NCBI RefSeq assembly: GCF_002075795.1
Contig: NZ_CP020472.1
Coordinates: forward strand, 1,223,001-1,287,000
Origin: Shewanella japonica
GTDB lineage: Bacteria; Pseudomonadota; Gammaproteobacteria; Enterobacterales; Shewanellaceae
Direction of reading: 5' to 3'
Length of the DNA stretch: 64,000 nucleotides
Positions within the stretch are counted from its first letter, which is position 1. Each line of letters starts with the position of its first letter. Positions 1 through 64,000 of this stretch are shown piece after piece. The translations under genes and the position numbers were made by a program. The notes under the pieces are model-generated. The model searched no databases. It was given only the letters and a program-made list of their open reading frames with translations, and had not been told where the DNA came from.

Positions 1-585
1 GTCAAATTCGTCTTCAATTTCGCCGACGATTTCTTCCAAGATATCTTCAATGGTGACTAGACCGGATACGCCACCGTACTCATCAACCACAATGGCCATA
101 TGATAACGTTGGGAGCGGAATTCTTTTAGCAGCACATCGACTCGTTTACTTTCTGGGACAACTACAGCAGGTCGAATGACTTGGTGTAATGAGAAAGGTT
201 GGTCGGATTGCTTAAAACCATATTTGAGTAGATCTTTTGCTAACAAAATACCTTCAATATGATCTTTATCTTCGTTTACTACGGGAAAACGAGAGTGCGC
301 TGATTCGATGACTGTTTCAAGTAACTCTTCAACAGTACTATCGATTTGTAATGTGACTATTTGGCTTCGAGGGATCATAATATCGCGAACGCGAAGACCC
401 GATACTTCTAAAACACCATTCATCATTTCGCGAGTATCTTCGGTAATGAGATCACGCTCTTCAGCGCCTGCAATCACATCAACAAGATCTTCACGATTTT
501 GAGGTTCGCCCTGAAACAACTGACCTATTTTGTCAATCCAGTTTTTTTTACGGGCGCTGGTACTCGGTGGGATGTCGTCACTCAT
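1..585 (-). CDS. corC: CorC/YbeX family CBS-domain protein (partial)
   Basis: The N-terminal 195 residues are visible; the C-terminus (CorC_HlyC transporter-associated domain) lies beyond the left edge. The protein starts MSDDIPPSTS, then has a first CBS region with VRDIMIPRSQI at about residues 66-76 and a second CBS region ending in VDEYGGVSGLVTIEDILEE. The family is cytoplasmic and is implicated in magnesium/cobalt efflux and, in some bacteria, ribosome-related stress. It lies downstream of ybeY on the same strand, as in E. coli (miaB-ybeZ-ybeY-ybeX). The start at 585 is the only ATG before the conserved N-terminus. Confidence 0.93.
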   Translation of the reverse strand, partial: MSDDIPPSTSARKKNWIDKIGQLFQGEPQNREDLVDVIAGAEERDLITEDTREMMNGVLEVSGLRVRDIMIPRSQIVTLQIDSTVEELLETVIESAHSRFPVVNEDKDHIEGILLAKDLLKYGFKQSDQPFSLHQVIRPAVVVPESKRVDVLLKEFRSQRYHMAIVVDEYGGVSGLVTIEDILEEIVGEIEDEFD

Positions 586-636
586 AATATTTTACTAAAT
601 CGCTGGAGGGCACTTTCATGCAATCCTTTGACTTAT

Positions 637-1119
637 TTATGCTTCCTTATACGGATTTGAAAAACCTAAACCTTCAATGAGTTGAGTCTCTAATGACTCC
701 ATTTCTTCGGCTTCACTGTCGATAATATGGTCATAACCTAGCAAATGCAAGCAGCCATGAATAACCATATGAGCCCAATGTGCAACAAGGGGCTTATTTT
801 GTTGTTTTGCTTCGAGTTCTACGACCTCAGCAGCAATGATTAAATCACCTAAAAGTGGCAATTCTACCCCTGGTGGGGCATCGAAGGGAAACGATAAAAC
901 ATTTGTTGGTTTATCCTTGCCTCGATAAGTATGGTTGAGCTGCTGACTTTCAGTATTTTCGACAATACGAATCGTCAATTCAGCTTGTGCCATTGTGTTA
1001 CCAATTGCGGTGCGAACCCATAATTCAAACTCTTCTTGTGTCGGAATAGCTTGTGGGTCATTTACCGCAATCTGTAAGTCTACATCTAGCTCCAGTTTCG
1101 TGCTTTTCTCAGAGCTCAT
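637..1119 (-). CDS. ybeY: Endoribonuclease YbeY (16S rRNA maturation)
   Basis: 160-residue metal-dependent RNase needed for 16S rRNA 3'-end processing and ribosome quality control. The zinc-binding signature H-x3-H-x5-H is visible as [15 protein letters not shown] near residues 117-131, and the [15 protein letters not shown] block is nearly identical to E. coli. The start at 1119 (MSSEKSTK) is preferred over 1140 because a GAGG Shine-Dalgarno lies nine bases upstream and the length then fits the family. It overlaps the 3' end of phoH by 11 bases, implying translational coupling in a phoH-ybeY-corC operon. Confidence 0.96.
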
Positions 1120-2176
1120 TTTTAACGACCTCAGTAGCATGATTTTCTTGCGTCATTTGTTCGTTAAATGCTTCTTGTCGCTTTTTGTACTGGCGCTCTT
1201 TTTCTGCTTTTATTGCTAGCTCTTTACTGTCGAAGGCATCATAGGCTTCAACAATTCTAGCAACAATTGGGTGACGCACAACATCGTGTGACATGAAAAA
1301 GTTAAAGCTGATGTCATTCACTTCGCTGAGCACTTCGATAGCTTGGCGTAGACCAGACTTTTGGCTACGAGGCAAATCTATTTGAGTAATATCACCTGTG
1401 ATAACAGCGCGAGAATTAAAGCCGATACGGGTTAGGAACATTTTCATTTGTTCAACCGTTGTATTTTGGCTTTCATCCAAAATAACAAACGCATCATTTA
1501 AGGTACGGCCTCGCATATAAGCAAGTGGCGCGATTTCAATAATGTTGCGCTCAATCAGTTTTTCAACTTTTTCAAATCCGAGCATTTCAAATAATGCATC
1601 ATAAAGCGGGCGTAAGTAAGGGTCGACTTTCTGGCTTAAATCACCAGGCAAGAAACCTAACTTTTCACCTGCTTCAACCGCTGGTCGAGTTAGCAAAATA
1701 CGGCGGACTTCTTGGCGCTCAAGGGCATCAACGGCTGCAGCCACGGCTAAGAAGGTTTTACCCGTACCAGCAGGACCAATACCAAAAGTAATATCATGCT
1801 TGGCAATATTGGCCACATAATTGGCTTGGTTTGGATTTCTTGGCTTGATAACACCGCGTTTAGTTTTGATGTGCAGGGCACTGTCTTCACCTGAGCTTTC
1901 AGCTTCAAGGTTGATGACTTCTTGTATGGCTAAATGCACGCGCTCAGGTTCAAGATCAGGGGTGCTGCCTTTAACCGTTTGCGTTTCAATATATAACTGC
2001 TTGAGCAAATTATTCGCATTAAATGCGTTGCGTGGTAGGCCTACAATCTTGAAATGATTGTTTTTGTGGGCAATTTCAACCCCTAAACGGCGCTCAAGTT
2101 GTTTAATGTTGTCATCATAAGGACCACATAATGAGGCCAACCTTCGAGTCTCTGAGGGCTCAAGGTACAAATTCAT
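1109..2176 (-). CDS. phoH: PhoH family ATPase (YbeZ)
   Basis: About 355 residues. The Walker A motif GPAGTGKT and Walker B stretch FVILDESQN are intact, and the core ([19 protein letters not shown]) is almost identical to E. coli YbeZ, an ATPase that partners YbeY in RNA metabolism. The reading frame is open up to a TTG at 2230, but the first ATG, giving [13 protein letters not shown], lines up with the family N-terminus, so 2176 is used. No strong ribosome site is visible at either start. The gene follows miaB after a hairpin at 2282-2310. Confidence 0.94.
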
Positions 2177-2281
2177 GGTTGTTACTTTAGTGGACAAAAA
2201 TATTGCTCCAAAACGAGAGTTTATTAACAATCAATCTACGAGTGTAAACGCTAAAATACCACGCTATGATGGTAAAAGCAT

Positions 2282-2310
2282 AATAAAGGCGGCTCAAGGC
2301 CGCCTTTATT
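2282..2310 (-). terminator. Hairpin downstream of miaB
   Basis: A 12-bp perfect stem (AATAAAGGCGGC and its complement) with a 5-base loop lies between the miaB stop and the phoH start. The uridine tract on the minus strand is short (TTTATT), so it may terminate only partly and let some transcription into phoH-ybeY-corC. Confidence 0.6.
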
Positions 2311-2334
2311 AACAAAACATAATCTGATTAATGA

Positions 2335-3762
2335 TTAGTTTGGAGTGAACTGAGTCACACCTAAATCATCATCGGTTTTATGTTTAGCCAAAATATCTGA
2401 CGGGCGTAAACTACGACGTAAATCCATTTCGTCTTCACCACGGACAAATACGCCACGTAATGAATTCGTGTAAACGTCAACGATTTCAACATCAACAAAG
2501 CCACCAATGCACTTTGGATCGCCTTCAAAGTTAACGACACGATTATTTTCAGTACGACCACGAAGCTCCATTGGATTCTTTACAGATGGACCTTCTACCA
2601 TAATACGTTGCACTGTACCTAGCATTTGACGGCTGTAACGCATCGCTTGTTGAGTAATACGGTCTTGTAAAATCGCTAGGCGCTGTTTTTTCTCTTCCAT
2701 GGATACATCATCAGGCAAGTCCGCTGCTGGAGTACCAGGACGTGCACTGTAGATAAAGCTGAAGCTGTGATCAAAGCTCACATCTTCAATTAACTTCATG
2801 GTGTCTTCAAAGTCTGCTTGAGTTTCACCTGGGAAACCAATAATAAAGTCAGAACTGATGTGAATATCAGGACGGGCTTTACGTAAGCGACGGATGATTG
2901 ACTTGTATTCAATCGCCATATGGCCACGTTTCATGTTAGTTAAGATGCGATCTGAACCTGACTGAACAGGTAAGTGCAAGAAGCTCACTAATTCAGGTGT
3001 ATCTTCATAGACATCAATAATGTCTTGTGAAAACTCGATAGGGTGACTTGTGGTAAAGCGAATACGATCGATGCCATCAATAGATGCTACTAAGCGAATG
3101 AGCTCTGCAAAGGTGCAGATTTCATCATCGTGAGTTGGACCACGGAATGCATTAACGTTTTGGCCAAGTAGGTTTACTTCACGTACACCTTGCTCCGCGA
3201 GTTGTGCAACTTCTAGAATCACATCATCGACAGGGCGGCTGACTTCTTCACCACGTGTGTATGGCACAACACAGAAAGAACAATATTTACTGCAACCTTC
3301 CATAATGGACACGAACGCCGTTGGACCATCAGCTTTAGGCTCAGGTAAACGGTCAAACTTTTCGATTTCAGGGAAGCTCACATCAATAACGGCTTTATCA
3401 CCGTTATTGATTTGGGTAATCATTTCAGGAAGACGGTGCAAGGTTTGTGGGCCAAAAATAATATCAACACACTGAGCACGTTCTTTAATTGCTTTACCTT
3501 CTTGCGACGCAACACAGCCGCCAACACCGATAATTAAATCAGGTTTTTTATCTTTTAAGGTTTTCCAGCGACCAAGCTGATGAAACACTTTTTCCTGTGC
3601 TTTTTCACGAATTGAACATGTGTTTAGTAGCAGTACGTCTGCTTCTTCAGCATCCTCAGTCAAGGTATAACCTTGATAATCGTCCAGCAAATCAGCCATT
3701 TTAGATGAATCGTACTCGTTCATCTGACAGCCCCAGGTTTTTATGTGCAGTTTTTTACTCAT
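2335..3762 (-). CDS. miaB: tRNA-2-methylthio-N6-dimethylallyladenosine synthase MiaB
   Basis: 475 residues, matching E. coli MiaB (474). This radical-SAM methylthiotransferase adds the 2-methylthio group to i6A37 of tRNAs that read UNN codons. The N-terminal UPF0004 domain has its three cluster cysteines (GCQMNEYDS near residue 12, LLNTCSIR near 49, GGCVASQ near 82). The radical SAM CxxxCxxC is CSKYCSFC, and a C-terminal TRAM domain contains [11 protein letters not shown]. It is transcribed divergently from ubiF, as in enterics, but here a small secreted protein gene lies between them. Confidence 0.97.
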
Positions 3763-3810
3763 CAGTTACGCCGTTCTATTACCACAGAAAAATAGCCGAG
3801 TATTTTAACT

Positions 3811-3840
3811 GCACAAAGGCTCGCTGGCTAGCCTTTGTGC
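3811..3840. repeat. Inverted-repeat hairpin between orphan gene and miaB
   Basis: An 11-bp perfect stem GCACAAAGGCT / AGCCTTTGTGC with an 8-base loop sits between the stop of the upstream orphan gene and the miaB start. No T-run follows on either strand, so termination is uncertain; it may act as an mRNA 3'-end stabiliser. Confidence 0.5.
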
Positions 3841-3854
3841 ACATCTTGTTAGCA

Positions 3855-4388
3855 TTATTCTGAAATGGCGAATACCCCTATTTTTTCAGGGTATTTATCT
3901 TGCTGTGCTAACTCATTTGATTGATTAGCAAAAAAGCCAAAATCTTCGGCCATCGCTAAATTATCTAAACGTGCTTGAAGCATGACCTTTTGATTTAAAT
4001 CAGCATGCAATCTTGATGAATGGGTAAACTCTGCTGCTAAATTGACGAATTCTTGTTCGTCATCAGCAAAAAAACCGTATCTTTTTGCCAAGGTGACATT
4101 GTCTTGGCGAGCTTGGGCAATAATTTTCTGGCCTAGCTCTCGATTAAAGCCAGTGAGCATTTCCGTGGTTTGCTGATATAAGGCATAATCAAATGGCGTG
4201 CGATAGATGACAGTGACGGTTTCCATTGGTTGTATTTGCGCATGAGATGCAGCAGAAAATAACCCAGTGACGGCCAATATAGCGCTCACTAAAACGCGGG
4301 TTATTTTTTTTACATTAAACGCCAATGACGTTGTCGAAAGTTTGGTGCTAATTTTTGTAGAATGTACGTACGTGCTGTTAGTAGACAT
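3855..4388 (-). CDS. Small secreted protein with two internal repeats, function unknown
   Basis: 177 residues from the ATG at 4388, which has a GAGAGG ribosome site five bases upstream; the frame is open to 4427, but that start has no such site. After a basic N-terminus there is a hydrophobic stretch (VLVSAILAVTGLF) and a likely signal peptidase site at SHA-Q, so export to the periplasm is expected. The mature part contains two similar units of about 47 residues, each ending LAKRYGFFADDEQEF or MAEDFGFFANQSNEL. I do not recognise the family. It lies between ubiF and miaB, where many relatives have no gene. Confidence 0.8.
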   Translation of the reverse strand: MSTNSTYVHSTKISTKLSTTSLAFNVKKITRVLVSAILAVTGLFSAASHAQIQPMETVTVIYRTPFDYALYQQTTEMLTGFNRELGQKIIAQARQDNVTLAKRYGFFADDEQEFVNLAAEFTHSSRLHADLNQKVMLQARLDNLAMAEDFGFFANQSNELAQQDKYPEKIGVFAISE

Positions 4389-4605
4389 AGTATCCTCTCT
4401 TACCTTGGCATGACAGAAGTGGTGCAAGGTGTTTTCATTAGACAGTTTGAGTATAAGAAGAGGTTTACTGGTTAATATGTCACCATTGTAAGCAGGTGTT
4501 GCTCAAAGATTGTCTAGCAACATATCGACACGATTAAGCGATTTTAGACACGTTTGCACATATTTAACTAAAACAAGTGTGACGTGCGATGAGAAGGGTT
4601 TAGTA

Positions 4606-5841
4606 ATGCAAGATGCAGTTCAAGATACGGTTGAAGGCAGTGACCAAAGTCAAGAGATTCAACATGATGTAGTGATTGTTGGTGGCGGCATGGTTGGGGC
4701 TGCTGTTGCTGTTGGCTTAGGGCAGTTAGGCTTAAATGTTGCAATGATTGAAGCTTATCAACCCAAGGCCTATGAACCAGAACAAGCGCTGGACCTTCGA
4801 GTGTCAGCAATTAGTGTCGCCTCTGAGCAATTGCTCGACCGTCTTGGTGTGATGGACACCTTATTATCATTACGTCATGTGGCATACAAAGGCTTAGAAA
4901 CTTGGGAGATGGATGATTGCATCACTCAGTTTCATGCGGACCAAATAGATGAACCGCATTTAGGTTACTTTTTTGAAAATCGCTTAATTCAACTGTGTCT
5001 ATGGCAACAAATTGAGACGATGGACAATATCACCTTATATTGCCCCAACAGTGTAAGTCGATTTGAACGAATTAGCTCAAGTGAAGCAACACAAGTTAAA
5101 GTCAGTCTTGATTCTGGTGCTGAGCTGATGGCAACATTGGTTGTGGGGGCCGATGGGGCTAACTCACAAGTCCGTCAGTGGGCAGGTATTGGCATTACAG
5201 GTTGGGATTATGCACAATCAGCCATGTTGATTAATGTTGCCACAGCGACTGAGCAACAAGATGTCACATGGCAACAATTTACACCTCATGGCCCACGTTC
5301 GCTTTTACCTTTACCAGGTAAAAATGCGTCATTAGTTTGGTATGACAGTCGCAGCCGAATTAAGCAATTAATGCAACTCAACCCTGTGCAACTTGCCGAA
5401 CAAATCAGACAGCATTTCCCTGAGCGGTTAGATAGTGACTTTACCGTTATCGACAGAGGCAGTTTTCCATTAACACGTAGACATGCACAATCATATTATC
5501 AAGACAATGTGGTCATATTAGGTGATGCAGCACATACCATTAACCCACTTGCGGGGCAGGGGGTGAATATTGGTTTTAAAGATGTTGATGTATTGATTGC
5601 GACGATTGCTGATGCAATTGGCAACGATAAACCTTGGTGGACTGGAAGCGTGTTACAGCAATATCAGTGCAAACGTTATAACGACAATTTACTGATGATG
5701 TCTGCGATGGATGCATTTTATGCTGGTTTTAGTAATAATTTATTGCCGCTCAAATTATTAAGAAATGGCATGTTAAAGCTAGCAAACCATGACAACCCAA
5801 TCAAAAAGAAAGTCCTTAAATATGCATTAGGCTTAGCATGA
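4606..5841 (+). CDS. ubiF: UbiF-type 3-demethoxyubiquinol 3-hydroxylase
   Basis: 411-residue FAD monooxygenase of ubiquinone synthesis, placing the last ring hydroxyl. The FAD dinucleotide fold (VVIVGGGMVGAAVAVGLG, near residues 22-39) and the second FAD motif GDAAHTINPLAGQGVN are present; similarity to E. coli UbiF runs end to end, including LVWYDS and the C-terminal LKYALGL. The ATG at 4606 has a GAAGG ribosome site and fits the family; the frame is open upstream to 4510 but that part has no family similarity. The position divergent to miaB supports UbiF over its paralogues UbiH and VisC. Confidence 0.92.
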   Translation: MQDAVQDTVEGSDQSQEIQHDVVIVGGGMVGAAVAVGLGQLGLNVAMIEAYQPKAYEPEQALDLRVSAISVASEQLLDRLGVMDTLLSLRHVAYKGLETWEMDDCITQFHADQIDEPHLGYFFENRLIQLCLWQQIETMDNITLYCPNSVSRFERISSSEATQVKVSLDSGAELMATLVVGADGANSQVRQWAGIGITGWDYAQSAMLINVATATEQQDVTWQQFTPHGPRSLLPLPGKNASLVWYDSRSRIKQLMQLNPVQLAEQIRQHFPERLDSDFTVIDRGSFPLTRRHAQSYYQDNVVILGDAAHTINPLAGQGVNIGFKDVDVLIATIADAIGNDKPWWTGSVLQQYQCKRYNDNLLMMSAMDAFYAGFSNNLLPLKLLRNGMLKLANHDNPIKKKVLKYALGLA

Positions 5842-6223
5842 CCGATATTGTGACTAGCCATACCCACAGATCTGAATCATTAATTAAATAATGTTGTCGA
5901 ATGAAGTGCCTGAAAAGTTCAGGCACTTCTAATTTTAAACATCTATCTTCTCGTTTTCTCCTGCTGTTTTTCTTCTTACTAGGCACAGCCTTTGCGCCAA
6001 TAGCCAGTTTGTGGCAATAAAATTAAACGCGCTCGTCAGTAAAAGCAGCCGCTTAAAGCCAAGTTATTATCTTGAGTTTAGGTTAATTAGCACAGGGTAT
6101 TTGTTGAGTTCTGTTTTGAGTGTTAAAATGCCGCGCTTTAGCGCAATCAGATCATTGTCAGTGTGTTTTTGTACTTTGATTTGTTGTTCGCGCGGTATTA
6201 TTTTCGCTAAAAAATGAGTACTA
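5842..6223. other. Intergenic region between ubiF and pth
   Basis: 382 bases. The first part carries the ubiF terminator. The rest is AT-rich and probably holds the pth promoter, but I could not assign -35/-10 boxes with confidence. A 68-codon open frame at 6011-6217 has no ribosome site or recognisable protein and is not annotated. Confidence 0.5.
5903..5929 (+). terminator. Rho-independent-like terminator of ubiF
   Basis: An 11-bp perfect stem, GAAGTGCCTGA / TCAGGCACTTC, with a 5-base loop, followed by TAATTTT, about 60 bases after the ubiF stop. Confidence 0.75.
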
Positions 6224-6811
6224 ATGAGTCAAATTAAACTAATTGTCGGCCTTGCAAATCCGGGCGCTGAATACGCGCAAACTCGTCATAATGCAGGTGC
6301 ATGGTATGTGCAGGAACTCGCACGTTTATGTGGCGCTACTTTAGTACCTGATAGCAAATATTTTGGTTTAACCGCGAGAGTGACCATTGACGGTAAAGAT
6401 GTCAGGTTATTAATTCCGACAACGTTTATGAATTTAAGCGGTAAGTCAGTGAGTGCATTAGCTAACTTTTTTAGAATTACCCCAGAGCAAATTTTAGTTG
6501 CACATGATGAGCTGGATATGGAGCCGGGAGTCGCTAAGTTCAAACTTGGTGGCGGTCACGGTGGCCATAACGGTCTAAAAGACATCATTGCGAAAATGGG
6601 CAACGATAAAGGCTTCCATCGTCTTCGTATCGGTATCGGCCATCCTGGTGATAAAAATCGTGTCAGTGGTTATGTGTTGGGTAAAGCGCCCGCAGTAGAT
6701 CAAGAAAAAATGAACGCAGTAATAGATGAAGCAGTGCGTTCAACAGAGATTTTATTTAAGCAAGATATGGCGAAAGCCATGAACAGATTACATACTTTTA
6801 AAGCTGAGTAA
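6224..6811 (+). CDS. pth: Peptidyl-tRNA hydrolase
   Basis: 195 residues, the usual size. The enzyme releases peptides from prematurely dissociated peptidyl-tRNA in the cytoplasm. The active-site region [16 protein letters not shown] carries the catalytic histidine and neighbouring asparagine, and [20 protein letters not shown] and [12 protein letters not shown] are the other conserved blocks. It is followed about 105 bases later by ychF, the standard gammaproteobacterial pair. Confidence 0.97.
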
Positions 6812-6916
6812 GGATTAATACCGTATCAACGGGCTAATCGTCATCGGTTTTAAGATGATTATTGATATTCACTGCATCAGTGTTGATGCAGTTCAACATA
6901 GATAAAGGTAACAAAT

Positions 6917-8008
6917 ATGGGTTTTAAATGCGGCATTGTTGGTTTGCCAAACGTTGGTAAGTCAACACTATTTAATGCGTTAACTAAAGCAGGAATTGAA
7001 GCAGCTAACTTCCCGTTTTGTACCATTGAGCCTAACACTGGTGTTGTACCAGTACCGGATTCTCGTTTAGATAAGCTTGCTGCTATTGTTAGCCCTGAGC
7101 GTATTTTACCAACGACAATGGAATTTGTTGATATTGCAGGTTTGGTTGCTGGTGCATCTAAAGGTGAAGGCTTAGGAAATAAATTCCTAGCTAACATTCG
7201 TGAAACTGATGCGATTGGTCATGTGGTTCGTTGTTTTGAAGACCCAAACATTGTTCACGTTGCTAATAAAGTTGATCCAGCTGGCGATATCGAAGTGATT
7301 AACACTGAATTAGCCTTAGCTGACTTAGACAGTTTAGAGCGTGCTATTACACGTCAACAAAAGCGTGCTAAAGGTGGCGATAAAGAGGCTAAGTTTGAAG
7401 TTGAAGTGCTTGAGAAAATGCGCCCAACGCTAGATGAAGGCCAAATGCTGCGTTCACTTGAGCTAAGTAAAGAAGAGCTAGCATCTATTGCTTACCTTAA
7501 CTTCTTAACACTTAAGCCTACTATGTATATTGCTAACGTGTCTGAAGATGGTTTTGAAAACAACCCACATTTAGATGCAGTAAAAGCGATTGCAGAAACA
7601 GAGAATGCTGTTGTTGTTGCTGTTTGTGCGGCGATTGAATCTGAGCTTGCAGAAATGGACGCTGAAGAGCGTGATGAGTTTATGGCAGATCTCGGTTTAG
7701 ACGAGCCAGGCCTTGATCGTGTTATTCGTGCAGGTTACCAATTACTGGATTTGCAAACTTACTTTACCGCTGGTGTAAAAGAAGTGCGTGCTTGGACTGT
7801 GCCAGTTGGCGCAAGTGCTCCACAGGCTGCTGGTGTTATTCATACTGACTTTGAGCGTGGCTTTATTCGTGCACAAGTGATGAGTTATGATGACTTCATT
7901 GAGTATAAAGGTGAAGCTGGTGCCAAAGATGCGGGTAAATTACGTGTCGAAGGTAAAGGTTATATCGTTAAAGATGGCGATGTAATGCATTTCTTATTCA
8001 ACGTATAA
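6917..8008 (+). CDS. ychF: Redox-regulated ATPase YchF (Obg-like GTPase superfamily)
   Basis: 363 residues, full length. The G1 motif GLPNVGKST is at the N-terminus, the G3-like motif DIAGLV follows, and the C-terminal TGS domain includes [15 protein letters not shown] and [16 protein letters not shown]. The family (OLA1) binds ATP in preference to GTP and is linked to ribosomes and the oxidative stress response. The start has a GGTAA-like upstream site; the next gene cluster is the tRNA operon. Confidence 0.97.
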
Positions 8009-8155
8009 AAGCGATTTTCAAACTATAATAGTGTGAAGATTGTTTAAAAAAGGGATTGAGGTTAACTTTACTAAGATATTTTGTCGATTTGACGCTCAGT
8101 TTGGTGAACTTATAGCCGAACAACAACAATTGATGAAAATAGCTAAAAAAAGCAG

Positions 8156-8184
8156 TTGACCTCGATACCCTGAATAAGCATAAT
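8156..8184 (+). promoter_or_regulatory. Promoter of the seven-tRNA operon
   Basis: A near-consensus sigma70 promoter: TTGACC at 8156-8161, 17-base spacer, CATAAT at 8179-8184. The -10 box is followed by a GC-rich discriminator (ACGCCCCG), the type that makes stable-RNA promoters sensitive to ppGpp/DksA. The first tRNA starts 40 bases downstream. Confidence 0.8.
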
Positions 8185-8223
8185 ACGCCCCGTCCTCACG
8201 ACGAGGGCAAGTAAGAATAAAGT

Positions 8224-8300
8224 GGCAATGTAGCTCAGCTGGTTAGAGCACAGCACTCATAATGCTGGGGTCGCAGGTTCAAGTCCCGCCATTGCTACCA
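8224..8300 (+). tRNA. tRNA-Met (CAT), elongator, copy 1
   Basis: 77 bases with encoded CCA. The anticodon CAT lies in CACTCATAATG and the T-loop is GGTTCAAGTCC. It closely resembles the E. coli metT elongator tRNA, not the initiator. The first acceptor pair is G1-U72. Identical to the copy at 8732. Confidence 0.97.
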
Positions 8301-8419
8301 TCTTCTCTAGATGTAAATTAAGAGATTGCTGGTTAGTTAAAGTATGACTTTAGAAATATGACCAGCTACCTTCTCAAGGTTAAATGAGCATCGTGTTCTG
8401 GATGATAAACAGAGTCTGT

Positions 8420-8504
<85 letters not shown>

Positions 8505-8551
8505 TTATTAAGAAAATTGGCTTATAGCGAGTTTTCAAAAAAGCTTTAGAT

Positions 8552-8626
8552 TGGGATATCGCCAAGTGGTAAGGCACCGGGTTTTGATCTCGGCATTCCC
8601 AGGTTCGAATCCTGGTATCCCAGCCA
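8552..8626 (+). tRNA. tRNA-Gln (TTG), copy 1
   Basis: 75 bases with encoded CCA and anticodon TTG in GGGTTTTGATCTC. The U1-A72 acceptor pair is typical of tRNA-Gln and is an identity element for GlnRS. Confidence 0.97.
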
Positions 8627-8651
8627 TTTTAAAGTAAGTAGTAAAGATTAT

Positions 8652-8726
8652 TGGGATATCGCCAAGTGGTAAGGCACCGGGTTTTGATCTCGGCATTCCC
8701 AGGTTCGAATCCTGGTATCCCAGCCA
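8652..8726 (+). tRNA. tRNA-Gln (TTG), copy 2
   Basis: 75 bases, identical to copy 1, with encoded CCA. It is five bases upstream of the second tRNA-Met, so the transcript must be tightly processed here. Confidence 0.97.
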
Positions 8727-8731
8727 TCTTT

Positions 8732-8808
8732 GGCAATGTAGCTCAGCTGGTTAGAGCACAGCACTCATAATGCTGGGGTCGCAGGTTCAAGTCCCGCCAT
8801 TGCTACCA
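8732..8808 (+). tRNA. tRNA-Met (CAT), elongator, copy 2
   Basis: 77 bases, identical to the first tRNA-Met including the encoded CCA and the G1-U72 end. Confidence 0.97.
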
Positions 8809-8913
8809 TATTTAAAAGGTAGAGTAGAGGGAAACCCTAAACTACTTAGTTAGAAAAGCAAGAAACAGCGTTTACTCATGATTTAAATGAGTTTACTCTG
8901 GTAAAAATTTGAT

Positions 8914-8998
<85 letters not shown>

Positions 8999-9055
8999 TC
9001 AAATTTTCTTCAATATGTACATCTTCCTAGTTTAAGAGTGACATATCCAAGTTTT

Positions 9056-9130
9056 TGGGATATCGCCAAGTGGTAAGGCACCGGGTTTTGATCTCGGCAT
9101 CCCCAGGTTCGAATCCTGGTATCCCAGCCA
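9056..9130 (+). tRNA. tRNA-Gln (TTG), copy 3
   Basis: 75 bases with encoded CCA. It differs from the other two tRNA-Gln genes by one base between the anticodon stem and T-stem (CATCCCC in place of CATTCCC). Confidence 0.96.
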
Positions 9131-9152
9131 TATTTAACCTTACGGTTAGAGC

Positions 9153-9178
9153 AAAAGCCCGTCTTATGACGGGCTTTT
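9153..9178 (+). terminator. Terminator of the tRNA operon
   Basis: An 11-bp perfect stem AAAAGCCCGTC / GACGGGCTTTT with a TTAT loop and a T-run, 22 bases after the last tRNA. A strong intrinsic terminator. Confidence 0.9.
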
Positions 9179-9298
9179 TGTTGCCTGAAATTTAATATCA
9201 GCGTTATGCTTGAAGCACTCTAGTGCTTAACAATGGCGCTTTGATTATTCAGAACCCTAACGGCGTTTGTTATTAGCGAGCTATCTTTAGAGAATGTG

Positions 9299-9781
9299 AT
9301 GCAGATAAACAAGATTGAACCATCAATGTGGCAAGCGATTTTTGAGTTACAGTGTCAGGTCTATACTGAGATTGAGCCAGAAAGTTTGCAGGTGTTAAGA
9401 GGCAAGTGGCTACATTCGCCTCACTGCTGTTTTGTGCTGCAAGATAAAGCGGATAACATCATTGCTTACTTGCTCGCTCACGAATGGCACGATGAAACGC
9501 CTCCTAAGCTTTATCAGCCTCTTTTAAATGAAAATAAAGGGGATAGACTGTTCTTACATGATTTAGCAGTTTCTAAAGCACTTAAAGGCAAAGGCGTTGG
9601 TAAAAAAATGGTAACCCAGTTAATTGATATTGCTAAAGCTGGTCATTACCAACACATTCAATTAGTCGCGATTCAACATTCAGTGTCATTTTGGCAGAAA
9701 ATGGGCTTTAGCATTGATGTAAATAATGTCGCCAGTGAGACTTATGGCAACAATGCGCAAGTGATGGTGCTAACCCTATAA
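9299..9781 (+). CDS. GNAT family N-acetyltransferase
   Basis: 160 residues. The acetyl-CoA-binding motif A is visible as LHDLAVSKALKGKGVGKKM, followed by IQLVAIQHSVSFWQKMGF, the usual motif B region. Substrate unknown. A GTG at 9296 immediately precedes the ATG at 9299; the ATG is preferred. It stands alone between two terminators, so it is probably monocistronic. Confidence 0.88.
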   Translation: MQINKIEPSMWQAIFELQCQVYTEIEPESLQVLRGKWLHSPHCCFVLQDKADNIIAYLLAHEWHDETPPKLYQPLLNENKGDRLFLHDLAVSKALKGKGVGKKMVTQLIDIAKAGHYQHIQLVAIQHSVSFWQKMGFSIDVNNVASETYGNNAQVMVLTL

Positions 9782-9809
9782 AAAAATACGGCCTATTGGC
9801 CGTATTTTT
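9782..9809. terminator. Bidirectional terminator
   Basis: A 12-bp stem AAAAATACGGCC / GGCCGTATTTTT with a TATT loop; the symmetric A and T runs serve both the GNAT gene and the converging minus-strand TonB-like gene. Confidence 0.88.
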
Positions 9810-9830
9810 GTTTGTCGTTAATGCGATTAA

Positions 9831-10793
9831 CTAGCTGGGTAAGAAGTCGATGGCCCAAATTGTCGTCATGGTCGCTACATCCTCAGCAGAAAAGCTGATT
9901 GAACGTAAAACAACCTTTAATTGGCGTTCTAATTTCGGGTTATTTAATTGGCTCGATTGAATATCGACACGACTAATGCTGCCGTTTGGTTGAATTTCAA
10001 TTTCGAACATGACTTTACCTTTAAGAAAAGGATCTTTTCTCAAAGCGCGGTTATACAGTGCATACAATCGTGCTTTGTTGGCCTCAAGGGTACGCCTTAA
10101 CGCCGCTTCAGAACGCTGACCTGCAGAACTTGCTTCACGATCAATTTCTGCATTCGCCCCTGCAACTGCTAATACCTCTTCTTCAGCTAACCGTATTTGC
10201 TGGGTATTTTTAGTGCTAATCGCATCAGATACCACGGTTTGCTGCACGGTCGAAGTCGATAAGCTTTCACTTTGTGTATTAGCCGCTGCGGCAAGTAATT
10301 TGCGTTTTACTTTCACTTCTTGGGCTTGGTTTTGCTCAAGGTTACTTTGCGCTGCAGGTTTAACATCAAAAGCTTCACGCATCGAAAAAAGCTCATCTTT
10401 CATGGCTGCAAGGCCTGACTTTTGTGCTTTTTCTTTTGCTGCCTCTCGAGTTGTTGGTTTCACCTTTGGTGGTTCTTCCACTTTCTCGACAGGTTTTTCT
10501 TCGAGTTTTTCTGGTTCGGGTTCTGGGATAGGTTCCTCTTTTGGCTTTTCAGGTACTGGAAGTTGTTTTTCTTTCAGCATGATTTTGGCCAGTTGAGGTG
10601 GCAATTGCTCTTTGACTTCCCTTGGCACTTCCACTTGCTCTAAAAAAGGGACACCAATACCAAAGATGACATAAACCACCAGTAACAAAATTAAGATTTG
10701 TTTAAATAATCTATCTTGTCTACTTGGTTTAAACATATCACCGATATCAGAAAAGCTATTATCACTGCTATGAGTAAGGCTTGCTGTGGTCAT
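9831..10793 (-). CDS. TonB-like protein with AgmX/PglI C-terminal domain
   Basis: 320 residues. A short cytoplasmic N-terminus is followed by one membrane helix (ILILLLVVYVIFGIGV, about residues 33-48), a Pro/Glu/Lys-rich periplasmic spacer (PEKPKEEPIPEPEPEK) and a C-terminal TonB-type fold with VMFEIEIQPNGSISRVDIQS. This is the layout of the TonB-like subunits of myxobacterial AgmX/GltJ-type systems. The ATG at 10793 is one base after the stop of the preceding ExbD, indicating coupling; the frame is open further upstream but overlaps that gene. It is the last gene of the ExbB-ExbD-ExbD-TonB-like set, and probably transmits proton-motive force to partners in the outer membrane. Confidence 0.85.
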   Translation of the reverse strand: MTTASLTHSSDNSFSDIGDMFKPSRQDRLFKQILILLLVVYVIFGIGVPFLEQVEVPREVKEQLPPQLAKIMLKEKQLPVPEKPKEEPIPEPEPEKLEEKPVEKVEEPPKVKPTTREAAKEKAQKSGLAAMKDELFSMREAFDVKPAAQSNLEQNQAQEVKVKRKLLAAAANTQSESLSTSTVQQTVVSDAISTKNTQQIRLAEEEVLAVAGANAEIDREASSAGQRSEAALRRTLEANKARLYALYNRALRKDPFLKGKVMFEIEIQPNGSISRVDIQSSQLNNPKLERQLKVVLRSISFSAEDVATMTTIWAIDFLPS

Positions 10794-10794
10794 A

Positions 10795-11325
10795 TTAGCC
10801 CTCACTCTGTGTTTTACTGGCTTGTCGCTCAACAGCGAGTGACATATTGCGATAGCCTGTTTCAGCACATGCAGCCATAATTTGTTTCAACACTAGGTAA
10901 GGCGTGTCAGAGCCTCCTATGATGGTGACCGCTCGTCCTTTTTCCTTTTCGGACTCTGTTAATTCAACACGCTTGCTGGCTTGATAGGTCAGCTCTGTGG
11001 TGATAGCGGCAATAAATTGCGCATTTTCTTGTTCGCTAAAATTGGGTTTATCGTCAGAGTTTTGCCACACTGCACGCTCTTGAATGAGCACAGTGTCTGG
11101 CAATACAGTGATAACCAGGTTCTCAACAGGCAGTTCTTCGGCAATCGATACTGGCAATTTTATCTTTTCGATATTTTGCAATACCCGCACTTCTGATTGG
11201 TTCACAATCAAAAAGAAAACCAAGATTGTGAAAATATCCATTAATGCGACAAGATTAAGTTTACCGCCAGCTTTAAAGCGCTTGTGGTGCTTTGCAAGAC
11301 GCTTAGCTCTTGAAGATTGCTTCAT
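10795..11325 (-). CDS. ExbD/TolR-like biopolymer transport protein (second copy)
   Basis: 176 residues. A basic N-terminus leads into one membrane helix, LNLVALMDIFTILVFFLIV (about residues 23-41), containing the essential proton-conducting aspartate of ExbD/TolR, followed by a periplasmic domain that ends VLKQIMAACAETGYRNMSL. It overlaps the first exbD by four bases. Two different ExbD-like subunits encoded side by side suggests a mixed plug in the ExbB ring, as in AglR-AglQ-AglS-type motors. Confidence 0.87.
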   Translation of the reverse strand: MKQSSRAKRLAKHHKRFKAGGKLNLVALMDIFTILVFFLIVNQSEVRVLQNIEKIKLPVSIAEELPVENLVITVLPDTVLIQERAVWQNSDDKPNFSEQENAQFIAAITTELTYQASKRVELTESEKEKGRAVTIIGGSDTPYLVLKQIMAACAETGYRNMSLAVERQASKTQSEG

Positions 11326-11870
11326 GGCTGGCCTCCTGCGGTTGTACTGCTTGCACTTTGCTCAAGGCTATTTTCTGGGGCGTCGCCTAATGAAATAAGC
11401 GGAAATAACTCAGCATCCACTAAATTGGCGGCAACCACAGCTTTATAAGATCTAACGGTATCCATTGTCGTGACGATGGTTTGGTAATCCACATTGGGCT
11501 CAAGCAACAACACGATATCTCTTTTCTCAATGGCTTGTTGTTGAAATGTCAGCTTCAAATCTTGTAAATATACAGATAATGCCTTGAAGTCATAGCCTTC
11601 GTCAGTTATTTCAAAACGTTTAAGTAAAATACCCGCAGGGTAGTTAAGGGTTAAGTGATTCGAGGTGATCACCAGCTCAAGTACCTTAGGTTCTTGATCT
11701 TCATCAGCTTGCTGAGATTCTGCAGACACAGGTAGTTGCAGATTTAAAATCCGCACTTGTGAAAACACTAAACTAAGCAGCAATACTGGCACTAACACGA
11801 TCATCAAGTTCATAAACGAAGTGATATCGAGTTCAGCGTCTTCGGTATTGGGGCGACGACGGCGTCTCAT
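11322..11870 (-). CDS. ExbD/TolR-like biopolymer transport protein (first copy)
   Basis: 182 residues from the ATG at 11870 (MRRRRRPN). One membrane helix, DITSFMNLMIVLVPVLLLS, follows at about residues 15-33 with the ExbD-type aspartate at its start. The periplasmic part contains LLLEPNVDYQTIVTTMDTVR, the conserved ExbD C-terminal region. The start lies just after the stop of exbB and the arginine-rich N-terminus is typical, so the longer open frame to 11945 was not used. Confidence 0.87.
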   Translation of the reverse strand: MRRRRRPNTEDAELDITSFMNLMIVLVPVLLLSLVFSQVRILNLQLPVSAESQQADEDQEPKVLELVITSNHLTLNYPAGILLKRFEITDEGYDFKALSVYLQDLKLTFQQQAIEKRDIVLLLEPNVDYQTIVTTMDTVRSYKAVVAANLVDAELFPLISLGDAPENSLEQSASSTTAGGQP

Positions 11871-11874
11871 AGTA

Positions 11875-12528
11875 TTAGCCTCGATCAGAATCCGTATGCT
11901 TATTAAATGACAAAGAGTTAAGTAACTTAATGCCTGCCATTTCAATTGAATCTACAATCGTTGCTGTTTTCGTTTGCAGGGTTGAGTGGAATAAAATCAA
12001 TGGGATAGCTGTGATCAAGCCAAATGCTGTGGTGTTCATTGCAACTGAGATACTTGATGATAGTAGATTGGCTTTTTCTGCTGGATCGGCACTTGCCACG
12101 GCAGAGAATGCCGCGATTAGGCCCATAATGGTACCGAGAAGACCGAGTAAGGTGGCGATATTGGCTAACGTTGCAATGAATGGTGTGCGCTTTTCTAGCC
12201 TCAGCATGTATTCCATGATGGTTTCTTCCATCGCATATTCCACATCTTCACGACGATCAGCTTGAGAGATACGAACAATCCCTGATTGGAGGACGTCAAA
12301 TACTGGCGCTTTATTGTTTTGTGCATGTTGGCTGATGGTTGCAACGTCGCCTTTTTTTAATGCCTCTTTAATCAGTGCAAAGGCTTTTTGATTTGTGCGA
12401 TGTGCTGAACTTAAATATAACCAGCGTTCAATCGTGATCGCTAAACCTACCACGAGCACTAATGCGATAGGGTAAATGAATGGGCCGCCATTTTGTAAAA
12501 ATGCAATGATATGGTCGGTAAAACTCAT
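11875..12528 (-). CDS. ExbB/TolQ/MotA-like proton channel protein
   Basis: 217 residues with three membrane helices: GPFIYPIALVLVVGLAITI (about 15-33), then after a cytoplasmic loop with LEKRTPFIATLANIATLLGL, and VAMNTTAFGLITAIPLILF near 165-183. The loop and the last two helices match the MotA/TolQ/ExbB signature (LGTIMGLI, then ALxTTAxGLxxAIP). It should form the inner-membrane proton channel for the two ExbD-like subunits encoded next to it. Confidence 0.92.
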   Translation of the reverse strand: MSFTDHIIAFLQNGGPFIYPIALVLVVGLAITIERWLYLSSAHRTNQKAFALIKEALKKGDVATISQHAQNNKAPVFDVLQSGIVRISQADRREDVEYAMEETIMEYMLRLEKRTPFIATLANIATLLGLLGTIMGLIAAFSAVASADPAEKANLLSSSISVAMNTTAFGLITAIPLILFHSTLQTKTATIVDSIEMAGIKLLNSLSFNKHTDSDRG

Positions 12529-12630
12529 GATATTTTCCTTTTTATTGAGTTGAACGAATAGTTCTTATTAACTCGTCCTAATTGTTTTGAATCGTTAGTT
12601 ACGTGTTTTCGGGTAAATTTTTATTATTGA

Positions 12631-12975
12631 TTAATCGTTATTGGTCTTACTCTTGTTAAGGCTGAACTCTCTTACTTGTTGCTGAAACTGCTTCGGATGT
12701 ATCGGGTTAAATTCAGGTAAGGTGACTTGCATGTCAGTATCCTGAATCGCAACTGGATTTGTAATCCCTTGCCAAGGCATGATGTAGAGAACTTTGGGTT
12801 GCTCTTGCGTGCCGGTCACCTTGGTTTCAATCAGTACGGGGTTATTGGGCGAGCTAGCAGGTTCGGCCGCATGTGTTTGAATTGCTGATAGGCAAAAAAT
12901 ACAAAACAATCCACCATTACGCAGCATTGAGCTGATAAAACGCTTGAGTGTTGCTGAAGGAATAAATGCCGACAT
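12631..12975 (-). CDS. Small periplasmic protein of unknown function
   Basis: 114 residues with a signal peptide (hydrophobic GGLFCIFCLSAI, likely cleavage after THA). The mature part has IETKVTGTQEQPKVLYIMPW and no domain I recognise. A strong AAGGAG site precedes the ATG. It sits between a TPR lipoprotein and exbB in the same direction, so it is probably an accessory part of the envelope machine. Confidence 0.75.
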   Translation of the reverse strand: MSAFIPSATLKRFISSMLRNGGLFCIFCLSAIQTHAAEPASSPNNPVLIETKVTGTQEQPKVLYIMPWQGITNPVAIQDTDMQVTLPEFNPIHPKQFQQQVREFSLNKSKTNND

Positions 12976-12976
12976 A

Positions 12977-13762
12977 TTAACTTTCTCCTTCAGGCAAGGT
13001 TAAGCCTGCACGCTGAATTTTAATTTCTAAGCCTGCCAACCAACGTTGAGCAAGTTGATCATCTGGTTTTAAGCGTAAATAAGATTGGTAATAGTGGCGA
13101 GCATCTAGCAATTTGCCTCTATAAAGCTCCAGTAAAACCGCAAGGTTAACTTGCGCTTCTGGGTAATTAGGCCAAATTTCAAGTGCCGTTAAGTAACCTT
13201 GTTCAGCTTGTTCAAACTTGCCTTGGGTTTTGGCTATGTTGGCTTTGATTTGATGGGCATAAGGGTTAGTTGGGTTGGCACTAATGGCATTGGCTAAATG
13301 TCCGTTAGCTTTATCTAACTGGTTTTGATTGAGGGCAATAATAGCTTGGTTAACATAGGCACCTGACAGTTGTGGTTCTGCGTTAATGATTACAGAAAAC
13401 ATCGCATCCGCTTGTTGCCATTCCTGTTGCTTCATTAACGCTATCGCCTGCTGATATTGCTCTAATACAGAGGTTGGAACGTTTGCTAGCTTTTGCTTAG
13501 CCTCTGCTTCATAAGCATTCACTTGGCTTGTTGCTGAGCTTGTTTGTAATGATGACTCTATCGATGCTTGGGCACCATTTGTGGTGTCTACCAGCTCAAC
13601 TAATGCTGCCGAATCACTTTCTAACTCAGTGATGTTGTCGTTTTGGCTTTCTGCAACTTGAGTGTTGCTACATCCTTGTATTAAAGCAAAAAAGCTTAAC
13701 CATAGACTTTTTCTAGTCATACAAATAAGCGGCGCTTTAATGAATCGCTTCAATAACATCAT
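12977..13762 (-). CDS. TPR-repeat lipoprotein (small)
   Basis: 261 residues. The ATG at 13762 follows a GGAGG site by six bases and overlaps the upstream gene by 26 bases. A membrane-anchor signal ends in ALIQGC, a plausible but imperfect lipobox. At least four TPR-like helix pairs follow, for example AIALMKQQEWQQADAMFSV, AIIALNQNQLDKANGHLANA and YLTALEIWPNYPEAQVNLA. It is expected to be a periplasmic scaffold. Confidence 0.82.
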   Translation of the reverse strand: MMLLKRFIKAPLICMTRKSLWLSFFALIQGCSNTQVAESQNDNITELESDSAALVELVDTTNGAQASIESSLQTSSATSQVNAYEAEAKQKLANVPTSVLEQYQQAIALMKQQEWQQADAMFSVIINAEPQLSGAYVNQAIIALNQNQLDKANGHLANAISANPTNPYAHQIKANIAKTQGKFEQAEQGYLTALEIWPNYPEAQVNLAVLLELYRGKLLDARHYYQSYLRLKPDDQLAQRWLAGLEIKIQRAGLTLPEGES

Positions 13763-16700
13763 GAGTTACCTCCGGTTTGTTATATAAGGCGGGGGATAAT
13801 TCAGTGAGTGTGGCAAAGCTTTTACCTACCCATTGGTCGTATATATTTTGCCAAGCACGTTGCGAGTTACTGATGTGGATCTCAATCGCTTTTTCTTCAA
13901 ATGGGTAGGCCAATTCTTCTAACAAGATTTCATATTCTTCTAGTGCCAGTTCATCTAAATCTGATGGGCGCTCAGAGTCCATAACATCGGCCGCCAGTTG
14001 ACGATACATCTCTGCAAGTTCATAAGTGGCTTGGGGCACATATTGTGCTTGCTGGAAATCTAATACTTGCTGGTAATAGTTAATTGCAAGTTTCATTTCA
14101 TCTTGTTTACGTTTTAACGTCTTGTTGAGCGGCGCTGTTAGCTTAATGGTTTTAAATGTTTGCTGATGAGCTTTGGCAAGCGAAATTGCAGCAATGGAAG
14201 CGATAACGACCTCACGATTGCCAATAGCTAAAGCTTGATGGCGCTGTTTTTTGTCGGCGCTGAGAATTTGGCGATACCAATAGTATTCTTTGTTCGGTTC
14301 ATTGGATACTTGGTAAAAGCCACTCATTTTTAGGCGTACTTCTTGGGCTAAATCAAACGGCTCAGGGTAAGTTCTAGCGTAGGTTCTGAAGGTTAAACGG
14401 GCTTTTTCGGTATTGCCTGCCTTTAGGTAATACTCTGCAGCTGTGTACTGGGCTTCACGTTTTAATTCAGTTGAGGGCTGATTAGCAACGATAATCAGCA
14501 ACTGCTCTGCGGCAAGCTCCCATTCTTCTAATGCTTCGTAAGATTGCGCTAATTTAGCGGGGATCGTGGCGCTAAATTCATGGTTTGGATATCGCTGCTG
14601 AAAGGGCACTAAGACCTCAATAGCTTGTTGCCATTTTTGTTGGGAAAGCAAAATATTGGCAGCCTCAAACTGGCCGTTTATCGCATATGGTGACTCTGGC
14701 ACTCTGGTACTGATCCGTTTCAAATCCTTAACGGCTAAAGCTGGGTTTTCCGCCTTATTGGCTTGGGCTTGAAAGTAGATACTGGATGCCAATAAATTGC
14801 GTATTTCTGTTTTGGCTTTATGCTGCTGTGGCTTTAGATTTGTGCTGGCATTGAGGTAATTCAGGGCGATGTCGTAAGCCGATTCAGCCTGAATATAGTG
14901 TGATTGTTGGTACAAACTATGGGCGTACAGTTGGCTGACAACTTGTACTTGTGTTAATGCAACACTTGATAAGGCTTGCCCGTGACGCAAGTGATTACTG
15001 ACTTGCGAGTTATCGTAACGAATAAGCCTGCTCTCTGGCTCGTTTCCAGCTTGTTGATTTACCACTAGCGCAGCATGCGCATTTTCTTCGCTGTCATTTT
15101 TGTTGCCGATATTACTATTGCTATTTGCCTGATTAATCACTTTGTGGCGCAGTAATACAAATTGACTGAACTGGATTAAATCATCAAATTGCTTGGCGTT
15201 AAATGCATACTGTGCGCCATCGGTAGCAAGCTCTAACGCGCGTTTATCAAGTGGGTGGTTGGCAATAAATAGCTTATCTAAGCGGGTTCGCTCCGAGATG
15301 ATGGATTGTCTTTTTGACTGACTTATTGGTGTTATTTCAGCGCCTTTTACCACTGACTCATCATGTTGTGACAATATGGCTCGGATGGTCAACGTGGTCG
15401 CGAATGCCGCTTTTTGCTGTAAGGCAAGTTGCTCTGCAGGTAGGGCGAGCGCATCTTTTTGTGCATAAGCGATAGCCTCATAACTGATTAATGCTTGTTT
15501 AAATTGCTGCGCTTCATAGTTTGCATCAGCAAATAGATACTCGTCACCGTGAATAGGTTTTGTCAGTAAAGATTTAGCTTGTGGCAACTTAGCAAGTTGT
15601 AAGTAAACACTTAAAGCACTTGCAGCGGTTTTAAATCCATCTATGCGAGCTTGCCCAGGTGGAAGTTGTTGTGCACTGGCATACAGGCGACGACTGTGCT
15701 CGTCACTGAAGGCTAATAAATGCGGTAACACTTCTTGCTGCTGTGCGGTATTAGCGTGAGTCCAAAATTGGCTAGATAAGCCATATTGTTCAACGTACTG
15801 ATTTTTAAGACGGTGCATCGAGGCGAACTTGCCTTGCTGTTGATATAAATCCAGCAAAGCTAATGAGTAACGCGCAGCCCAAATGTTATTTTTGTCAAAT
15901 TCAATATAAGTTTGATAAGTCAGCTCTGCGTCATGCTGTAGCTCTTTTTTAAGTAAAAATTTGGCCAAATTATCAAACAGTACATGTTGATATATCGTCA
16001 GGTAAGGGGATGACTTTTGTTGGTTTACCAAGTTAAGCAGTGAGCGAGATTGCTCTTGTTGAGACAATGAAATACTCAGTACGCGTTGCGCATCGATAGC
16101 CAGATTTTGGTAGCGGCTTGCTAACTTGTTAAATTCAAAACTGGTTTGGGTTAACTGTTCATTATCAGTACTAATTAATTCTTCGTTTGCCGCAATGATG
16201 TTATCAAACACCTGCAAGAATTTTGCATCCGCTTCGGGTAATCGATTGAGCTTAAATAGCGCCCAACCCGACATGTAAATACTATTGATGAGATATTTAT
16301 CATTGTCGTTTGCCGACTCTACTTGCTGATAAGCTTGAATCGCAGCAGGGTAATCTTGCAAGTTGTAATAAATCTCACCACGGCGGAAGTTGAGTTCTGC
16401 CCGATATTGAGTATTAGGGTAGCGAGTCAGTAATGACTCCATTTCGATCAAGCTTGCATCTATCTCACCCTGCACATCGAGTGCTTTCGTAAGTTGGTAC
16501 TGCAAGTGTTCATTCTCGGCTCTATCTGGGTAACGGTTCAGTAATACTTGGTATTCTGCAATAAGCTTATCGAGCTGTTGATCATTGTGTTTTAGCTGAG
16601 TTAACGCCAGCTGCTCAGCTTCTTGCGCCGACACGTCAGTCTGTTGACTGACAACTTCATCAAAGGCTTCGCCAAACATTTGTTCTTCTAAATGTTCTGA

Positions 16701-17066
16701 TTTGATTTGAACTAAGCGATATTCAACATGAGTTCGCACTTCTGGATCTGGCTCTAACGTCAGTAGTTGCTGGTAAATTAATGCTAACTTCGCTTTTCGC
16801 TGAGCTTGGCTTAATTGCTGTTTTTCATAGTTTACTTGAGGCTGGCTATTGGCTAAATCTGTCAATGTTGGTCGCTGTTGTTTGCTTGACGTTGGCGACT
16901 CATCGGTTAGCTGGCAACCCGCTAGACTGATTAACACTAAGCAACTTACCAATCGAGATACACCAAAGCGTTTAGGAAGAGTTAAGGCCATATTGCTACC
17001 AAGGCTTGAAACATTGCTAGTGTCAGAGTTGTTGGCTTGCAAAGCGAGTGGGTTAGTGCGCTGCAT
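13737..17066 (-). CDS. Very large TPR-repeat lipoprotein
   Basis: 1109 residues. A GGAG site seven bases before the ATG at 17066 supports this start, which overlaps the upstream gene by 14 bases; an internal ATG at 16991 would still keep the signal. The lipobox is LISLAGC. The rest is nearly all helical repeats of TPR type, for example ALDVQGEIDASLIEMESLL, GEIYYNLQDYPAAIQAYQQV and AAEYYLKAGNTEKARLTF. The final section (LDELALEEYEILLEELAYP) is acidic. Function unknown; the context suggests a periplasmic scaffold working with ExbB/ExbD. Confidence 0.85.
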   Translation of the reverse strand: MQRTNPLALQANNSDTSNVSSLGSNMALTLPKRFGVSRLVSCLVLISLAGCQLTDESPTSSKQQRPTLTDLANSQPQVNYEKQQLSQAQRKAKLALIYQQLLTLEPDPEVRTHVEYRLVQIKSEHLEEQMFGEAFDEVVSQQTDVSAQEAEQLALTQLKHNDQQLDKLIAEYQVLLNRYPDRAENEHLQYQLTKALDVQGEIDASLIEMESLLTRYPNTQYRAELNFRRGEIYYNLQDYPAAIQAYQQVESANDNDKYLINSIYMSGWALFKLNRLPEADAKFLQVFDNIIAANEELISTDNEQLTQTSFEFNKLASRYQNLAIDAQRVLSISLSQQEQSRSLLNLVNQQKSSPYLTIYQHVLFDNLAKFLLKKELQHDAELTYQTYIEFDKNNIWAARYSLALLDLYQQQGKFASMHRLKNQYVEQYGLSSQFWTHANTAQQQEVLPHLLAFSDEHSRRLYASAQQLPPGQARIDGFKTAASALSVYLQLAKLPQAKSLLTKPIHGDEYLFADANYEAQQFKQALISYEAIAYAQKDALALPAEQLALQQKAAFATTLTIRAILSQHDESVVKGAEITPISQSKRQSIISERTRLDKLFIANHPLDKRALELATDGAQYAFNAKQFDDLIQFSQFVLLRHKVINQANSNSNIGNKNDSEENAHAALVVNQQAGNEPESRLIRYDNSQVSNHLRHGQALSSVALTQVQVVSQLYAHSLYQQSHYIQAESAYDIALNYLNASTNLKPQQHKAKTEIRNLLASSIYFQAQANKAENPALAVKDLKRISTRVPESPYAINGQFEAANILLSQQKWQQAIEVLVPFQQRYPNHEFSATIPAKLAQSYEALEEWELAAEQLLIIVANQPSTELKREAQYTAAEYYLKAGNTEKARLTFRTYARTYPEPFDLAQEVRLKMSGFYQVSNEPNKEYYWYRQILSADKKQRHQALAIGNREVVIASIAAISLAKAHQQTFKTIKLTAPLNKTLKRKQDEMKLAINYYQQVLDFQQAQYVPQATYELAEMYRQLAADVMDSERPSDLDELALEEYEILLEELAYPFEEKAIEIHISNSQRAWQNIYDQWVGKSFATLTELSPALYNKPEVTHDVIEAIH

Positions 17067-19374
17067 AATGCTTCTCCACTTGCTCGAAATGAGCAGTCAA
17101 TGAACTCAATGGAGAATGCTCCTGTTGGTGCATGAGCTTAGTTGTGTTCAAGTTATCAGAGGTAATCGCTTTGCTCGGTGTTATATCTTGCTGGCTCATT
17201 CTTTCCAGCACCGCTGCCATTTCATGGCGTGAAGTCAGCAGTAACTGCGTTAGCTGTTGACGTTGATTTTGGGTAAATAGGCGCAGTTTTTGTTGAATTG
17301 TTAGCTGTGTTTTGTGACTTGCTTGCTTGATGTTACGCGTAATATCTTCGATTTGTTTGGCTAAATTCTGCTGACGGATAGCATACTCAGTGGCGCCTTG
17401 TTGAGATTGCGAGACTGATTTAAAACGAACATATTGAGCGTTTAATGCTTGTAATTGGGTGTCGATGTCTTTTAATAGCTTTTTGTGTTGCCATAAACGT
17501 GGAATAAAAGATTGTTGCAGCTGCCAATTCAGCGCACCTTCTACTCGTGTTAGTCGGAGTAAATCATCTTCTGTGTCACGTGTTGAGGCAATGTTAGCAA
17601 GTGCTTGTTTGCTTGATTCAATCCGCTGTAACCATGCTTGTTCGGTACTATTGGCAAACAGTTGCATTTGCTGGAAGGTAATTTCATCGACAGGAACATC
17701 GACAGCTTGGATTTGTTTGCTAAGTTGCTGCTTGCGTTCGGTTAGTTGGCTAATTAGGTTTTCATAATCGCTTAATTGCTGTTGAGCTAACCTTTTTTCT
17801 CTACGCTGCTTATTTAAATCGATAGTCTCAGCGAGCCAGTCACTTTTACGTTGTTGCTGAGTAAGGTTCTGTTCCAATAGGGATAAACTGGCTAATGTCG
17901 TAAAGTCATTTTTCAATGCATTGTCTGTTAGCGCTTTTTCAAGCCAAGGCTGCTTTTCGAGTGCTTCAGGGCTTAACCCTTGCGGGGTTAATGCGCTTTG
18001 CATTATTTGGCTTGTGTTAAAGCGAGTTTCTAGTGCTGCTTCAAAAGCGTCTAATTGTGCTAATTGTTCAAGATAAAGTGTTTCTGCTTCTTGGTAGCTT
18101 GTTAGACTTTGTTCAAGGCTTTGTTGCTCTCGAACCTGAGCGGCCAGTAATATTGCCGATTGCCAACCCATTAAAGAATAAGGATATTGGCGTTTTAGGA
18201 GATCCAATAGCGCTAATGAAATGGGATATTGCTGCAATTGCTGTGCTGAAAATGCATATAAAAATAACGCTGATTCGGTATAAGGACCCTGTTGGGGAAA
18301 GTCTTTTAATTGTGTAAATGCTGCTTGATATTGACCTTGTTTGACATACGTCTGCGCTAATAACAGTTGCGCATAATCATTGATCGCTTGTTGCTGTACT
18401 TGCTGATCAGATTCTTGGTCTGTAACGCTTTTGGGGCTGATTTCGTTATTTTCAGCTGTCATTGGAGCGGTAAGTTCTGAAGGCGTTTTTTCAGTGAACA
18501 AGCTTTGCCAAAAGCCCGTTTCAGTTTCAGCCAAAGGCATATTTTTTATTGTAATGAGCAGGGTTTCAGCTTGTTGAAACTGCTTTTGTTCAATGAAATG
18601 CAGCGCTTGGTTTAGCATAACGTAAGCCGATAACGATGAAGAAGCTGACTGGTTATCAGTTGGGTTATCGTGATTGATAGAATCAGACGCATTAACACCA
18701 CCCGCAACCTTTGCCATTATGGCAGGCTCGTTAGGCCAATAAGCCAGTTGGTTAAGAATATGGTATTGCTCAATATAGCTGTGAGGGACTTGGCTAATAC
18801 GCTGCAACGTTTGCTGCGCTTGGTATGGCTGACCTTGCTCTATTTGCTGCTCTGATAATTGCAATAATGCAACTAACTTGAGTTCAGCGGGTGAAGTATT
18901 TTTTTGAGACTGAGAAGACGTTTGATTGGCTTGGTTTTTGTTGCCAGTTAACGCTTGCTCAATTGCCAATGTTTGCTCAAATGAAGATAAGGTGCGAGTC
19001 GCTTTTTGATGAAGACCAACTGATACTTGTAGCCCAGCTTCGAACAATTGACTTTTAGCAGTATCGGCATCAAATCGTTGTCGGTTAATGCTGACTTGCC
19101 TTAACGCTGCTTGATAATCGCCTTCAAAGTAGTAATACAAGGCTTGGCGATAAAGTTTATTGCGCAGTACTTGGTTTGCTTGAGTCGTGACTTCAGTATT
19201 AGCAGTGGTCACCGTGCTTACTTCAGTTGCTGAAACACTGTTGCTGCAGCCAATAGCGAATGTCATCAGACACAGTAGCGACAAAAACTTCGTTTTAGCT
19301 GGTTTATTTCGCTCTGGATGACGATATTGTTTACTAATATCGGCGGCTTGGGTTCGTTGAAGCACTGGTATCAT
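17053..19374 (-). CDS. Large TPR and coiled-coil lipoprotein
   Basis: 773 residues. The hydrophobic FLSLLCLMTFAIGC provides a lipobox-like site after a long basic N-terminus. Helical repeats follow (for example QALYYYFEGDYQAALRQV and LLAQTYVKQGQYQAAFTQL), then a Gln/Lys-rich section likely to form coiled coil (for example LAQQQLSDYENLISQLTE). The start is three bases after the preceding stop; no clear ribosome site is seen, so coupling is likely. Family unknown to me. Confidence 0.82.
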   Translation of the reverse strand: MIPVLQRTQAADISKQYRHPERNKPAKTKFLSLLCLMTFAIGCSNSVSATEVSTVTTANTEVTTQANQVLRNKLYRQALYYYFEGDYQAALRQVSINRQRFDADTAKSQLFEAGLQVSVGLHQKATRTLSSFEQTLAIEQALTGNKNQANQTSSQSQKNTSPAELKLVALLQLSEQQIEQGQPYQAQQTLQRISQVPHSYIEQYHILNQLAYWPNEPAIMAKVAGGVNASDSINHDNPTDNQSASSSLSAYVMLNQALHFIEQKQFQQAETLLITIKNMPLAETETGFWQSLFTEKTPSELTAPMTAENNEISPKSVTDQESDQQVQQQAINDYAQLLLAQTYVKQGQYQAAFTQLKDFPQQGPYTESALFLYAFSAQQLQQYPISLALLDLLKRQYPYSLMGWQSAILLAAQVREQQSLEQSLTSYQEAETLYLEQLAQLDAFEAALETRFNTSQIMQSALTPQGLSPEALEKQPWLEKALTDNALKNDFTTLASLSLLEQNLTQQQRKSDWLAETIDLNKQRREKRLAQQQLSDYENLISQLTERKQQLSKQIQAVDVPVDEITFQQMQLFANSTEQAWLQRIESSKQALANIASTRDTEDDLLRLTRVEGALNWQLQQSFIPRLWQHKKLLKDIDTQLQALNAQYVRFKSVSQSQQGATEYAIRQQNLAKQIEDITRNIKQASHKTQLTIQQKLRLFTQNQRQQLTQLLLTSRHEMAAVLERMSQQDITPSKAITSDNLNTTKLMHQQEHSPLSSLTAHFEQVEKHYAAH

Positions 19375-19377
19375 CTG

Positions 19378-19938
19378 TTATAAAACCCATTCTTCAACGC
19401 TAATATCAGCTCGGTAACTTGATTCGCTGTCTTCAAGCTTTAATTCAACCATGATGGTTTCATCTGTCTTTTCAAAAGGGTGGTTGACTGCTCTTTGTAT
19501 CGTGCGTCCTTCTGCATCAATGCCGGTGAATATTGCTGTTAATTGATGCTGGCCAGTTTTTAAATTGCCCATATATAATTTTTGAATGCCGCCTTTTTCA
19601 AGGGCGCGGCGCTGACGCTGGGTATATAAAAATCCAGCCACATCTTGGTTATTTATTTTTAGCTCGACGCTATCTAAGGTAAAAAAACGTCCAACATCCA
19701 CGGAGACAAAGACTGCTATTTGCGTGCTGGCAGGGAAAAGTAAATCTTCTTCTAAAATAAACAAATCACGATTGAGTTGAATGACCTGGCTTTTAATATC
19801 TTCAAGTTCGCTACCAATACTGCTTTGCGCTTGTGAGGCATCAGCCGCGACGACTGGCGATACTGAGATACATAAGCTCAAAAAGAGCGCGTACAGTGCT
19901 CGTTGAGATAAGCTGAAAAATTGTTGTGTTCGTTTCAT
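19378..19938 (-). CDS. Periplasmic protein of unknown function
   Basis: 186 residues with a signal peptide (ALYALFLSLCISVSP, cleavage near VVA-A). The mature part has a short helix (SELEDIKSQVIQLNRDLF) and then a beta-rich domain with VFVSVDVGRFFTLDSVELKI and LKTGQHQLTAIFTGID, which looks like an immunoglobulin-like or carbohydrate-binding-type sandwich. An AAGG site precedes the ATG. It is encoded between the DUF3570 barrel and the TPR lipoproteins. Confidence 0.75.
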   Translation of the reverse strand: MKRTQQFFSLSQRALYALFLSLCISVSPVVAADASQAQSSIGSELEDIKSQVIQLNRDLFILEEDLLFPASTQIAVFVSVDVGRFFTLDSVELKINNQDVAGFLYTQRQRRALEKGGIQKLYMGNLKTGQHQLTAIFTGIDAEGRTIQRAVNHPFEKTDETIMVELKLEDSESSYRADISVEEWVL

Positions 19939-19974
19939 ATTATTGCCTTGGACGCAGTGTTGAGTTGCGTACTA

Positions 19975-21114
19975 CTAAAAATAAATACTGTAAAAAGCAC
20001 GAATGACATTGGCTGAAAAGCTATAGAATGGCTCATTACCGACACCACCTTCAGCGGTAGGATCTCTGAAGTTGCTATAGTCAAAGGTAATGTAATCCCA
20101 TTGCAGGCTGGCCTCTGAGCGGTTATCTCCAAAGGACAGGCTTTCAGGCATTAAATAAGTCACGCCTAAACCTAAGGTTAAGTCATTAAAATTACTAAGC
20201 TCTTTATCTCGAGCGAGATAATTCTGGGCATCTTGATAAGGGAACAGATCACTATAAAACTCAGCTTGAGTTTGTTGGTAATAGCGCACTTTAAACTCCA
20301 GCTCTAAGTAGTCACCAATCGGGTGACGATAGCCAAGCTCCACATCATTGGCATTGATTTCCCAGCTATCATTAAAGTATCGGTAGTGAAAAAATAGCGC
20401 TGCACGATAGGGAAGAAAGTAACTGGCTGACAATTTACTCGAAAAGGAGTTACGGGTTTCAGGGTACACTTCGGATTGATAGCCTACCCCTGAAGGGCTG
20501 GTAGTATCGATAAAACGTACTGTTCTATATGGGTTATTAAGGTAGCCTTCATCGGCAATTGCTTCAAAATTAAGTTGTGCAGTTAAGTTACGGGTTAAAA
20601 TCTGACTTATGCCCGCACGAATTCGATATTGTTGGCTTTGCTCTTCAAATAGGTCATCACCGTTTCGGCGAATTTCATTGTCACCGTAAGACACTCCGAG
20701 ACTAAGATTGGTTAAGTCGCCAAAGGTATCTTGCGAAACGTTAATACTAAAAGACTGGGCAAGGTAATCGTCTTCGTCACTTTGCCTAGCATTAAACGTC
20801 ATTAGGGTTTTGTCATTTAGGTATTCAACACCAATTTGACCTTCATGACGTTTTTCAGTGTAAGGGCTGGCAGTACTGAGTACATCCACTGACGCAGAAG
20901 AAATACTGTCTAGATAATAATAACCTGTGAAAGCTAATGACTCGGAGGCCTTCTTTCGCAGCAGCACAGAAGGACCGTCAATTTTCATCCCGCCGCCTTC
21001 GTAACTATGATAAAGCGCATCGGCTCTATCTGGCTCTAAAACAGCCGCCCATGATAAAGGGACATTTATGCTAACGAGCAGCAATGTGATTAGCTTACAT
21101 ACTGTAAGGTTCAT
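19975..21114 (-). CDS. DUF3570 family outer-membrane beta-barrel protein
   Basis: 379 residues from the ATG at 21114, four bases after the DUF4266 stop; a longer open frame to 21189 overlaps that gene and is rejected. The signal peptide is KLITLLLVSINVPLSWA. The mature protein is a run of amphipathic strands (SLAFTGYYYLDSISSAS, TLMTFNARQSDED, LFFHYRYFNDSWEI, VELGYRHPIG) that ends in the aromatic terminus AFYSIYF, as in barrels inserted by the Bam complex. DUF3570 genes characteristically accompany a DUF4266 lipoprotein and a thioredoxin, as here. Confidence 0.85.
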   Translation of the reverse strand: MNLTVCKLITLLLVSINVPLSWAAVLEPDRADALYHSYEGGGMKIDGPSVLLRKKASESLAFTGYYYLDSISSASVDVLSTASPYTEKRHEGQIGVEYLNDKTLMTFNARQSDEDDYLAQSFSINVSQDTFGDLTNLSLGVSYGDNEIRRNGDDLFEEQSQQYRIRAGISQILTRNLTAQLNFEAIADEGYLNNPYRTVRFIDTTSPSGVGYQSEVYPETRNSFSSKLSASYFLPYRAALFFHYRYFNDSWEINANDVELGYRHPIGDYLELEFKVRYYQQTQAEFYSDLFPYQDAQNYLARDKELSNFNDLTLGLGVTYLMPESLSFGDNRSEASLQWDYITFDYSNFRDPTAEGGVGNEPFYSFSANVIRAFYSIYF

Positions 21115-21118
21115 TATT

Positions 21119-21367
21119 CTAGTTACAGCCACAACCACCGCCTCCCGTACCTTCAGCGCCTCTTGCTGATTCACGCGCTTCAAGCACATGAGCTACATGC
21201 ATATTGGCAATTGGGTGGCGACCAAAACGCATAATAGGGTCGGCTAAGTTTTGGCGCTCGTAAGGTTTTACCCAAGGCTCTATATCAAGACTAGAGCAAG
21301 CTGAGAGCGTTAATAATGAGCTTAATCCCGCACTTAACATGATGAGCTTTGTCATAGAAGACTTCAT
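21119..21367 (-). CDS. DUF4266 lipoprotein with GGGGCGCN tail
   Basis: 82 residues. The lipobox is TLSAC (Cys at about residue 24), so the mature protein is a lipidated peptide of about 59 residues. After SLDIEPWVKPYERQNLADPIM and the HPIANMHVAHVLEARES region, the protein ends EGTGGGGCGCN. Two cysteines in a glycine-rich C-terminus are unusual for a lipoprotein and suggest metal binding, disulfide exchange or modification. It lies between tlpA-like and DUF3570 genes with four-base gaps, so one operon. Confidence 0.85.
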   Translation of the reverse strand: MKSSMTKLIMLSAGLSSLLTLSACSSLDIEPWVKPYERQNLADPIMRFGRHPIANMHVAHVLEARESARGAEGTGGGGCGCN

Positions 21368-21371
21368 AGCG

Positions 21372-21875
21372 TTACTCTCTGATTAGTTTCTTAATAGCTG
21401 CGGCGTACTTTTTCTCATAGCCGTCTTGATAACCTAAGAAAACGTATCGTACGACACCATCACGATCGACCATCACAGTGGTTGGCATAGCTTTCACGTC
21501 ATAGGTTTCTGAAAGGGAGTTAGTTTCATCAAAAAAGATAGCAAAGCTTAAATCTAAGTCTGCTAGGAAGTCTTTACCGGCTTGGTTTTCTTGCTCGACA
21601 TTAATCCCCCAAACTGCGACACCTAAGTCTTGGTACTTATCTTGTAATTTTTGCAGTACGGGCATTTCTTTACGGCAAGGTCCACACCAAGAAGCCCAGA
21701 AATTAATTAAGATAATATTGCCACGCTGCTCAGACAGCTTTTGGTTCTCGCCTTGCATATTTTTAAGGGTGAAATCTGGTGCAACTTGCCCCGTTGTCAC
21801 CGCATTTGCTTGCGCGGTAAGTCCCAGCGTCGCAGCCAATACTAAGCTTTTAAGGCTTTGATTTAATTTAAACAT
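21372..21875 (-). CDS. TlpA/ResA-like periplasmic thioredoxin
   Basis: 167 residues with a signal peptide (SLVLAATLGLTAQANA) and a thioredoxin fold whose active site is WASWCGPCRKEMP, plus the cis-proline loop KAMPTTVMVDRDG. The family reduces disulfides in the periplasm, for example on apocytochromes. Here it directly precedes the DUF4266 lipoprotein with a C-terminal CGC, a natural candidate substrate. AAGGA ribosome site present. Confidence 0.9.
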   Translation of the reverse strand: MFKLNQSLKSLVLAATLGLTAQANAVTTGQVAPDFTLKNMQGENQKLSEQRGNIILINFWASWCGPCRKEMPVLQKLQDKYQDLGVAVWGINVEQENQAGKDFLADLDLSFAIFFDETNSLSETYDVKAMPTTVMVDRDGVVRYVFLGYQDGYEKKYAAAIKKLIRE

Positions 21876-21968
21876 TAATAATCCTTTATTGTTTTTATTC
21901 TGTCTTTCACTGCCTGTTATTGTTCGTTACTCAGTTGCTTATTGCGCTATGTAAACAATAACCTCAGG

Positions 21969-22640
21969 TTAAAAGTAAACGGCTATGCCGGTTGCAAAGG
22001 TCAAGTTATGAGTCGTTTTACTTGAGCCAGTGATTTGGGTGTCAAAAATGTAGTCACTCATGGCCAGATCCCAAGCAACCCAATCAGTTAAAAATACTCG
22101 ATAGTTAGCAGTTAAGTTGACAGTAAACTGTTCATCACCAGCAAACTCAGTGCTGCCGCCACCTAATTCAAATGAAAAGACACTGTTGAACACTAAGTCT
22201 TCACTGAAAAAGATTTCGCCAGGTAGAAAGTTATACCCAATATTCAGCCCGTAATAGCGCATTTCACGTTCTTCATCTGTCAACAGTGGGGCTGTATTAG
22301 CTAGCTTTTCAAAACTGGTATCACCGCCTTCAGCTATGGCGTAACGGGCTTTGACATAAAAGTGTTCACTGATGTGGTAGCCTAAATGTGCACTAATCCA
22401 AGGGCTATTTTCGAAGTCTTCAATCGACATTAAGCCGCCTTGTAAACCGATCTCGAAATTTTCGGTATCTAATACATCGTCCAACACTTCACGACGCTCA
22501 ATATCGGCTTTAACACCAACACTGTTTGGGTTTTCTTGAGCTAAGGCTCCAGCGCTGAAACTGAGCCCTAGTGCCAGCAAGCAATAAGTGAATCGGCTTT
22601 TCAAAGCGGTTTTAGCACGGCTTGTTATTGTTGTTTTCAT
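21969..22640 (-). CDS. Outer-membrane beta-barrel protein (OMP_myx_plus-like)
   Basis: 223 residues from the ATG at 22640, with AAGG five bases upstream; the ATG at 22652 lies upstream of that site. The signal peptide is FTYCLLALGLSFSAGALA. Strand-rich sequence follows (YHISEHFYVKARYAIAEG, YYGLNIGYNFLPGE, FTVNLTANYRVFLTDW) ending in a FATGIAVYF terminus. The style matches a barrel family found with AgmX/TPR systems in myxobacteria; that family assignment is inference. Confidence 0.75.
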   Translation of the reverse strand: MKTTITSRAKTALKSRFTYCLLALGLSFSAGALAQENPNSVGVKADIERREVLDDVLDTENFEIGLQGGLMSIEDFENSPWISAHLGYHISEHFYVKARYAIAEGGDTSFEKLANTAPLLTDEEREMRYYGLNIGYNFLPGEIFFSEDLVFNSVFSFELGGGSTEFAGDEQFTVNLTANYRVFLTDWVAWDLAMSDYIFDTQITGSSKTTHNLTFATGIAVYF

Positions 22641-22678
22641 TGCTACCTTCATGACGACTTTGATGTTAATTAATATGT

Positions 22679-23491
22679 TTAGAAAAATACGCTAAAACCG
22701 AGTTGCCAAGATTGCAGTTGCTCATTTTCATCTCGGTCGGTTAATGCCAGAGAAAACTTATATTCAGCCCGTAAAATAAAGTTACGGCCTAAGTGATATT
22801 TAAGGCCTGCTGCCGCACTCATTAAGGTGTTTTCACGTGATTGTGAATCTGCAATAACACTGTGAGGGCTAGTTTTAATAATGCCACCGCCAACACCAAT
22901 ATATGGACTAACTACCCATTCAGGAAAAGGATGGCTAATTAACATGGCTTCGAATAAATCACTGTCAGATATACTGCCAAGTGCTTTACCAGCTGATATT
23001 TCAGCGCTAAATACAGGGGTAAATACATAGCCGATTTGGATGGTGTAAAGGTTTGCACCTTCAAAATCGCCGTACATTACCCCGGCTTCCCAATCTCGAC
23101 TAAGGTATGCATCAATCCCGAGCTGTGTTTGTTCAACGGCTTGTCCATGTTGACTAAAACCGAACAAATCATCTTCGTGAAACCAACCTTCAACCCCACG
23201 TTTGTCACGCACTTTTATCCAAGCCGTTCGCTTGACTAACACGGTCACTTCTTCACTTTGTTCTACCACATGCACTACAGGGTAGCCTGCGCTTGGGCCT
23301 GAATGTAGCTCGATAAAAGGCACGTCTATGGTCAATGTTGCTGCTGTATTTGTGTCTTGGTATGAATCGACTGTGGTGTCACGTTCAGGAATGGAAGTAG
23401 GCTCAGCCGCAAGGGCATAGCAAGGAAGCATCATTGCCATAGACAATAATATTGGGCTTAACCACTTCATGGTAAATGGATAATTAAACAT
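22679..23491 (-). CDS. SH3-like domain plus outer-membrane beta-barrel protein
   Basis: 270 residues with signal peptide (SPILLSMAMMLPCYALA). An SH3b-type domain comes first (IELHSGPSAGYPVVHVVEQ ... KVRDKRGVEGWFHEDDLFG, about residues 57-112), then a barrel of about eight strands (IQIGYVFTPVFSAEISAG, SPYIGVGGGIIKTSP, AAAGLKYHLGRNFILRAEY) ending in LGFSVFF. AAGGA lies five bases before the ATG at 23491. SH3b domains often bind peptidoglycan, so this protein may link wall and outer membrane. It is the first gene of the long minus-strand envelope run. Confidence 0.8.
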   Translation of the reverse strand: MFNYPFTMKWLSPILLSMAMMLPCYALAAEPTSIPERDTTVDSYQDTNTAATLTIDVPFIELHSGPSAGYPVVHVVEQSEEVTVLVKRTAWIKVRDKRGVEGWFHEDDLFGFSQHGQAVEQTQLGIDAYLSRDWEAGVMYGDFEGANLYTIQIGYVFTPVFSAEISAGKALGSISDSDLFEAMLISHPFPEWVVSPYIGVGGGIIKTSPHSVIADSQSRENTLMSAAAGLKYHLGRNFILRAEYKFSLALTDRDENEQLQSWQLGFSVFF

Positions 23492-23543
23492 GGTTTCCTT
23501 GTTGTAACATCATCATTCCTTTATGTGCTGTTGTCAGTGTTTA

Positions 23544-26255
23544 CTACTCTTGTGTATAAAAAGGGGTGTTGTAATATTGCGCCCCAATATCTATCCACTC
23601 AGCGATTAATTTGAGTTCGTCGGCAGACAGCATGTTTTGATGAGTGACATCATTCATGGTGTCAAAAAAGTTGCTGCTAGCGCTTGCGCCGTTAGTTGAC
23701 ATGATGGCTGGCACATTTACTGTCGTCATAACCGGAATTGGGTTACCTTCAGCATCAAGAATAAGCTCACCTTCGCTATCAACTTGATAGACAATATTGC
23801 CATCAGCGTCGAGAGCCACGACTAAGCGATCGACGATAATGCCATCAATGTCTTCTTGTTCGACATCATTGAAAAACAATTCTCGATAGCTAGTAAAGTG
23901 TGCAGGTTGGTCAGTGGACGGCGTTGCTACTAATTCAAGCTGCCCAGCTGGTACTTGGGCAAGGTTATTGTCATCAACAATGCTATGGCAGCTAGTGCAG
24001 GTGTTATCAGCAAGAACTGCTAAAGTCGTTTCATCTATTGCAAGACGCTGCAAATCCCACAATGGCTGTATATGTTCTTCATAGTTAATCTGAATTCGGC
24101 AATAAGCATTCCAATTGTTAAAGCATTCACTACCATTTGGCGCTGGTGTAGCAAGGTTTTGGTAGGAATAATCTGTACTGGGATTAACCGTAGATAATGC
24201 GGGGTTGGTCCAACGATCTTCGTAGGTTAAGTTAGCCGATAACTCGGCGATACCATTAACCATAGCATCAGCTTGAGCCATGGTTTGCCCTTGAGTGGGA
24301 ATGATGTTTTGTGTGGCGTTTGTAAAAGCTGCACCGCCCGTTGCTCCGGGGTTAATTGATTCAGCTTGCGCATCATAACGGCCGTGGGGTAATTGACTGT
24401 TTGCAGTATGACAGCCTTTACATTGCAGTGTTTCACCCGGCTTTAAACTAATCCATTGGCTATGACGGCCACCAATACGTTGACCAGATGCATCCAATAC
24501 GCTGATAGCCAAAGGAACATTAGCTGGGACTTTAATTTTTACAGAGCCATCAGGTTGTATTGGCGTGTAACCAATAATTTCACGCATTAGCTGATTGCGA
24601 CTACGACCAAAATCTGTATTAGGAATATCTCTGACTTCATCTGATGGCATAGGCACGCCACGAACTACTTTCAAAAAACGTGCAGGTAGCTCAGTTGCAC
24701 GTGTTTGGGTTGGATCGCTGAGTTGGCTAACCCCGCCTAAATTGGCACTACTGTCTTGACCGTCAAAGTCATACACACTGCGAATATCAATGGCTGCTGC
24801 CAGCTCTTCGTGTAGTTGCGCATCAAGTTCATTGCCGATCACTTTATTGGCTATAAATGTTTTTGGCTGTGAACTCGGTTGCATGACTAAGGCTTCAGTA
24901 ATCACTTTTCCTTCTTCACTATCAGCGACTAATTGCTGAGTTCCATCGGCATCGTTTAATAGCCAAAGCTCGTACAAGGGATCGGCAAGTTCTAGTGCGG
25001 GATCCAATAACTGTTCATCAGTTAGCTGCCCGCAAGCACGAATTTGCTCTTCAATCACGACACGGCATAAATCCCAACTTAATAAATAGCGCTGACTATT
25101 ATCAGGTAGTGGCGTTAAATGGGTTAATCGTCCAGAAGGAGAAAGGTTATCTGAGAAGTTAAAGTTAAACTCGAAACTGAATGCTAAATCGTTAATGGCA
25201 CTATCGTTAGCACCAGACGCAAAGGTTGGCTGTTGGTTATCAGTAAACTCTTCGATATTAATCACCACAGGGCGCTTTTGGTAGCTGGTTTCGTCTTGTG
25301 AAGAGAGTAAAAGTAAGATCTCACCATTCGGCAGCTGTTGTGGTTTAACAAATTCGATGAGTTCATCTTGCTGATCGAAGGCTACTTGATGTGAATGCCA
25401 GCCAAACATCAACTGATTATCGGTGCCATCAGGGTTCATTTCATACAGGTTTATGCCCTTATTGCCGCCCATATTATCCCAGCGGCTGTACAAAATTTTA
25501 CCGCTTTGCAGCACTAATGGGTGTGTGTCGTGGCTTAAATTAAAACTCAATTGCTCTATACCGCTACCATCGGCATTCATCACATGAATATTGAAGGTTT
25601 CATTATCTCGGCTTTCATCTAGGGCGGTGTACTGGGGCTTACCTTCATCTAATAAAATCGCTCTAGATAAACGCTGGCGAGTCGAAGCAAAAATGATGCG
25701 GCCGTCAGGTAAAAACGATGCCATGAGATCGTCACCTTGCTCAGCAGTGGTATCGCTGACAATCACTCGTTCAAGAGTTTGTGTTGCAAGTTGATAACGC
25801 CAAATATTCCAACTCGGTTGGTCCATTTCATCCGCATCTTCAATTTCAGGCGCTCTAATTGACACTAAAAATTGTTGGCCATCATCTGAAACTGACAAAT
25901 CTCGAATATCAATAGCCTGAATGGTGTCAGCAGGTGCATCTTCTGGCAGTAAATCAGCAAATAACTGGGCTGATATGTTAGTAGTAGGGGAGTCGCTAAA
26001 GGCATTTCGTTTGACGAAAAGCTGCGCGCCGGGATTAAACTGAGCGGGGTGGCGAGAATCAAAACTGGCAGGTTGAGCACCTTCATCGCCATCTAAAGCG
26101 GCAAGATCACGCTGAATATAAATAACAGGGTATTCAACTAAAACAGGATCAGCTTGCTCGTCCTTAATGGCTGTATCGGTATTACATCCTGTAAGATAAA
26201 AGAAGGCCAGAATGATATAGACGCACTTCCCTGCATAGCCCCAAATTGGCCTCAT
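23544..26255 (-). CDS. Beta-propeller c-type cytochrome lipoprotein (HzsA-like)
   Basis: 903 residues. Lipobox FYLTGC near residue 24. The middle has WD40/PD40-type propeller repeats (DDLMASFLPDGRIIFASTRQ, THPLVLQSGKILYSRWDN). Two haem-binding motifs follow, CKGCH near residue 610 and CTSCH near 751. A helical C-terminus (ADELKLIAEWIDIGAQYYN) resembles cytochrome c domains. The architecture matches proteins annotated as related to hydrazine synthase alpha subunit; that does not imply hydrazine chemistry here. Divergent from the cytochrome/DUF1501 operon, sharing a 253-base intergenic region. Confidence 0.8.
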   Translation of the reverse strand: MRPIWGYAGKCVYIILAFFYLTGCNTDTAIKDEQADPVLVEYPVIYIQRDLAALDGDEGAQPASFDSRHPAQFNPGAQLFVKRNAFSDSPTTNISAQLFADLLPEDAPADTIQAIDIRDLSVSDDGQQFLVSIRAPEIEDADEMDQPSWNIWRYQLATQTLERVIVSDTTAEQGDDLMASFLPDGRIIFASTRQRLSRAILLDEGKPQYTALDESRDNETFNIHVMNADGSGIEQLSFNLSHDTHPLVLQSGKILYSRWDNMGGNKGINLYEMNPDGTDNQLMFGWHSHQVAFDQQDELIEFVKPQQLPNGEILLLLSSQDETSYQKRPVVINIEEFTDNQQPTFASGANDSAINDLAFSFEFNFNFSDNLSPSGRLTHLTPLPDNSQRYLLSWDLCRVVIEEQIRACGQLTDEQLLDPALELADPLYELWLLNDADGTQQLVADSEEGKVITEALVMQPSSQPKTFIANKVIGNELDAQLHEELAAAIDIRSVYDFDGQDSSANLGGVSQLSDPTQTRATELPARFLKVVRGVPMPSDEVRDIPNTDFGRSRNQLMREIIGYTPIQPDGSVKIKVPANVPLAISVLDASGQRIGGRHSQWISLKPGETLQCKGCHTANSQLPHGRYDAQAESINPGATGGAAFTNATQNIIPTQGQTMAQADAMVNGIAELSANLTYEDRWTNPALSTVNPSTDYSYQNLATPAPNGSECFNNWNAYCRIQINYEEHIQPLWDLQRLAIDETTLAVLADNTCTSCHSIVDDNNLAQVPAGQLELVATPSTDQPAHFTSYRELFFNDVEQEDIDGIIVDRLVVALDADGNIVYQVDSEGELILDAEGNPIPVMTTVNVPAIMSTNGASASSNFFDTMNDVTHQNMLSADELKLIAEWIDIGAQYYNTPFYTQE

Positions 26256-26508
26256 TTATTACCCTTAATACGCAATTGTTATTATTGTTATTGTTACATA
26301 GTAAAAATGTAATAATTCTTGACATTATTGCCGCCTAGTCTCAGTGTTTCAATACTTTTTAGCAAAAATTATTTTGCCAAGTAAAAAATAAAGTTAACAA
26401 AATAAAAACAACAAGCTTTATGATTTTAGAATACTCGATCATTGTCTGCGTTTTTATCTTATTGCTACTAAAGCAATTGTTAGCTAAGAACAATGACAAG
26501 GAGACAGT

Positions 26509-27780
26509 ATGAAGTTGCAACTTTATACGCTTAAAAGTCGGCATTTTTTGAATGGAATTGATGTATCCCAGCTTAAAGTTCAACAAGGTATTACTCTGCT
26601 TTTGTTGTCATGCTTGACTATTTTTTCAGCAAACACCTCTGCTGGTACATTAGAGCAAGCCAAACAGTTACATGACAGAATCGCTGGTGTCCCAGCATCA
26701 GAGCAAACACTCAATGAGATGTCTGTATTGCTCAGTGACAGTAAGCCAATTGAAGCGGCTTATTTAGCAATGGAAAACCCCGCTTTTTATTCGACTACGC
26801 TTAAATTATTTGCTACTCCATGGACCAATATTGATCAAGATAGCTTTGCACCATTAAATGATTACAGCGCTACTGTGATTGGTGCGGTTCGAGATGATGT
26901 GGATTTTAGGCAGTTACTTCAAGCTGATATGGTTTATGTAGGCGATAACAGTCTAAACCTTCCCGCTTATAGCACCCGTGATAATGCTCATTATCAGGCA
27001 CTTGAAGATCAATTTATTGATTTAAAGTCAGGCTTAGAGCGAACCACTCAATCCAGTGTTAACGGCTTACCTAGCGATGCAACAGCTGGAGTGCTTACAA
27101 GTCGCGCCGCGGCAAAAGCATTTTTCTATTTAGGCACTAACAGAGCGATGGTGCGCTTTACCTTGATGAATCATCTTTGTACTGATTTAGAGCCTTTAAA
27201 AGATAATACTCGCTCACCTGACAGAATTCGCCAAGATGTGAGCCGCAGCCCTGGTGGTGATAGCCGGTTATTTATCAATAACTGTTTGGCTTGCCATAGT
27301 GGAATGGACCCCCTTGCTCAAGGGTTCGCATATTATCAATATGACTTTGATGTTGAGAGCGACCCTGATGGTGATAGTGGGGCAATTACCTATAACCAAA
27401 GTGGTCAAATAGATCCTGACACTGGCACCAGAGTACAGGGGAAATACCATATTAACTCCACCAGTTTCCCTTATGGTTACGTGACAGAAGACGATGAATG
27501 GCAAAATTATTGGCGTGAAGGTGTTAACCAAAAGCTTGGGTGGGACGAATCACTCAATGGTAAAGGTTTTGGGGCTAAATCATTAGGCCAAGAGTTTGCT
27601 AACAGCCAAGCATTTGCCCAATGCCAAGTTAAAAAAGTATTTAAAACCGTATGTTTAAGAGATGCAGAGTCAACTGAAGACATTAATCAGATTGCTGCTA
27701 CAACTGCATCTTTTCAACAAAACTCATATCAACTCAAGCGTGTGTTTGCTGAAGTTGGCAATTATTGTATGGGAGAATAA
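26509..27780 (+). CDS. Exported c-type cytochrome protein, family unassigned
   Basis: 423 residues; AAGGAGACAGT precedes the ATG, an excellent ribosome site. A late signal peptide, TLLLLSCLTIFSANTSA, ends near residue 45. One haem motif, CLACH, lies at about residues 259-263 within FINNCLACHSGMDPLAQGF. The layout, with GVLTSRAAAKAFFYLGTNR upstream of a CXXCH, resembles the DUF1588/DUF1592-type cytochromes of planctomycetes, though I cannot assign it. Four further cysteines occur near the C-terminus. First gene of a three-gene operon. Confidence 0.8.
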   Translation: MKLQLYTLKSRHFLNGIDVSQLKVQQGITLLLLSCLTIFSANTSAGTLEQAKQLHDRIAGVPASEQTLNEMSVLLSDSKPIEAAYLAMENPAFYSTTLKLFATPWTNIDQDSFAPLNDYSATVIGAVRDDVDFRQLLQADMVYVGDNSLNLPAYSTRDNAHYQALEDQFIDLKSGLERTTQSSVNGLPSDATAGVLTSRAAAKAFFYLGTNRAMVRFTLMNHLCTDLEPLKDNTRSPDRIRQDVSRSPGGDSRLFINNCLACHSGMDPLAQGFAYYQYDFDVESDPDGDSGAITYNQSGQIDPDTGTRVQGKYHINSTSFPYGYVTEDDEWQNYWREGVNQKLGWDESLNGKGFGAKSLGQEFANSQAFAQCQVKKVFKTVCLRDAESTEDINQIAATTASFQQNSYQLKRVFAEVGNYCMGE

Positions 27781-27782
27781 CG

Positions 27783-30227
27783 GTGATATTACCTCATAAA
27801 AACCTAACCTTACTCTCTGCTATTTGTTTGCTATTAACTTTATCCGCTTGTGGTGGGGGAGATGTCGAAAGCAATCCACCTCAACAGCAAGATCCTGGCT
27901 CTGATGTCTACACAGGTCCTGCGCCCGCAACAGAAGACATTCAAAAATATAAAGTGTCGCTGTGGGATAATATTTCAGGGCAAAATCGATGCGGAGCATG
28001 TCATACCGAAGGTAATCAAGCGCCGTATTTCGCTAGTCGAGAAAACGTCAATGACGCGTACGCTGCGACTAACCCATTAGTAGACTTAACAGATCCTGCG
28101 GCATCTCGTTTAGTTGAAAAAGTCGCTGGTGGCCATAATTGCTGGTTAGACAGTGATAGTGCCTGTGGTGAAACCATGACTTCATGGATCAAGCTGTGGG
28201 CTGATGAGCGAGTCAGCAGCGCTAATACCATCGAGCTGACATCACCAGTCATACGAGAACCAGGAGCCAGTAAAAGCTTTCCCGATGATAGCGGCTTATT
28301 TAGTCAGCATGTCTATCCTATCGTAAGCCAGTATTGCAGTGACTGTCATAATGAATCAGCAACGTTTGCCCAGTCGCCATTTTTTGCCAGCAATGACATT
28401 AATCAAGCTTATGAATCAGCCAAAAATGTCATCAATATTGATGAGCCAACCCAATCACGTTTAGTGGTTCGTTTGGGTAGCGAGTTTCATAATTGCTGGA
28501 CTAACTGTCAGGAAAACAGCAATGAAATGCTTGCTGGGATTACTGCAATGAGTGATGCCATTGAAGTCGATGAAATTTCACCAGATATGGTGGTATCAAA
28601 GTCATTACGTTTAACCGACGGTATTACCGCATCCAGTGGTGGCCGTTTTGAAACTGATGTGATTGCGCTTTATCAATTTAAGACGGGTGAAGGTGCCATT
28701 GCTTATGACACATCAGGCATAGCACCAGAAGCCAATTTATCACTAACAGGTGATGTTGAGTGGCTAGGTAGCTGGGGATTATCTTTTACTAATGGCAAAG
28801 CGCAAGCCAGTACCGCTAATAGTAAGAAGCTGCATGACCTTATTACCTCAACGGGTGAGTTTTCTATCGAGGCTTGGGTGACTCCAAACAATGTTACCCA
28901 AGAAGGCCCAGCAAGAATCGTCAGCTATTCTGCAGGTGATGATGCGCGTAACTTCACGTTAGGTCAGACACAATATAACTATGACTTTATGTTGCGCACA
29001 GAAAGCTCAACAGTAAACGGTGAGCCTGCGTTAAGTACGCCTGATGCTGATGAAGTGCTACAAGCAACATTGCAGCATGTGGTACTGACCTACAATGCAA
29101 CTCAAGGGCGACGTATTTATGTTAATGGCAACCTTATTGACGCCGTTGACGAAGATATTGCGCCGCTTGCATCATGGGATGACAGCTTTGCATTAATACT
29201 AGGTCGCGAAGCCTCAAACCAGCATGTATGGCAAGGGGATATTCGTTTATTAGCGATTTATAACCGTGTACTCGAGCAAGAACAAATTAGCCAAAACTAC
29301 GATGTTGGAGTTGGTGAGAAATTTTTCTTACTGTTTTCAGTCAGTCATTTAATTGATTTACCCGAAACCTACGTCATGTTCGAAGTCAGTCAGTTTGATA
29401 ATTATAGCTACTTATTTACTGGCGCATCACTGGTGAATATTAATGGCACGCCTGTGGCGGACAACTTTGATATGCGCGGGATCCGTCTTGGTATTAACGG
29501 CAAAGAAAGCGCTCAGGGCCAGGCATACTCCAATGTTGATTTAACCATAGACAGTGGTCAAGAAATTGCTGAACCAATGCCAATTTCGGCACTCGGCACG
29601 ATTATTGGCCTTGAAAAAGGTGCCAGCCAAGGTGAGTTTTTCTTAACTTTCGAGCAAATAGGTGAGCACGAAAATGTTCGCGTACCGGGTGTTGTCATTA
29701 CACCAGAAGAACTCCCAGCCAGCACAGAAACATCGCATATTGGTCTACGTAATTTTGCCGAAATTAACCATACCATGAGCGAATTAACCGGTGTGGCACA
29801 ACAAAATACAAAAGTCTTTGATACCTATGAGTTAGTGAAGCGGCAACTGCCCAGTGTTGAAAATATTGATACCTTTATTTCAGCGCAGCAAATGGGGGTA
29901 ACGCAACTGGCCATTGCCTATTGTGATGTTGCTATTGACGACAACACGATTCGCACGGCTTGGTTTCCTGATGTCGACTTTAGCCTTGCACCTGCTGACG
30001 CATTAAATGCAGCGCAACGCCCAGCATTGCTTAATCCGCTCATTAATCAATTAATGCCGTTGAGTCTTGCAACCCAGCCAGATGCAACTGCTGTGTATGA
30101 TGAACTGGACTCTTTGGTAAGCCACTTATCAGTTTGTGGTACAAACTGTAATGCAGAACGCACCCAAACGATTGCTAAAGCCTCTTGTGCTGCAGTGCTC
30201 GCTAGTGCTGTTATGTTGATTCAATAG
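27783..30227 (+). CDS. Cytochrome lipoprotein with LamG-like domain
   Basis: 814 residues. The GTG at 27783, preceded by GGGAGA, places a lipobox (TLSAC followed by GGGD) near residue 22; the frame is open 18 bases further upstream inside the previous gene. Two haem motifs, CGACH near residue 70 and CSDCH near 185, each lie in a repeated unit that also contains a PYFASREN or PFFASNDI segment and HNCW. A concanavalin-like LamG domain follows (about 300-500; GEFSIEAWVTPNNVTQEG, RIYVNGNLIDAV, LAIYNRVLEQEQI). It is probably anchored on the cell envelope and may bind polysaccharide. Confidence 0.82.
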   Translation: MILPHKNLTLLSAICLLLTLSACGGGDVESNPPQQQDPGSDVYTGPAPATEDIQKYKVSLWDNISGQNRCGACHTEGNQAPYFASRENVNDAYAATNPLVDLTDPAASRLVEKVAGGHNCWLDSDSACGETMTSWIKLWADERVSSANTIELTSPVIREPGASKSFPDDSGLFSQHVYPIVSQYCSDCHNESATFAQSPFFASNDINQAYESAKNVINIDEPTQSRLVVRLGSEFHNCWTNCQENSNEMLAGITAMSDAIEVDEISPDMVVSKSLRLTDGITASSGGRFETDVIALYQFKTGEGAIAYDTSGIAPEANLSLTGDVEWLGSWGLSFTNGKAQASTANSKKLHDLITSTGEFSIEAWVTPNNVTQEGPARIVSYSAGDDARNFTLGQTQYNYDFMLRTESSTVNGEPALSTPDADEVLQATLQHVVLTYNATQGRRIYVNGNLIDAVDEDIAPLASWDDSFALILGREASNQHVWQGDIRLLAIYNRVLEQEQISQNYDVGVGEKFFLLFSVSHLIDLPETYVMFEVSQFDNYSYLFTGASLVNINGTPVADNFDMRGIRLGINGKESAQGQAYSNVDLTIDSGQEIAEPMPISALGTIIGLEKGASQGEFFLTFEQIGEHENVRVPGVVITPEELPASTETSHIGLRNFAEINHTMSELTGVAQQNTKVFDTYELVKRQLPSVENIDTFISAQQMGVTQLAIAYCDVAIDDNTIRTAWFPDVDFSLAPADALNAAQRPALLNPLINQLMPLSLATQPDATAVYDELDSLVSHLSVCGTNCNAERTQTIAKASCAAVLASAVMLIQ

Positions 30228-30237
30228 GAGAGTAATA

Positions 30238-30336
30238 ATGATAAAACAGCAACTGAATATTACTTCTCATTCAAGATTGAAACTGGTCAATGTGGCAAGT
30301 GTATTAGCCTGTTCAAAAGGATTTCAACATGACTAA
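30238..30336 (+). CDS. Possible 32-residue leader peptide before DUF1501 gene
   Basis: A small frame, MIKQQLNITSHSRLKLVNVA then SVLACSKGFQHD, starts 10 bases after the previous stop with an AGGAG site at good spacing. Its TAA overlaps the ATG of the DUF1501 gene by eight bases (CATGACTAA), a coupling arrangement. It could be a real small protein, a translational coupler, or the remnant of a longer gene. No family recognised. Confidence 0.4.
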   Translation: MIKQQLNITSHSRLKLVNVASVLACSKGFQHD

Positions 30337-31906
30337 ACCAAAGCATCTTCATCCGGACACGCCATTATTGTTTTCTGATCATCGCAAGCCGATGACTCGA
30401 CGTGAGTTTATCTCAACAGGCTTAGCAAAAGGTGGCCAAGCGATAGCAGGCTTATCGTTAATGAGTATGTTTGCTAACCCAAACCAAGCTAATGCAGCAT
30501 TGTCTTCTGACTTAGAAGCACTGCGGGACTCTTGCGGTATTAGTGTTCAAGGCGCAGGCAAAATTCCTTTTATTAGTTTTGACTTGGCTGGCGGCGCAAA
30601 TATCGCAGGTTCAAATGTATTGGTGGGCGGTGCAGGCGGCCAGCAAGATTTCTTATCAACCGCTGGCTATAACAAACTGGGATTACCTGGTGATATGGCG
30701 CCATCAATTGCTAACCCTGATGTTGGCATGTCTGATTTTATCAATACAGACTTAGGCTTAGCATTTCATTCTGATTCTGCTTTTTTACGTGGCATTCTAG
30801 AAAAAGTCTCAGCAGATACGGCATCACGTATAAATGGTGCCGTTATCCCATGTCGCTCTGACAATGACACCGGTAATAACCCGCATAACCCAATGTATGC
30901 CATTGCTGCAGCTGGTGCGAATGGTTCACTGATGCCGTTGGTTGGCTCTCGCAGCACAGATTCTGGTGGCAACTCTATGGCGCCGAATAACTTTATTGAT
31001 TTAAGTATGCGCCCGACTAAGATTGATCGTCCATCAGATGTGACGGGCTTAGTCGATGTGGGGGACTTATTTAGCTTATTGTCGCAGCGCGATGCCGTCA
31101 CTGTGATGGAAAGTATTCAGCGTATCAGTGCTCAGAAAATGGCTTCAGTGAATACTCAAGTCACCCGTGACGATGTGATTAAAGATTTAGTCAATTGTGG
31201 TTATGTAAAAAGTGCGGATTTAGCAGATAGATTTGGCGATCCTTCAACCTTAAACCCGGTACTCGATCCGGATATTGTTGGCCCTGCGGGCATATTCACG
31301 ATTAACGAATTTGATTCTGAATCAGAGTTTCAAAAAACCGCATCGATTATGAAACTAGTCGTAAATGGTTTCTCTGGAGCGGGTACCGTCACCATGGGCG
31401 GCTTTGACTATCACACCGGTGAGCGTGGCACAGGTGAGTTACGAGATTTACGAGCGGGTCGTTGTATGGGGGCATGTTTAGAGTACGCAGCCAGGCGCAA
31501 CCAACCATTAATGATGTATGTGTTCAGTGATGGCTCAGTTGCCAGTAACGGCCGCATTGATGAATCAATGGAAGGGCGAGGTAAAGGTGAATGGACTGGT
31601 GATAACTCATCAACTGGCGCTTCGTTTTTCTTAGTCTATAACCCAACGGGCAAGCCACAATTGATGGGCGCAAATGCCGATCAAATGGCGCAAAACCAAC
31701 AGATTGGTTTTATGCGCTCAGATGCCTCAGTGGATACCGCATCAGCACCATCGGCCAATAACGTTAACTTATTGGTTGATACTGTATTGCTTAACTACAT
31801 GGCACTGCATGGTGAACAAGGACAGTTTAATACAGTAGCCCCAAGACAAGGTTTGGGGAACAGCACAATGCTGGATTCGCTGACAGCGTTTCAACCGATT
31901 GTTTGA
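30329..31906 (+). CDS. DUF1501 family protein with Tat signal
   Basis: 525 residues. The twin-arginine motif TRREFIS is at residues 23-29 followed by a weak hydrophobic stretch, so folded export by Tat is expected. DUF1501 proteins belong to the alkaline phosphatase/sulfatase superfamily and are usually paired with planctomycete-type cytochromes, as here. Conserved parts include PFISFDLAGGANIAGSNV, TVTMGGFDYHTGERGTGEL and MMYVFSDGSVASNGRID. Residues 425-432, DNSSTGAS, resemble an ApbE flavinylation site (see findings). An AAGGA site precedes the ATG; a terminator follows. Confidence 0.85.
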   Translation: MTKPKHLHPDTPLLFSDHRKPMTRREFISTGLAKGGQAIAGLSLMSMFANPNQANAALSSDLEALRDSCGISVQGAGKIPFISFDLAGGANIAGSNVLVGGAGGQQDFLSTAGYNKLGLPGDMAPSIANPDVGMSDFINTDLGLAFHSDSAFLRGILEKVSADTASRINGAVIPCRSDNDTGNNPHNPMYAIAAAGANGSLMPLVGSRSTDSGGNSMAPNNFIDLSMRPTKIDRPSDVTGLVDVGDLFSLLSQRDAVTVMESIQRISAQKMASVNTQVTRDDVIKDLVNCGYVKSADLADRFGDPSTLNPVLDPDIVGPAGIFTINEFDSESEFQKTASIMKLVVNGFSGAGTVTMGGFDYHTGERGTGELRDLRAGRCMGACLEYAARRNQPLMMYVFSDGSVASNGRIDESMEGRGKGEWTGDNSSTGASFFLVYNPTGKPQLMGANADQMAQNQQIGFMRSDASVDTASAPSANNVNLLVDTVLLNYMALHGEQGQFNTVAPRQGLGNSTMLDSLTAFQPIV

Positions 31907-31940
31907 TTGAAATGTAGGTTTATTTTGCTGATCAAATTGA

Positions 31941-31968
31941 AAAGCTTAGAGGTTTTCCTCTGAGCTTT
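31941..31968 (+). terminator. Terminator of the cytochrome/DUF1501 operon
   Basis: A 12-bp stem AAAGCTTAGAGG / CCTCTGAGCTTT (one G-T pair), TTTT loop and a T-run, 35 bases after the DUF1501 stop. Confidence 0.88.
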
Positions 31969-32034
31969 TTTGTTTTGGGGTTTGGTTTTAATCTTATGGC
32001 AAAGCTAAGGTCAAAAACAAAATCAAAAGACAAG

Positions 32035-32150
32035 TCGTGGCGCTTCGCCCACACCAGACTAAAAGGGAGTGAACTGCGACTCCCTCTTAGAACACCCCGC
32101 AGCTCCGGCGATATTTAAAAAGCAAAATTTCCAACGGTGAATCATCCAGC
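32035..32150 (+). repeat. Dispersed intergenic repeat, copy 1
   Basis: Begins with GTGGCGCTTCGCCCACACCA, continues through a hairpin AGGGAGT / ACTCCCT, and ends TTTCCAACGGTGAATCAT. The same start and end motifs occur in copies at 32361-32584 (opposite strand) and 44843-44975. The outer 23-25 bases of copies 1 and 2 are perfect inverted repeats about 500 bases apart. Confidence 0.7.
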
Positions 32151-32360
32151 TTCAAACTTCATTTTATGCCCGCTTCAGCAAGCTACAAAAATCACTAACG
32201 CTTACGATGGGGCGTCCCTTCCCCTCGAAAGCTAGCCAGACATCCATGTCTGGACTCACGCGGTTTTTTACTTACTTTAATTTAATTGCAGTATTCATAG
32301 AAAATCAAAATCAGTTTAAAGCTTTAAATAATGGGTTATGCAACACCAAATGAACTTGCA

Positions 32361-32584
32361 GGCTCAATAATCTCCGTTGGAAGTGTCCGAATGCGTTGAG
32401 CTAATTTGCGTGATGGAGGCAGGACGCCGACATAGCCTCAGTTGAGCCATGGATGGCGAGTCTGAGGCGGTAGTTAATTCGCTCTATAGCATGAGGAGTA
32501 ACACTTCGTCGGAGCGGCAAGGGATATCGAAAAGGGAAATGCTGTTGTTTCCCTTTCGTCTGGTGTGGGCGAAGCGCCACGACG
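32361..32584 (-). repeat. Dispersed intergenic repeat, copy 2 (inverted)
   Basis: On the minus strand it starts with the same GTGGCGCTTCGCCCACACCA block, has a hairpin of AAAGGGAAA / TTTCCCTTT and ends TTCCAACGGAGATTAT. The interior is about 100 bases longer than in the other copies and not alignable by eye. Confidence 0.65.
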
Positions 32585-32790
32585 TTGATCTTAATCCAAA
32601 CGATGTCTGGAAATAAAGCAATCAAATAGCGCGTCATCGGAATCGAATGATTCCAATTATAGATGCTCGTTTATCCAACTCAATTCTGATAGAGTTCATA
32701 TTAATCAATAGCTTTGCATTAGTCAGGCTTAAATATTTGGTTTATTGAAGGTGCACGAGCACTATAAAATTTAGTAATACAAGGATGTGT

Positions 32791-33435
32791 ATGAAGTTAA
32801 TCGACTATTCTCAATATTCAATTGATGAGTTAATAGAGGTAAAAGGTAACATCGACCCTAAAAGTGAAAATTATGAGTCTTTGTTGAAGGAGTTGGCTAA
32901 CAGAAAGGAAGAAGTTACAACTCATCAAGTTAAAGAAAAAGAGAAAGAGCTAAATATAGCTGAAAAAAGAGTGCAAATTATTGGCTACTTTCAAGTGATA
33001 GCAGCAGTTGCAATTACTGCAATCTATTTTTTGTCAGTATTTGATGGAACAGCTTCCCTGTTAAGCACTCTGGTTACGTTAGTTTTAGTTGCGCTAAATA
33101 TTGTGGCGGGTATAACGGCAATCAAAGAAAAGTATAAGTACTATTGGCTTTCCATTTTCAATCAAGCTCTACAAATTCCTAATATTGCTATTGGAACCAT
33201 TTCTGCTAAATACTCAGGTATTGGTGGAGCATATGTTTCAATCAATTTAGCACCTCAAATTTCCCTTGGTGTTGATGCATCATTGAGTCCAGGCTTTGCT
33301 CTTTATCAATATACAGCCCCTATGCAATCACAATTTATCGCTATAGATATTCTGGCAATTATCTTTCTTGGTGCATTGATAACCGTTAGCGAAGTCAAAG
33401 GTACTACTGACACTAATGAGCCTCCAACTGAATAA
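32791..33435 (+). CDS. Orphan membrane protein with N-terminal coiled coil
   Basis: 214 residues. AAGG six bases before the ATG at 32791 supports this start over 32785. An N-terminal charged helix (LLKELANRKEEVTTHQVKEK, likely coiled coil) leads into three or four membrane helices (IIGYFQVIAAVAITAIYFLS, LLSTLVTLVLVALNIVAGI, FIAIDILAIIFLGALITV). I do not recognise the family. AT-rich composition and a flanking repeat-rich region suggest recent acquisition. Confidence 0.72.
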   Translation: MKLIDYSQYSIDELIEVKGNIDPKSENYESLLKELANRKEEVTTHQVKEKEKELNIAEKRVQIIGYFQVIAAVAITAIYFLSVFDGTASLLSTLVTLVLVALNIVAGITAIKEKYKYYWLSIFNQALQIPNIAIGTISAKYSGIGGAYVSINLAPQISLGVDASLSPGFALYQYTAPMQSQFIAIDILAIIFLGALITVSEVKGTTDTNEPPTE

Positions 33436-33451
33436 TAGTTGAGCTTGATTT

Positions 33452-33475
33452 ATTTGGCTGCGGGAGCAGCCAAAT
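33452..33475 (+). terminator. Hairpin after orphan membrane gene
   Basis: A 10-bp perfect stem ATTTGGCTGC / GCAGCCAAAT with a GGGA loop, 16 bases after the stop. It lacks an immediate T-run, so termination is only probable. Confidence 0.5.
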
Positions 33476-33580
33476 CCAAATCAATTAATAATTGCTTTTA
33501 TTTGCGTCATAAATACATCTTTCAAATTTTACAAATGTGTGGGAGACACAGTCCAAACTGCTCCCAACTTACCCTTTAAT

Positions 33581-34579
33581 CTAATTCTCCTGTAACCCTC
33601 TTGATACATGTAAGGTCTGCTGATTATCAATAATAATCGCTTCGTATTCTGGCAGCTTGTTAATCAGCGCCATGCCTTCTTGTAAGCCTTTAACAAACAC
33701 TGCGGTAGATAGGGCATCTACATAAGTTGAGTTTTTGCCAATGATAGATACGCTAACCACTTTTCTGGCTGAATCACCTGTTTTGGGGTTAATGATGTGA
33801 TGGTAACGTACGCCATCTTCAATAAAGTAACGCTCATAATCCCCTGATGTTGAGATTGATTCATCACTCAAAGGTAATTGCACTGCTGTTTTTTCAGCAG
33901 CGCGAGGATGTTTTATGCCAACAAACCAAGGGCGGCCGCGTCTGTCACCTAACAAACCTGTGTCACCACCTGCGCTAACGAGTCCATGTTTTATACCTGC
34001 TGCTTTAAGTATGGCTAGGCACTGCTTTACTGCATGGCCTTTGGCAATGCCACCTAAATCAATACGTACATCTTGATTTTTAAACCGCACACTCGATTGT
34101 TGCTTATCTAACATGACTGCTCGGTAATCAATGGCATCAAGCGCTTGGTTGATGTCGGACTTAGCTGGTTTTTGACCTTGACGATAATCATATTGGTAAC
34201 CGATAGAAGCGTAGGTGATATCAAATGTACCTTGGGTTAACTCGGCGATTTGGCGTGAATCAAGCAGTAAATTAAACAGTTCTTGGTTTACCTTAACTGG
34301 GGCTATTCCAGCTTGTTGATTAATATGACTCAGTTGACTATTTGGCTTGTAAGGACTCATTAACCTGTCGATGCGGTGCATCTCTTGTTCGACCTTTTCA
34401 ATAAGCTGGGCTGGCGAGTCTGAGATGCTCGAGTGTTCATTTTGTTCAAGCCAAAACTCGACATGCGCTTGAGTTCCCATGACTTGAAAACTTTTTTGAT
34501 GCCATTGCGCAGTTGCATGGCCTGATAAGCTGGCTGCAAAAAAACAAAGAACAAGAATGAGATAGTTAGGTTTAAACAT
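33581..34579 (-). CDS. apbE: FAD:protein FMN transferase (ApbE family)
   Basis: 332 residues with a signal peptide (LILVLCFFAASLSGHATA). ApbE attaches FMN covalently to Ser/Thr of exported flavoproteins in the periplasm. Conserved parts are QVMGTQAHVEFW near the N-terminus, RIDLGGIAKGHAVKQ, GLVSAGGDTGLLG and ESISTSGDYERYF. The usual clients NqrC and RnfG are not in this window. It has no operon partner, but DUF3570/DUF4266 and DUF1501 genes lie within 15 kb. No clear ribosome site at the chosen ATG. Confidence 0.9.
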   Translation of the reverse strand: MFKPNYLILVLCFFAASLSGHATAQWHQKSFQVMGTQAHVEFWLEQNEHSSISDSPAQLIEKVEQEMHRIDRLMSPYKPNSQLSHINQQAGIAPVKVNQELFNLLLDSRQIAELTQGTFDITYASIGYQYDYRQGQKPAKSDINQALDAIDYRAVMLDKQQSSVRFKNQDVRIDLGGIAKGHAVKQCLAILKAAGIKHGLVSAGGDTGLLGDRRGRPWFVGIKHPRAAEKTAVQLPLSDESISTSGDYERYFIEDGVRYHHIINPKTGDSARKVVSVSIIGKNSTYVDALSTAVFVKGLQEGMALINKLPEYEAIIIDNQQTLHVSRGLQEN

Positions 34580-34697
34580 GACGTGCAGCTCATTTATTTT
34601 TATTAGTCACTGTGAGTGCAAGTAGGTTACTGAGTTATACAAGATTTGGCTAGCTGAGATGAAAAATGGTGCAGCAGCAAAGTGTAAAGCAATAAAA

Positions 34698-34721
34698 AAA
34701 CGCACTCAATTGAGTGCGTTT
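34698..34721 (-). terminator. Terminator of prs
   Basis: A 24-base perfect palindrome (AAACGCACTCAA / TTGAGTGCGTTT) just beyond the prs stop. On the minus strand it is followed by seven T's, the form of a strong intrinsic terminator. Confidence 0.85.
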
Positions 34722-34757
34722 AATCTATTCTGTTTCGCTATGTAGCATGTCAGAATA

Positions 34758-35705
34758 TTAGTGGCGGAACATCGCAGAGATAGACTCTTCGTTGCTAACA
34801 CGGCGAATTGCTTCAGCCAGTACCGCTGACATAGTCAGTTGGGTGACTTTTTCCACTTTTAACATTTCTGGGCTTAATGGCACAGTATCAGTCACAATCA
34901 CTTCATCGATAACTGAGTTAGCAATGTTGCTTGCTGCGTTACCTGAAAATACTGGGTGAGTTGCGTAAGCAAATACACGGTTTGCGCCATGTTCTTTTAA
35001 TGCTTCAGCAGCTTTACATAAAGTACCGCCAGTATCGATCATGTCATCAACGATGATACAGTCACGGCCTTGTACGTCACCAATGATGTGCATGACTTGT
35101 GCAACGTTCGCTTGTGGGCGACGCTTATCAATAATGGCTAAGTCAGAGTCATCAAGCAGTTTAGCAACTGCACGAGCACGAACAACACCACCAATGTCAG
35201 GTGAAACCACTACAGGGTTATCAAGTTCTTTACCTAACATATCTTCTAGTAACACAGGGCTACCAAATACGTTATCAACAGGCACATCAAAGAAACCTTG
35301 AATTTGCTCTGCGTGTAAATCACAAGTTAATACGCGGTCAACACCAACACTTGATAAGAAGTCAGCAACAACTTTCGCGGTAATTGGTACACGTGCGCTA
35401 CGTACGCGACGATCTTGGCGAGCATAACCAAAGTATGGAATAACGGCAGTAATACGACCTGCAGATGCGCGACGTAGTGCGTCAACCATAACGATAAGTT
35501 CCATTAGGTTGTCGTTAGTCGGTGCACAAGTAGACTGAATGATAAATACATCAGCACCACGTACGTTTTCATTGATTTGAACACTGATTTCACCGTCGCT
35601 GAAACGGCCTACTACTGCATCGCCAAGTTTGCAAAATAAACGGTCGGCTATTTTTTTGGCTAGTTTAGGGGTAGCGTTACCAGCAAAGAGCTTGATATCG
35701 GGCAC
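34758..35705 (-). CDS. prs: Ribose-phosphate pyrophosphokinase
   Basis: 315 residues, exactly the E. coli length. It makes PRPP from ribose-5-phosphate and ATP. The PRPP-binding motif is [19 protein letters not shown]; the flexible loop [11 protein letters not shown] and the N-terminal [18 protein letters not shown] are present. Follows lolB-ispE on the same strand, the standard gammaproteobacterial order. Confidence 0.98.
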
Positions 35706-35810
35706 TTTATGAACCTCAGGTGTTGGCTTTAATGTTAGTGGCTAAAGATGAACTAAATCGACCGAAATCGTCGGTTAAGTTTAGTCAATATCATCTTTAG
35801 AAGATAAATT

Positions 35811-36680
35811 TTAGCTTTGGCTTAAACGGGTCACTAAAGGTGATTGATTTAAGCCTTTTGCAACAAAACCTTGCATAGAATCAGGCAGTTGTGCCAATGC
35901 ATCTAGTGCTGTTTGTTGCTGTTTGAACTCTCCGAAGACGCATGCGCCAGTTCCGGTCATTCTTGACGGCGCATATTCTACCAGCCAGCTTAATGCATTG
36001 GCAACTTGAGGGTGCTTTTCTGCGACCAACTTCTGACAATCATTTGTCCAACTTTTCTGCATTAAAGTAGTTAGCTCTAATTTAGGGGTGTTACGTGGTA
36101 AGTGCGGATTTTGAAAGATAGCTTGCGTCGATACATGTACATCAGGGACGATAACTAAATAATAGTATTCAGTGGGTTCAACTGGTAATAGTTGCTCGCC
36201 AACACCTTCTGCGAAAGCTGAAAAACCATTAATAAAAACAGGGACATCCGCTCCAAGTTTTAAACCGATTTCAGCTAGCTTTTCCAGTGGTAAATCGAGT
36301 TTCCAGAGCTTGTTTAACGCGATTAACGTGGTCGCAGCATCAGAAGAGCCGCCGCCTAAACCGCCTCCCATTGGTAAGTTTTTCTGCAACCAAATTTCAG
36401 CGCCGCCATCATAATTGGCATATTCTTGTAATGATTTTGCGGCCTTTAGAATTAAGTTATCTTTTTCAGCGACAACTTTTGATAATTCAGAGTGTATCTT
36501 GATGCTGCTATTTTCTGTTGGTAAAAAGTCCAGATAGTCACAGCGATCGATAAATTGAAATAAAGTTTGGAGTTCGTGATATCCATCGGCACGTTGCCCG
36601 GTGATATGCAAAAATAAATTCAGTTTTGCCGGAGCTGGCCAATGGGTGGAGATGGCTGAGTTTTGGCTATTGGTTGTCAT
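35811..36680 (-). CDS. ispE: 4-(cytidine 5'-diphospho)-2-C-methyl-D-erythritol kinase
   Basis: 289 residues from the ATG at 36680 ([10 protein letters not shown]); the frame is open to 36773, but that overlaps lolB and lacks family similarity. IspE phosphorylates CDP-ME in the MEP isoprenoid pathway. GHMP-kinase motifs are visible: [22 protein letters not shown] at the N-terminus, given here as [10 protein letters not shown], and the ATP-binding [21 protein letters not shown] site about ten bases upstream. Confidence 0.96.
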
Positions 36681-36702
36681 AAAGCGCTTCTTTATTATTC
36701 TG

Positions 36703-37332
36703 TTATAAAGGGATATCAATAGGCGCAAGCGCTTGCCATTGATTAATTTGAATCTTAATACGTACATCTGCACGAGTTATTTGCAACAACTTTGGTACCA
36801 TTGCACCGCTTTGTTGTTGGTAGCTTATATATTCTACTTGCCAACTTTCACCCAGCTCTGGACTGGTAAAAGCGCTAATACTACCGTCATCATTATAACT
36901 GTCGACGATGTCATCGTTTGTGACTTGACCTGTTATCCAAAGCGGCAGTTTATTCAATGGAATTTGCATACCACTGACTTGGCCAATTAGGCGCTGTGGA
37001 TCTGTATCTGTATAGGTTTTACCTTGAACAGTAATGGTGGCTAGTCCTTGTTTAGAGGTTAATGACAAGGCAGTCGTGCCAATCATCGTCGTTAAAGACA
37101 GCTCATCGTGCGGTTGAGATAAAAGATTGTCATGAAACCAAAAAAGGTTTGTACTGAATTTATCGGTTGATGAACGAAAGGCCAGTTTACCTTGTATTTC
37201 CCATGCCTTGGCTTCATTGGCTTGGGTAACATCAATATTTGACAGCGTATGAGGCGGCTTTACCGAACAGGCACTGAGGAATAAACAGCACAGTAATAGT
37301 ATGCGATGGGGAGTAAATGTTAAATATTGCAA
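36703..37332 (-). CDS. lolB: Outer-membrane lipoprotein receptor LolB
   Basis: 209 residues. Lipobox LFLSAC at about residue 22. LolB takes lipoproteins from LolA and inserts them into the outer membrane. The [17 protein letters not shown] region and LPLWITGQV are characteristic. Gene order lolB-ispE-prs divergent from hemA confirms the call, and the many lipoproteins in this window depend on this pathway. Confidence 0.94.
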
Positions 37333-37650
37333 GTGACTATGCGCCCTAAATAGAGTGTTGCTTTATAATACTGACCATAGTCTGCATTGTAAAAACTGCT
37401 TTGCGCTTTTTGCATTTTTATTAGCCAATAGAAGTAAATATCGAAAGATTACTATGCATGTTAGGGATTTACCTGCATCATAAACATTAATGAAATTGGT
37501 CTAATTTCCTATGGTTTTGTTAACAAGATAGAATAAATAGAAAAAATATAGACAATTATTCGGTTTTGTTAAGCCAATTGTGTTTTTCATTTTTGCAATT
37601 CAGTAGAATAGCCTAATTAATGATCCCGCGAAGAACTTAAAACGAGTCAC
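37333..37650. other. Divergent intergenic region lolB / hemA
   Basis: 318 AT-rich bases that must carry promoters for both the lolB and hemA operons. A TTGCAA at 37593-37598 and a TAGAAT at 37604-37609 are possible promoter elements, but spacing does not fit a single clear sigma70 promoter. No small gene found. Confidence 0.5.
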
Positions 37651-38901
37651 ATGAGCCTAGTAGCAATCGGAATAAATCATAAAACCGCCACGGTAGACCT
37701 TCGTGAGAAAGTCGCATTTTCACCAGATAAAATTCATGATGCCATGAAGAGTCTGGCGAGTCGCACAAGCTCAGGCGAAGCCGTGATTGTGTCGACATGT
37801 AATCGCACCGAGCTTTATTGTAATAATGGCTCGAAAGAAGACATTATTGAGTGGCTTGAAGATTATCATAACCTCACGCACGAAGAGCTCATGCCGTGTG
37901 TATATAGTTATGAAAACCATGAATGTGTTAAACATTTGATGCGTGTATCTTCTGGTCTTGATTCATTAGTCTTGGGTGAACCGCAAATTTTAGGTCAAGT
38001 GAAACAAGCTTTTGTGAAAGCAAAAGAGGCAGGTACGACTGCGGTAACGATTGACCGTTTGTTTCAAAACACCTTCTCTGTGGCGAAAAAAGTCCGCACC
38101 GAAACTGAAATTGGCGCTGCAGCTGTATCAGTGGCCTTTGCCGCTGTTAGTATGGCTAAACACATTTTCTCTTCGCTTAGTACCACCAATGTCCTGTTAA
38201 TTGGTGCCGGTGAAACCATTGAGCTTGTCGCAAAACATTTAAAAGATAATGAAGTTGCCGGTATTGTTGTAGCAAACCGGACAGTTGAACGTGCACAGGC
38301 TATGTGTGAAGAGTTCAATGCAACAGCAATTACACTACAAGAAATTCCAGACTATCTACCTAAAGCCGATATCGTGATATCCTCTACCGCCAGCCCGTTA
38401 CCTATATTAGGTAAAGGCATGGTAGAAAAGGCGCTAAAACAACGTCGACATCAGCCAATGCTGCTAGTTGATATTGCAGTTCCTAGAGATATAGAAGCAG
38501 AAGTTGGCGAATTAGACGATGCTTTCCTTTATACTGTGGACGATTTACACAGTATCATTGAACAGAACATGGCTTCACGTAAAGAAGCCGCCGAGCAAGC
38601 AGAGATAATTGCTGATGAGCAAGCCCATGTATTTATGGAGTGGGTACGTTCATTAGAGTCTGTAGATAGTATTCGAGAATACCGAAGCCAGAGTTTGGCA
38701 ATAAAAGATGAATTAGTAGAGCGCGCCTTGAACAAATTGACTCAAGGTGGTGACAATGAACAGGTGATTTTAGAGCTGGCAAACCGGCTAACCAATCGCT
38801 TAATCCATGCACCAACACAAGCGTTAACTTCTGCTAGCCGTCAAGGAGACTTGAATACCTTAGGCCAATTACGCGTCACGCTTGGTTTAGATAAAAATTA
38901 A
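37651..38901 (+). CDS. hemA: Glutamyl-tRNA reductase
   Basis: 416 residues, full length. First enzyme of C5-type haem synthesis, converting Glu-tRNA to glutamate-1-semialdehyde. The catalytic-cysteine region [13 protein letters not shown] is intact, as are [12 protein letters not shown], the NADPH-binding [17 protein letters not shown] and DIAVPRDIE. Its ATG follows AACGAGTCAC. Fifteen bases separate it from prfA, so they are co-transcribed, as in E. coli. Confidence 0.98.
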
Positions 38902-38916
38902 GGTAACAAAGCTAAA

Positions 38917-40002
38917 ATGAAAGAGTCGGTTATTCGCAAGCTGGAAGGCTTGCTTGAACGTAATGAAGAAGTGTTGGCATTACTCAGTGATGCAGAAGTT
39001 ATTGCGGATCAAGACCGCTTTCGTGCTTTATCAAAAGAATTTTCTCAATTAGAAGATATCGTTAAAAGCTTCACTGCATTCCAAGAGGCGCAAGAGAATC
39101 TTGAGTCAGCTAATGAAATGTTAGCTGAGGACGATGCAGAAATGCGCGAAATGGCGCAAGAAGAAATCAAAGAAGCAAAATCAGAAATTGCACGTCTTGA
39201 AGACGAATTGCAAATTTTACTGCTGCCTAAAGATCCTAATGATGATCGTAACGCCTTTATTGAAATCCGTGCAGGTGCCGGTGGCGATGAGGCCGCGATT
39301 TTTGCTGGCGATTTATTCCGTATGTACTCTCGTTACTGCGAATCTAATAAATGGCAAATGGAAATCATGAACGCTAATGAAGGCGAACATGGTGGATTTA
39401 AAGAATTAATCGTACAAGTTACTGGTGAAGGCGTTTACGGTAAGCTTAAATTTGAATCAGGCGGACACCGTGTTCAACGTGTACCTGAAACTGAATCACA
39501 AGGCCGTGTTCATACCTCTGCTGTTACTGTTGTGGTACTGCCAGAAATTCCAGAAGCTGAACAAATTTCGATTAACCCTGCTGATTTAAAAGTGGACACG
39601 TTCCGTGCATCAGGTGCGGGTGGTCAGCACGTTAACAAAACCGATTCTGCAATTCGTATTACTCACGTTCCTTCAGGGATTGTGGTTGAATGTCAGGATC
39701 AGCGCTCGCAACATAAAAACCGTGCACAAGCGATGAGCGTACTTTCTGCTCGCTTACAAGCGGTTGAAGATGAAAAGCGTCGCAGCGAAGAAGAGTCTAC
39801 TCGTCGTAACTTAGTGGCCAGTGGTGATCGTTCTGAACGTATTCGTACTTATAACTTCCCACAGGGGCGTATGAGTGAGCATCGCATTAATTTAACCTTA
39901 TATCGTTTAAATGAAATTATGGAAGGTGATTTGAATTCAATCATCGAGCCATTGATGCAAGAAGAACAAGCTGATTTGCTTGCTGCGTTAGCAGACGACT
40001 AA
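38917..40002 (+). CDS. prfA: Peptide chain release factor 1
   Basis: 361 residues. RF1 ends translation at UAA and UAG. The GGQ motif that reaches the peptidyl-transferase centre is in [17 protein letters not shown], and the tripeptide anticodon element P-x-T region is present in the centre (RVPETESQG). The glutamine of GGQ is methylated by PrmC, which is encoded next. Confidence 0.98.
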
Positions 40003-40037
40003 TTCCAATGATTGATTCCATTGAATAAGGAGTGACG

Positions 40038-40895
40038 TTGTCACATTCTTCTTTTTCTACCATTGCGGAATCTTTGCAATGGGCCTATAGCCAATTAGTC
40101 GACTCGTCAGAGTCGGCTCATATCGATGCAGAAGCTTTGCTTCTGCATTGTCTTAATAAACAACGTAGTTATCTTTACACTTGGCCAGAAAAAGTGCTGA
40201 CTGCGGATCAATTTAAAGCTTACCAAACGATGATTGAAAAGCGTCAACAAGGGGTTCCTGTTGCGCATATCATTGGTGAACGTGAGTTTTGGTCATTGCC
40301 GTTTATTGTAAATGCCACAACGTTAATCCCAAGACCGGATACCGAGATCTTAGTTGAAACGGCATTAAACTTACCTTTAGCTGGCAATGCTAAAGTGCTT
40401 GATTTAGGGACAGGCACTGGAGCAATTGCTTTATCGTTAGCATCAGAGCGCCCACAGTGGCACATGACTGCAATCGATAAAATTGAGGATGCGGTAGCGC
40501 TTGCAAAAGCCAATCGTGACAACCTTAATTTACCGCATGTTGAGATATTACAATCGGATTGGTTTAGTGCTGTTGAGCATCAAGACTTTAATTTGATTGT
40601 GTCTAATCCTCCTTATATTGATGAAACCGATGTGCATCTTGATTTAGGCGATGTGCGTTTTGAACCATCGAGTGCGCTAACTGCGGCAGAACAGGGCTTT
40701 GCTGATTTATTTCATATCGCCCAGCACGCGACGAAACACTTATCTAACGGTGGATATCTATTGTTAGAACATGGTTTTGAACAAGCACTCACGGTTAGAC
40801 AAAAGCTGATTGATTTAGGTTATGTCAACGTTGCTACAGTACGTGATTTTGGTAGCAATGACCGTTGTACCCTTGGTCAGTGGCGCGGGGAATAA
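40038..40895 (+). CDS. prmC: Release factor glutamine N5-methyltransferase PrmC
   Basis: 285 residues. The TTG at 40038 is chosen because AAGGAG ends five bases before it; the GTG at 40032 overlaps that site. PrmC methylates the GGQ glutamine of RF1 and RF2. The SAM-binding motif VLDLGTGTGAIALSLA and the catalytic NPPY (LIVSNPPYIDE) are present. HemK-type N-terminal helices come first. Confidence 0.96.
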   Translation: MSHSSFSTIAESLQWAYSQLVDSSESAHIDAEALLLHCLNKQRSYLYTWPEKVLTADQFKAYQTMIEKRQQGVPVAHIIGEREFWSLPFIVNATTLIPRPDTEILVETALNLPLAGNAKVLDLGTGTGAIALSLASERPQWHMTAIDKIEDAVALAKANRDNLNLPHVEILQSDWFSAVEHQDFNLIVSNPPYIDETDVHLDLGDVRFEPSSALTAAEQGFADLFHIAQHATKHLSNGGYLLLEHGFEQALTVRQKLIDLGYVNVATVRDFGSNDRCTLGQWRGE

Positions 40896-41050
40896 ACCTC
40901 AGTAAGCTCTGCGCTTCGAATATATAAGCTATTAGTATGCTAATACGATTAGCGTACTGTCATAGGCTGTTTTTCCTAACATTGCTATCAGGCTGCTTGA
41001 TGAAGTAAACTAGCGGCCATTTTATCTGTAGAGCAAAGAGAAAAACAATA

Positions 41051-41446
41051 ATGGAAACCTTTTACAGTTTATATCCTGCTGTTAAGCATACGCACTTAAC
41101 GTTCATCTTTTTAAGTGTGGTATTCTTTATTACTCGCTTTGTACTGCACATGCGTCAATCGCCTGTTATGGACAAGAAGTTTGTCAAAGTTGCACCACAC
41201 GTAATTGATACCTTCTTATTATTGTCAGGACTGACATTATGCTTCATGATCAAGCAGTATCCATTTGTAGATGAATGGATGACAGAGAAGTTAATTGCCG
41301 TACTTGCCTACATTGGTCTAGGTGTAATGGCATTAAAAGGTAACCGCAATAAATTCTTTAAAATCTTTGCCTTTTTAGGCGCTATTGGATGGCTCGTATT
41401 GGCTGCCAGGCTGGCTCATTTTAAACAAGTTGTATTAATGGGTTAA
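41051..41446 (+). CDS. SirB2 family membrane protein
   Basis: 131 residues with four membrane helices (FIFLSVVFFITRFVLHM, FLLLSGLTLCFMI, LIAVLAYIGLGVMAL, FKIFAFLGAIGWLVLAA). The histidine-rich first helix region (YPAVKHTHLTF) is typical. Function unknown; the gene is conserved between prmC and sirB1 in gammaproteobacteria. Confidence 0.92.
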   Translation: METFYSLYPAVKHTHLTFIFLSVVFFITRFVLHMRQSPVMDKKFVKVAPHVIDTFLLLSGLTLCFMIKQYPFVDEWMTEKLIAVLAYIGLGVMALKGNRNKFFKIFAFLGAIGWLVLAARLAHFKQVVLMG

Positions 41447-41455
41447 TAGAGTTTC

Positions 41456-42244
41456 ATGGCTAAACATCAAATGAATGATGCAGTTAAGATCCCCGAAACT
41501 GCATTCGAAATAACGCAACATCTCGGTTTTTCACAAGAAAAAAAAGCACTCTGGGCTTGGTATGAAATTGCAGGTTCAGTGATGAGTTTGCATGTGGAAG
41601 ATCCGCAGCAACGTTTTGACGGTTTATTACGCTGGTTTTATAACGATCTTGGCTTTTGTGCCCGTGAAGATTATTTCAGTGTCGAAGCGGCAGATTTAGG
41701 CAGTTGTATTATGAGCCGTCAAGGTAATAGTACTACTCTTGCAACTGTTTTAGTGTTGCTGGCTAAGCAGTTGGACATCACCTTAGATGCTGTTTTGTTG
41801 CCGGGGCAAACCGTTGTTCGTTCTCGTATCAATGACGAAATGAAGTACTTTGACCCGCTAACGGGTGAGACATTAACACGTAACCAACTGCATTTATTAG
41901 TGCGTGGTGAGTTAGGTAATGCTGCCCAGATGAAGCCTAAGTACCTTAAAACGGCAACACTTAAGCGTCTGATTTCTCGCATGATACATGAGCTTAAAGC
42001 AGGCTGTATTGTGACGCATCAATTTGAGCAAGCAATGGAGTGCTGTAATTTATTATTACAATGGCACCCAGATGATGTGAACTTGAATCGTGAAAGAGCC
42101 TTCATTGCACAGCAACTCGGTTGTATTAAAGTGGCAATGTCAGATCTACAGCACTTTGTAGACAGTAGCCCGCACGATCCTGTGACTGAAATTGTTAAAA
42201 TGCAATTAAAAGAGCTCAGTCAACAGCCGCAAACGTACCATTAA
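41456..42244 (+). CDS. SirB1 family protein (transglutaminase-like fold plus TPR)
   Basis: 262 residues. The N-terminal part has the SirB1 signature FCAREDYFSVEAADLGSCI then TTLATVLVLLAKQLDI, related to the transglutaminase-like fold, and the C-terminus has TPR-like helices (AMECCNLLLQWHPDDVNL). Starts nine bases after sirB2. Role unknown; it lies in the conserved hemA-kdsA block. Confidence 0.9.
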   Translation: MAKHQMNDAVKIPETAFEITQHLGFSQEKKALWAWYEIAGSVMSLHVEDPQQRFDGLLRWFYNDLGFCAREDYFSVEAADLGSCIMSRQGNSTTLATVLVLLAKQLDITLDAVLLPGQTVVRSRINDEMKYFDPLTGETLTRNQLHLLVRGELGNAAQMKPKYLKTATLKRLISRMIHELKAGCIVTHQFEQAMECCNLLLQWHPDDVNLNRERAFIAQQLGCIKVAMSDLQHFVDSSPHDPVTEIVKMQLKELSQQPQTYH

Positions 42245-42265
42245 CCGACTGACTGCACATCGATA

Positions 42266-42290
42266 TTCAGGCTCATTTTATGAGCCTGAA
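42266..42290 (+). terminator. Terminator after sirB1
   Basis: A 10-bp perfect stem TTCAGGCTCA / TGAGCCTGAA, TTTTA loop, then seven T's, 22 bases after the sirB1 stop. This cuts the ancestral operon before the inserted DUF819 gene. Confidence 0.9.
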
Positions 42291-42457
42291 TTTTTTTGTT
42301 TCAAATGAGAACCTTGTTAACTAGGACGTGATCAATGTTATCGAGTGAGGTAGTTCAAGCAAACACCATGTAACTGCTGCTCAAAACAAGATTATCGATT
42401 ACAGTACCAAGCTCATTAGCGATAAAGGCTAATGTAGCAGATATAACAATAATACGA

Positions 42458-42489
42458 TTGACAAAAATAAGTACGATTAAACGTATATA
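42458..42489 (+). promoter_or_regulatory. Possible promoter of the DUF819 gene
   Basis: A perfect TTGACA at 42458-42463 and a TATATA at 42484-42489. The spacer is 20 bases, longer than optimal, so the call is tentative. A separate promoter is expected because a terminator precedes the gene. Confidence 0.35.
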
Positions 42490-42537
42490 ACAATAAAAAT
42501 ATTTCACTATGACATGCATTCGCAAGGGAGATTGTTC

Positions 42538-43791
42538 ATGACAACCAGTCCTATGGTTACTAATGACGCAACAGCATTAGGCCTGTTAGCCGTTATTCTC
42601 GGCTTTGTTTTTTATACCAGCTCATCATCAAGTCCATTCTGGCAAAAGTTTTATAAATTCATTCCAGCCTTATTACTGTGTTACTTCTTGCCTTCATTAT
42701 TAAATACGTTTGGCATTGTCGATGGTGATACCTCAAAGCTTTACTATGTCGCATCCCGTTATTTATTGCCTGCTTGTTTAGTGTTACTGATTTTAAGTGT
42801 CGATTTAAAAGCAATTCTCAGTTTAGGCCCTAAAGCCATTGTGATGTTTTTAACAGGCACAGTAGGCATTGTTATCGGTGGCCCCATTGCACTATTAATC
42901 ATTTCAGCGATAAACCCTGACGTATTAGGTGGTAACGGTCCAGATGCGGTTTGGCGCGGTATGACGACGCTTGCGGGCAGCTGGATTGGTGGTGGTGCAA
43001 ACCAAGCATCGATGAAAGAGATATATGAAGCGGGTGGTAATATCTTTTCGGTGATGGTCACGGTTGATGTGATTGTGGCTAATATTTGGATGGCTGTTTT
43101 ATTACTCATGGCCTCAAGAGCTAAACAGATTGATGCTAGAACGGGGGCTGACACCACAGCACTTGAAGCATTAAAAGAAAAAGTAGAAAAGTATCATGCT
43201 GAAAATGCCCGTATACCGTCATTACGTGATTTAATGCTGATAGTGGCAATAGGCTTTGGGGTAACAGGGTTAGCTCATTTTGCCGCAGACTTTTTAGGGC
43301 CATTTTTTGAAACCAACTATCCTTGGACTCGAGATTACAGCTTAACCTCGAAGTTCTTCTGGTTAGTGGTATTAGTGACATCAATTGGTTTGGCTTTATC
43401 ATTTAGCCCAGTTAAGCATTTAGAAGCCGCTGGCGCATCTAAAGTCGCGTCGGCGTTTTTATATATTTTGGTGGCGACCATTGGTTTGCACATGGATGTA
43501 TCAAAACTCGCAGACGAGCAAAACTTGTGGTATTTCGCCATCGGAATTATATGGATGATTGTGCATGCTAGTTTTATGTTACTAGTGGCCAAATTAATCA
43601 AAGCCCCATTGTTTTATATGGCAGTGGGAAGTCAGGCAAACGTTGGCGGCGCAGCATCAGCGCCAGTGGTTGCCGCCGCCTTCCATCCAGCTTTAGCGCC
43701 TGTGGGCGTATTGTTAGCGGTATTGGGCTATGCTGTAGGAACGTATATGGCATGGTTATGCGGACAGCTATTACAAATTATTGCTGTTTAG
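42538..43791 (+). CDS. DUF819 family membrane protein (YjcL-like)
   Basis: 417 residues from the ATG at 42538, which has AGGGAG eight bases upstream. About twelve membrane helices and the family signature MTTLAGSWIGGGANQASMKE; a second half with ASPVVAAAFHPALAPVGVLL. DUF819 proteins are probable transporters with no known substrate. It interrupts the usual sirB1-kdsA adjacency. Confidence 0.9.
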   Translation: MTTSPMVTNDATALGLLAVILGFVFYTSSSSSPFWQKFYKFIPALLLCYFLPSLLNTFGIVDGDTSKLYYVASRYLLPACLVLLILSVDLKAILSLGPKAIVMFLTGTVGIVIGGPIALLIISAINPDVLGGNGPDAVWRGMTTLAGSWIGGGANQASMKEIYEAGGNIFSVMVTVDVIVANIWMAVLLLMASRAKQIDARTGADTTALEALKEKVEKYHAENARIPSLRDLMLIVAIGFGVTGLAHFAADFLGPFFETNYPWTRDYSLTSKFFWLVVLVTSIGLALSFSPVKHLEAAGASKVASAFLYILVATIGLHMDVSKLADEQNLWYFAIGIIWMIVHASFMLLVAKLIKAPLFYMAVGSQANVGGAASAPVVAAAFHPALAPVGVLLAVLGYAVGTYMAWLCGQLLQIIAV

Positions 43792-43833
43792 CCTTATTAT
43801 ATGGCGCTGGATAACCAGCGCATTGAATGTTGA

Positions 43834-44697
<864 letters not shown>

Positions 44698-44710
44698 ATA
44701 AGAGATGTTT

Positions 44711-44748
44711 AAAAAGCCCTGAACTTATTGCTAAGTTCAGGGCTTTTT
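44711..44748 (+). terminator. Terminator of kdsA
   Basis: A 17-bp perfect stem AAAAAGCCCTGAACTTA and its complement with a TTGC loop and a T-run, 14 bases after the stop. Confidence 0.95.
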
Positions 44749-45423
44749 TGTGGCTTAATATTTAAATTTTATTACTTTAAGTTAACGGCTTTAATTAAGA
44801 GTAATTGATGATTATTAGTGTTTTAGTTTGAAATAAGATCAAGGTGGTGGCGCCCCGCCGACACCAGAGCAAGAAGGGGGAAACAGCTCACCCCTGTTGC
44901 TTTTCGCTAAGAGCTACGCCCCAGTAGCTCAGGCGAAATTTAAACAGCAAAATTTCCAACAGAGAATCATCTAGCTTTAAACTTCGTTTGTAGTTCTTAC
45001 GCGTTTTTGCTTCAAACCTTGTTTACTATTTTGAAAACTCTACGTCATGGCACTTTGTTAATATCAGTTTTAGTCATATGGATTTCACACAGGAATTCCA
45101 AATGAAGGTTGGAAATAAAAGATGAGCTAGCAAGAGAAACTCATGTGGCAAAGAGCGCAAATATCACCTTATATTTCTAAAATATTGCGCACTATATCTG
45201 ACCTTAAAGTGCTAGATAGATATACAGTTATCATTTTACACGAATGATTCTTGAGTAAAGTGAGCAAAAGTCGGATTATTTTCGCTCGATAAACTGCTAG
45301 ATATTTGATAAGTTGTTGAATCTAAAGTTATTGGTAAAAGGTTGTAGAGACCTCTACATCAAAGCGCTCACTTTTGCGGGCTTGATATTAATAAAATGGG
45401 TGTTGAATTTTCGTTTTATTCAT
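44749..45423. other. Non-coding region between kdsA and the cassette array
   Basis: 675 bases without a credible gene. Copy 3 of the dispersed repeat (44843-44975) is here. The rest is AT-rich. I looked for an integron attI site and an integrase gene next to the array and found neither. Confidence 0.55.
44843..44975 (+). repeat. Dispersed intergenic repeat, copy 3
   Basis: Diverged copy beginning GTGGTGGCGCCCCGCCGACA, with a GC hairpin, then AGCAAAATTTCCAACAGAGA and ATCATCTAGC. The motif order matches copies near 32 kb. Confidence 0.6.
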
Positions 45424-45512
45424 ACTAAACAGTCGGTTGGCTTAGCATGGTTGCTACTAAGCTGAATTTTAGCCGGAAGATTATCGAGCAGCTATATAAT
45501 AAGCTGTTATAA
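45424..45512 (+). repeat. Degenerate attC site (left end of cassette array)
   Basis: The core CAGTCGGTTGGCTTAGCATG followed by CTAAGCTGAATTTTAGCCGG resembles the central part of the better attC sites downstream (CAGTTGGCT ... ATTTTAGCCAAC). The right-hand box would be GTTATAA at 45506-45512. No convincing left box was found, so this is either a decayed attC or chance. Confidence 0.4.
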
Positions 45513-45526
45513 GTTTCGAGAGTTCT

Positions 45527-45970
45527 GTGTATAAAATTAGTCAAAGTGTAATAAATAAAAGAAAAAGAAGCCCCTTTTTTGTTGCGTTGTACGTGATTGG
45601 ACTAGCTACTTTATTTTCCTTGCCATCAAAAGGAGCAGGTTTTGATTGGGTTAGGTTCACCTTTATTTTTGGCATTACAGGTGTTCTTGCTGTTGGCTCA
45701 AACATACTTGGTACTAGAAGATTTTTGGCGTTTACTAAAAACCATGAGATTCACCTTCTCAAAGAGGGCTTAAAGTCTATTGAGCAAGATGGATATAATG
45801 TACTTCCTTGGGAAAACGTAACTGAAGTAAAACAAAAAATAAAAGGTGGCAAAGTCATTAAGTTAGTTTTAAAAGCTTCTTCTGGTTCTATTGACCTAAG
45901 TAGCTACGGAAAACTTGATGAGTTATCTTCTGCTTTAAAACAATATGTAAAAACAGAATTGTGGAAATAA
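45527..45970 (+). CDS. Cassette gene 1: membrane protein with PH-like domain
   Basis: 147 residues from a GTG start. Two membrane helices (FFVALYVIGLATLFSL and FTFIFGITGVLAVGSNI) precede a soluble part, LLKEGLKSIEQDGYNVLPWE then VTEVKQKIKGGKVIKLVLKA, which has the strand pattern of bacterial PH domains. No known function. AT-rich and orphan-like, as expected of an integron cassette; attC follows three bases after the stop. Confidence 0.75.
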   Translation: MYKISQSVINKRKRSPFFVALYVIGLATLFSLPSKGAGFDWVRFTFIFGITGVLAVGSNILGTRRFLAFTKNHEIHLLKEGLKSIEQDGYNVLPWENVTEVKQKIKGGKVIKLVLKASSGSIDLSSYGKLDELSSALKQYVKTELWK

Positions 45971-45972
45971 AC

Positions 45973-46073
45973 TTATAACAAGCCAATTAAGCGGGACTAA
46001 AAACAGTTTGCTCGGTTTCGCTTCGCTACACATTTTAGCAAACAATTTTTAGCCCCTTATTGGGGCGTTGAGG
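45973..46073 (+). repeat. attC site A
   Basis: About 100 bases from the left box TTATAAC to the right box GTTGAGG, with core CAGTTTGCTCGG ... CACATTTTAGCAAAC and GCCCCTTATTGGGGC next to the right box. Follows cassette gene 1. The IS1182-like element begins one or two bases after it. Confidence 0.85.
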
Positions 46074-47922
46074 CTGTAGAATTTCTCTCCAAATGACGTT
46101 TTCAACGTCTTTTACAAATAAACTTATCTGGTTGTTTTTTAACCTTGCGGCGTATCAATGTCTGTGATCTAATAGATATTATTCACCTACAGTAAATTGT
46201 TATGGCCAACTACAAGCCTGACTTATCCTGTCAAAGTAAATTCATTCCCATCAATTTTTCAGAGCAAATTCTGCCTGGTACGTTTGAGTATGCGCTTTGT
46301 TATATTATCGAGAATAAACTTGATTTATCGACATTTGATACCTGGTATAACAATGATAAAACGGGGGCAGCGGCGTATTCTCCCGCTGTGATGTTGAAGG
46401 TTATTTTACTCGGTTACGCTCATGGTTTAATCAGTAGCCGACGCATTGCCAAAGCTTGCGAAAACAATATTTTGTTCATGAGTGTGTCCGGTGACGTTCA
46501 GCCACATTACACTTCTATAGCGGGGTTTGTGGCTAAAATGCATGAGCAAATAGAACCCCTTTTTACCCAAGTGCTGATGATATGTGACGAAGAAGGATTA
46601 ATCGGTCGTAATATGTTCGCTATTGATGGTTGTAAGATGAAGTCAAATGCGAGTAAAGAATGGAGCGGCACATTCGATGAACTTGGTCGTAAAAGAGTTA
46701 AGCTACAGCGTGCAAGTCAGCGCATTATTGAGCGTCATCAAGCGCAAGATGGGCTAAGTGAAGAGCTCGCCACACAAGATTTAAAGCAAAAAGAAAAGCT
46801 GGATAAAAGTGCGGATAAAATTACGACATTCCTTGCGACACACAAAGAGAAGTTAGGCAGTCAAGGCAAGCCTGTAAAAAGTAATATCACCGATCCTGAC
46901 AGCGCCAAGATGACGACATCTAAAGGCACCATACAAGGTTATAACGGGATTGCGATAAATGATGATAAACATCAAATCATCCTACAAGCAAAAGCGTGGG
47001 GCTCGGTCGGTGAACAACAAACGCTCAAGCCTGCAGTCACGCAATTAAAACAACAGCTCGATAAACTCCATGTCGATATGCCCTCAAACGAACACACCAT
47101 TAAATTCACCGCAGACAGCGGGTTCAATAGTGAAGCTAATTTGGCATTTATGGCGCAAAGTGGCTTTGATGTTTACATTGCCGATAACCAATTTAGAAAA
47201 CGAAACCCGCTGTTTAAAGACAGTGAAACTTACGAAACAGAACAAGAAAAACGCAGATTTAAACGACGTCAGGGCAAGCCGCGCTTATTTACCTCTAGTG
47301 ACTTTCATTATGATGAAACCACTCAGACCTGCCGCTGTCCTGCGGGCAATGACATGTGGCGAAGTGGTATCAATGTTAAAAGTTATAACCAAGAGTACAC
47401 CCGATTCTGTGGTTACTTAAAAGACTGTAAAAACTGCCCGCTACAACAGCAATGCATGCGCAAACCGCCGATAAAAACGGGTCGGCAAGTACAGTTTAAG
47501 AATGATGAATCACGCAAAAAGCTCAGTTACATTGATAAGATGAAAGTGAAGATAGACAGCCCGATGGGACGACGACAATACAGCAAACGGCTCGGTTGTA
47601 TTGAGCCAGTATTTGGCAATATTACGGTCAATAAAGGCATGAACAAACTGACCTTACGAGGCCAAGAAAAAGTAAACGCCCAATGGCAACTGTATTGTCT
47701 TGTTCATAATATCGAGAAACTGCAACATAGTATGCATTAAGAGGGGAAGCCCTTTTTACCTTTAAAAGTGACGTCTAAAGCTTCACTTAAACCGCAATTA
47801 TCCCCACTTAAAATCAATGCTTGAAATCATAATGAAACCTAGGCTAAATGCTTGAATCAAAATAGGAACTCATATACTGTTTATTGATTGAACAATTAAT
47901 TTTAAACGAGTAATTCTACAAG
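46074..47922 (+). mobile_element. IS1182-like insertion sequence
   Basis: About 1.85 kb around the transposase. Imperfect terminal inverted repeats are TGTAGAATTTCTC at 46075-46087 and its relative GAGTAATTCTACA at 47908-47920. It abuts the right box of attC A on one side and a right-box-like CGTTATATGC on the other, so it sits in the cassette array and seems to have replaced a cassette. Exact ends and target duplication could not be fixed by eye. Confidence 0.7.
46202..47740 (+). CDS. IS1182-family DDE transposase
   Basis: 512 residues, apparently intact. N-terminal DUF772-type domain (AAYSPAVMLKVILLGYAHGL) followed by a DDE domain: FAIDGCKMKSNASKEWSG contains the first catalytic Asp, IKFTADSGFNSEANLAFM the second, and GCIEPVFGNITVNKGM the Glu region. 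A cysteine-rich stretch (CRCPAGNDMW ... CPLQQQCM) lies near the C-terminus as in IS1182 relatives. No frameshift, so possibly active. Confidence 0.9.
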   Translation: MANYKPDLSCQSKFIPINFSEQILPGTFEYALCYIIENKLDLSTFDTWYNNDKTGAAAYSPAVMLKVILLGYAHGLISSRRIAKACENNILFMSVSGDVQPHYTSIAGFVAKMHEQIEPLFTQVLMICDEEGLIGRNMFAIDGCKMKSNASKEWSGTFDELGRKRVKLQRASQRIIERHQAQDGLSEELATQDLKQKEKLDKSADKITTFLATHKEKLGSQGKPVKSNITDPDSAKMTTSKGTIQGYNGIAINDDKHQIILQAKAWGSVGEQQTLKPAVTQLKQQLDKLHVDMPSNEHTIKFTADSGFNSEANLAFMAQSGFDVYIADNQFRKRNPLFKDSETYETEQEKRRFKRRQGKPRLFTSSDFHYDETTQTCRCPAGNDMWRSGINVKSYNQEYTRFCGYLKDCKNCPLQQQCMRKPPIKTGRQVQFKNDESRKKLSYIDKMKVKIDSPMGRRQYSKRLGCIEPVFGNITVNKGMNKLTLRGQEKVNAQWQLYCLVHNIEKLQHSMH

Positions 47923-47947
47923 CTCGTTATATGCACTAAGGTCACGG

Positions 47948-48382
47948 ATGAAGCAGTATTCAGTTGTTAGAATTAAAAAGTTGAACCGAGAGTTCACATT
48001 TGATGAAAATCATATGGATACGCGTTCTCCCCAAGTTGGTGATGTAGCGACTATTGTAGATGTCTATGATGGAGCTTTTGACCTTGAGTGTTGCGACAAA
48101 GATGGCTGTACAATTTGGTTGGAAATCTTTGATTCTAAGGACGCTGAATTTGAAATTTTAGATGATTTACCTTCCATTAAATTATCCCAAAATGAGTTCA
48201 TAGAATTATTTAAATTCATGGAAAAGGCTAACGAATTATTTCATCAACCAATGAGGTATTCTGAGCCTGGTAAAGTAAAAGAATTTGCTCTGGCTAATTA
48301 CCCGCTAATTAAAAAGTTTTACTATGAAACTCTGTGGGATAAGTTGCCAGAAGCAGAAAAAGAGCGACGACTTGATGAGTAA
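47948..48382 (+). CDS. Cassette gene 2: small protein with DUF4926-like start
   Basis: 144 residues. The N-terminal half (VGDVATIVDVYDGAFDLEC then DGCTIWLEIFDS) has the short SH3-like strand pattern of DUF4926; the C-terminal half is helical (EFIELFKFMEKANELF, EKERRLDE). Function unknown. It follows a right-box-like CGTTATATGC at 47925 and is followed by attC B. Confidence 0.72.
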   Translation: MKQYSVVRIKKLNREFTFDENHMDTRSPQVGDVATIVDVYDGAFDLECCDKDGCTIWLEIFDSKDAEFEILDDLPSIKLSQNEFIELFKFMEKANELFHQPMRYSEPGKVKEFALANYPLIKKFYYETLWDKLPEAEKERRLDE

Positions 48383-48387
48383 CGTGC

Positions 48388-48500
48388 ATATAACAAGTTG
48401 CTCAAGTTCGTTCGTAAACTCACTGGGACAATTAACAGTTGGCTTGCCGCTTCGTGCAAGTATACCCAACAGCTAATTGCCCCTTAGCAAAGCGTTATAT
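48388..48500 (+). repeat. attC site B
   Basis: About 113 bases from ATATAAC to GTTATAT. Central arms CAGTTGGCTTGCCGCTTCGT and ACCCAACAGCTAATTGCCCC-like sequence form the expected imperfect palindrome; AAGC before the right box pairs with the left arm. Confidence 0.85.
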
Positions 48501-48524
48501 GCCCTACACGAACTTGGAGAACCC

Positions 48525-48806
48525 TTGAATAAATTCGATTTCAGGTTTGATTCTGCTCCGAATCCAAAAGCAAAGGTTGTTCGTTACTTCGTTTATACAC
48601 TTCTAGTGTCTATTTCCACGTTCTTGTTTGTGTATTTTGTTCACTACATGGGCAGTATATTAAACATAGATGTAAACCAGCCTTTGAGAGAGTTACCCAT
48701 GAACGTTGTGTTTTGGGGGTTGTTAGGCATGTTTGTTACATTAGCTCTTATTTTTACAGTTTTACTAATGTTAGCTAGGGTGATATTTATAAATCTCAAG
48801 GTGTAA
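48525..48806 (+). CDS. Cassette gene 3: small membrane protein
   Basis: 93 residues from a TTG at 48525, which has GGAG six bases upstream; the frame is open to 48477 but that lies inside attC B. Two membrane helices (YFVYTLLVSISTFLFVYFV and LLGMFVTLALIFTVLLMLA). No family recognised. Confidence 0.7.
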   Translation: MNKFDFRFDSAPNPKAKVVRYFVYTLLVSISTFLFVYFVHYMGSILNIDVNQPLRELPMNVVFWGLLGMFVTLALIFTVLLMLARVIFINLKV

Positions 48807-48812
48807 TTGGGC

Positions 48813-48919
48813 ATATAACAAAGCAAATTAAAAAGTGCGGACAAAAAACAGTTGGCTTTGTTCGTGCCTCACAAATTATAGCCAACTATTTTTAGCAGTT
48901 TATTTGCGGCGTTATACAC
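48813..48919 (+). repeat. attC site C
   Basis: 107 bases from ATATAAC to GTTATAC with arms CAGTTGGCTTTGTTCG and ATTATAGCCAAC. The stop of cassette gene 3 lies seven bases upstream. Confidence 0.87.
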
Positions 48920-48934
48920 ATATAAAGGATTGGT

Positions 48935-49351
48935 GTGAATTTCAAAAAAGTGCTCTCAATTATAGCTTTCGTCATTGTCACCCTTAACTTGGGAAGGATG
49001 ATTTTTGCTGACTTCGCTCAAACAAAACGTGAAGATGAGTTAAAAGCAACTTTTGAAAAGTATTTCACCGAGGACGATGAGCGGATAAAATTAGTTTGGT
49101 TTTCTGCACAAGGAAAAACTATTTCATTAGCTCTTGAGTTAGGTGGGCTCGGCGAAAACCCTAAAAAATTGGATTTGATAAAACAAAACTCTAGGGCCTA
49201 TGTCAAAGATAAAGTCTGCTCTAGTCAACAACTTAGGCAGTTCGTAGAAGAAGGTAACTACATCTCTGTAGATATAAGAAATGGAGATGCAACTTACAGC
49301 AACGTAGAAAATATTATGAATATAACTATGTCAGCTAATAAATGCGTATAA
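48935..49351 (+). CDS. Cassette gene 4: single-pass exported or membrane-anchored protein
   Basis: 138 residues from a GTG with AAAGGA upstream. An N-terminal hydrophobic segment (VLSIIAFVIVTLNLGRMIF) is a signal anchor or uncleaved signal. The rest is soluble (KLVWFSAQGKTISLALELG, NYISVDIRNGDATYSNVEN) with no known domain. The stop codon overlaps the left box of attC D. Confidence 0.72.
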   Translation: MNFKKVLSIIAFVIVTLNLGRMIFADFAQTKREDELKATFEKYFTEDDERIKLVWFSAQGKTISLALELGGLGENPKKLDLIKQNSRAYVKDKVCSSQQLRQFVEEGNYISVDIRNGDATYSNVENIMNITMSANKCV

Positions 49352-49445
49352 CAAGCTGTTTAATCAGGACAAAATACAGTTGGCTGTGTTTCGTTCCTCA
49401 ACATTTTAGCCAACAATATTTTGCCCATTAACTAGGGCGTTAGGT
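49346..49445 (+). repeat. attC site D
   Basis: 100 bases from GTATAAC to a perfect consensus right box GTTAGGT. Arms CAGTTGGCTGTGTTTCG and ACATTTTAGCCAAC. A well-conserved site. Confidence 0.92.
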
Positions 49446-49452
49446 TTTCAAA

Positions 49453-49818
49453 ATGGAATTGGAGCAAATGAACAATTATCTTTCCAAACTCGAGGGTCCT
49501 GCTGATGTAGAAAATATATCAGTAGAGAAATCCGATGTTGCAGGATCATTGTTAATTAAATTTAATGGAGATACCGGAACCAAAGATGATGGTGAAATTG
49601 AACTAGAGTTTTATGGCATTGATTCAATGTGTCTTTCATTCCGTCTATTAGCCCCTGTAAAGTTAGAACTATTAAACGAATTAGCGGTTCAGGTATTAGA
49701 CTCTAATTATCTGGAAAACGACCTTAATTTCTACCAATTTACTGACGACGTTGGTGCTAAGTGGTGGATTTATGCTAAAGGGTTTAAGGCAAGGTTATTA
49801 CCTGTATACTATGGGTAA
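49453..49818 (+). CDS. Cassette gene 5: small acidic protein, function unknown
   Basis: 121 residues, ATG eight bases after the attC D right box. Mixed alpha/beta pattern (GSLLIKFNGDTGTKDDGEIE, CLSFRLLAPVKLELLNELAV) and a C-terminal KWWIYAKGFKARLLPVYYG. No family recognised. It is followed within five bases by the left box of attC E. Confidence 0.68.
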   Translation: MELEQMNNYLSKLEGPADVENISVEKSDVAGSLLIKFNGDTGTKDDGEIELEFYGIDSMCLSFRLLAPVKLELLNELAVQVLDSNYLENDLNFYQFTDDVGAKWWIYAKGFKARLLPVYYG

Positions 49819-49856
49819 AGAAACCTAACAAGAGACTATGGCGTCAATAGCTAATT

Positions 49857-50821
49857 TCAAGCTTTTGGCGCTTCCCGCATCACACCATCTCTTAGCATTG
49901 AATTAAGCGTCACGACCATCTTTCTAATACAGGCAATAATAGCTACTTTCTTTGGTTTTCCGGCTTCGACTAAACGTTGGTAAGTTTCTTTAAAAACAGG
50001 GTTTGATTGTATGGCTGACATCATTGCCATATACAAAACAGTCCTGACCTGATGCCGTCCACCTTGAATTTTTCGTTGGCCTTTGAAGCGACCACTTTCT
50101 TTATTCATTGGTGCAACACCAACTAATGAACTCGCTTCTTTATTATTAATATATCCAAGTTCAGGCAGGTTACTGATGATTGAAGCAGCGGCGATTTTAC
50201 CTATTCCTTTCATGCTTTGTAGAATGATATTTTTGGCTTGGCTGATTTATTACGAGAAGCAGGGTTGGACTCAATGAGTTTAACTATTTTTGCTTCTATC
50301 TTTTCTATCTGATTTTTAAATACAGTTAAGATAGGTTTGATGGTCATCGCAACCTCTTTCGGCAGAATTTGCAGCCTGTTCTTCTCCATCGTTTGCATTG
50401 CCATAATTTGATTGCGTCTTGAGACTAAATCGCTCATAGCCTGCATGATGTCAGGCTTTAAAGTAGATAGCTTAGGCTTAATCGCATCTCCATAATGAGC
50501 GATGAGCTGCGCATCTAGCCTGTCTGTTTTAGCTTTTTGACCAATGGCACCAGCAAATCGTTTTATGTGTATTGGGTTCGCAATAACGAAGGGCAGATTT
50601 GCTTCAGCGCAGGCCATGATAAATGGCATTTCTAAGCGACCTGTTGCTTCAATAACGATACGTTCAGGATGGTGTTTCTTGATGAGGTTAACAGCTTCTT
50701 TAATGCCTTTCTCATCGTTTTTGACGTTGAAAAAGATATCGAGTGGTCGGATATAAATATCGAGCTGAAACTTACCCGTATCGACACCGATGTTAATGTT
50801 TTGATTAGTTTTTGAATTCAT
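49857..50821 (-). pseudogene. IS110-family transposase, frameshifted
   Basis: Two overlapping frames make one IS110 transposase: 50821-50210 carries the DEDD RuvC-like domain (IGVDTGKFQLDIYI, IVIEATG, KTDRLDAQLIA) and 50213-49857 carries the C-terminal Transposase_20 domain (MKGIGKIAAASIIS, ASLVGVAPMNKESG, RTVLYMAMMSA). They join by a -1 shift at CCAAAAAT near 50230. This may be a disabling mutation or, less likely, a programmed shift at the A run. The C-terminal serine-bearing region looks intact. Confidence 0.85.
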
Positions 50822-51046
50822 AATAAGCTAACTCTTGCTTGCAAATGCGGGTTCGAGACCCAGTAGACTATTCGAGTGTTTTGCTTGGAGTCCTTTGTCG
50901 CGTTCTTTCTTGTTATCGGTCTCTCAATAGAGGAGCCAGCAATCAATCGAACTACGACAAGGAAAGCTTTAGTTGCAGCTAAAGCCTGGGTCTCACATTA
51001 CCCGAAACAGGGAAGTATTTGTAAATTAGGTGGGTTTATTATCCAT
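50822..51046 (-). ncRNA. Putative bridge RNA region of the IS110 element
   Basis: Non-coding left end upstream of the transposase, about 225 bases. It contains a clear hairpin (minus strand GCTTTAGCTGCAACTAAAGC). On the minus strand it also reads ATAACAAG at 50916-50909, identical to the attC target up to one base, and ATAGTCT at 50871-50865, identical to the element's own right terminus. These are the expected contents of the target and donor loops of an IS110 bridge RNA. Structure and expression are inferred. Confidence 0.5.
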
Positions 51047-51153
51047 ACAAGCTAATTAATAAGGACAAAAAACAGTTGGCTGTTTTCGTTCCTCAACATT
51101 TTAGCCAACAATTTTTTGCCCATTATTAGGGCGTTAGTTTGCAAGGAGGTATC

Positions 51154-51693
51154 GTGCACATCGAATACATGAGAGATAAAAGCAAGGAAATGCCAATCAT
51201 AGAGAATCCACTGGAGATCACGTCTATGACGATATGGCATTGCAATTATTTATCATTTTCCCAAATATCAGAATGCACAAACCTTGAACAACTCAATGTG
51301 GCTACATTGCCTGAAGGTGATTTTAATTTTCTGTTAAAGTGCACTAGTTTAAAGTTTCTTTCAATTACGCACTTACCAAACATATCAAACCTAGACTCAC
51401 TTTCAGGTTTGCTCGAGCTAGAAACACTCTCATTATCAACTTTGCCAAGTTGGGATGCTTCGGGTAAAAAAACTATCGTTCATTCTCTTGAACCATTAGC
51501 TAAGTTACCAAATCTAAAATTTCTTGAATTGTTTGGTGTGGTTCCTGAAGCAGTTTCACTGGAATCGTTAAGTATTTTTCAACATTTGGAAAGTGCACGC
51601 TTTTCAAAGTACCCTAAGAAAATACTTAATCAGTTTTACAAACAATTTGAAGTCAGTGATAACTGGGCACCTGAATTTGAAATTGCAAACTAA
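51154..51693 (+). CDS. Cassette gene 6: leucine-rich-repeat-like protein
   Basis: 179 residues from a GTG preceded by AAGGAGGT; the frame is open to 51139, which is inside attC E. It contains at least four LRR-like units of 22-25 residues (CTNLEQLNVATLPEGDF, CTSLKFLSITHLPNISNL, LLELETLSLSTLPSWD, LPNLKFLELFGVVPE). No signal peptide, so cytoplasmic; probably a binding protein. Stop overlaps the left box of attC F. Confidence 0.78.
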   Translation: MHIEYMRDKSKEMPIIENPLEITSMTIWHCNYLSFSQISECTNLEQLNVATLPEGDFNFLLKCTSLKFLSITHLPNISNLDSLSGLLELETLSLSTLPSWDASGKKTIVHSLEPLAKLPNLKFLELFGVVPEAVSLESLSIFQHLESARFSKYPKKILNQFYKQFEVSDNWAPEFEIAN

Positions 51694-51787
51694 CAAGTTA
51701 CTCAAAAGGACGCAAAACGCTTGGCTTGCGCGCCTTCGTCGCTAATTTTAGCCAAGCATTTATGCGCCCATTAGCAGGGCGTTAGGT
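51688..51787 (+). repeat. attC site F
   Basis: 100 bases from AACTAAC to perfect right box GTTAGGT with arms CGCTTGGCTTGCGCG and AATTTTAGCCAAGC and GCGCCCATTAGCAGGGC at the right end. Confidence 0.92.
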
Positions 51788-51798
51788 GTTTTTCGAGC

Positions 51799-52098
51799 AT
51801 GGAAGTTATCGAACGAGTTGAGATACTCGAAAATAATCAATTAATCGTTGTCTTAGCTAGTGGTGGCAATCCAAGATATCAGCATATTTATCGTGAAGGT
51901 GCTGAAGTGTATTGGGATAATGGTTTAAAAGCATTCACATCACCTCCACCTCGAAGCTGGAGTCATTCCGACTGGCTTCATCAAATTATAAACGTCACTA
52001 AAAATTGTAATATTAATTTAAGTTTTAATGATGAAACACTTTGGGTTAATATCCCAAACAACGTTAAAGAACAAATGGTTGTAGGTATAAACACCTAA
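51799..52098 (+). CDS. Cassette gene 7: small protein of unknown function
   Basis: 99 residues; ATG twelve bases after the attC F right box. Starts with a strand-rich segment (RVEILENNQLIVVLASGG, YQHIYREGAEVYWDNG) then a helical part (SDWLHQIINVTKN). No family recognised. The stop TAA is part of the next attC left box. Confidence 0.68.
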   Translation: MEVIERVEILENNQLIVVLASGGNPRYQHIYREGAEVYWDNGLKAFTSPPPRSWSHSDWLHQIINVTKNCNINLSFNDETLWVNIPNNVKEQMVVGINT

Positions 52099-52102
52099 CA
52101 AG
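52093..52102 (+). repeat. attC site G, left end only
   Basis: A perfect left box ACCTAAC followed by AAG, after which the IS110 remnant begins. No right half was found downstream, so the site and the end of the array were probably lost by deletion. Confidence 0.75.
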
Positions 52103-52239
52103 AGACTATGGCGTCAATAGCTAATTTTGAGCTTTTGAGGCTTCCCATATTACATCATCTCTTAGCATGCAATTCAGTGTTACAATCATCTTGCTAATAC
52201 AGGCAATTATTGCCACTTTCTTTGGTCTTTGAAGCGACT
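52103..52239 (-). mobile_element. IS110 remnant at attC site G
   Basis: Begins AGACTATGGCGTCAATAGCT, identical to the 3' end of the element at 49833, and continues with about 80-85% identity by eye through the transposase C-terminus, with an internal deletion between CTTTCTTTGG and CTTTGAAGCGAC. The rest of the element is missing. It is older than, and not a direct copy of, the element in attC E. Confidence 0.82.
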
Positions 52240-52572
52240 AATATGTGGGTAAGTAATATGTGGGTCAGTGTAAATTTTAATTTATTACCTTTCCTTTCCT
52301 TTCCTTTCCTTTCCTAATCCCACGAGCGATTCTATACCCTTTGCGCTTACAAGCTTCTGTCCAGAACCATACTCGCTCTAAACCATTTATCTCCTCCACA
52401 TGACTATATGCGAACAAAAAAGTATGTTCGACACAGGTCGAACGCTACTTCTAAGCTAGAACAAATTACCAGTAATCTATTGCTGAGTTTGTGATATTTT
52501 ACAGTAATAAAAGACTGTTCAATTAAGTCATTAAAATAAACCTCAACGCTATGAATTATTGGGTATAAATGT
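52240..52572. other. Non-coding region after the cassette array
   Basis: No gene seen. It has two copies of TAATATGTGGGT (52239-52250 and 52254-52265) and a pentanucleotide repeat of CCTTT, 5.6 units, at 52288-52315. The rest is AT-rich and probably carries the promoter of the EamA gene. Confidence 0.55.
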
Positions 52573-53469
52573 ATGTGGATAGCACTGACGATACTTGCGG
52601 CTTTTATGCAATCTTGGCGTAATGCATTTCAAAGCGAGCTGAGCCAGCAAGTGAAAGTCAGTGGTGTCACCTTGGCGCGCTTTATTTGGGCAGGTCCAAT
52701 TGCTGCTTTATACCTTTTCAGCCTTTATCAATTTCAACCCAGTGAGCTTCCCAGTTTTAGTTATCAACTTTATGCTTTTGTCATTGGGGCATCTTTGATG
52801 CAAATTTTGGCTACGGGATTGATGGTTAAACTATTTCAGTTAAAGAACTTTGCTGTTGGTGCAGGGCTTGCGAAAAGTGAGGCCTTGGTCGCAGCGATAT
52901 TAGGTGTGCTTTTTTTTGGTACGAGTCTGAGTTTGTTAGGCTGGATTGGTGTGATAATTGGTGCGGTTGCTGTAATGCTGTTAAGCACTCAACGGGGTGT
53001 TAAGCGATTATCGCTTAATACCATAGTGCTTGGTATTGGCAGTGGGGTTGCGTTTGCGTTCACATCACTTTGGGTACGAGAGGCAAGCTTGCTGCTCATG
53101 ACTGACTCAGCGATGTATGACCCTATTCCATTTACCCATAGAGCTGCTTGGGTGTTGTTATCTGTTATTGGTCTACAGACATTGATACTGGTCAGTTACC
53201 TTGGGATTAAAGACCGAGCGACATTACTGGCGCTTTGGCATAGACCAAGGTTAACGCTTTCAATCAGTGTGTGTAGCTGTATCGCTTCTATTGGTTGGTT
53301 TAGTGCAATGTCGTTGCAAGCTGTGCCTTATGTGAAAACCTTAGGTCAAATTGAAGTGTTTTTTACTATGCTCATTAGCGTATTTTGGTTAAAACAAAAA
53401 GTGAAGGTTAACGAAATATTGGGTTTAGTCTTAATAGCACTAGCTGCAATTTTGGTGATGTGGACTTAA
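52573..53469 (+). CDS. EamA/DMT-family transporter
   Basis: 298 residues with ten predicted membrane helices in two halves of five. Typical parts are LARFIWAGPIAALYLFSLYQ, VEAMP-type LAKSEALVAAILGVLFFGTS, and the second half with TLGQIEVFFTMLISVFWLK then ILGLVLIALAAILVMW. Substrate unknown; the family exports metabolites. The gene borders the cassette array and is on the same strand. Confidence 0.88.
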   Translation: MWIALTILAAFMQSWRNAFQSELSQQVKVSGVTLARFIWAGPIAALYLFSLYQFQPSELPSFSYQLYAFVIGASLMQILATGLMVKLFQLKNFAVGAGLAKSEALVAAILGVLFFGTSLSLLGWIGVIIGAVAVMLLSTQRGVKRLSLNTIVLGIGSGVAFAFTSLWVREASLLLMTDSAMYDPIPFTHRAAWVLLSVIGLQTLILVSYLGIKDRATLLALWHRPRLTLSISVCSCIASIGWFSAMSLQAVPYVKTLGQIEVFFTMLISVFWLKQKVKVNEILGLVLIALAAILVMWT

Positions 53470-53595
53470 CAATTAGCTGCAGCTGACGGGGTAACCCCAT
53501 TTGGAGTTTTATGCCTTATATTGATTTTAATTTGTTGTTTTTTCGTACTATACTAGCCTGAGTAAAACCAAGAAGTCTTATTCAGGGAGTGTTTT

Positions 53596-54738
53596 ATGAA
53601 TCACCTTGCTCGACAACTGAGTGTTGCCATAGGCTGCACTAGCCTCTTATTTACATTAAGTTCTAATGTTCACAGTGCCACTCTTTCGACAGAAAGTTTA
53701 GCGCCTGAAGGTAGTCAATTATCCGGTGCCGCAACTTTTACTCCCGAACAAGTTACCCCGCCTCAAGACAGTGAGTTTGATTGGCTACAGTTAACTTCGA
53801 TGGAGCTGTTAAAAGGGGAAATAAAAAACCTGTATGATGATCAGCTTGAGTTTGAAAGCGATGAACTCGACACTCTTTTTATTGATTGGGATGACGTTAA
53901 AGTACTGCAAAGTGCTGGCACGGTCAGTATTGGCTTTTTAGATTTAAGCACCCAAAGCGGACAGTTATTGGTGCGTGACGGTAAAATGTTTATTGATGGT
54001 AAAGAGTTTCAGCGAGAGCAAATTCTGACCATTATCGCAGGCGAGCAAACTGAATCTAATTACTGGTCGAGTAAAATTAGTTTAGGTGCCAACTTTAGAT
54101 CGGGTAACACTGAGCAAATTGATTACAGTGCTATCGCGAAAACTAAACGCAGAACCACTGAGTCTCGATTTAATATTGACTATATCGGTAACTATTCTAA
54201 ATCAGACAGTGAAGAGAAAATTAATAACAACCGTATTAATACCAACTTCGATTGGTTTTTATCTAAGCAGTTTTATTTGCGCCCTGTGTTTGCTGAGATT
54301 TATACCGACAAGTTTTTAAACATTGAATACAAGCTAACTTTAGGTTCGGGTTTAGGTTATAACATCATTGATACTTCGAAAACCGAGTGGAGTATTTCAG
54401 GTGGTCCAGCATATACCTATACTAAGTTTAATAATGTCGAAGCGGGAGAAAGCACAGACAGTAGCTCCGCAACTGTGGTAGTTGAGACGGTTTACGATAC
54501 CGAAATAACCAGCGATATCGATTTTATCACTTCTTATCGGGTGCAATACGGTGATGATGATTCTGGTGGTTATACTCATCATGCTTTAGCGACACTTGAG
54601 ATTGAGTTAACGGATATCTTCGATTTAGATTTATCGTTTGTCTGGGATCACACTGCGAGCCCTCAACCTGATTCTGACGGCAATACGCCAAAAGAAAATG
54701 ATTACCAGTTTATCGTGGGTTTTGGTATCGATATCTAA
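53596..54738 (+). CDS. DUF481 (YdiY-like) outer-membrane beta-barrel protein
   Basis: 380 residues with a signal peptide (IGCTSLLFTLSSNVHSA). A small N-terminal beta domain (LTSMELLKGEIKNLYDDQLE) is followed by the DUF481 barrel (SLGANFRSGNTEQIDYSAIA, KFLNIEYKLTLGSGLGYNII) ending QFIVGFGIDI. Relatives are described as salt- or acid-induced. GGGAG precedes the ATG and a TATACT -10-like box lies at 53549-53554. Confidence 0.9.
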   Translation: MNHLARQLSVAIGCTSLLFTLSSNVHSATLSTESLAPEGSQLSGAATFTPEQVTPPQDSEFDWLQLTSMELLKGEIKNLYDDQLEFESDELDTLFIDWDDVKVLQSAGTVSIGFLDLSTQSGQLLVRDGKMFIDGKEFQREQILTIIAGEQTESNYWSSKISLGANFRSGNTEQIDYSAIAKTKRRTTESRFNIDYIGNYSKSDSEEKINNNRINTNFDWFLSKQFYLRPVFAEIYTDKFLNIEYKLTLGSGLGYNIIDTSKTEWSISGGPAYTYTKFNNVEAGESTDSSSATVVVETVYDTEITSDIDFITSYRVQYGDDDSGGYTHHALATLEIELTDIFDLDLSFVWDHTASPQPDSDGNTPKENDYQFIVGFGIDI

Positions 54739-54778
54739 CCGTTTAATCGCTCTCGGTTAAAGTCAACGAATCATCAAA

Positions 54779-55489
54779 TTAGGACCTATTGAAAGGTCCT
54801 TTTTTATGTCTGAAATTCTTGTTGTGACAATAATAATTAATACTCAGTTGGCTTACGAGTAAACCAAGCGTTGCGCCCGCGAGAATATCGCCCAAATAAT
54901 GATAATTTTGCAGTAATTGCCCTAGAACTACCGCCAACATCGCAAATATCCATATCAACTTAAAACGAGGGAAACACTGCCAAAACAACGATGCGAATGT
55001 AAACGTCAGTAGGGTATGTCCTGACGGGAAAGAATGAAAGCCTGCCGATAAAGAAAACGGATAAAATGCCTCTACGCCATGGGATATCCAAGAGAGGTTA
55101 TTGTTAGTCCAAGTTTCTGGCCAAGTGCGGCCAAACACTATCTTGGCGCTGACTCTGATAATTGTGGCGTTGATTGCAACCAATAAGATGATATTTCTTA
55201 GATGATAAAGGCGCAGTTGATAGGGCTTAATTAGGCTAAGCATAACGATGATGAAGGCCAATATTTCCAGCACCAAAGGACTTTTGGATAATGACTCTAG
55301 CACAGCATGTGTTTGGCTTGAGTAGGCAAAGCTGGCTATTTTTACATGCATTACATGATGTATATATTCAGCTAGTGGGCGGTCAAAGTAGGTTATACAA
55401 AATAAAACCCCAAGCAGCATACTGATATACCCTGCAACAATGGCGGGCTTGAAAGGTTGGTAAGTGGGCGTAAAAGTCGGTTTGGTCAT
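54779..55489 (-). CDS. PAP2-superfamily membrane phosphatase
   Basis: 236 residues with about six membrane helices. The three PAP2 motifs are visible: KIVFGRTWPETW (K-x6-RP-like, with Trp-Pro), SFPSGHTLLT (PSGH) and YHYLGDILAGATLG (SR-x5-H-x3-D-like region with His and Asp). It probably dephosphorylates a lipid phosphate such as undecaprenyl pyrophosphate or lipid A. Its stop codon is inside the terminator hairpin at 54781-54800. Confidence 0.88.
   Translation of the reverse strand: MTKPTFTPTYQPFKPAIVAGYISMLLGVLFCITYFDRPLAEYIHHVMHVKIASFAYSSQTHAVLESLSKSPLVLEILAFIIVMLSLIKPYQLRLYHLRNIILLVAINATIIRVSAKIVFGRTWPETWTNNNLSWISHGVEAFYPFSLSAGFHSFPSGHTLLTFTFASLFWQCFPRFKLIWIFAMLAVVLGQLLQNYHYLGDILAGATLGLLVSQLSINYYCHNKNFRHKKGPFNRS
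54781..54800 (+). terminator. Terminator of the DUF481 gene, overlapping the PAP2 gene end
   Basis: A 7-bp stem AGGACCT / AGGTCCT with a 6-base loop and six T's on the plus strand. The minus-strand PAP2 gene ends within it. Confidence 0.8.
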
Positions 55490-55518
55490 AAGACTAAGGC
55501 AGCTTTTTCATTAGTGAG

Positions 55519-55682
55519 TACAAGGCTGTTTGTATTGGCTCAAGGTTGTTATTTTAAGGCTCAGGGCTGTTATCTTAAAGCTCAGGACTGTTATCTTAAG
55601 GTTCAGGACTGTTATCTTAAAGCTCAAGGCTGCTATCTTAAAGCTCAAGGCTGTTTATATAAGCTCAAGGCTGTTATCAATA
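55519..55682. repeat. 21-bp tandem repeat array
   Basis: About seven copies of a unit close to GCTCAAGGCTGTTATCTTAA plus a base, with single-base variants; the unit length is 21 and the last copies are slightly irregular. It lies between the 5' end of the PAP2 gene and the 3' end of the panE-like gene. The 84-codon plus-strand frame through it (AQGCYLK units) is not treated as a gene. Confidence 0.85.
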
Positions 55683-55697
55683 AGTCTAGCGCCAATC

Positions 55698-56657
55698 CTA
55701 TAGTGAGCTGACATCATCCACGAGTTGGTCATTCACAGGGGTAGCAATATGATGATATTTCGCCCGTGACGTGACATAGCCATTAATTTGATGTATTTCA
55801 GTTTGACGTTGGTGCGCAATATCTTGATGCATTGAGGAGTAGTTATTCGCCGTCAGTGCGATAACCTGATAGACGTTTTCAACCATTACTTGTTTGGATA
55901 GCATTACGCCGTCTGCATTAGCCACCATGATACATTCGTCGATAATATTATCTATGCGCGCTTGGTATTGCGGTTTAGCGAGTTGACCGTTACGGCACTG
56001 TTCTATGGCCGTAAGTGGATTAATCGCACAGTTGATGACCAGTTTTTGCCAAAGGGCTAAACGAATGTCCTCGCTGACGTGACAATCAGGTATTGCTTGG
56101 GTTAACAGTGCTAATTGCTTCTCTGTTAATTTTTTGCCTTTAAAATGGCCCAACATTGTCTTACCTGTACCGGTTTGACGCACATGAAGCTTGTTGCATT
56201 TTAATGCCGCTTGCGATGTTGTGCCAAGATAAAGGTTAATGTCGTCTCTTTGATGTTGCGCCAATAAAGTGAGGGTATCTAAATGCGGTCCCATGCCATT
56301 ATGCAACAACAGCAATGTGCATTGCTGCGGCAAGTTATCGATGAGTGGCCTGATGGCATGCGTCACTTGATAAGACTTTACACAAACGATGATTAACGAA
56401 ACTGAGGCAAGTTGAGTGTGAGTTATCGTGTTTACATCGCACATCATCCCTTCAATGATCTGTGTCTCGCTGGTGGCTTCCTTTGAAAAAGGTTCAAATG
56501 TCAGTGCGTGTTCTTTGATTAAATCCCTACCGAGTAATATCGGCTGAGTGAACTCAGATAACTGCTTGTAAACCAACATGCCGATGGCGCCAGCACCAAG
56601 AATGGCAACCGTAGGTTTAGTGGCGGCAACCGTTTTGGTTGTGTGAGGCTGAAGCAT
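55698..56657 (-). CDS. panE: 2-dehydropantoate 2-reductase family protein (PanE/ApbA)
   Basis: 319 residues. The NADP-binding motif VAILGAGAIGMLVYKQL is near the N-terminus and the catalytic-lysine region LWQKLVINCAINPLTAIEQC is present, as is LIIVCVKSYQV and LLLHNGMG. It catalyses NADPH reduction of ketopantoate for coenzyme A synthesis, although paralogues with other substrates exist, so the symbol is probable rather than certain. Confidence 0.85.
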   Translation of the reverse strand: MLQPHTTKTVAATKPTVAILGAGAIGMLVYKQLSEFTQPILLGRDLIKEHALTFEPFSKEATSETQIIEGMMCDVNTITHTQLASVSLIIVCVKSYQVTHAIRPLIDNLPQQCTLLLLHNGMGPHLDTLTLLAQHQRDDINLYLGTTSQAALKCNKLHVRQTGTGKTMLGHFKGKKLTEKQLALLTQAIPDCHVSEDIRLALWQKLVINCAINPLTAIEQCRNGQLAKPQYQARIDNIIDECIMVANADGVMLSKQVMVENVYQVIALTANNYSSMHQDIAHQRQTEIHQINGYVTSRAKYHHIATPVNDQLVDDVSSL

Positions 56658-56671
56658 AATGGGCTCGCTTA

Positions 56672-56995
56672 TTATACTTTTGAAGCACGTTTAGGGAGTA
56701 ATTTAGCCGCTTGGTACTTTCTAAATACAAACAAAAATAGATAGAACAATGCAATCCCCAGTACGTCAGCGACCACATCGGCAACCGAGGCGCTTCGGTA
56801 AGGTATTTGGGATTGGATAACTTCAATTAAAATCGCATAAGCAGTGAGGACAGAGCACATCCAATACCATTTAGGTTTAAACGCAAAGTAGGCGAGAAAC
56901 GCCAACCCTAAAAAGCTGACCGTATGGCCGACTTTATCCATATTTGAGAAGGTAACTGGGTAATTAGGTTTGGAAAAGACTAAGTAACTCACCAC
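56672..56995 (-). CDS. VanZ-like family protein, N-terminal frameshift
   Basis: 107 residues from a GTG at 56995. VanZ-like core: MDKVGHTVSFLGLAFLAYFA, AYAILIEVIQSQIPYRSAS and DVVADVLGIALFYLFLFVF, three membrane helices. The family normally has one more N-terminal helix. In-frame upstream sequence would encode FFTGAFVVAVLVVSYLVF, but its ATG at 57042 (MKLKLF) is in a different frame; the two join if the T7 run at 57023-57029 had eight T's. So the gene is either truncated, frameshifted, or affected by a homopolymer error. Confidence 0.75.
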   Translation of the reverse strand: MVSYLVFSKPNYPVTFSNMDKVGHTVSFLGLAFLAYFAFKPKWYWMCSVLTAYAILIEVIQSQIPYRSASVADVVADVLGIALFYLFLFVFRKYQAAKLLPKRASKV

Positions 56996-57211
56996 AAGTA
57001 CTGCGACTACAAATGCGCCTGTAAAAAAAGTTTTAATTTCATGCTGTGGTTAACTTAGCCTGATGCAATATCGTTTCGATGCAGCAATGATAGAAAATAC
57101 CACGATTAATGTCATTAACTTCCAGATAATTATTGTTTTCTATTTTATGGAGGGTTTGCCCAGTGGCGGAAAATGCTAGAATAGTGGCATCGTAAATAGG
57201 GGAGAATTCCA

Positions 57212-57697
57212 ATGCCATCTATGGATATTGTGTCAGAAGTTGATGAAGTCGAACTACGTAATGCTGTCGAAAACTCACGTCGTGAGCTTGCTGGGCGTTT
57301 TGACTTTCGTGGTAAAGAAGCTGAAATCGAACATAAAGATAATGTGGTTACACTGAAAGCTGAAGATGATTTTCAGTGTCGTCAATTGGTGGATATTTTA
57401 CGTATACAATTAAGTAAACGTAACGTTGAACCATCAGCGATGGAAGTGGATGAAAAGTCAGTTCATAGCGGTAAAACCTTCAGTTTAAAAGTAAAGTTTA
57501 AGCAAGGGATTGATAGTTTAATTGCCAAAAAGTTGGTTAAACAAATCAAAGACAGCAAATTGAAAGTACAATCGGCGATTCAAGGCGACTCTGTTCGTGT
57601 GACGGGTAAAAAGCGTGATGATTTGCAAGCGGTCATGCGCTTAGCAAAAGAGTCCGAACTAGGGCAGCCTTTTCAGTTTAATAATTTTCGTGACTGA
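57212..57697 (+). CDS. yajQ: YajQ family nucleotide-binding protein
   Basis: 161 residues, full length, with GGGGAG before the ATG. The start [20 protein letters not shown] and [20 protein letters not shown] are the family signatures. YajQ proteins bind cyclic di-GMP in Xanthomonas and Pseudomonas and act with transcription regulators; in others the ligand is not settled. A strong terminator follows. Confidence 0.96.
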
Positions 57698-57730
57698 TTA
57701 GTTTCAATTCGCTTATTTGAATGATGCAAG

Positions 57731-57756
57731 CGCCGTAGCCGTTAAAGGTTACGGCG
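57731..57756 (+). terminator. Terminator of yajQ
   Basis: A 10-bp stem CGCCGTAGCC / GGTTACGGCG (one G-T pair), 6-base loop, followed by six T's. Confidence 0.9.
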
Positions 57757-57870
57757 TTTTTTATTATCTAAATCATTAATCGATAAAATTCATTTTTTAT
57801 TTAAGTTGTGAGCGTTTGTGGTCGCCTTGTTGCTGCACACCTTTCATTAAGACATTTTAAGATTCGCGTT

Positions 57871-58866
57871 ATGAGCACTGCAAAAATGAAATTTGCCATC
57901 GATGATGGTTCTACCAATGTCAAAATCAGCTGGATTGAAAATGACAAAGTACATTGTGTGACTTCTCCTAATTCGTTTAGGAAAGATTGGAAAAGTGCTG
58001 CATTAATCAATGGAAAGAAGATATTTAATTATCAAATAGGTTCGACCAAATACACCTTTGATGCCACATCGGACAGAGCGTTATCAACCACTCATGTGGC
58101 ATATCAGTACGATGATTTAAACCTATTATCAGTGCATCATGCCTTGCTCCAAACGGGGGTATCGCCATGCCCTGTGAGCATTTTGGTCACCTTACCAATT
58201 ACTGAATATTACAATGCGGATGATTGCCAGAAGAATGAAGCCAACATCGCCCGTAAAAAAGAAAACTTATTGCGTGAAATTTCGCTCAATAAAGGTGAGT
58301 TATTCGAGATAGTGGATGTTGAAGTGCTGCCTGAAAGCTTGCCTGCGGTGTTAACAACGTTAGTGGATTCTGGTATCAATGCCTTTACTAAATCGTTAGT
58401 CATTGATGTTGGTGGCACAACATTGGATATGGGCGTGATCGTTGGTGAATTTGATGACGTGTCGAGTGTATACGGCAATGCCACTATCGGCGTGTCTATG
58501 GTGACAGACGCCGCGAGAAAAGCCTTGGCAGCAGCTGATAGTGACGCAAGTTACTTGGTGGCAAATGAGCTAATTAAGCACCGTCATGACCGTGAGTTTG
58601 CTTGTGAAGTTATTAATGATTTAAGCAAAGTTGATTGGGTGCTTGAATGTATTGAGAACAAAATTCAAGAACTCGGTAATGCAATTGCTTATGAAGCCAA
58701 AACCTTTATGCGTAACCCTAACCGCGTTTATCTTGTGGGCGGCGGCGCTATGCTGATTGAAGAAGCTGTGCATGCCGTTTACCCAAGCTTAGGTGAAAAA
58801 ATCGTGTTACTTGAACAGCCTCAAGAAGCCTTATCTCGTGAGATCTGTTGTTATCACGCAGCTTAA
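57871..58866 (+). CDS. parM: ParM/StbA-type actin-like protein
   Basis: 331 residues from the ATG at 57871 (MSTAKMKFAIDDGS); an ATG at 57886 is possible. It aligns along its length with plasmid R1 ParM: FAIDDGSTNVKISWIE (phosphate-1 loop), SPNSFRKDW, VTLPITEYYNADD, SLVIDVGGTTLDMGVIVG (phosphate-2) and VYLVGGGAMLIEEAV (adenosine). R1 ParM forms ATP-dependent filaments that push plasmids apart. Here it is in a core chromosomal context between yajQ and ampG, with no plasmid genes beside it. Confidence 0.9.
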   Translation: MSTAKMKFAIDDGSTNVKISWIENDKVHCVTSPNSFRKDWKSAALINGKKIFNYQIGSTKYTFDATSDRALSTTHVAYQYDDLNLLSVHHALLQTGVSPCPVSILVTLPITEYYNADDCQKNEANIARKKENLLREISLNKGELFEIVDVEVLPESLPAVLTTLVDSGINAFTKSLVIDVGGTTLDMGVIVGEFDDVSSVYGNATIGVSMVTDAARKALAAADSDASYLVANELIKHRHDREFACEVINDLSKVDWVLECIENKIQELGNAIAYEAKTFMRNPNRVYLVGGGAMLIEEAVHAVYPSLGEKIVLLEQPQEALSREICCYHAA

Positions 58867-58878
58867 TAGGTAACTTTT

Positions 58879-59844
58879 ATGCGAATTCAGTGCACGTTTA
58901 ATTTAGCGCCAGAGCTACATAAGCAACATAGCTTTGCTATTGATAATTTAAGAGCTTGGCAAGAAACGGAAAAAAGCCGTGGTGATGATAAAGATATTGC
59001 CCTTCAGCGGCGCAGTCACTTTCATCGAGACATCTACCTCAGCGGCCTTTATTTGCACCAAGTCTCGGCTGATTTACCTAGGCTTATTAGTGAGCAATAT
59101 CATGTGGATAGCGTCAGTGCTGCTCGATTAATGAAGCAAATAAGCTTATTTGATGACACTGAAAGTGATCCAGCAATAGAGCCTAGCCTTGCCACATCGC
59201 ATCAAGGTCTAGAGGAAGCTCAATGGCAACAGTTAGAAGCTATATTGGCAAGTCATCGAGAGGAAGTCTTAAAGCAGCAGGAGGCGAGTGCACAGCAAGA
59301 GCTTCAAGCGCAGCAAAGCTTGTATCAAAGCCATTTTGAAAAAATGCAGCTCAATACAACAGAAGCCGTTGGCGGATTAGAAGCGTCGTTGTGTGGCAAG
59401 CTTACCACTGAACTGCAAGAGACAATTAACAGTGCTGATATTAATCGTGTTGATATTAATTGTGTTGAAATTAGTAGTGCGCTAACGACATTAAGCGAGC
59501 AAGTAGCAACGGTTGAACACAATAACCAAAAAATGCTATCTGTTCTGACACAACAAATTGAATCAATGTCGGCAAGCTTGCCAGATAATGTGCTTTCAGC
59601 TCAAGATAATCTTGTGCCATTCACTGATATTCAAACCTCCATTGAGACTAATCAAAAAGCGATTCAGCAGTCTATTTTGCTATTACAACAACAGTTAACC
59701 AGCCAATTTCAAGTGGTAGCAGATAAGCTTAATCAAGGATTATCGGTCAGTGGATCTCAAATGGGTGCTACAGAGCTGGCCGAGTCTCAGCTAACGTCTC
59801 AATTGGCTCGAGCCAGCAAAGTTAAGTCAAAAGGCTTGTGGTAA
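58879..59844 (+). CDS. ParR-like protein with long coiled-coil extension
   Basis: 321 residues, starting 12 bases after parM with AGGT upstream. Residues 1-90 (IQCTFNLAPELHKQHSFAID, RRSHFHRDIYLSGLYLHQV) have the pattern of plasmid ParR: a short strand, helices and an Arg-rich basic segment, as in ribbon-helix-helix centromere-binding adaptors. Residues about 110-320 are Gln/Glu-rich helix likely to form coiled coil (HREEVLKQQEASAQQELQAQ, NQKAIQQSILLLQQQLTSQ). R1 ParR is about 117 residues and lacks that part. The ParR assignment rests on position and pattern, not a strong match. Confidence 0.65.
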   Translation: MRIQCTFNLAPELHKQHSFAIDNLRAWQETEKSRGDDKDIALQRRSHFHRDIYLSGLYLHQVSADLPRLISEQYHVDSVSAARLMKQISLFDDTESDPAIEPSLATSHQGLEEAQWQQLEAILASHREEVLKQQEASAQQELQAQQSLYQSHFEKMQLNTTEAVGGLEASLCGKLTTELQETINSADINRVDINCVEISSALTTLSEQVATVEHNNQKMLSVLTQQIESMSASLPDNVLSAQDNLVPFTDIQTSIETNQKAIQQSILLLQQQLTSQFQVVADKLNQGLSVSGSQMGATELAESQLTSQLARASKVKSKGLW

Positions 59845-59871
59845 CTGCAGTGCTGTATATGTAATGCGTAC

Positions 59872-59900
59872 AAAAAGCCCAACGTTAAGTTGGGCTTTTT
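59872..59900. terminator. Terminator after the parM operon
   Basis: A 12-bp perfect stem AAAAAGCCCAAC / GTTGGGCTTTTT with a 5-base loop; A and T runs on both sides may also serve the converging ampG gene. Confidence 0.9.
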
Positions 59901-59971
59901 GTTGTGACTAACTGTATTCGATGACGTGTGAATGCTGCTGCGCAGTATACGTGTTAAGTCTGTTAACTCTG

Positions 59972-61426
59972 CTAAGTGAGTTTATTGGCGTCACTGTTTA
60001 CGTCAGCGCTTTTTTCGTTAGCGCTATTTGCATCAGGGTTTGCTGATGTTGTTTGCTTATCAACCTGTTGGCAGGGGGGAGGGTAGCGCTGTAATAAGCT
60101 AATCATCAATAAAACAGGGAAGCCAATTAAACTGGCAGCAATAAAGAAGTTAACGTAGCCAAATGCGTTTACATATACCCCAGAAAACCCTGCAATAAAC
60201 TTAGGGAATAGCAGCATAATTGACGACAGTAATGCATATTGGCTGGCACTGTATCCGCTGCTAGTTAAGCTGGATAGGTAAGCAATAAAGGCGGCAGTTG
60301 CAATCCCTGCACTAAAGTTGTCTACCGAAATGGCAAAGGTTAAAAATGGCACGTTGTAACCAATGTATGCCTGCCAAGCAAACAGTAGGTTGGTGACTGC
60401 AACAAGTAAAGCACCGACAAATAAAATCTTCATCGTGCCATAACGCATAATTAAAATGCCGCCCGCACCAGCACCGAGTAAAGTCATGATTAATCCATAA
60501 ACTTTACTTAAAAACGCAATTTCTTCTTTGCTAAAGCCCATATCGACGTAAAACACATTTGCCATAATTCCCATCACAATATCTGAGATCCGATAACAAG
60601 AAATCAGTAATAAAATCAGGATGGCACTTTTACCGTAGCGTTTGAAAAAGTCGACAAATGGCAACACGCTTGCACTGTATAACCAGGCCATAGCACTTGC
60701 CATTTTAGTCGGGTATTTTTGAGCAAACTTTTGCTTTAATTGGCGTTCGTTCTCATCAGCATCTTTAGTATCAACTTGGGGCTCCTTACAGAATAAGGTG
60801 GTAATGAGCCCCACTGACATGAGCATTGCCATGACAAAGTAAGCGGTTTGCCATGCCTCTAAATTATAGTCAGTGTTACCTGGGTCAACCCAGGCGGCTA
60901 TAGTTAATGCGCCTGCTGTTGCCACTATCATAGCGCCGCGATAACCCACTTGGTACGCAGCAGCTAATGCCGCTTGCATGTCTTGAGGTGCAGATTCTAT
61001 TCGAAAGGCATCAATCACAATATCTTGAGTGGCAGAGGCAAAAGCCAGAATGAGAGCAAAAATGGCTAGCTGTTCTAAATCAACGAGGGGATCGCTTTGC
61101 GCCATACCTAATATCGCAGCTACAAGACCAAGTTGGGCAAAGATCATCCAACCTCGTCGTCGCCCAAATAACCGTGTAAATACCGGCAGTGCCATTCGGT
61201 CAACCAATGGTGACCAAGCCCACTTAAAGGCATAGGTGAGGGCTATCCAGCTAAAATAACCGATAGCCGCACGGTCAACACCGGCTTCTCTAAGCCAAAA
61301 GCTAAGAGTGGAAAACACCAGCATGAGAGGCAAGCCTGCAGAAAACCCAAGCAATAACATTGCAAGGACACGTTTGTGATAATAAACAGATAAGGCTTCA
61401 CGGGTACGAGATAACAGTTCTGACAT
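59972..61426 (-). CDS. ampG: AmpG family muropeptide MFS transporter
   Basis: 484 residues with about 12-14 membrane helices. AmpG imports anhydro-muropeptides for cell-wall recycling. Signature parts: MLLLGFSAGLPLMLVFSTLS, LREAGVDRAAIGYFSWIAL, WSPLVDRM and a mid-protein loop at FVDFFKRYGKSAILILLLIS. yajG and a cyclophilin lie nearby; ampG-yajG adjacency is known in enterics. Confidence 0.93.
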   Translation of the reverse strand: MSELLSRTREALSVYYHKRVLAMLLLGFSAGLPLMLVFSTLSFWLREAGVDRAAIGYFSWIALTYAFKWAWSPLVDRMALPVFTRLFGRRRGWMIFAQLGLVAAILGMAQSDPLVDLEQLAIFALILAFASATQDIVIDAFRIESAPQDMQAALAAAYQVGYRGAMIVATAGALTIAAWVDPGNTDYNLEAWQTAYFVMAMLMSVGLITTLFCKEPQVDTKDADENERQLKQKFAQKYPTKMASAMAWLYSASVLPFVDFFKRYGKSAILILLLISCYRISDIVMGIMANVFYVDMGFSKEEIAFLSKVYGLIMTLLGAGAGGILIMRYGTMKILFVGALLVAVTNLLFAWQAYIGYNVPFLTFAISVDNFSAGIATAAFIAYLSSLTSSGYSASQYALLSSIMLLFPKFIAGFSGVYVNAFGYVNFFIAASLIGFPVLLMISLLQRYPPPCQQVDKQTTSANPDANSANEKSADVNSDANKLT

Positions 61427-61546
61427 TAAGGCAACTGATTGAAGGAGAATGGCTCTAGCTTATGCTGCGCTGCTCATTGGTTCAAGCCATTCTGATTGGA
61501 AATTTAACCTATTATAAAAACAGGGATAACAAAGGGAAACTTTTGG

Positions 61547-61885
61547 TTAATTTGTCGGCCGTAAACCGATACAACCTGATGGCATTGTGCCACCTATATT
61601 AATGTAATCGCAGCAATCATCGACTTGTTGACGTAAGAATTGATTACCTCTAATTACAATCGCGGGCCATTGGTCAAAACAATGGAGAAGATGCCAAAAT
61701 ACTTTTTCTGTGTCGGTAGGAGTTTGGGGTTCGAAAGTCGGGCTATCGGCAATAGATTGCCACTCTTCGAGTACGTCCCACATGTAGAGCTTAATTTCGC
61801 TGTGCTCTAATTGGTTATTTAAAAATGCTTTCCCATAATAGGCAAGCTGCGGCGCCTTTGTTTCTATGAAGTCATTTGGGGTCAT
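61547..61885 (-). CDS. Small protein of unknown function
   Basis: 112 residues from the ATG at 61885, with AAGGA eight bases upstream; the ATG at 61894 immediately follows that AAGG. No signal peptide. Aromatic and charged (LYMWDVLEEWQSIAD, VFWHLLHCFDQWPAIVIRGN) with a Cys pair near the C-terminus (DDCCDYINIGG). Domain not recognised. Confidence 0.72.
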   Translation of the reverse strand: MTPNDFIETKAPQLAYYGKAFLNNQLEHSEIKLYMWDVLEEWQSIADSPTFEPQTPTDTEKVFWHLLHCFDQWPAIVIRGNQFLRQQVDDCCDYINIGGTMPSGCIGLRPTN

Positions 61886-62190
61886 TGATGACATCCTTTT
61901 TTAAATACAATCCATGAACAAAATCTGATAAATGAATACAAGAGTGTGAGCTTGTGTTGTCACACGGAAATCAAAACACGGGAGTAAAACAGTGAATAGG
62001 TTAGGTAAGTATAGTCAGGATTGTTGAATATTTACTCGAATTTACATTGTCATCGAAAATTCAGCGTTTTGTTCTGGAATAATTTGTAAACCAAAGATAA
62101 CAGGCTAAAAAAACTGGAGTAAAATCAATGTTTCACTCCAGCTGTTGTTGAAAAAATGATTTAATAAAAAGTGGTAATTATGGCCCTTTT

Positions 62191-62775
62191 TTATTTTTTC
62201 AGTAGTGTCGCTTTATTCAGTTTGATTTCTTTGATAGGAAAATCAGGCCAGTTCAATTCATCGTTATGGCCAGTCGGCACATAAGACATAGCTTCTAAAA
62301 CTGCCATTCCTTCAATGACTTCGCCAAATACCGCATATCCCCATCGTCGTTTTGAAGGGTTAAGGTTTTTATTGTCACCTACATTAAAGTAAAACTGACG
62401 GGTCGCAGAATGCGGATCATTATCACGAGCCATGGCAATCGTGCCCATACTGTTTGATAACCCGTTTCCTGATTCGTTAAATAGCGGGTCCATAGATTCA
62501 CGTTCTTCAAGCTCAGGGCTCAGACCGCCACCTTGAACAACAAAATCAGCGATAATACGGTGAAAAATCGTATTGTCGTATTCACCTTTAACGACATAAG
62601 TAAGGAAGTTGTCGACAGTTAGCGGGGCACGGGTGCGATCCAATTCAACGACGATTTTACCCATAGTGGTATCAAACTCGACTTGTGGGTAAAGCGTGTT
62701 AGGTTGAATATCAATGGCGGCTTGGCTCACCATGGATGTCAGTAACAAAATGCTGGCAGCAATCCACTTTAGCAT
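62191..62775 (-). CDS. Periplasmic peptidyl-prolyl cis-trans isomerase (cyclophilin)
   Basis: 194 residues with a signal peptide (AASILLLTSMVSQA). Cyclophilin fold: VEFDTTMGKIVVELD, NTIFHRIIADFVVQGGG containing the catalytic FHR, ATRQFYFNVGDN and YAVFGEVIEGMAVLE. The last block differs from cytoplasmic PpiB. It speeds prolyl isomerisation in exported proteins; it resembles PpiA. Confidence 0.93.
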   Translation of the reverse strand: MLKWIAASILLLTSMVSQAAIDIQPNTLYPQVEFDTTMGKIVVELDRTRAPLTVDNFLTYVVKGEYDNTIFHRIIADFVVQGGGLSPELEERESMDPLFNESGNGLSNSMGTIAMARDNDPHSATRQFYFNVGDNKNLNPSKRRWGYAVFGEVIEGMAVLEAMSYVPTGHNDELNWPDFPIKEIKLNKATLLKK

Positions 62776-62801
62776 GAGATCTTCCTTATTCGGGGTGAGT
62801 G

Positions 62802-63368
62802 TTATTGTTGTAAAAACTGATGCAGTTCTGCATCGTTTATGATTTTAGTGGTTAACTCATCAATGAGTTTGTTCATGTCTAATTCAAGAGTGGCAAAGTC
62901 AGGGCTAAATGGGCCTTTTAACATGCCTCTTGCATTGTAAATCTTAGTGAATTCTTGGTTCTCGTTTTTTGCGACAACATTGATAGTTAATGCTGTTTTT
63001 GCTTCAAAACCGAATGTTGACTCTGTGACATCTGTAAGTAGATAGTCTAATTGGAATTGTGCGGTGTGGCTGGCCGCTGGGTCGACTTGATAACCAGCAT
63101 TTCTCATTGCCTTTTTAAATACGTCATCAAGCTGTTGCCTAATAGGTTCACTTGGGCTGACTAATTTTGCAGCTTCGCCTTCTTTGTTAAATCTCGCAAT
63201 AAAGTTAGCTTTCCGAACGTCAATGGTGCTGACTGCAACAGAATCAAAGCGATCAATTTTATACTCTGATACAGGCACATTGGGGTTTAGTGCAATATGA
63301 GTGGGTGTATGACTGGCGCAAGCGGTTAAAAATAGGGCGGAGCAAAGCACTAATGACAATGATTTCAT
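62802..63368 (-). CDS. yajG: YajG family lipoprotein
   Basis: 188 residues with lipobox LFLTAC. The pattern follows E. coli YajG (about 192 residues): HIALNPNVPVSE, FKKAMRNAGYQVDP, VVAKNENQEFTKIYNARGML and a C-terminal IINDAELHQFLQQ. Function unknown; it is usually next to ampG. Likely in the outer membrane. Confidence 0.85.
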   Translation of the reverse strand: MKSLSLVLCSALFLTACASHTPTHIALNPNVPVSEYKIDRFDSVAVSTIDVRKANFIARFNKEGEAAKLVSPSEPIRQQLDDVFKKAMRNAGYQVDPAASHTAQFQLDYLLTDVTESTFGFEAKTALTINVVAKNENQEFTKIYNARGMLKGPFSPDFATLELDMNKLIDELTTKIINDAELHQFLQQ

Positions 63369-63598
63369 AACTAAAAATAATAAAAAATGGTGGGCTCAGA
63401 ATAACAGATTTTAAGCACCAATCCAGCCTAATTAGTGCAGTTAATTAGCGTAACCTGATATCCATATTGAGGATTTGAACAGTAAGAATCTTATTCGCAA
63501 ATTCACGCTATTTGACTTCAACTGTTAATTTGTTCACGTTAGAGTAATTAGTGCGCAAGCGTAATAAACTACATACAGAGATAACACACGGAATAAGT

Positions 63599-64000
63599 AT
63601 GTCAATGAATCACTTACAACTTGCACCTGACAAGCTAATGAATGCTGAAGGACAACCTATATTTGGTCATTTTGATGGTGCGGTATCAGATCTAAGCATT
63701 AAACAGTTTCACTATTTCAATGAAATGGATAAGCCTTGCTCTTGGTGGGCAAAGTACTTTGATTATAAACAGTTTCAATTTATCAATATCACCACGCCTA
63801 GGTATATCATTGGTGTTGCTATAGCTGATATCCGCTATGTTGGTAGTAGTTTTTGTTATTTGTATGATATTGAAAAAAACCGCTTAACTGAAACTCAAGC
63901 CTTAAAACCACTGTCATGGGGAATGTCGGTTTCGCGCTCTCCTTTGCAAGGAAAAGCCCGTATTAAGCACAAACAAGGTCCTATTGTTTTTTCCATCAAA
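63599..64000 (+). CDS. DUF2804 family protein (partial at right edge)
   Basis: The first 134 residues are visible: LAPDKLMNAEGQPIFGHFDG, FHYFNEMDKPCSWWAKYFDY, TPRYIIGVAIADIRYVGSSF. This is the usual N-terminus of DUF2804 proteins, whose function is unknown. GGAATAAGT precedes the ATG; another ATG six bases on is possible. The C-terminus is outside the window. Confidence 0.75.
   Translation, partial: MSMNHLQLAPDKLMNAEGQPIFGHFDGAVSDLSIKQFHYFNEMDKPCSWWAKYFDYKQFQFINITTPRYIIGVAIADIRYVGSSFCYLYDIEKNRLTETQALKPLSWGMSVSRSPLQGKARIKHKQGPIVFSIK

Follow-up and report, generated by a model that had tools for sequence, protein, structure and literature searches.

An IS110-group insertion sequence at integron attC sites of Shewanella japonica with a predicted bridge RNA matching its target and its own ends

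An insertion sequence of the IS110 group splits an integron attC site in the window, which is the whole 64,000-nucleotide stretch of Shewanella japonica DNA analyzed here (positions 1,223,001 to 1,287,000 of a 4.98-Mb single-contig genome) and which contains a cassette array. From sequence comparisons, the non-coding end upstream of the transposase gene (tnp) is very probably the source of a bridge RNA that pairs with the conserved left half of attC and with the element's own ends, so that the transposase would insert there. The element occupies attC sites in marine bacteria and likely locates them by its own guide RNA, because the predicted guides change together with the element end and the insertion site. 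The right target guide covers the R'' box (TAACAA and the next base) and the left target guide the adjacent L'' side. The features are listed in Table 1.

The left junction (49824–49841) reads CCTAACAAG followed by AGACTATGG, and the right junction (51041–51064) consists of ATCCAT, ACAAG, and CTAATTAATAAGG in succession. An earlier note on this DNA had placed the split directly after TAACAAG with ACAAG on both sides, and the junction sequences bear this out, including the element boundaries given in Table 1. The non-coding ends of the element comprise 225 bases upstream and 24 bases downstream of tnp. Both short segments that had been pointed out in the minus-strand upstream end, ATAGTCT and ATAACAAG, are present. 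The array has been hit at least twice, because a fragment of a related element occupies the neighboring attC. A cassette protein encoded next to the element in the array (51799–52095) matches the integron cassette family Hfx_Cass5. Near the cassette array, an open reading frame of 512 amino acids (46202–47740) reads like another, unrelated transposase.

Table 1. Positions of the element, its insertion site, and the predicted RNA features in the window
Feature	Position	Strand	Remark
IS110-group insertion sequence	49833..51046	− (tnp sense)	In the left simple site of attC; ACAAG on either side
Upstream piece of the split attC left box, TAACAAG	49826..49832	+	
Remainder of the split attC, ACAAGCTAATTAATAAGGAC ... 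GGGCGTTAG	51047..51139	+	L001: R' 86 nt from the junction, hairpin z −5.6
Sub-terminal inverted repeat, 5 bp, TATGG	49837..49841	+	Other arm CCATA, 51043–51047
Left donor ATAGTCT	49833..49839	−	Right terminus of the element (tnp sense)
Transposase gene, 3' part	49857..50213	−	Transposase_20 domain
Transposase gene, 5' part	50210..50821	−	DEDD domain; reading frame broken here
−35-like box TTGACG, right end	49842..49847	−	17 bases from the −10-like box when the circle is joined
−10-like box GATAAT, left end	51038..51043	−	Half of the predicted circle-junction promoter
Predicted bridge RNA	50825..51031	−	Approximate, inferred ends; start placed about 7 bases past GATAAT according to the circle-junction promoter
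5' stem-loop of the predicted RNA	50966..50985	−	Two-sided changes in 5 of 7 pairs
Target-binding stem-loop of the predicted RNA	50893..50961	−	Outer stem: two-sided changes in 7 of 11 pairs
Predicted left target guide TTGATTGCT	50938..50946	−	Variable 9-mer, 5' side of the internal loop
Apical hairpin separating the target guides	50918..50937	−	Nearly invariant
Predicted right target guide ATAACAAG	50909..50916	−	Complement of CTTGTTAT; 3' side of the internal loop
Predicted left donor guide ATAGTCT	50865..50871	−	Same bases as the right terminus of the element
Candidate right donor guide TGCAAG	50838..50843	−	Inferred; pairing with CTTGTA expected, with one G-T
Fragment of a related element, 82% identical	52095..52254	−	In the next attC of the array (L009)

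The genome harbors five full-length copies of the element, with 100, 99, 98, 98, and 98% identity to the query, as well as four fragments. In tnp sense, every full copy reads ...CTTGT-ATGGATAAT...GCCATAGTCT-CTTGT-TA. All five occupy the left simple site of an attC in one orientation, with tnp opposed to the cassettes, and the left flanks of L001 (the window copy) to L005 are attC bodies with the R' box 86–100 bases off and a stable hairpin. The gene is intact in L004 and L005, and an intact copy is located at 2.27 Mb of the genome. Compared with these two, the frame of the window copy is split into 203 and 118 amino acids by a 14-bp insertion, which L002 and L003 have in common with it. The three broken copies reside at different attC sites. 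Because they share the insertion, yet are 7–19 substitutions apart, the sequences suggest that broken copies were moved by transposase supplied in trans.

Each of the two transposase pieces of the window copy carries one IS110-family Pfam domain, namely DEDD (PF01548) and Transposase_20 (PF02371). An intact copy scored 212.9 bits against the NCBIfam model of the IS110 RNA-guided transposases (NF033542, cut-off 140) and aligned with IS621 over residues 10–314 (E 4.4e−26), which is a full-length match, whereas only 20.8 bits were obtained with IS4321 of R751, the sole IS1111-group enzyme compared. IS4321 reaches IS621 in its C-terminal part only. Judged by these alignments, the transposase is IS621-like and not IS1111-like. 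The organization of the element also corresponds to IS621 and the IS110 group as far as described in the accessible part of PMC11208160: the predicted RNA is located in the left end upstream of tnp, the target loop has the same order (bottom-strand left guide 5', top-strand right guide 3'), and the core CT, the left donor guide, and the circle-junction promoter, which is predicted here, are common to both. Differences from the system in that part of the text are the target, which is attC here, one extra base between the left donor guide and its CT, and a sub-terminal repeat of 5 bp compared with 2–3 bp described for the IS110 group. The right target guide has about 8 nt, and a longer right guide is given for some orthologues in the same source (PMC11208160, in part).

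The target class is the same as that of a known group of attC-inserting IS1111 elements. That the window element is a member of this group, and not of the IS110 group, is hardly credible given its architecture. Earlier work on the IS1111-attC group is reportedly that of Tetu and Holmes in 2008 and of Post and Hall in 2009. According to the accessible text of PMC11187229, RNA-guided insertion into attC is published for the IS1111 elements ISKpn4 and ISPst6 and predicted for ISPa25, and the IS1111-attC elements carry a seekRNA that matches the target; RNA-guided insertion at one attC end is likewise predicted for the window element. In that text, however, the non-coding region lies downstream of tnp instead of upstream, and the two target matches are in reverse order relative to the window element, whose bottom-strand match precedes the top-strand match, which is the IS110 order of the same source (PMC11187229, in part). 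The sub-terminal repeats of the IS1111 elements are also longer (7–17 bp in the accessible part of PMC11208160) than the CCATA/TATGG repeat of the window element, and the comparison with IS621 and IS4321 argues against membership as well.

Relatives of the element were collected from several sources. A scan with one genome per species gave 124 loci with relatives, mainly in Alteromonadales and Vibrionales, the best 80 of which were used; among these 80, the nearest named hosts were Shewanella, with a transposase 91% identical in S. waksmanii. Further relatives came from 25 of 97 genomes of the genus (E ≤ 1e−20, own genome counted), from 12 regions of plasmid records, and from a search of the order, in which at least 25 of 394 genomes were positive (E ≤ 1e−90) with at most five candidates scored per genome, so that the counts are lower bounds. 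Phages gave 19 records, all below 60% identity. The first set comprised 83 element records including the copies of the own genome; L010–L016 were left out as duplicates, and other loci were fragments or had an unreadable end. For the left-guide test, 77 of the 83 remained after removal of L009 (duplicate of the window copy), L070 (decayed end), and four records without a left flank. The donor-guide count covered 72 of the 83, the rest having no read right end or a right end misplaced by the parser (L110, L111, L125); the right end of L111 was read by eye, and L111 and L125 were re-read for the tree analysis. The attC-signature count covered 76 of the 83, because seven flanks were too short, and still included the duplicate L009. 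The transposase tree contained 58 rows with a transposase of at least 285 amino acids, and the diagnostic-base comparison 67 elements. A later set of 29 loci consisted of two of three from viral contigs (L144, L145) and 27 from the order search (L190–L216). Of these, L212 was unparsed, and six loci repeated records of the first set. L145 was parsed a second time, spuriously; the right end was misplaced in L204, L208, and L216 and absent in two records, and L199 and L204 had no usable left flank.

An alignment of 59 upstream ends gave a consensus fold with a 5' stem-loop followed by a long stem with an internal loop. This loop is capped by a hairpin that hardly varies and so does not lend itself to a covariation test. 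In the stems, 120 cells were changed on both sides compared with 34 in shuffles, and the covariation score was 0.227 compared with 0.094 (shuffled) and ≤0.058 (slid partners). The position of the matching segments in loops or stems had been named as a decisive check, and the consensus places the two target-matching segments on opposite sides of the internal loop in the covarying stem and leaves the donor-matching segment unpaired. The proposed folding of the window's own 225 bases (z −2.65) would not settle the loops by itself, since the two target segments partly pair with each other in the single-sequence fold; the alignment was therefore taken instead. An Rfam search of the 64-kb window at the gathering threshold returned seven tRNAs and no bridge RNA family. 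In the Alteromonadaceae elements L022 and L042, the small hairpin past the left donor guide contains an extra stretch that is self-complementary by eye.

The predicted right target guide changes with the right flank. RNAs with ATAACAAG face CTTGTTA, those with ATAACAAAC face GTTTGTTA, ATAACGAAC faces GTTCGTTA, and TTAATAAG faces CTTATTA. Only three of 72 right flanks were off the pattern by a base (L056, L068, and L073; TTGTTA pattern). The diagnostic base at position −1 of the right side agreed with the RNA type in 67 of 67 elements and in 17 of 18 of the later set; the comparison of insertion sites among relatives, which the earlier note had called for, thus gave right flanks that fit the RNA type. 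In tnp sense, by far most relatives have TTGT as the junction part common to both sides; exceptions include L025, L028, L056, L068, and L104. Since the base preceding TTGT is set by the element type on the right side (67 of 67) and is variable on the left (46 C, 16 T, 5 A), the base on the right is probably derived from the element.

The predicted left target guide is variable, with 43 distinct 9-mers across both sets. On average, 6.49 of its 9 positions matched the left flank of the same element (best of two registers), compared with 5.12 for the flanks of other elements (n = 77; 0 of 20,000 shuffles), and the difference persisted when the guides were collapsed to 35 distinct strings (6.46 compared with 5.06). 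The matches fall in two registers one base apart, with single-register means of 5.31 and 4.78 compared with 2.27 at other offsets of the same flanks, the latter background referring to one register. Because of these two registers and the extra base before the CT of the left donor guide, the exact core is a provisional assignment. In the later set, the left guide matched at 5.86 compared with 4.68 positions (n = 21; 0 of 20,000). Matches in the window genome were modest (5–7 of 9), and only 3 of 9 positions matched in L049 and L101. A side branch consisting of L056, L073, and L104 has the left guides TATCCTTAT or TATCCTAAT, and the own flanks are matched at 8–9 of 9 positions; the site of L056 is palindromic by eye and atypical as an attC.

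A correlation between guide and flank might also arise from shared ancestry alone, if the hosts of related elements are themselves related and have similar attC sites, among which the choice is made without the guide. The RNA type does track the type of attC found in the loci of the hosts: AACAAAC is read by many Vibrio-type RNAs, in whose loci TAACAAAC is the most frequent attC-like site (15 of 41), and AACAAG by Alteromonadales-type RNAs, with TAACAAG at 33 of 52 sites. Phylogenetically independent guide changes at supported branches amounted to two pairs per trait, so that an independent-pairs test cannot reach significance. However, the excess of matches to the own flank persisted within the Vibrio-type stratum (p 0.0005; 0.005 without one outlying guide) and within the Alteromonadales-type stratum (0 of 20,000, also without four outlying guides). 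An excess was also found at occupied attC sites within each of the two genomes compared. In the own genome, the left guide matched 5.67 positions at six occupied sites, which include the fragment L007 and represent five distinct flank sequences, compared with 4.72 at 18 empty attC sites (p 0.023). The empty sites were sought in five stretches (about 90 kb) and the window, about 150 kb in all, and three of 21 candidates were dropped because they were not cassette-like. In Alteromonas gracilis, three occupied sites matched at 9, 9, and 9 of 9 positions, whereas 21 empty attC-like sites averaged 4.95 (p 0.003); the empty sites were taken from 36 loci, and a few of them look spurious. The occupied sites are those of L034, L035, and L037, whose left flank is resolved; for L033, L036, and L092, the sequence begins 11 bases from the element. 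An inventory of attC sites with a gapped pattern was rejected, because its hits were mostly at chance level (a reversed control pattern gave as many or nearly as many in two of four genomes), and it was replaced by direct attC detection in sequence stretches. Given the excess within strata and within genomes, we consider common ancestry without a role of the guide unlikely.

Another source of agreement would be a guide that is copied from the site at every insertion. Exact matches (9 of 9) in some elements would fit such copying, as would the differing left guides within the genomes G303 (L206, L215) and G324 (L201, L214) and the second element of L206, which fits its own flank best (7 compared with 3–5). 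In G303, however, a single base separates the two guides, and the fit of the other guide is the same for both flanks (6 and 6). Moreover, a single left guide was found at different sites in the own genome (five full copies), in G087 (five), and in G047 (three). Since one guide occurs at different sites in three genomes, it is not simply copied at insertion, and we regard copying at every insertion as extremely improbable compared with a guide that directs the element to its site.

attC is a folded site. The transposase protein alone might recognize it, or the folded single-stranded attC hairpin might be recognized, and the RNA-like matches would then be fortuitous or serve to regulate the expression of tnp. 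Of 76 insertions, 47 showed the R' signature of attC, compared with 20.9% of background windows, as would be expected if the folded site were recognized; the other 29 were without a simple R', and by eye some of these resemble attC with another R' and others do not. On the other hand, L025, L040, L056, and L137 are without the R' signature, yet their left guides match at 9 of 9 positions. In addition, the loop that holds the target guides belongs to a covarying stem, and changes in the guide segments go along with changes in flank and terminus. Because of this covariation, recognition by protein alone or through the hairpin was set aside as very unlikely. The left-guide match was 6.50 at insertions with both attC signals (n = 18), 6.21 with R' only (n = 28), 8.0 with the inverted repeat only (n = 3), and 6.33 with neither (n = 24). 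On average, these values gave no support to the idea that insertions off attC fit the guide better than those in attC (6.33 for neither signal compared with 6.50 for both). The proposal of a natural bridge RNA programmed to attC holds in so far as ATAACAAG is the predicted right target guide and ATAGTCT the left donor guide; it had missed the left target guide TTGATTGCT, and it has to be qualified because the window copy is without an intact transposase and the R' signature is confined to the above fraction of the relatives.

In 69 of 72 relatives, the left donor guide and the terminus of the same element were identical, the exceptions being L064, L068, and L139. Both vary jointly among ATAGTCT, ATAGTCG, ATACTCG, ATAGTCA, and ACAGTCA; on the transposase tree, guide and terminus each changed eight times. 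In the later set, the guide agreed in 16 of 18 located ends, and a further donor type, ATAGCCC, was found at both places in L192. The matches of only 7–8 bases, for which structural support had been thought necessary, are hence above chance and lie in a conserved RNA-like region, in which they covary with flank and terminus. The two disagreeing elements of the later set are L197 and L203. L203 combines an RNA of the CTTGTTA type with an end of the TTTGTTA type, and the end of L197 likewise misfits its RNA; both are possibly recombinants between two lineages. The right donor guide and the closing stem of the donor loop are without covariation support, and TGCAAG as right donor guide is a guess and the weakest of the assignments.

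For 63 of 67 elements, joining the ends creates TTGAC[GA]-17-GATAAT. The accessible part of PMC11208160 describes a promoter at the circle junction of IS110 elements. In the integrated form, a consensus promoter scan listed no promoter-like site at the upstream end of the element. The element would leave as a circle, which would unite the −35-like box of the right end with the −10-like box of the left end and thereby switch on the RNA. The complex of RNA and transposase would then pair with double-stranded attC, and recombination would take place within or beside TTGT. The window copy with its broken gene would need an intact copy to move, and the genome has two.

For IS110 elements generally, it is published that the bridge RNA covaries with its target and its donor (PMC11208160, in part). 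As far as the accessible text of a survey of Shewanella integrons goes, IS110-family elements, among them ISSde13, are present in cassette arrays and no IS inside attC is reported (PMC9229058). ISPa21 disrupts the attC of blaGES-5 integrons, a disruption common to it and the window element; it is called IS110 in the abstract and assigned to the IS1111 group in the accessible text, unlike the window element (PMC11616780). In the literature on bridge RNA, seekRNA, and IS110 together with attC, integron, or superintegron, with ISfinder and subscription papers outside the search, no report recognizable as describing an IS110-group element with this target was found. As attC targeting is already published for IS1111 elements, the new aspect here is the other, IS110-group architecture of the family. 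We tentatively propose, as a possibility somewhat short of even, that the element represents a second, independently built RNA-guided parasite of integrons. Its IS110-group bridge RNA would read the R'' box, the one part of attC that has to stay unchanged for integrons to recombine, by a long and near-fixed right guide, and the left guide would drift after the arrays of each host. The element might thus follow integrons through Alteromonadales and Vibrionales and, by splitting attC, could freeze cassettes. If true, RNA-guided attC targeting arose on both architectures of the IS110 family. The relatives would supply a natural series of guide–target pairs, from which the evolution of guides and the choice of cores and of sites within one genome can be read directly. 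The proposal also bears on the guide length and register tolerated by a bridge RNA and on how the cassette arrays of environmental integrons become immobile.

The genome contains one full integron integrase (350 bits, at 3,212,029). Less than 17 kb from it are one full copy (L005) and two fragments (L006, L007), and the remaining copies are far off. A weak remnant of an integron integrase (29.5 bits) was detected at 2,974,171–2,974,305 of the genome, about 3.4 kb from L002, and possibly represents a decayed second integron.
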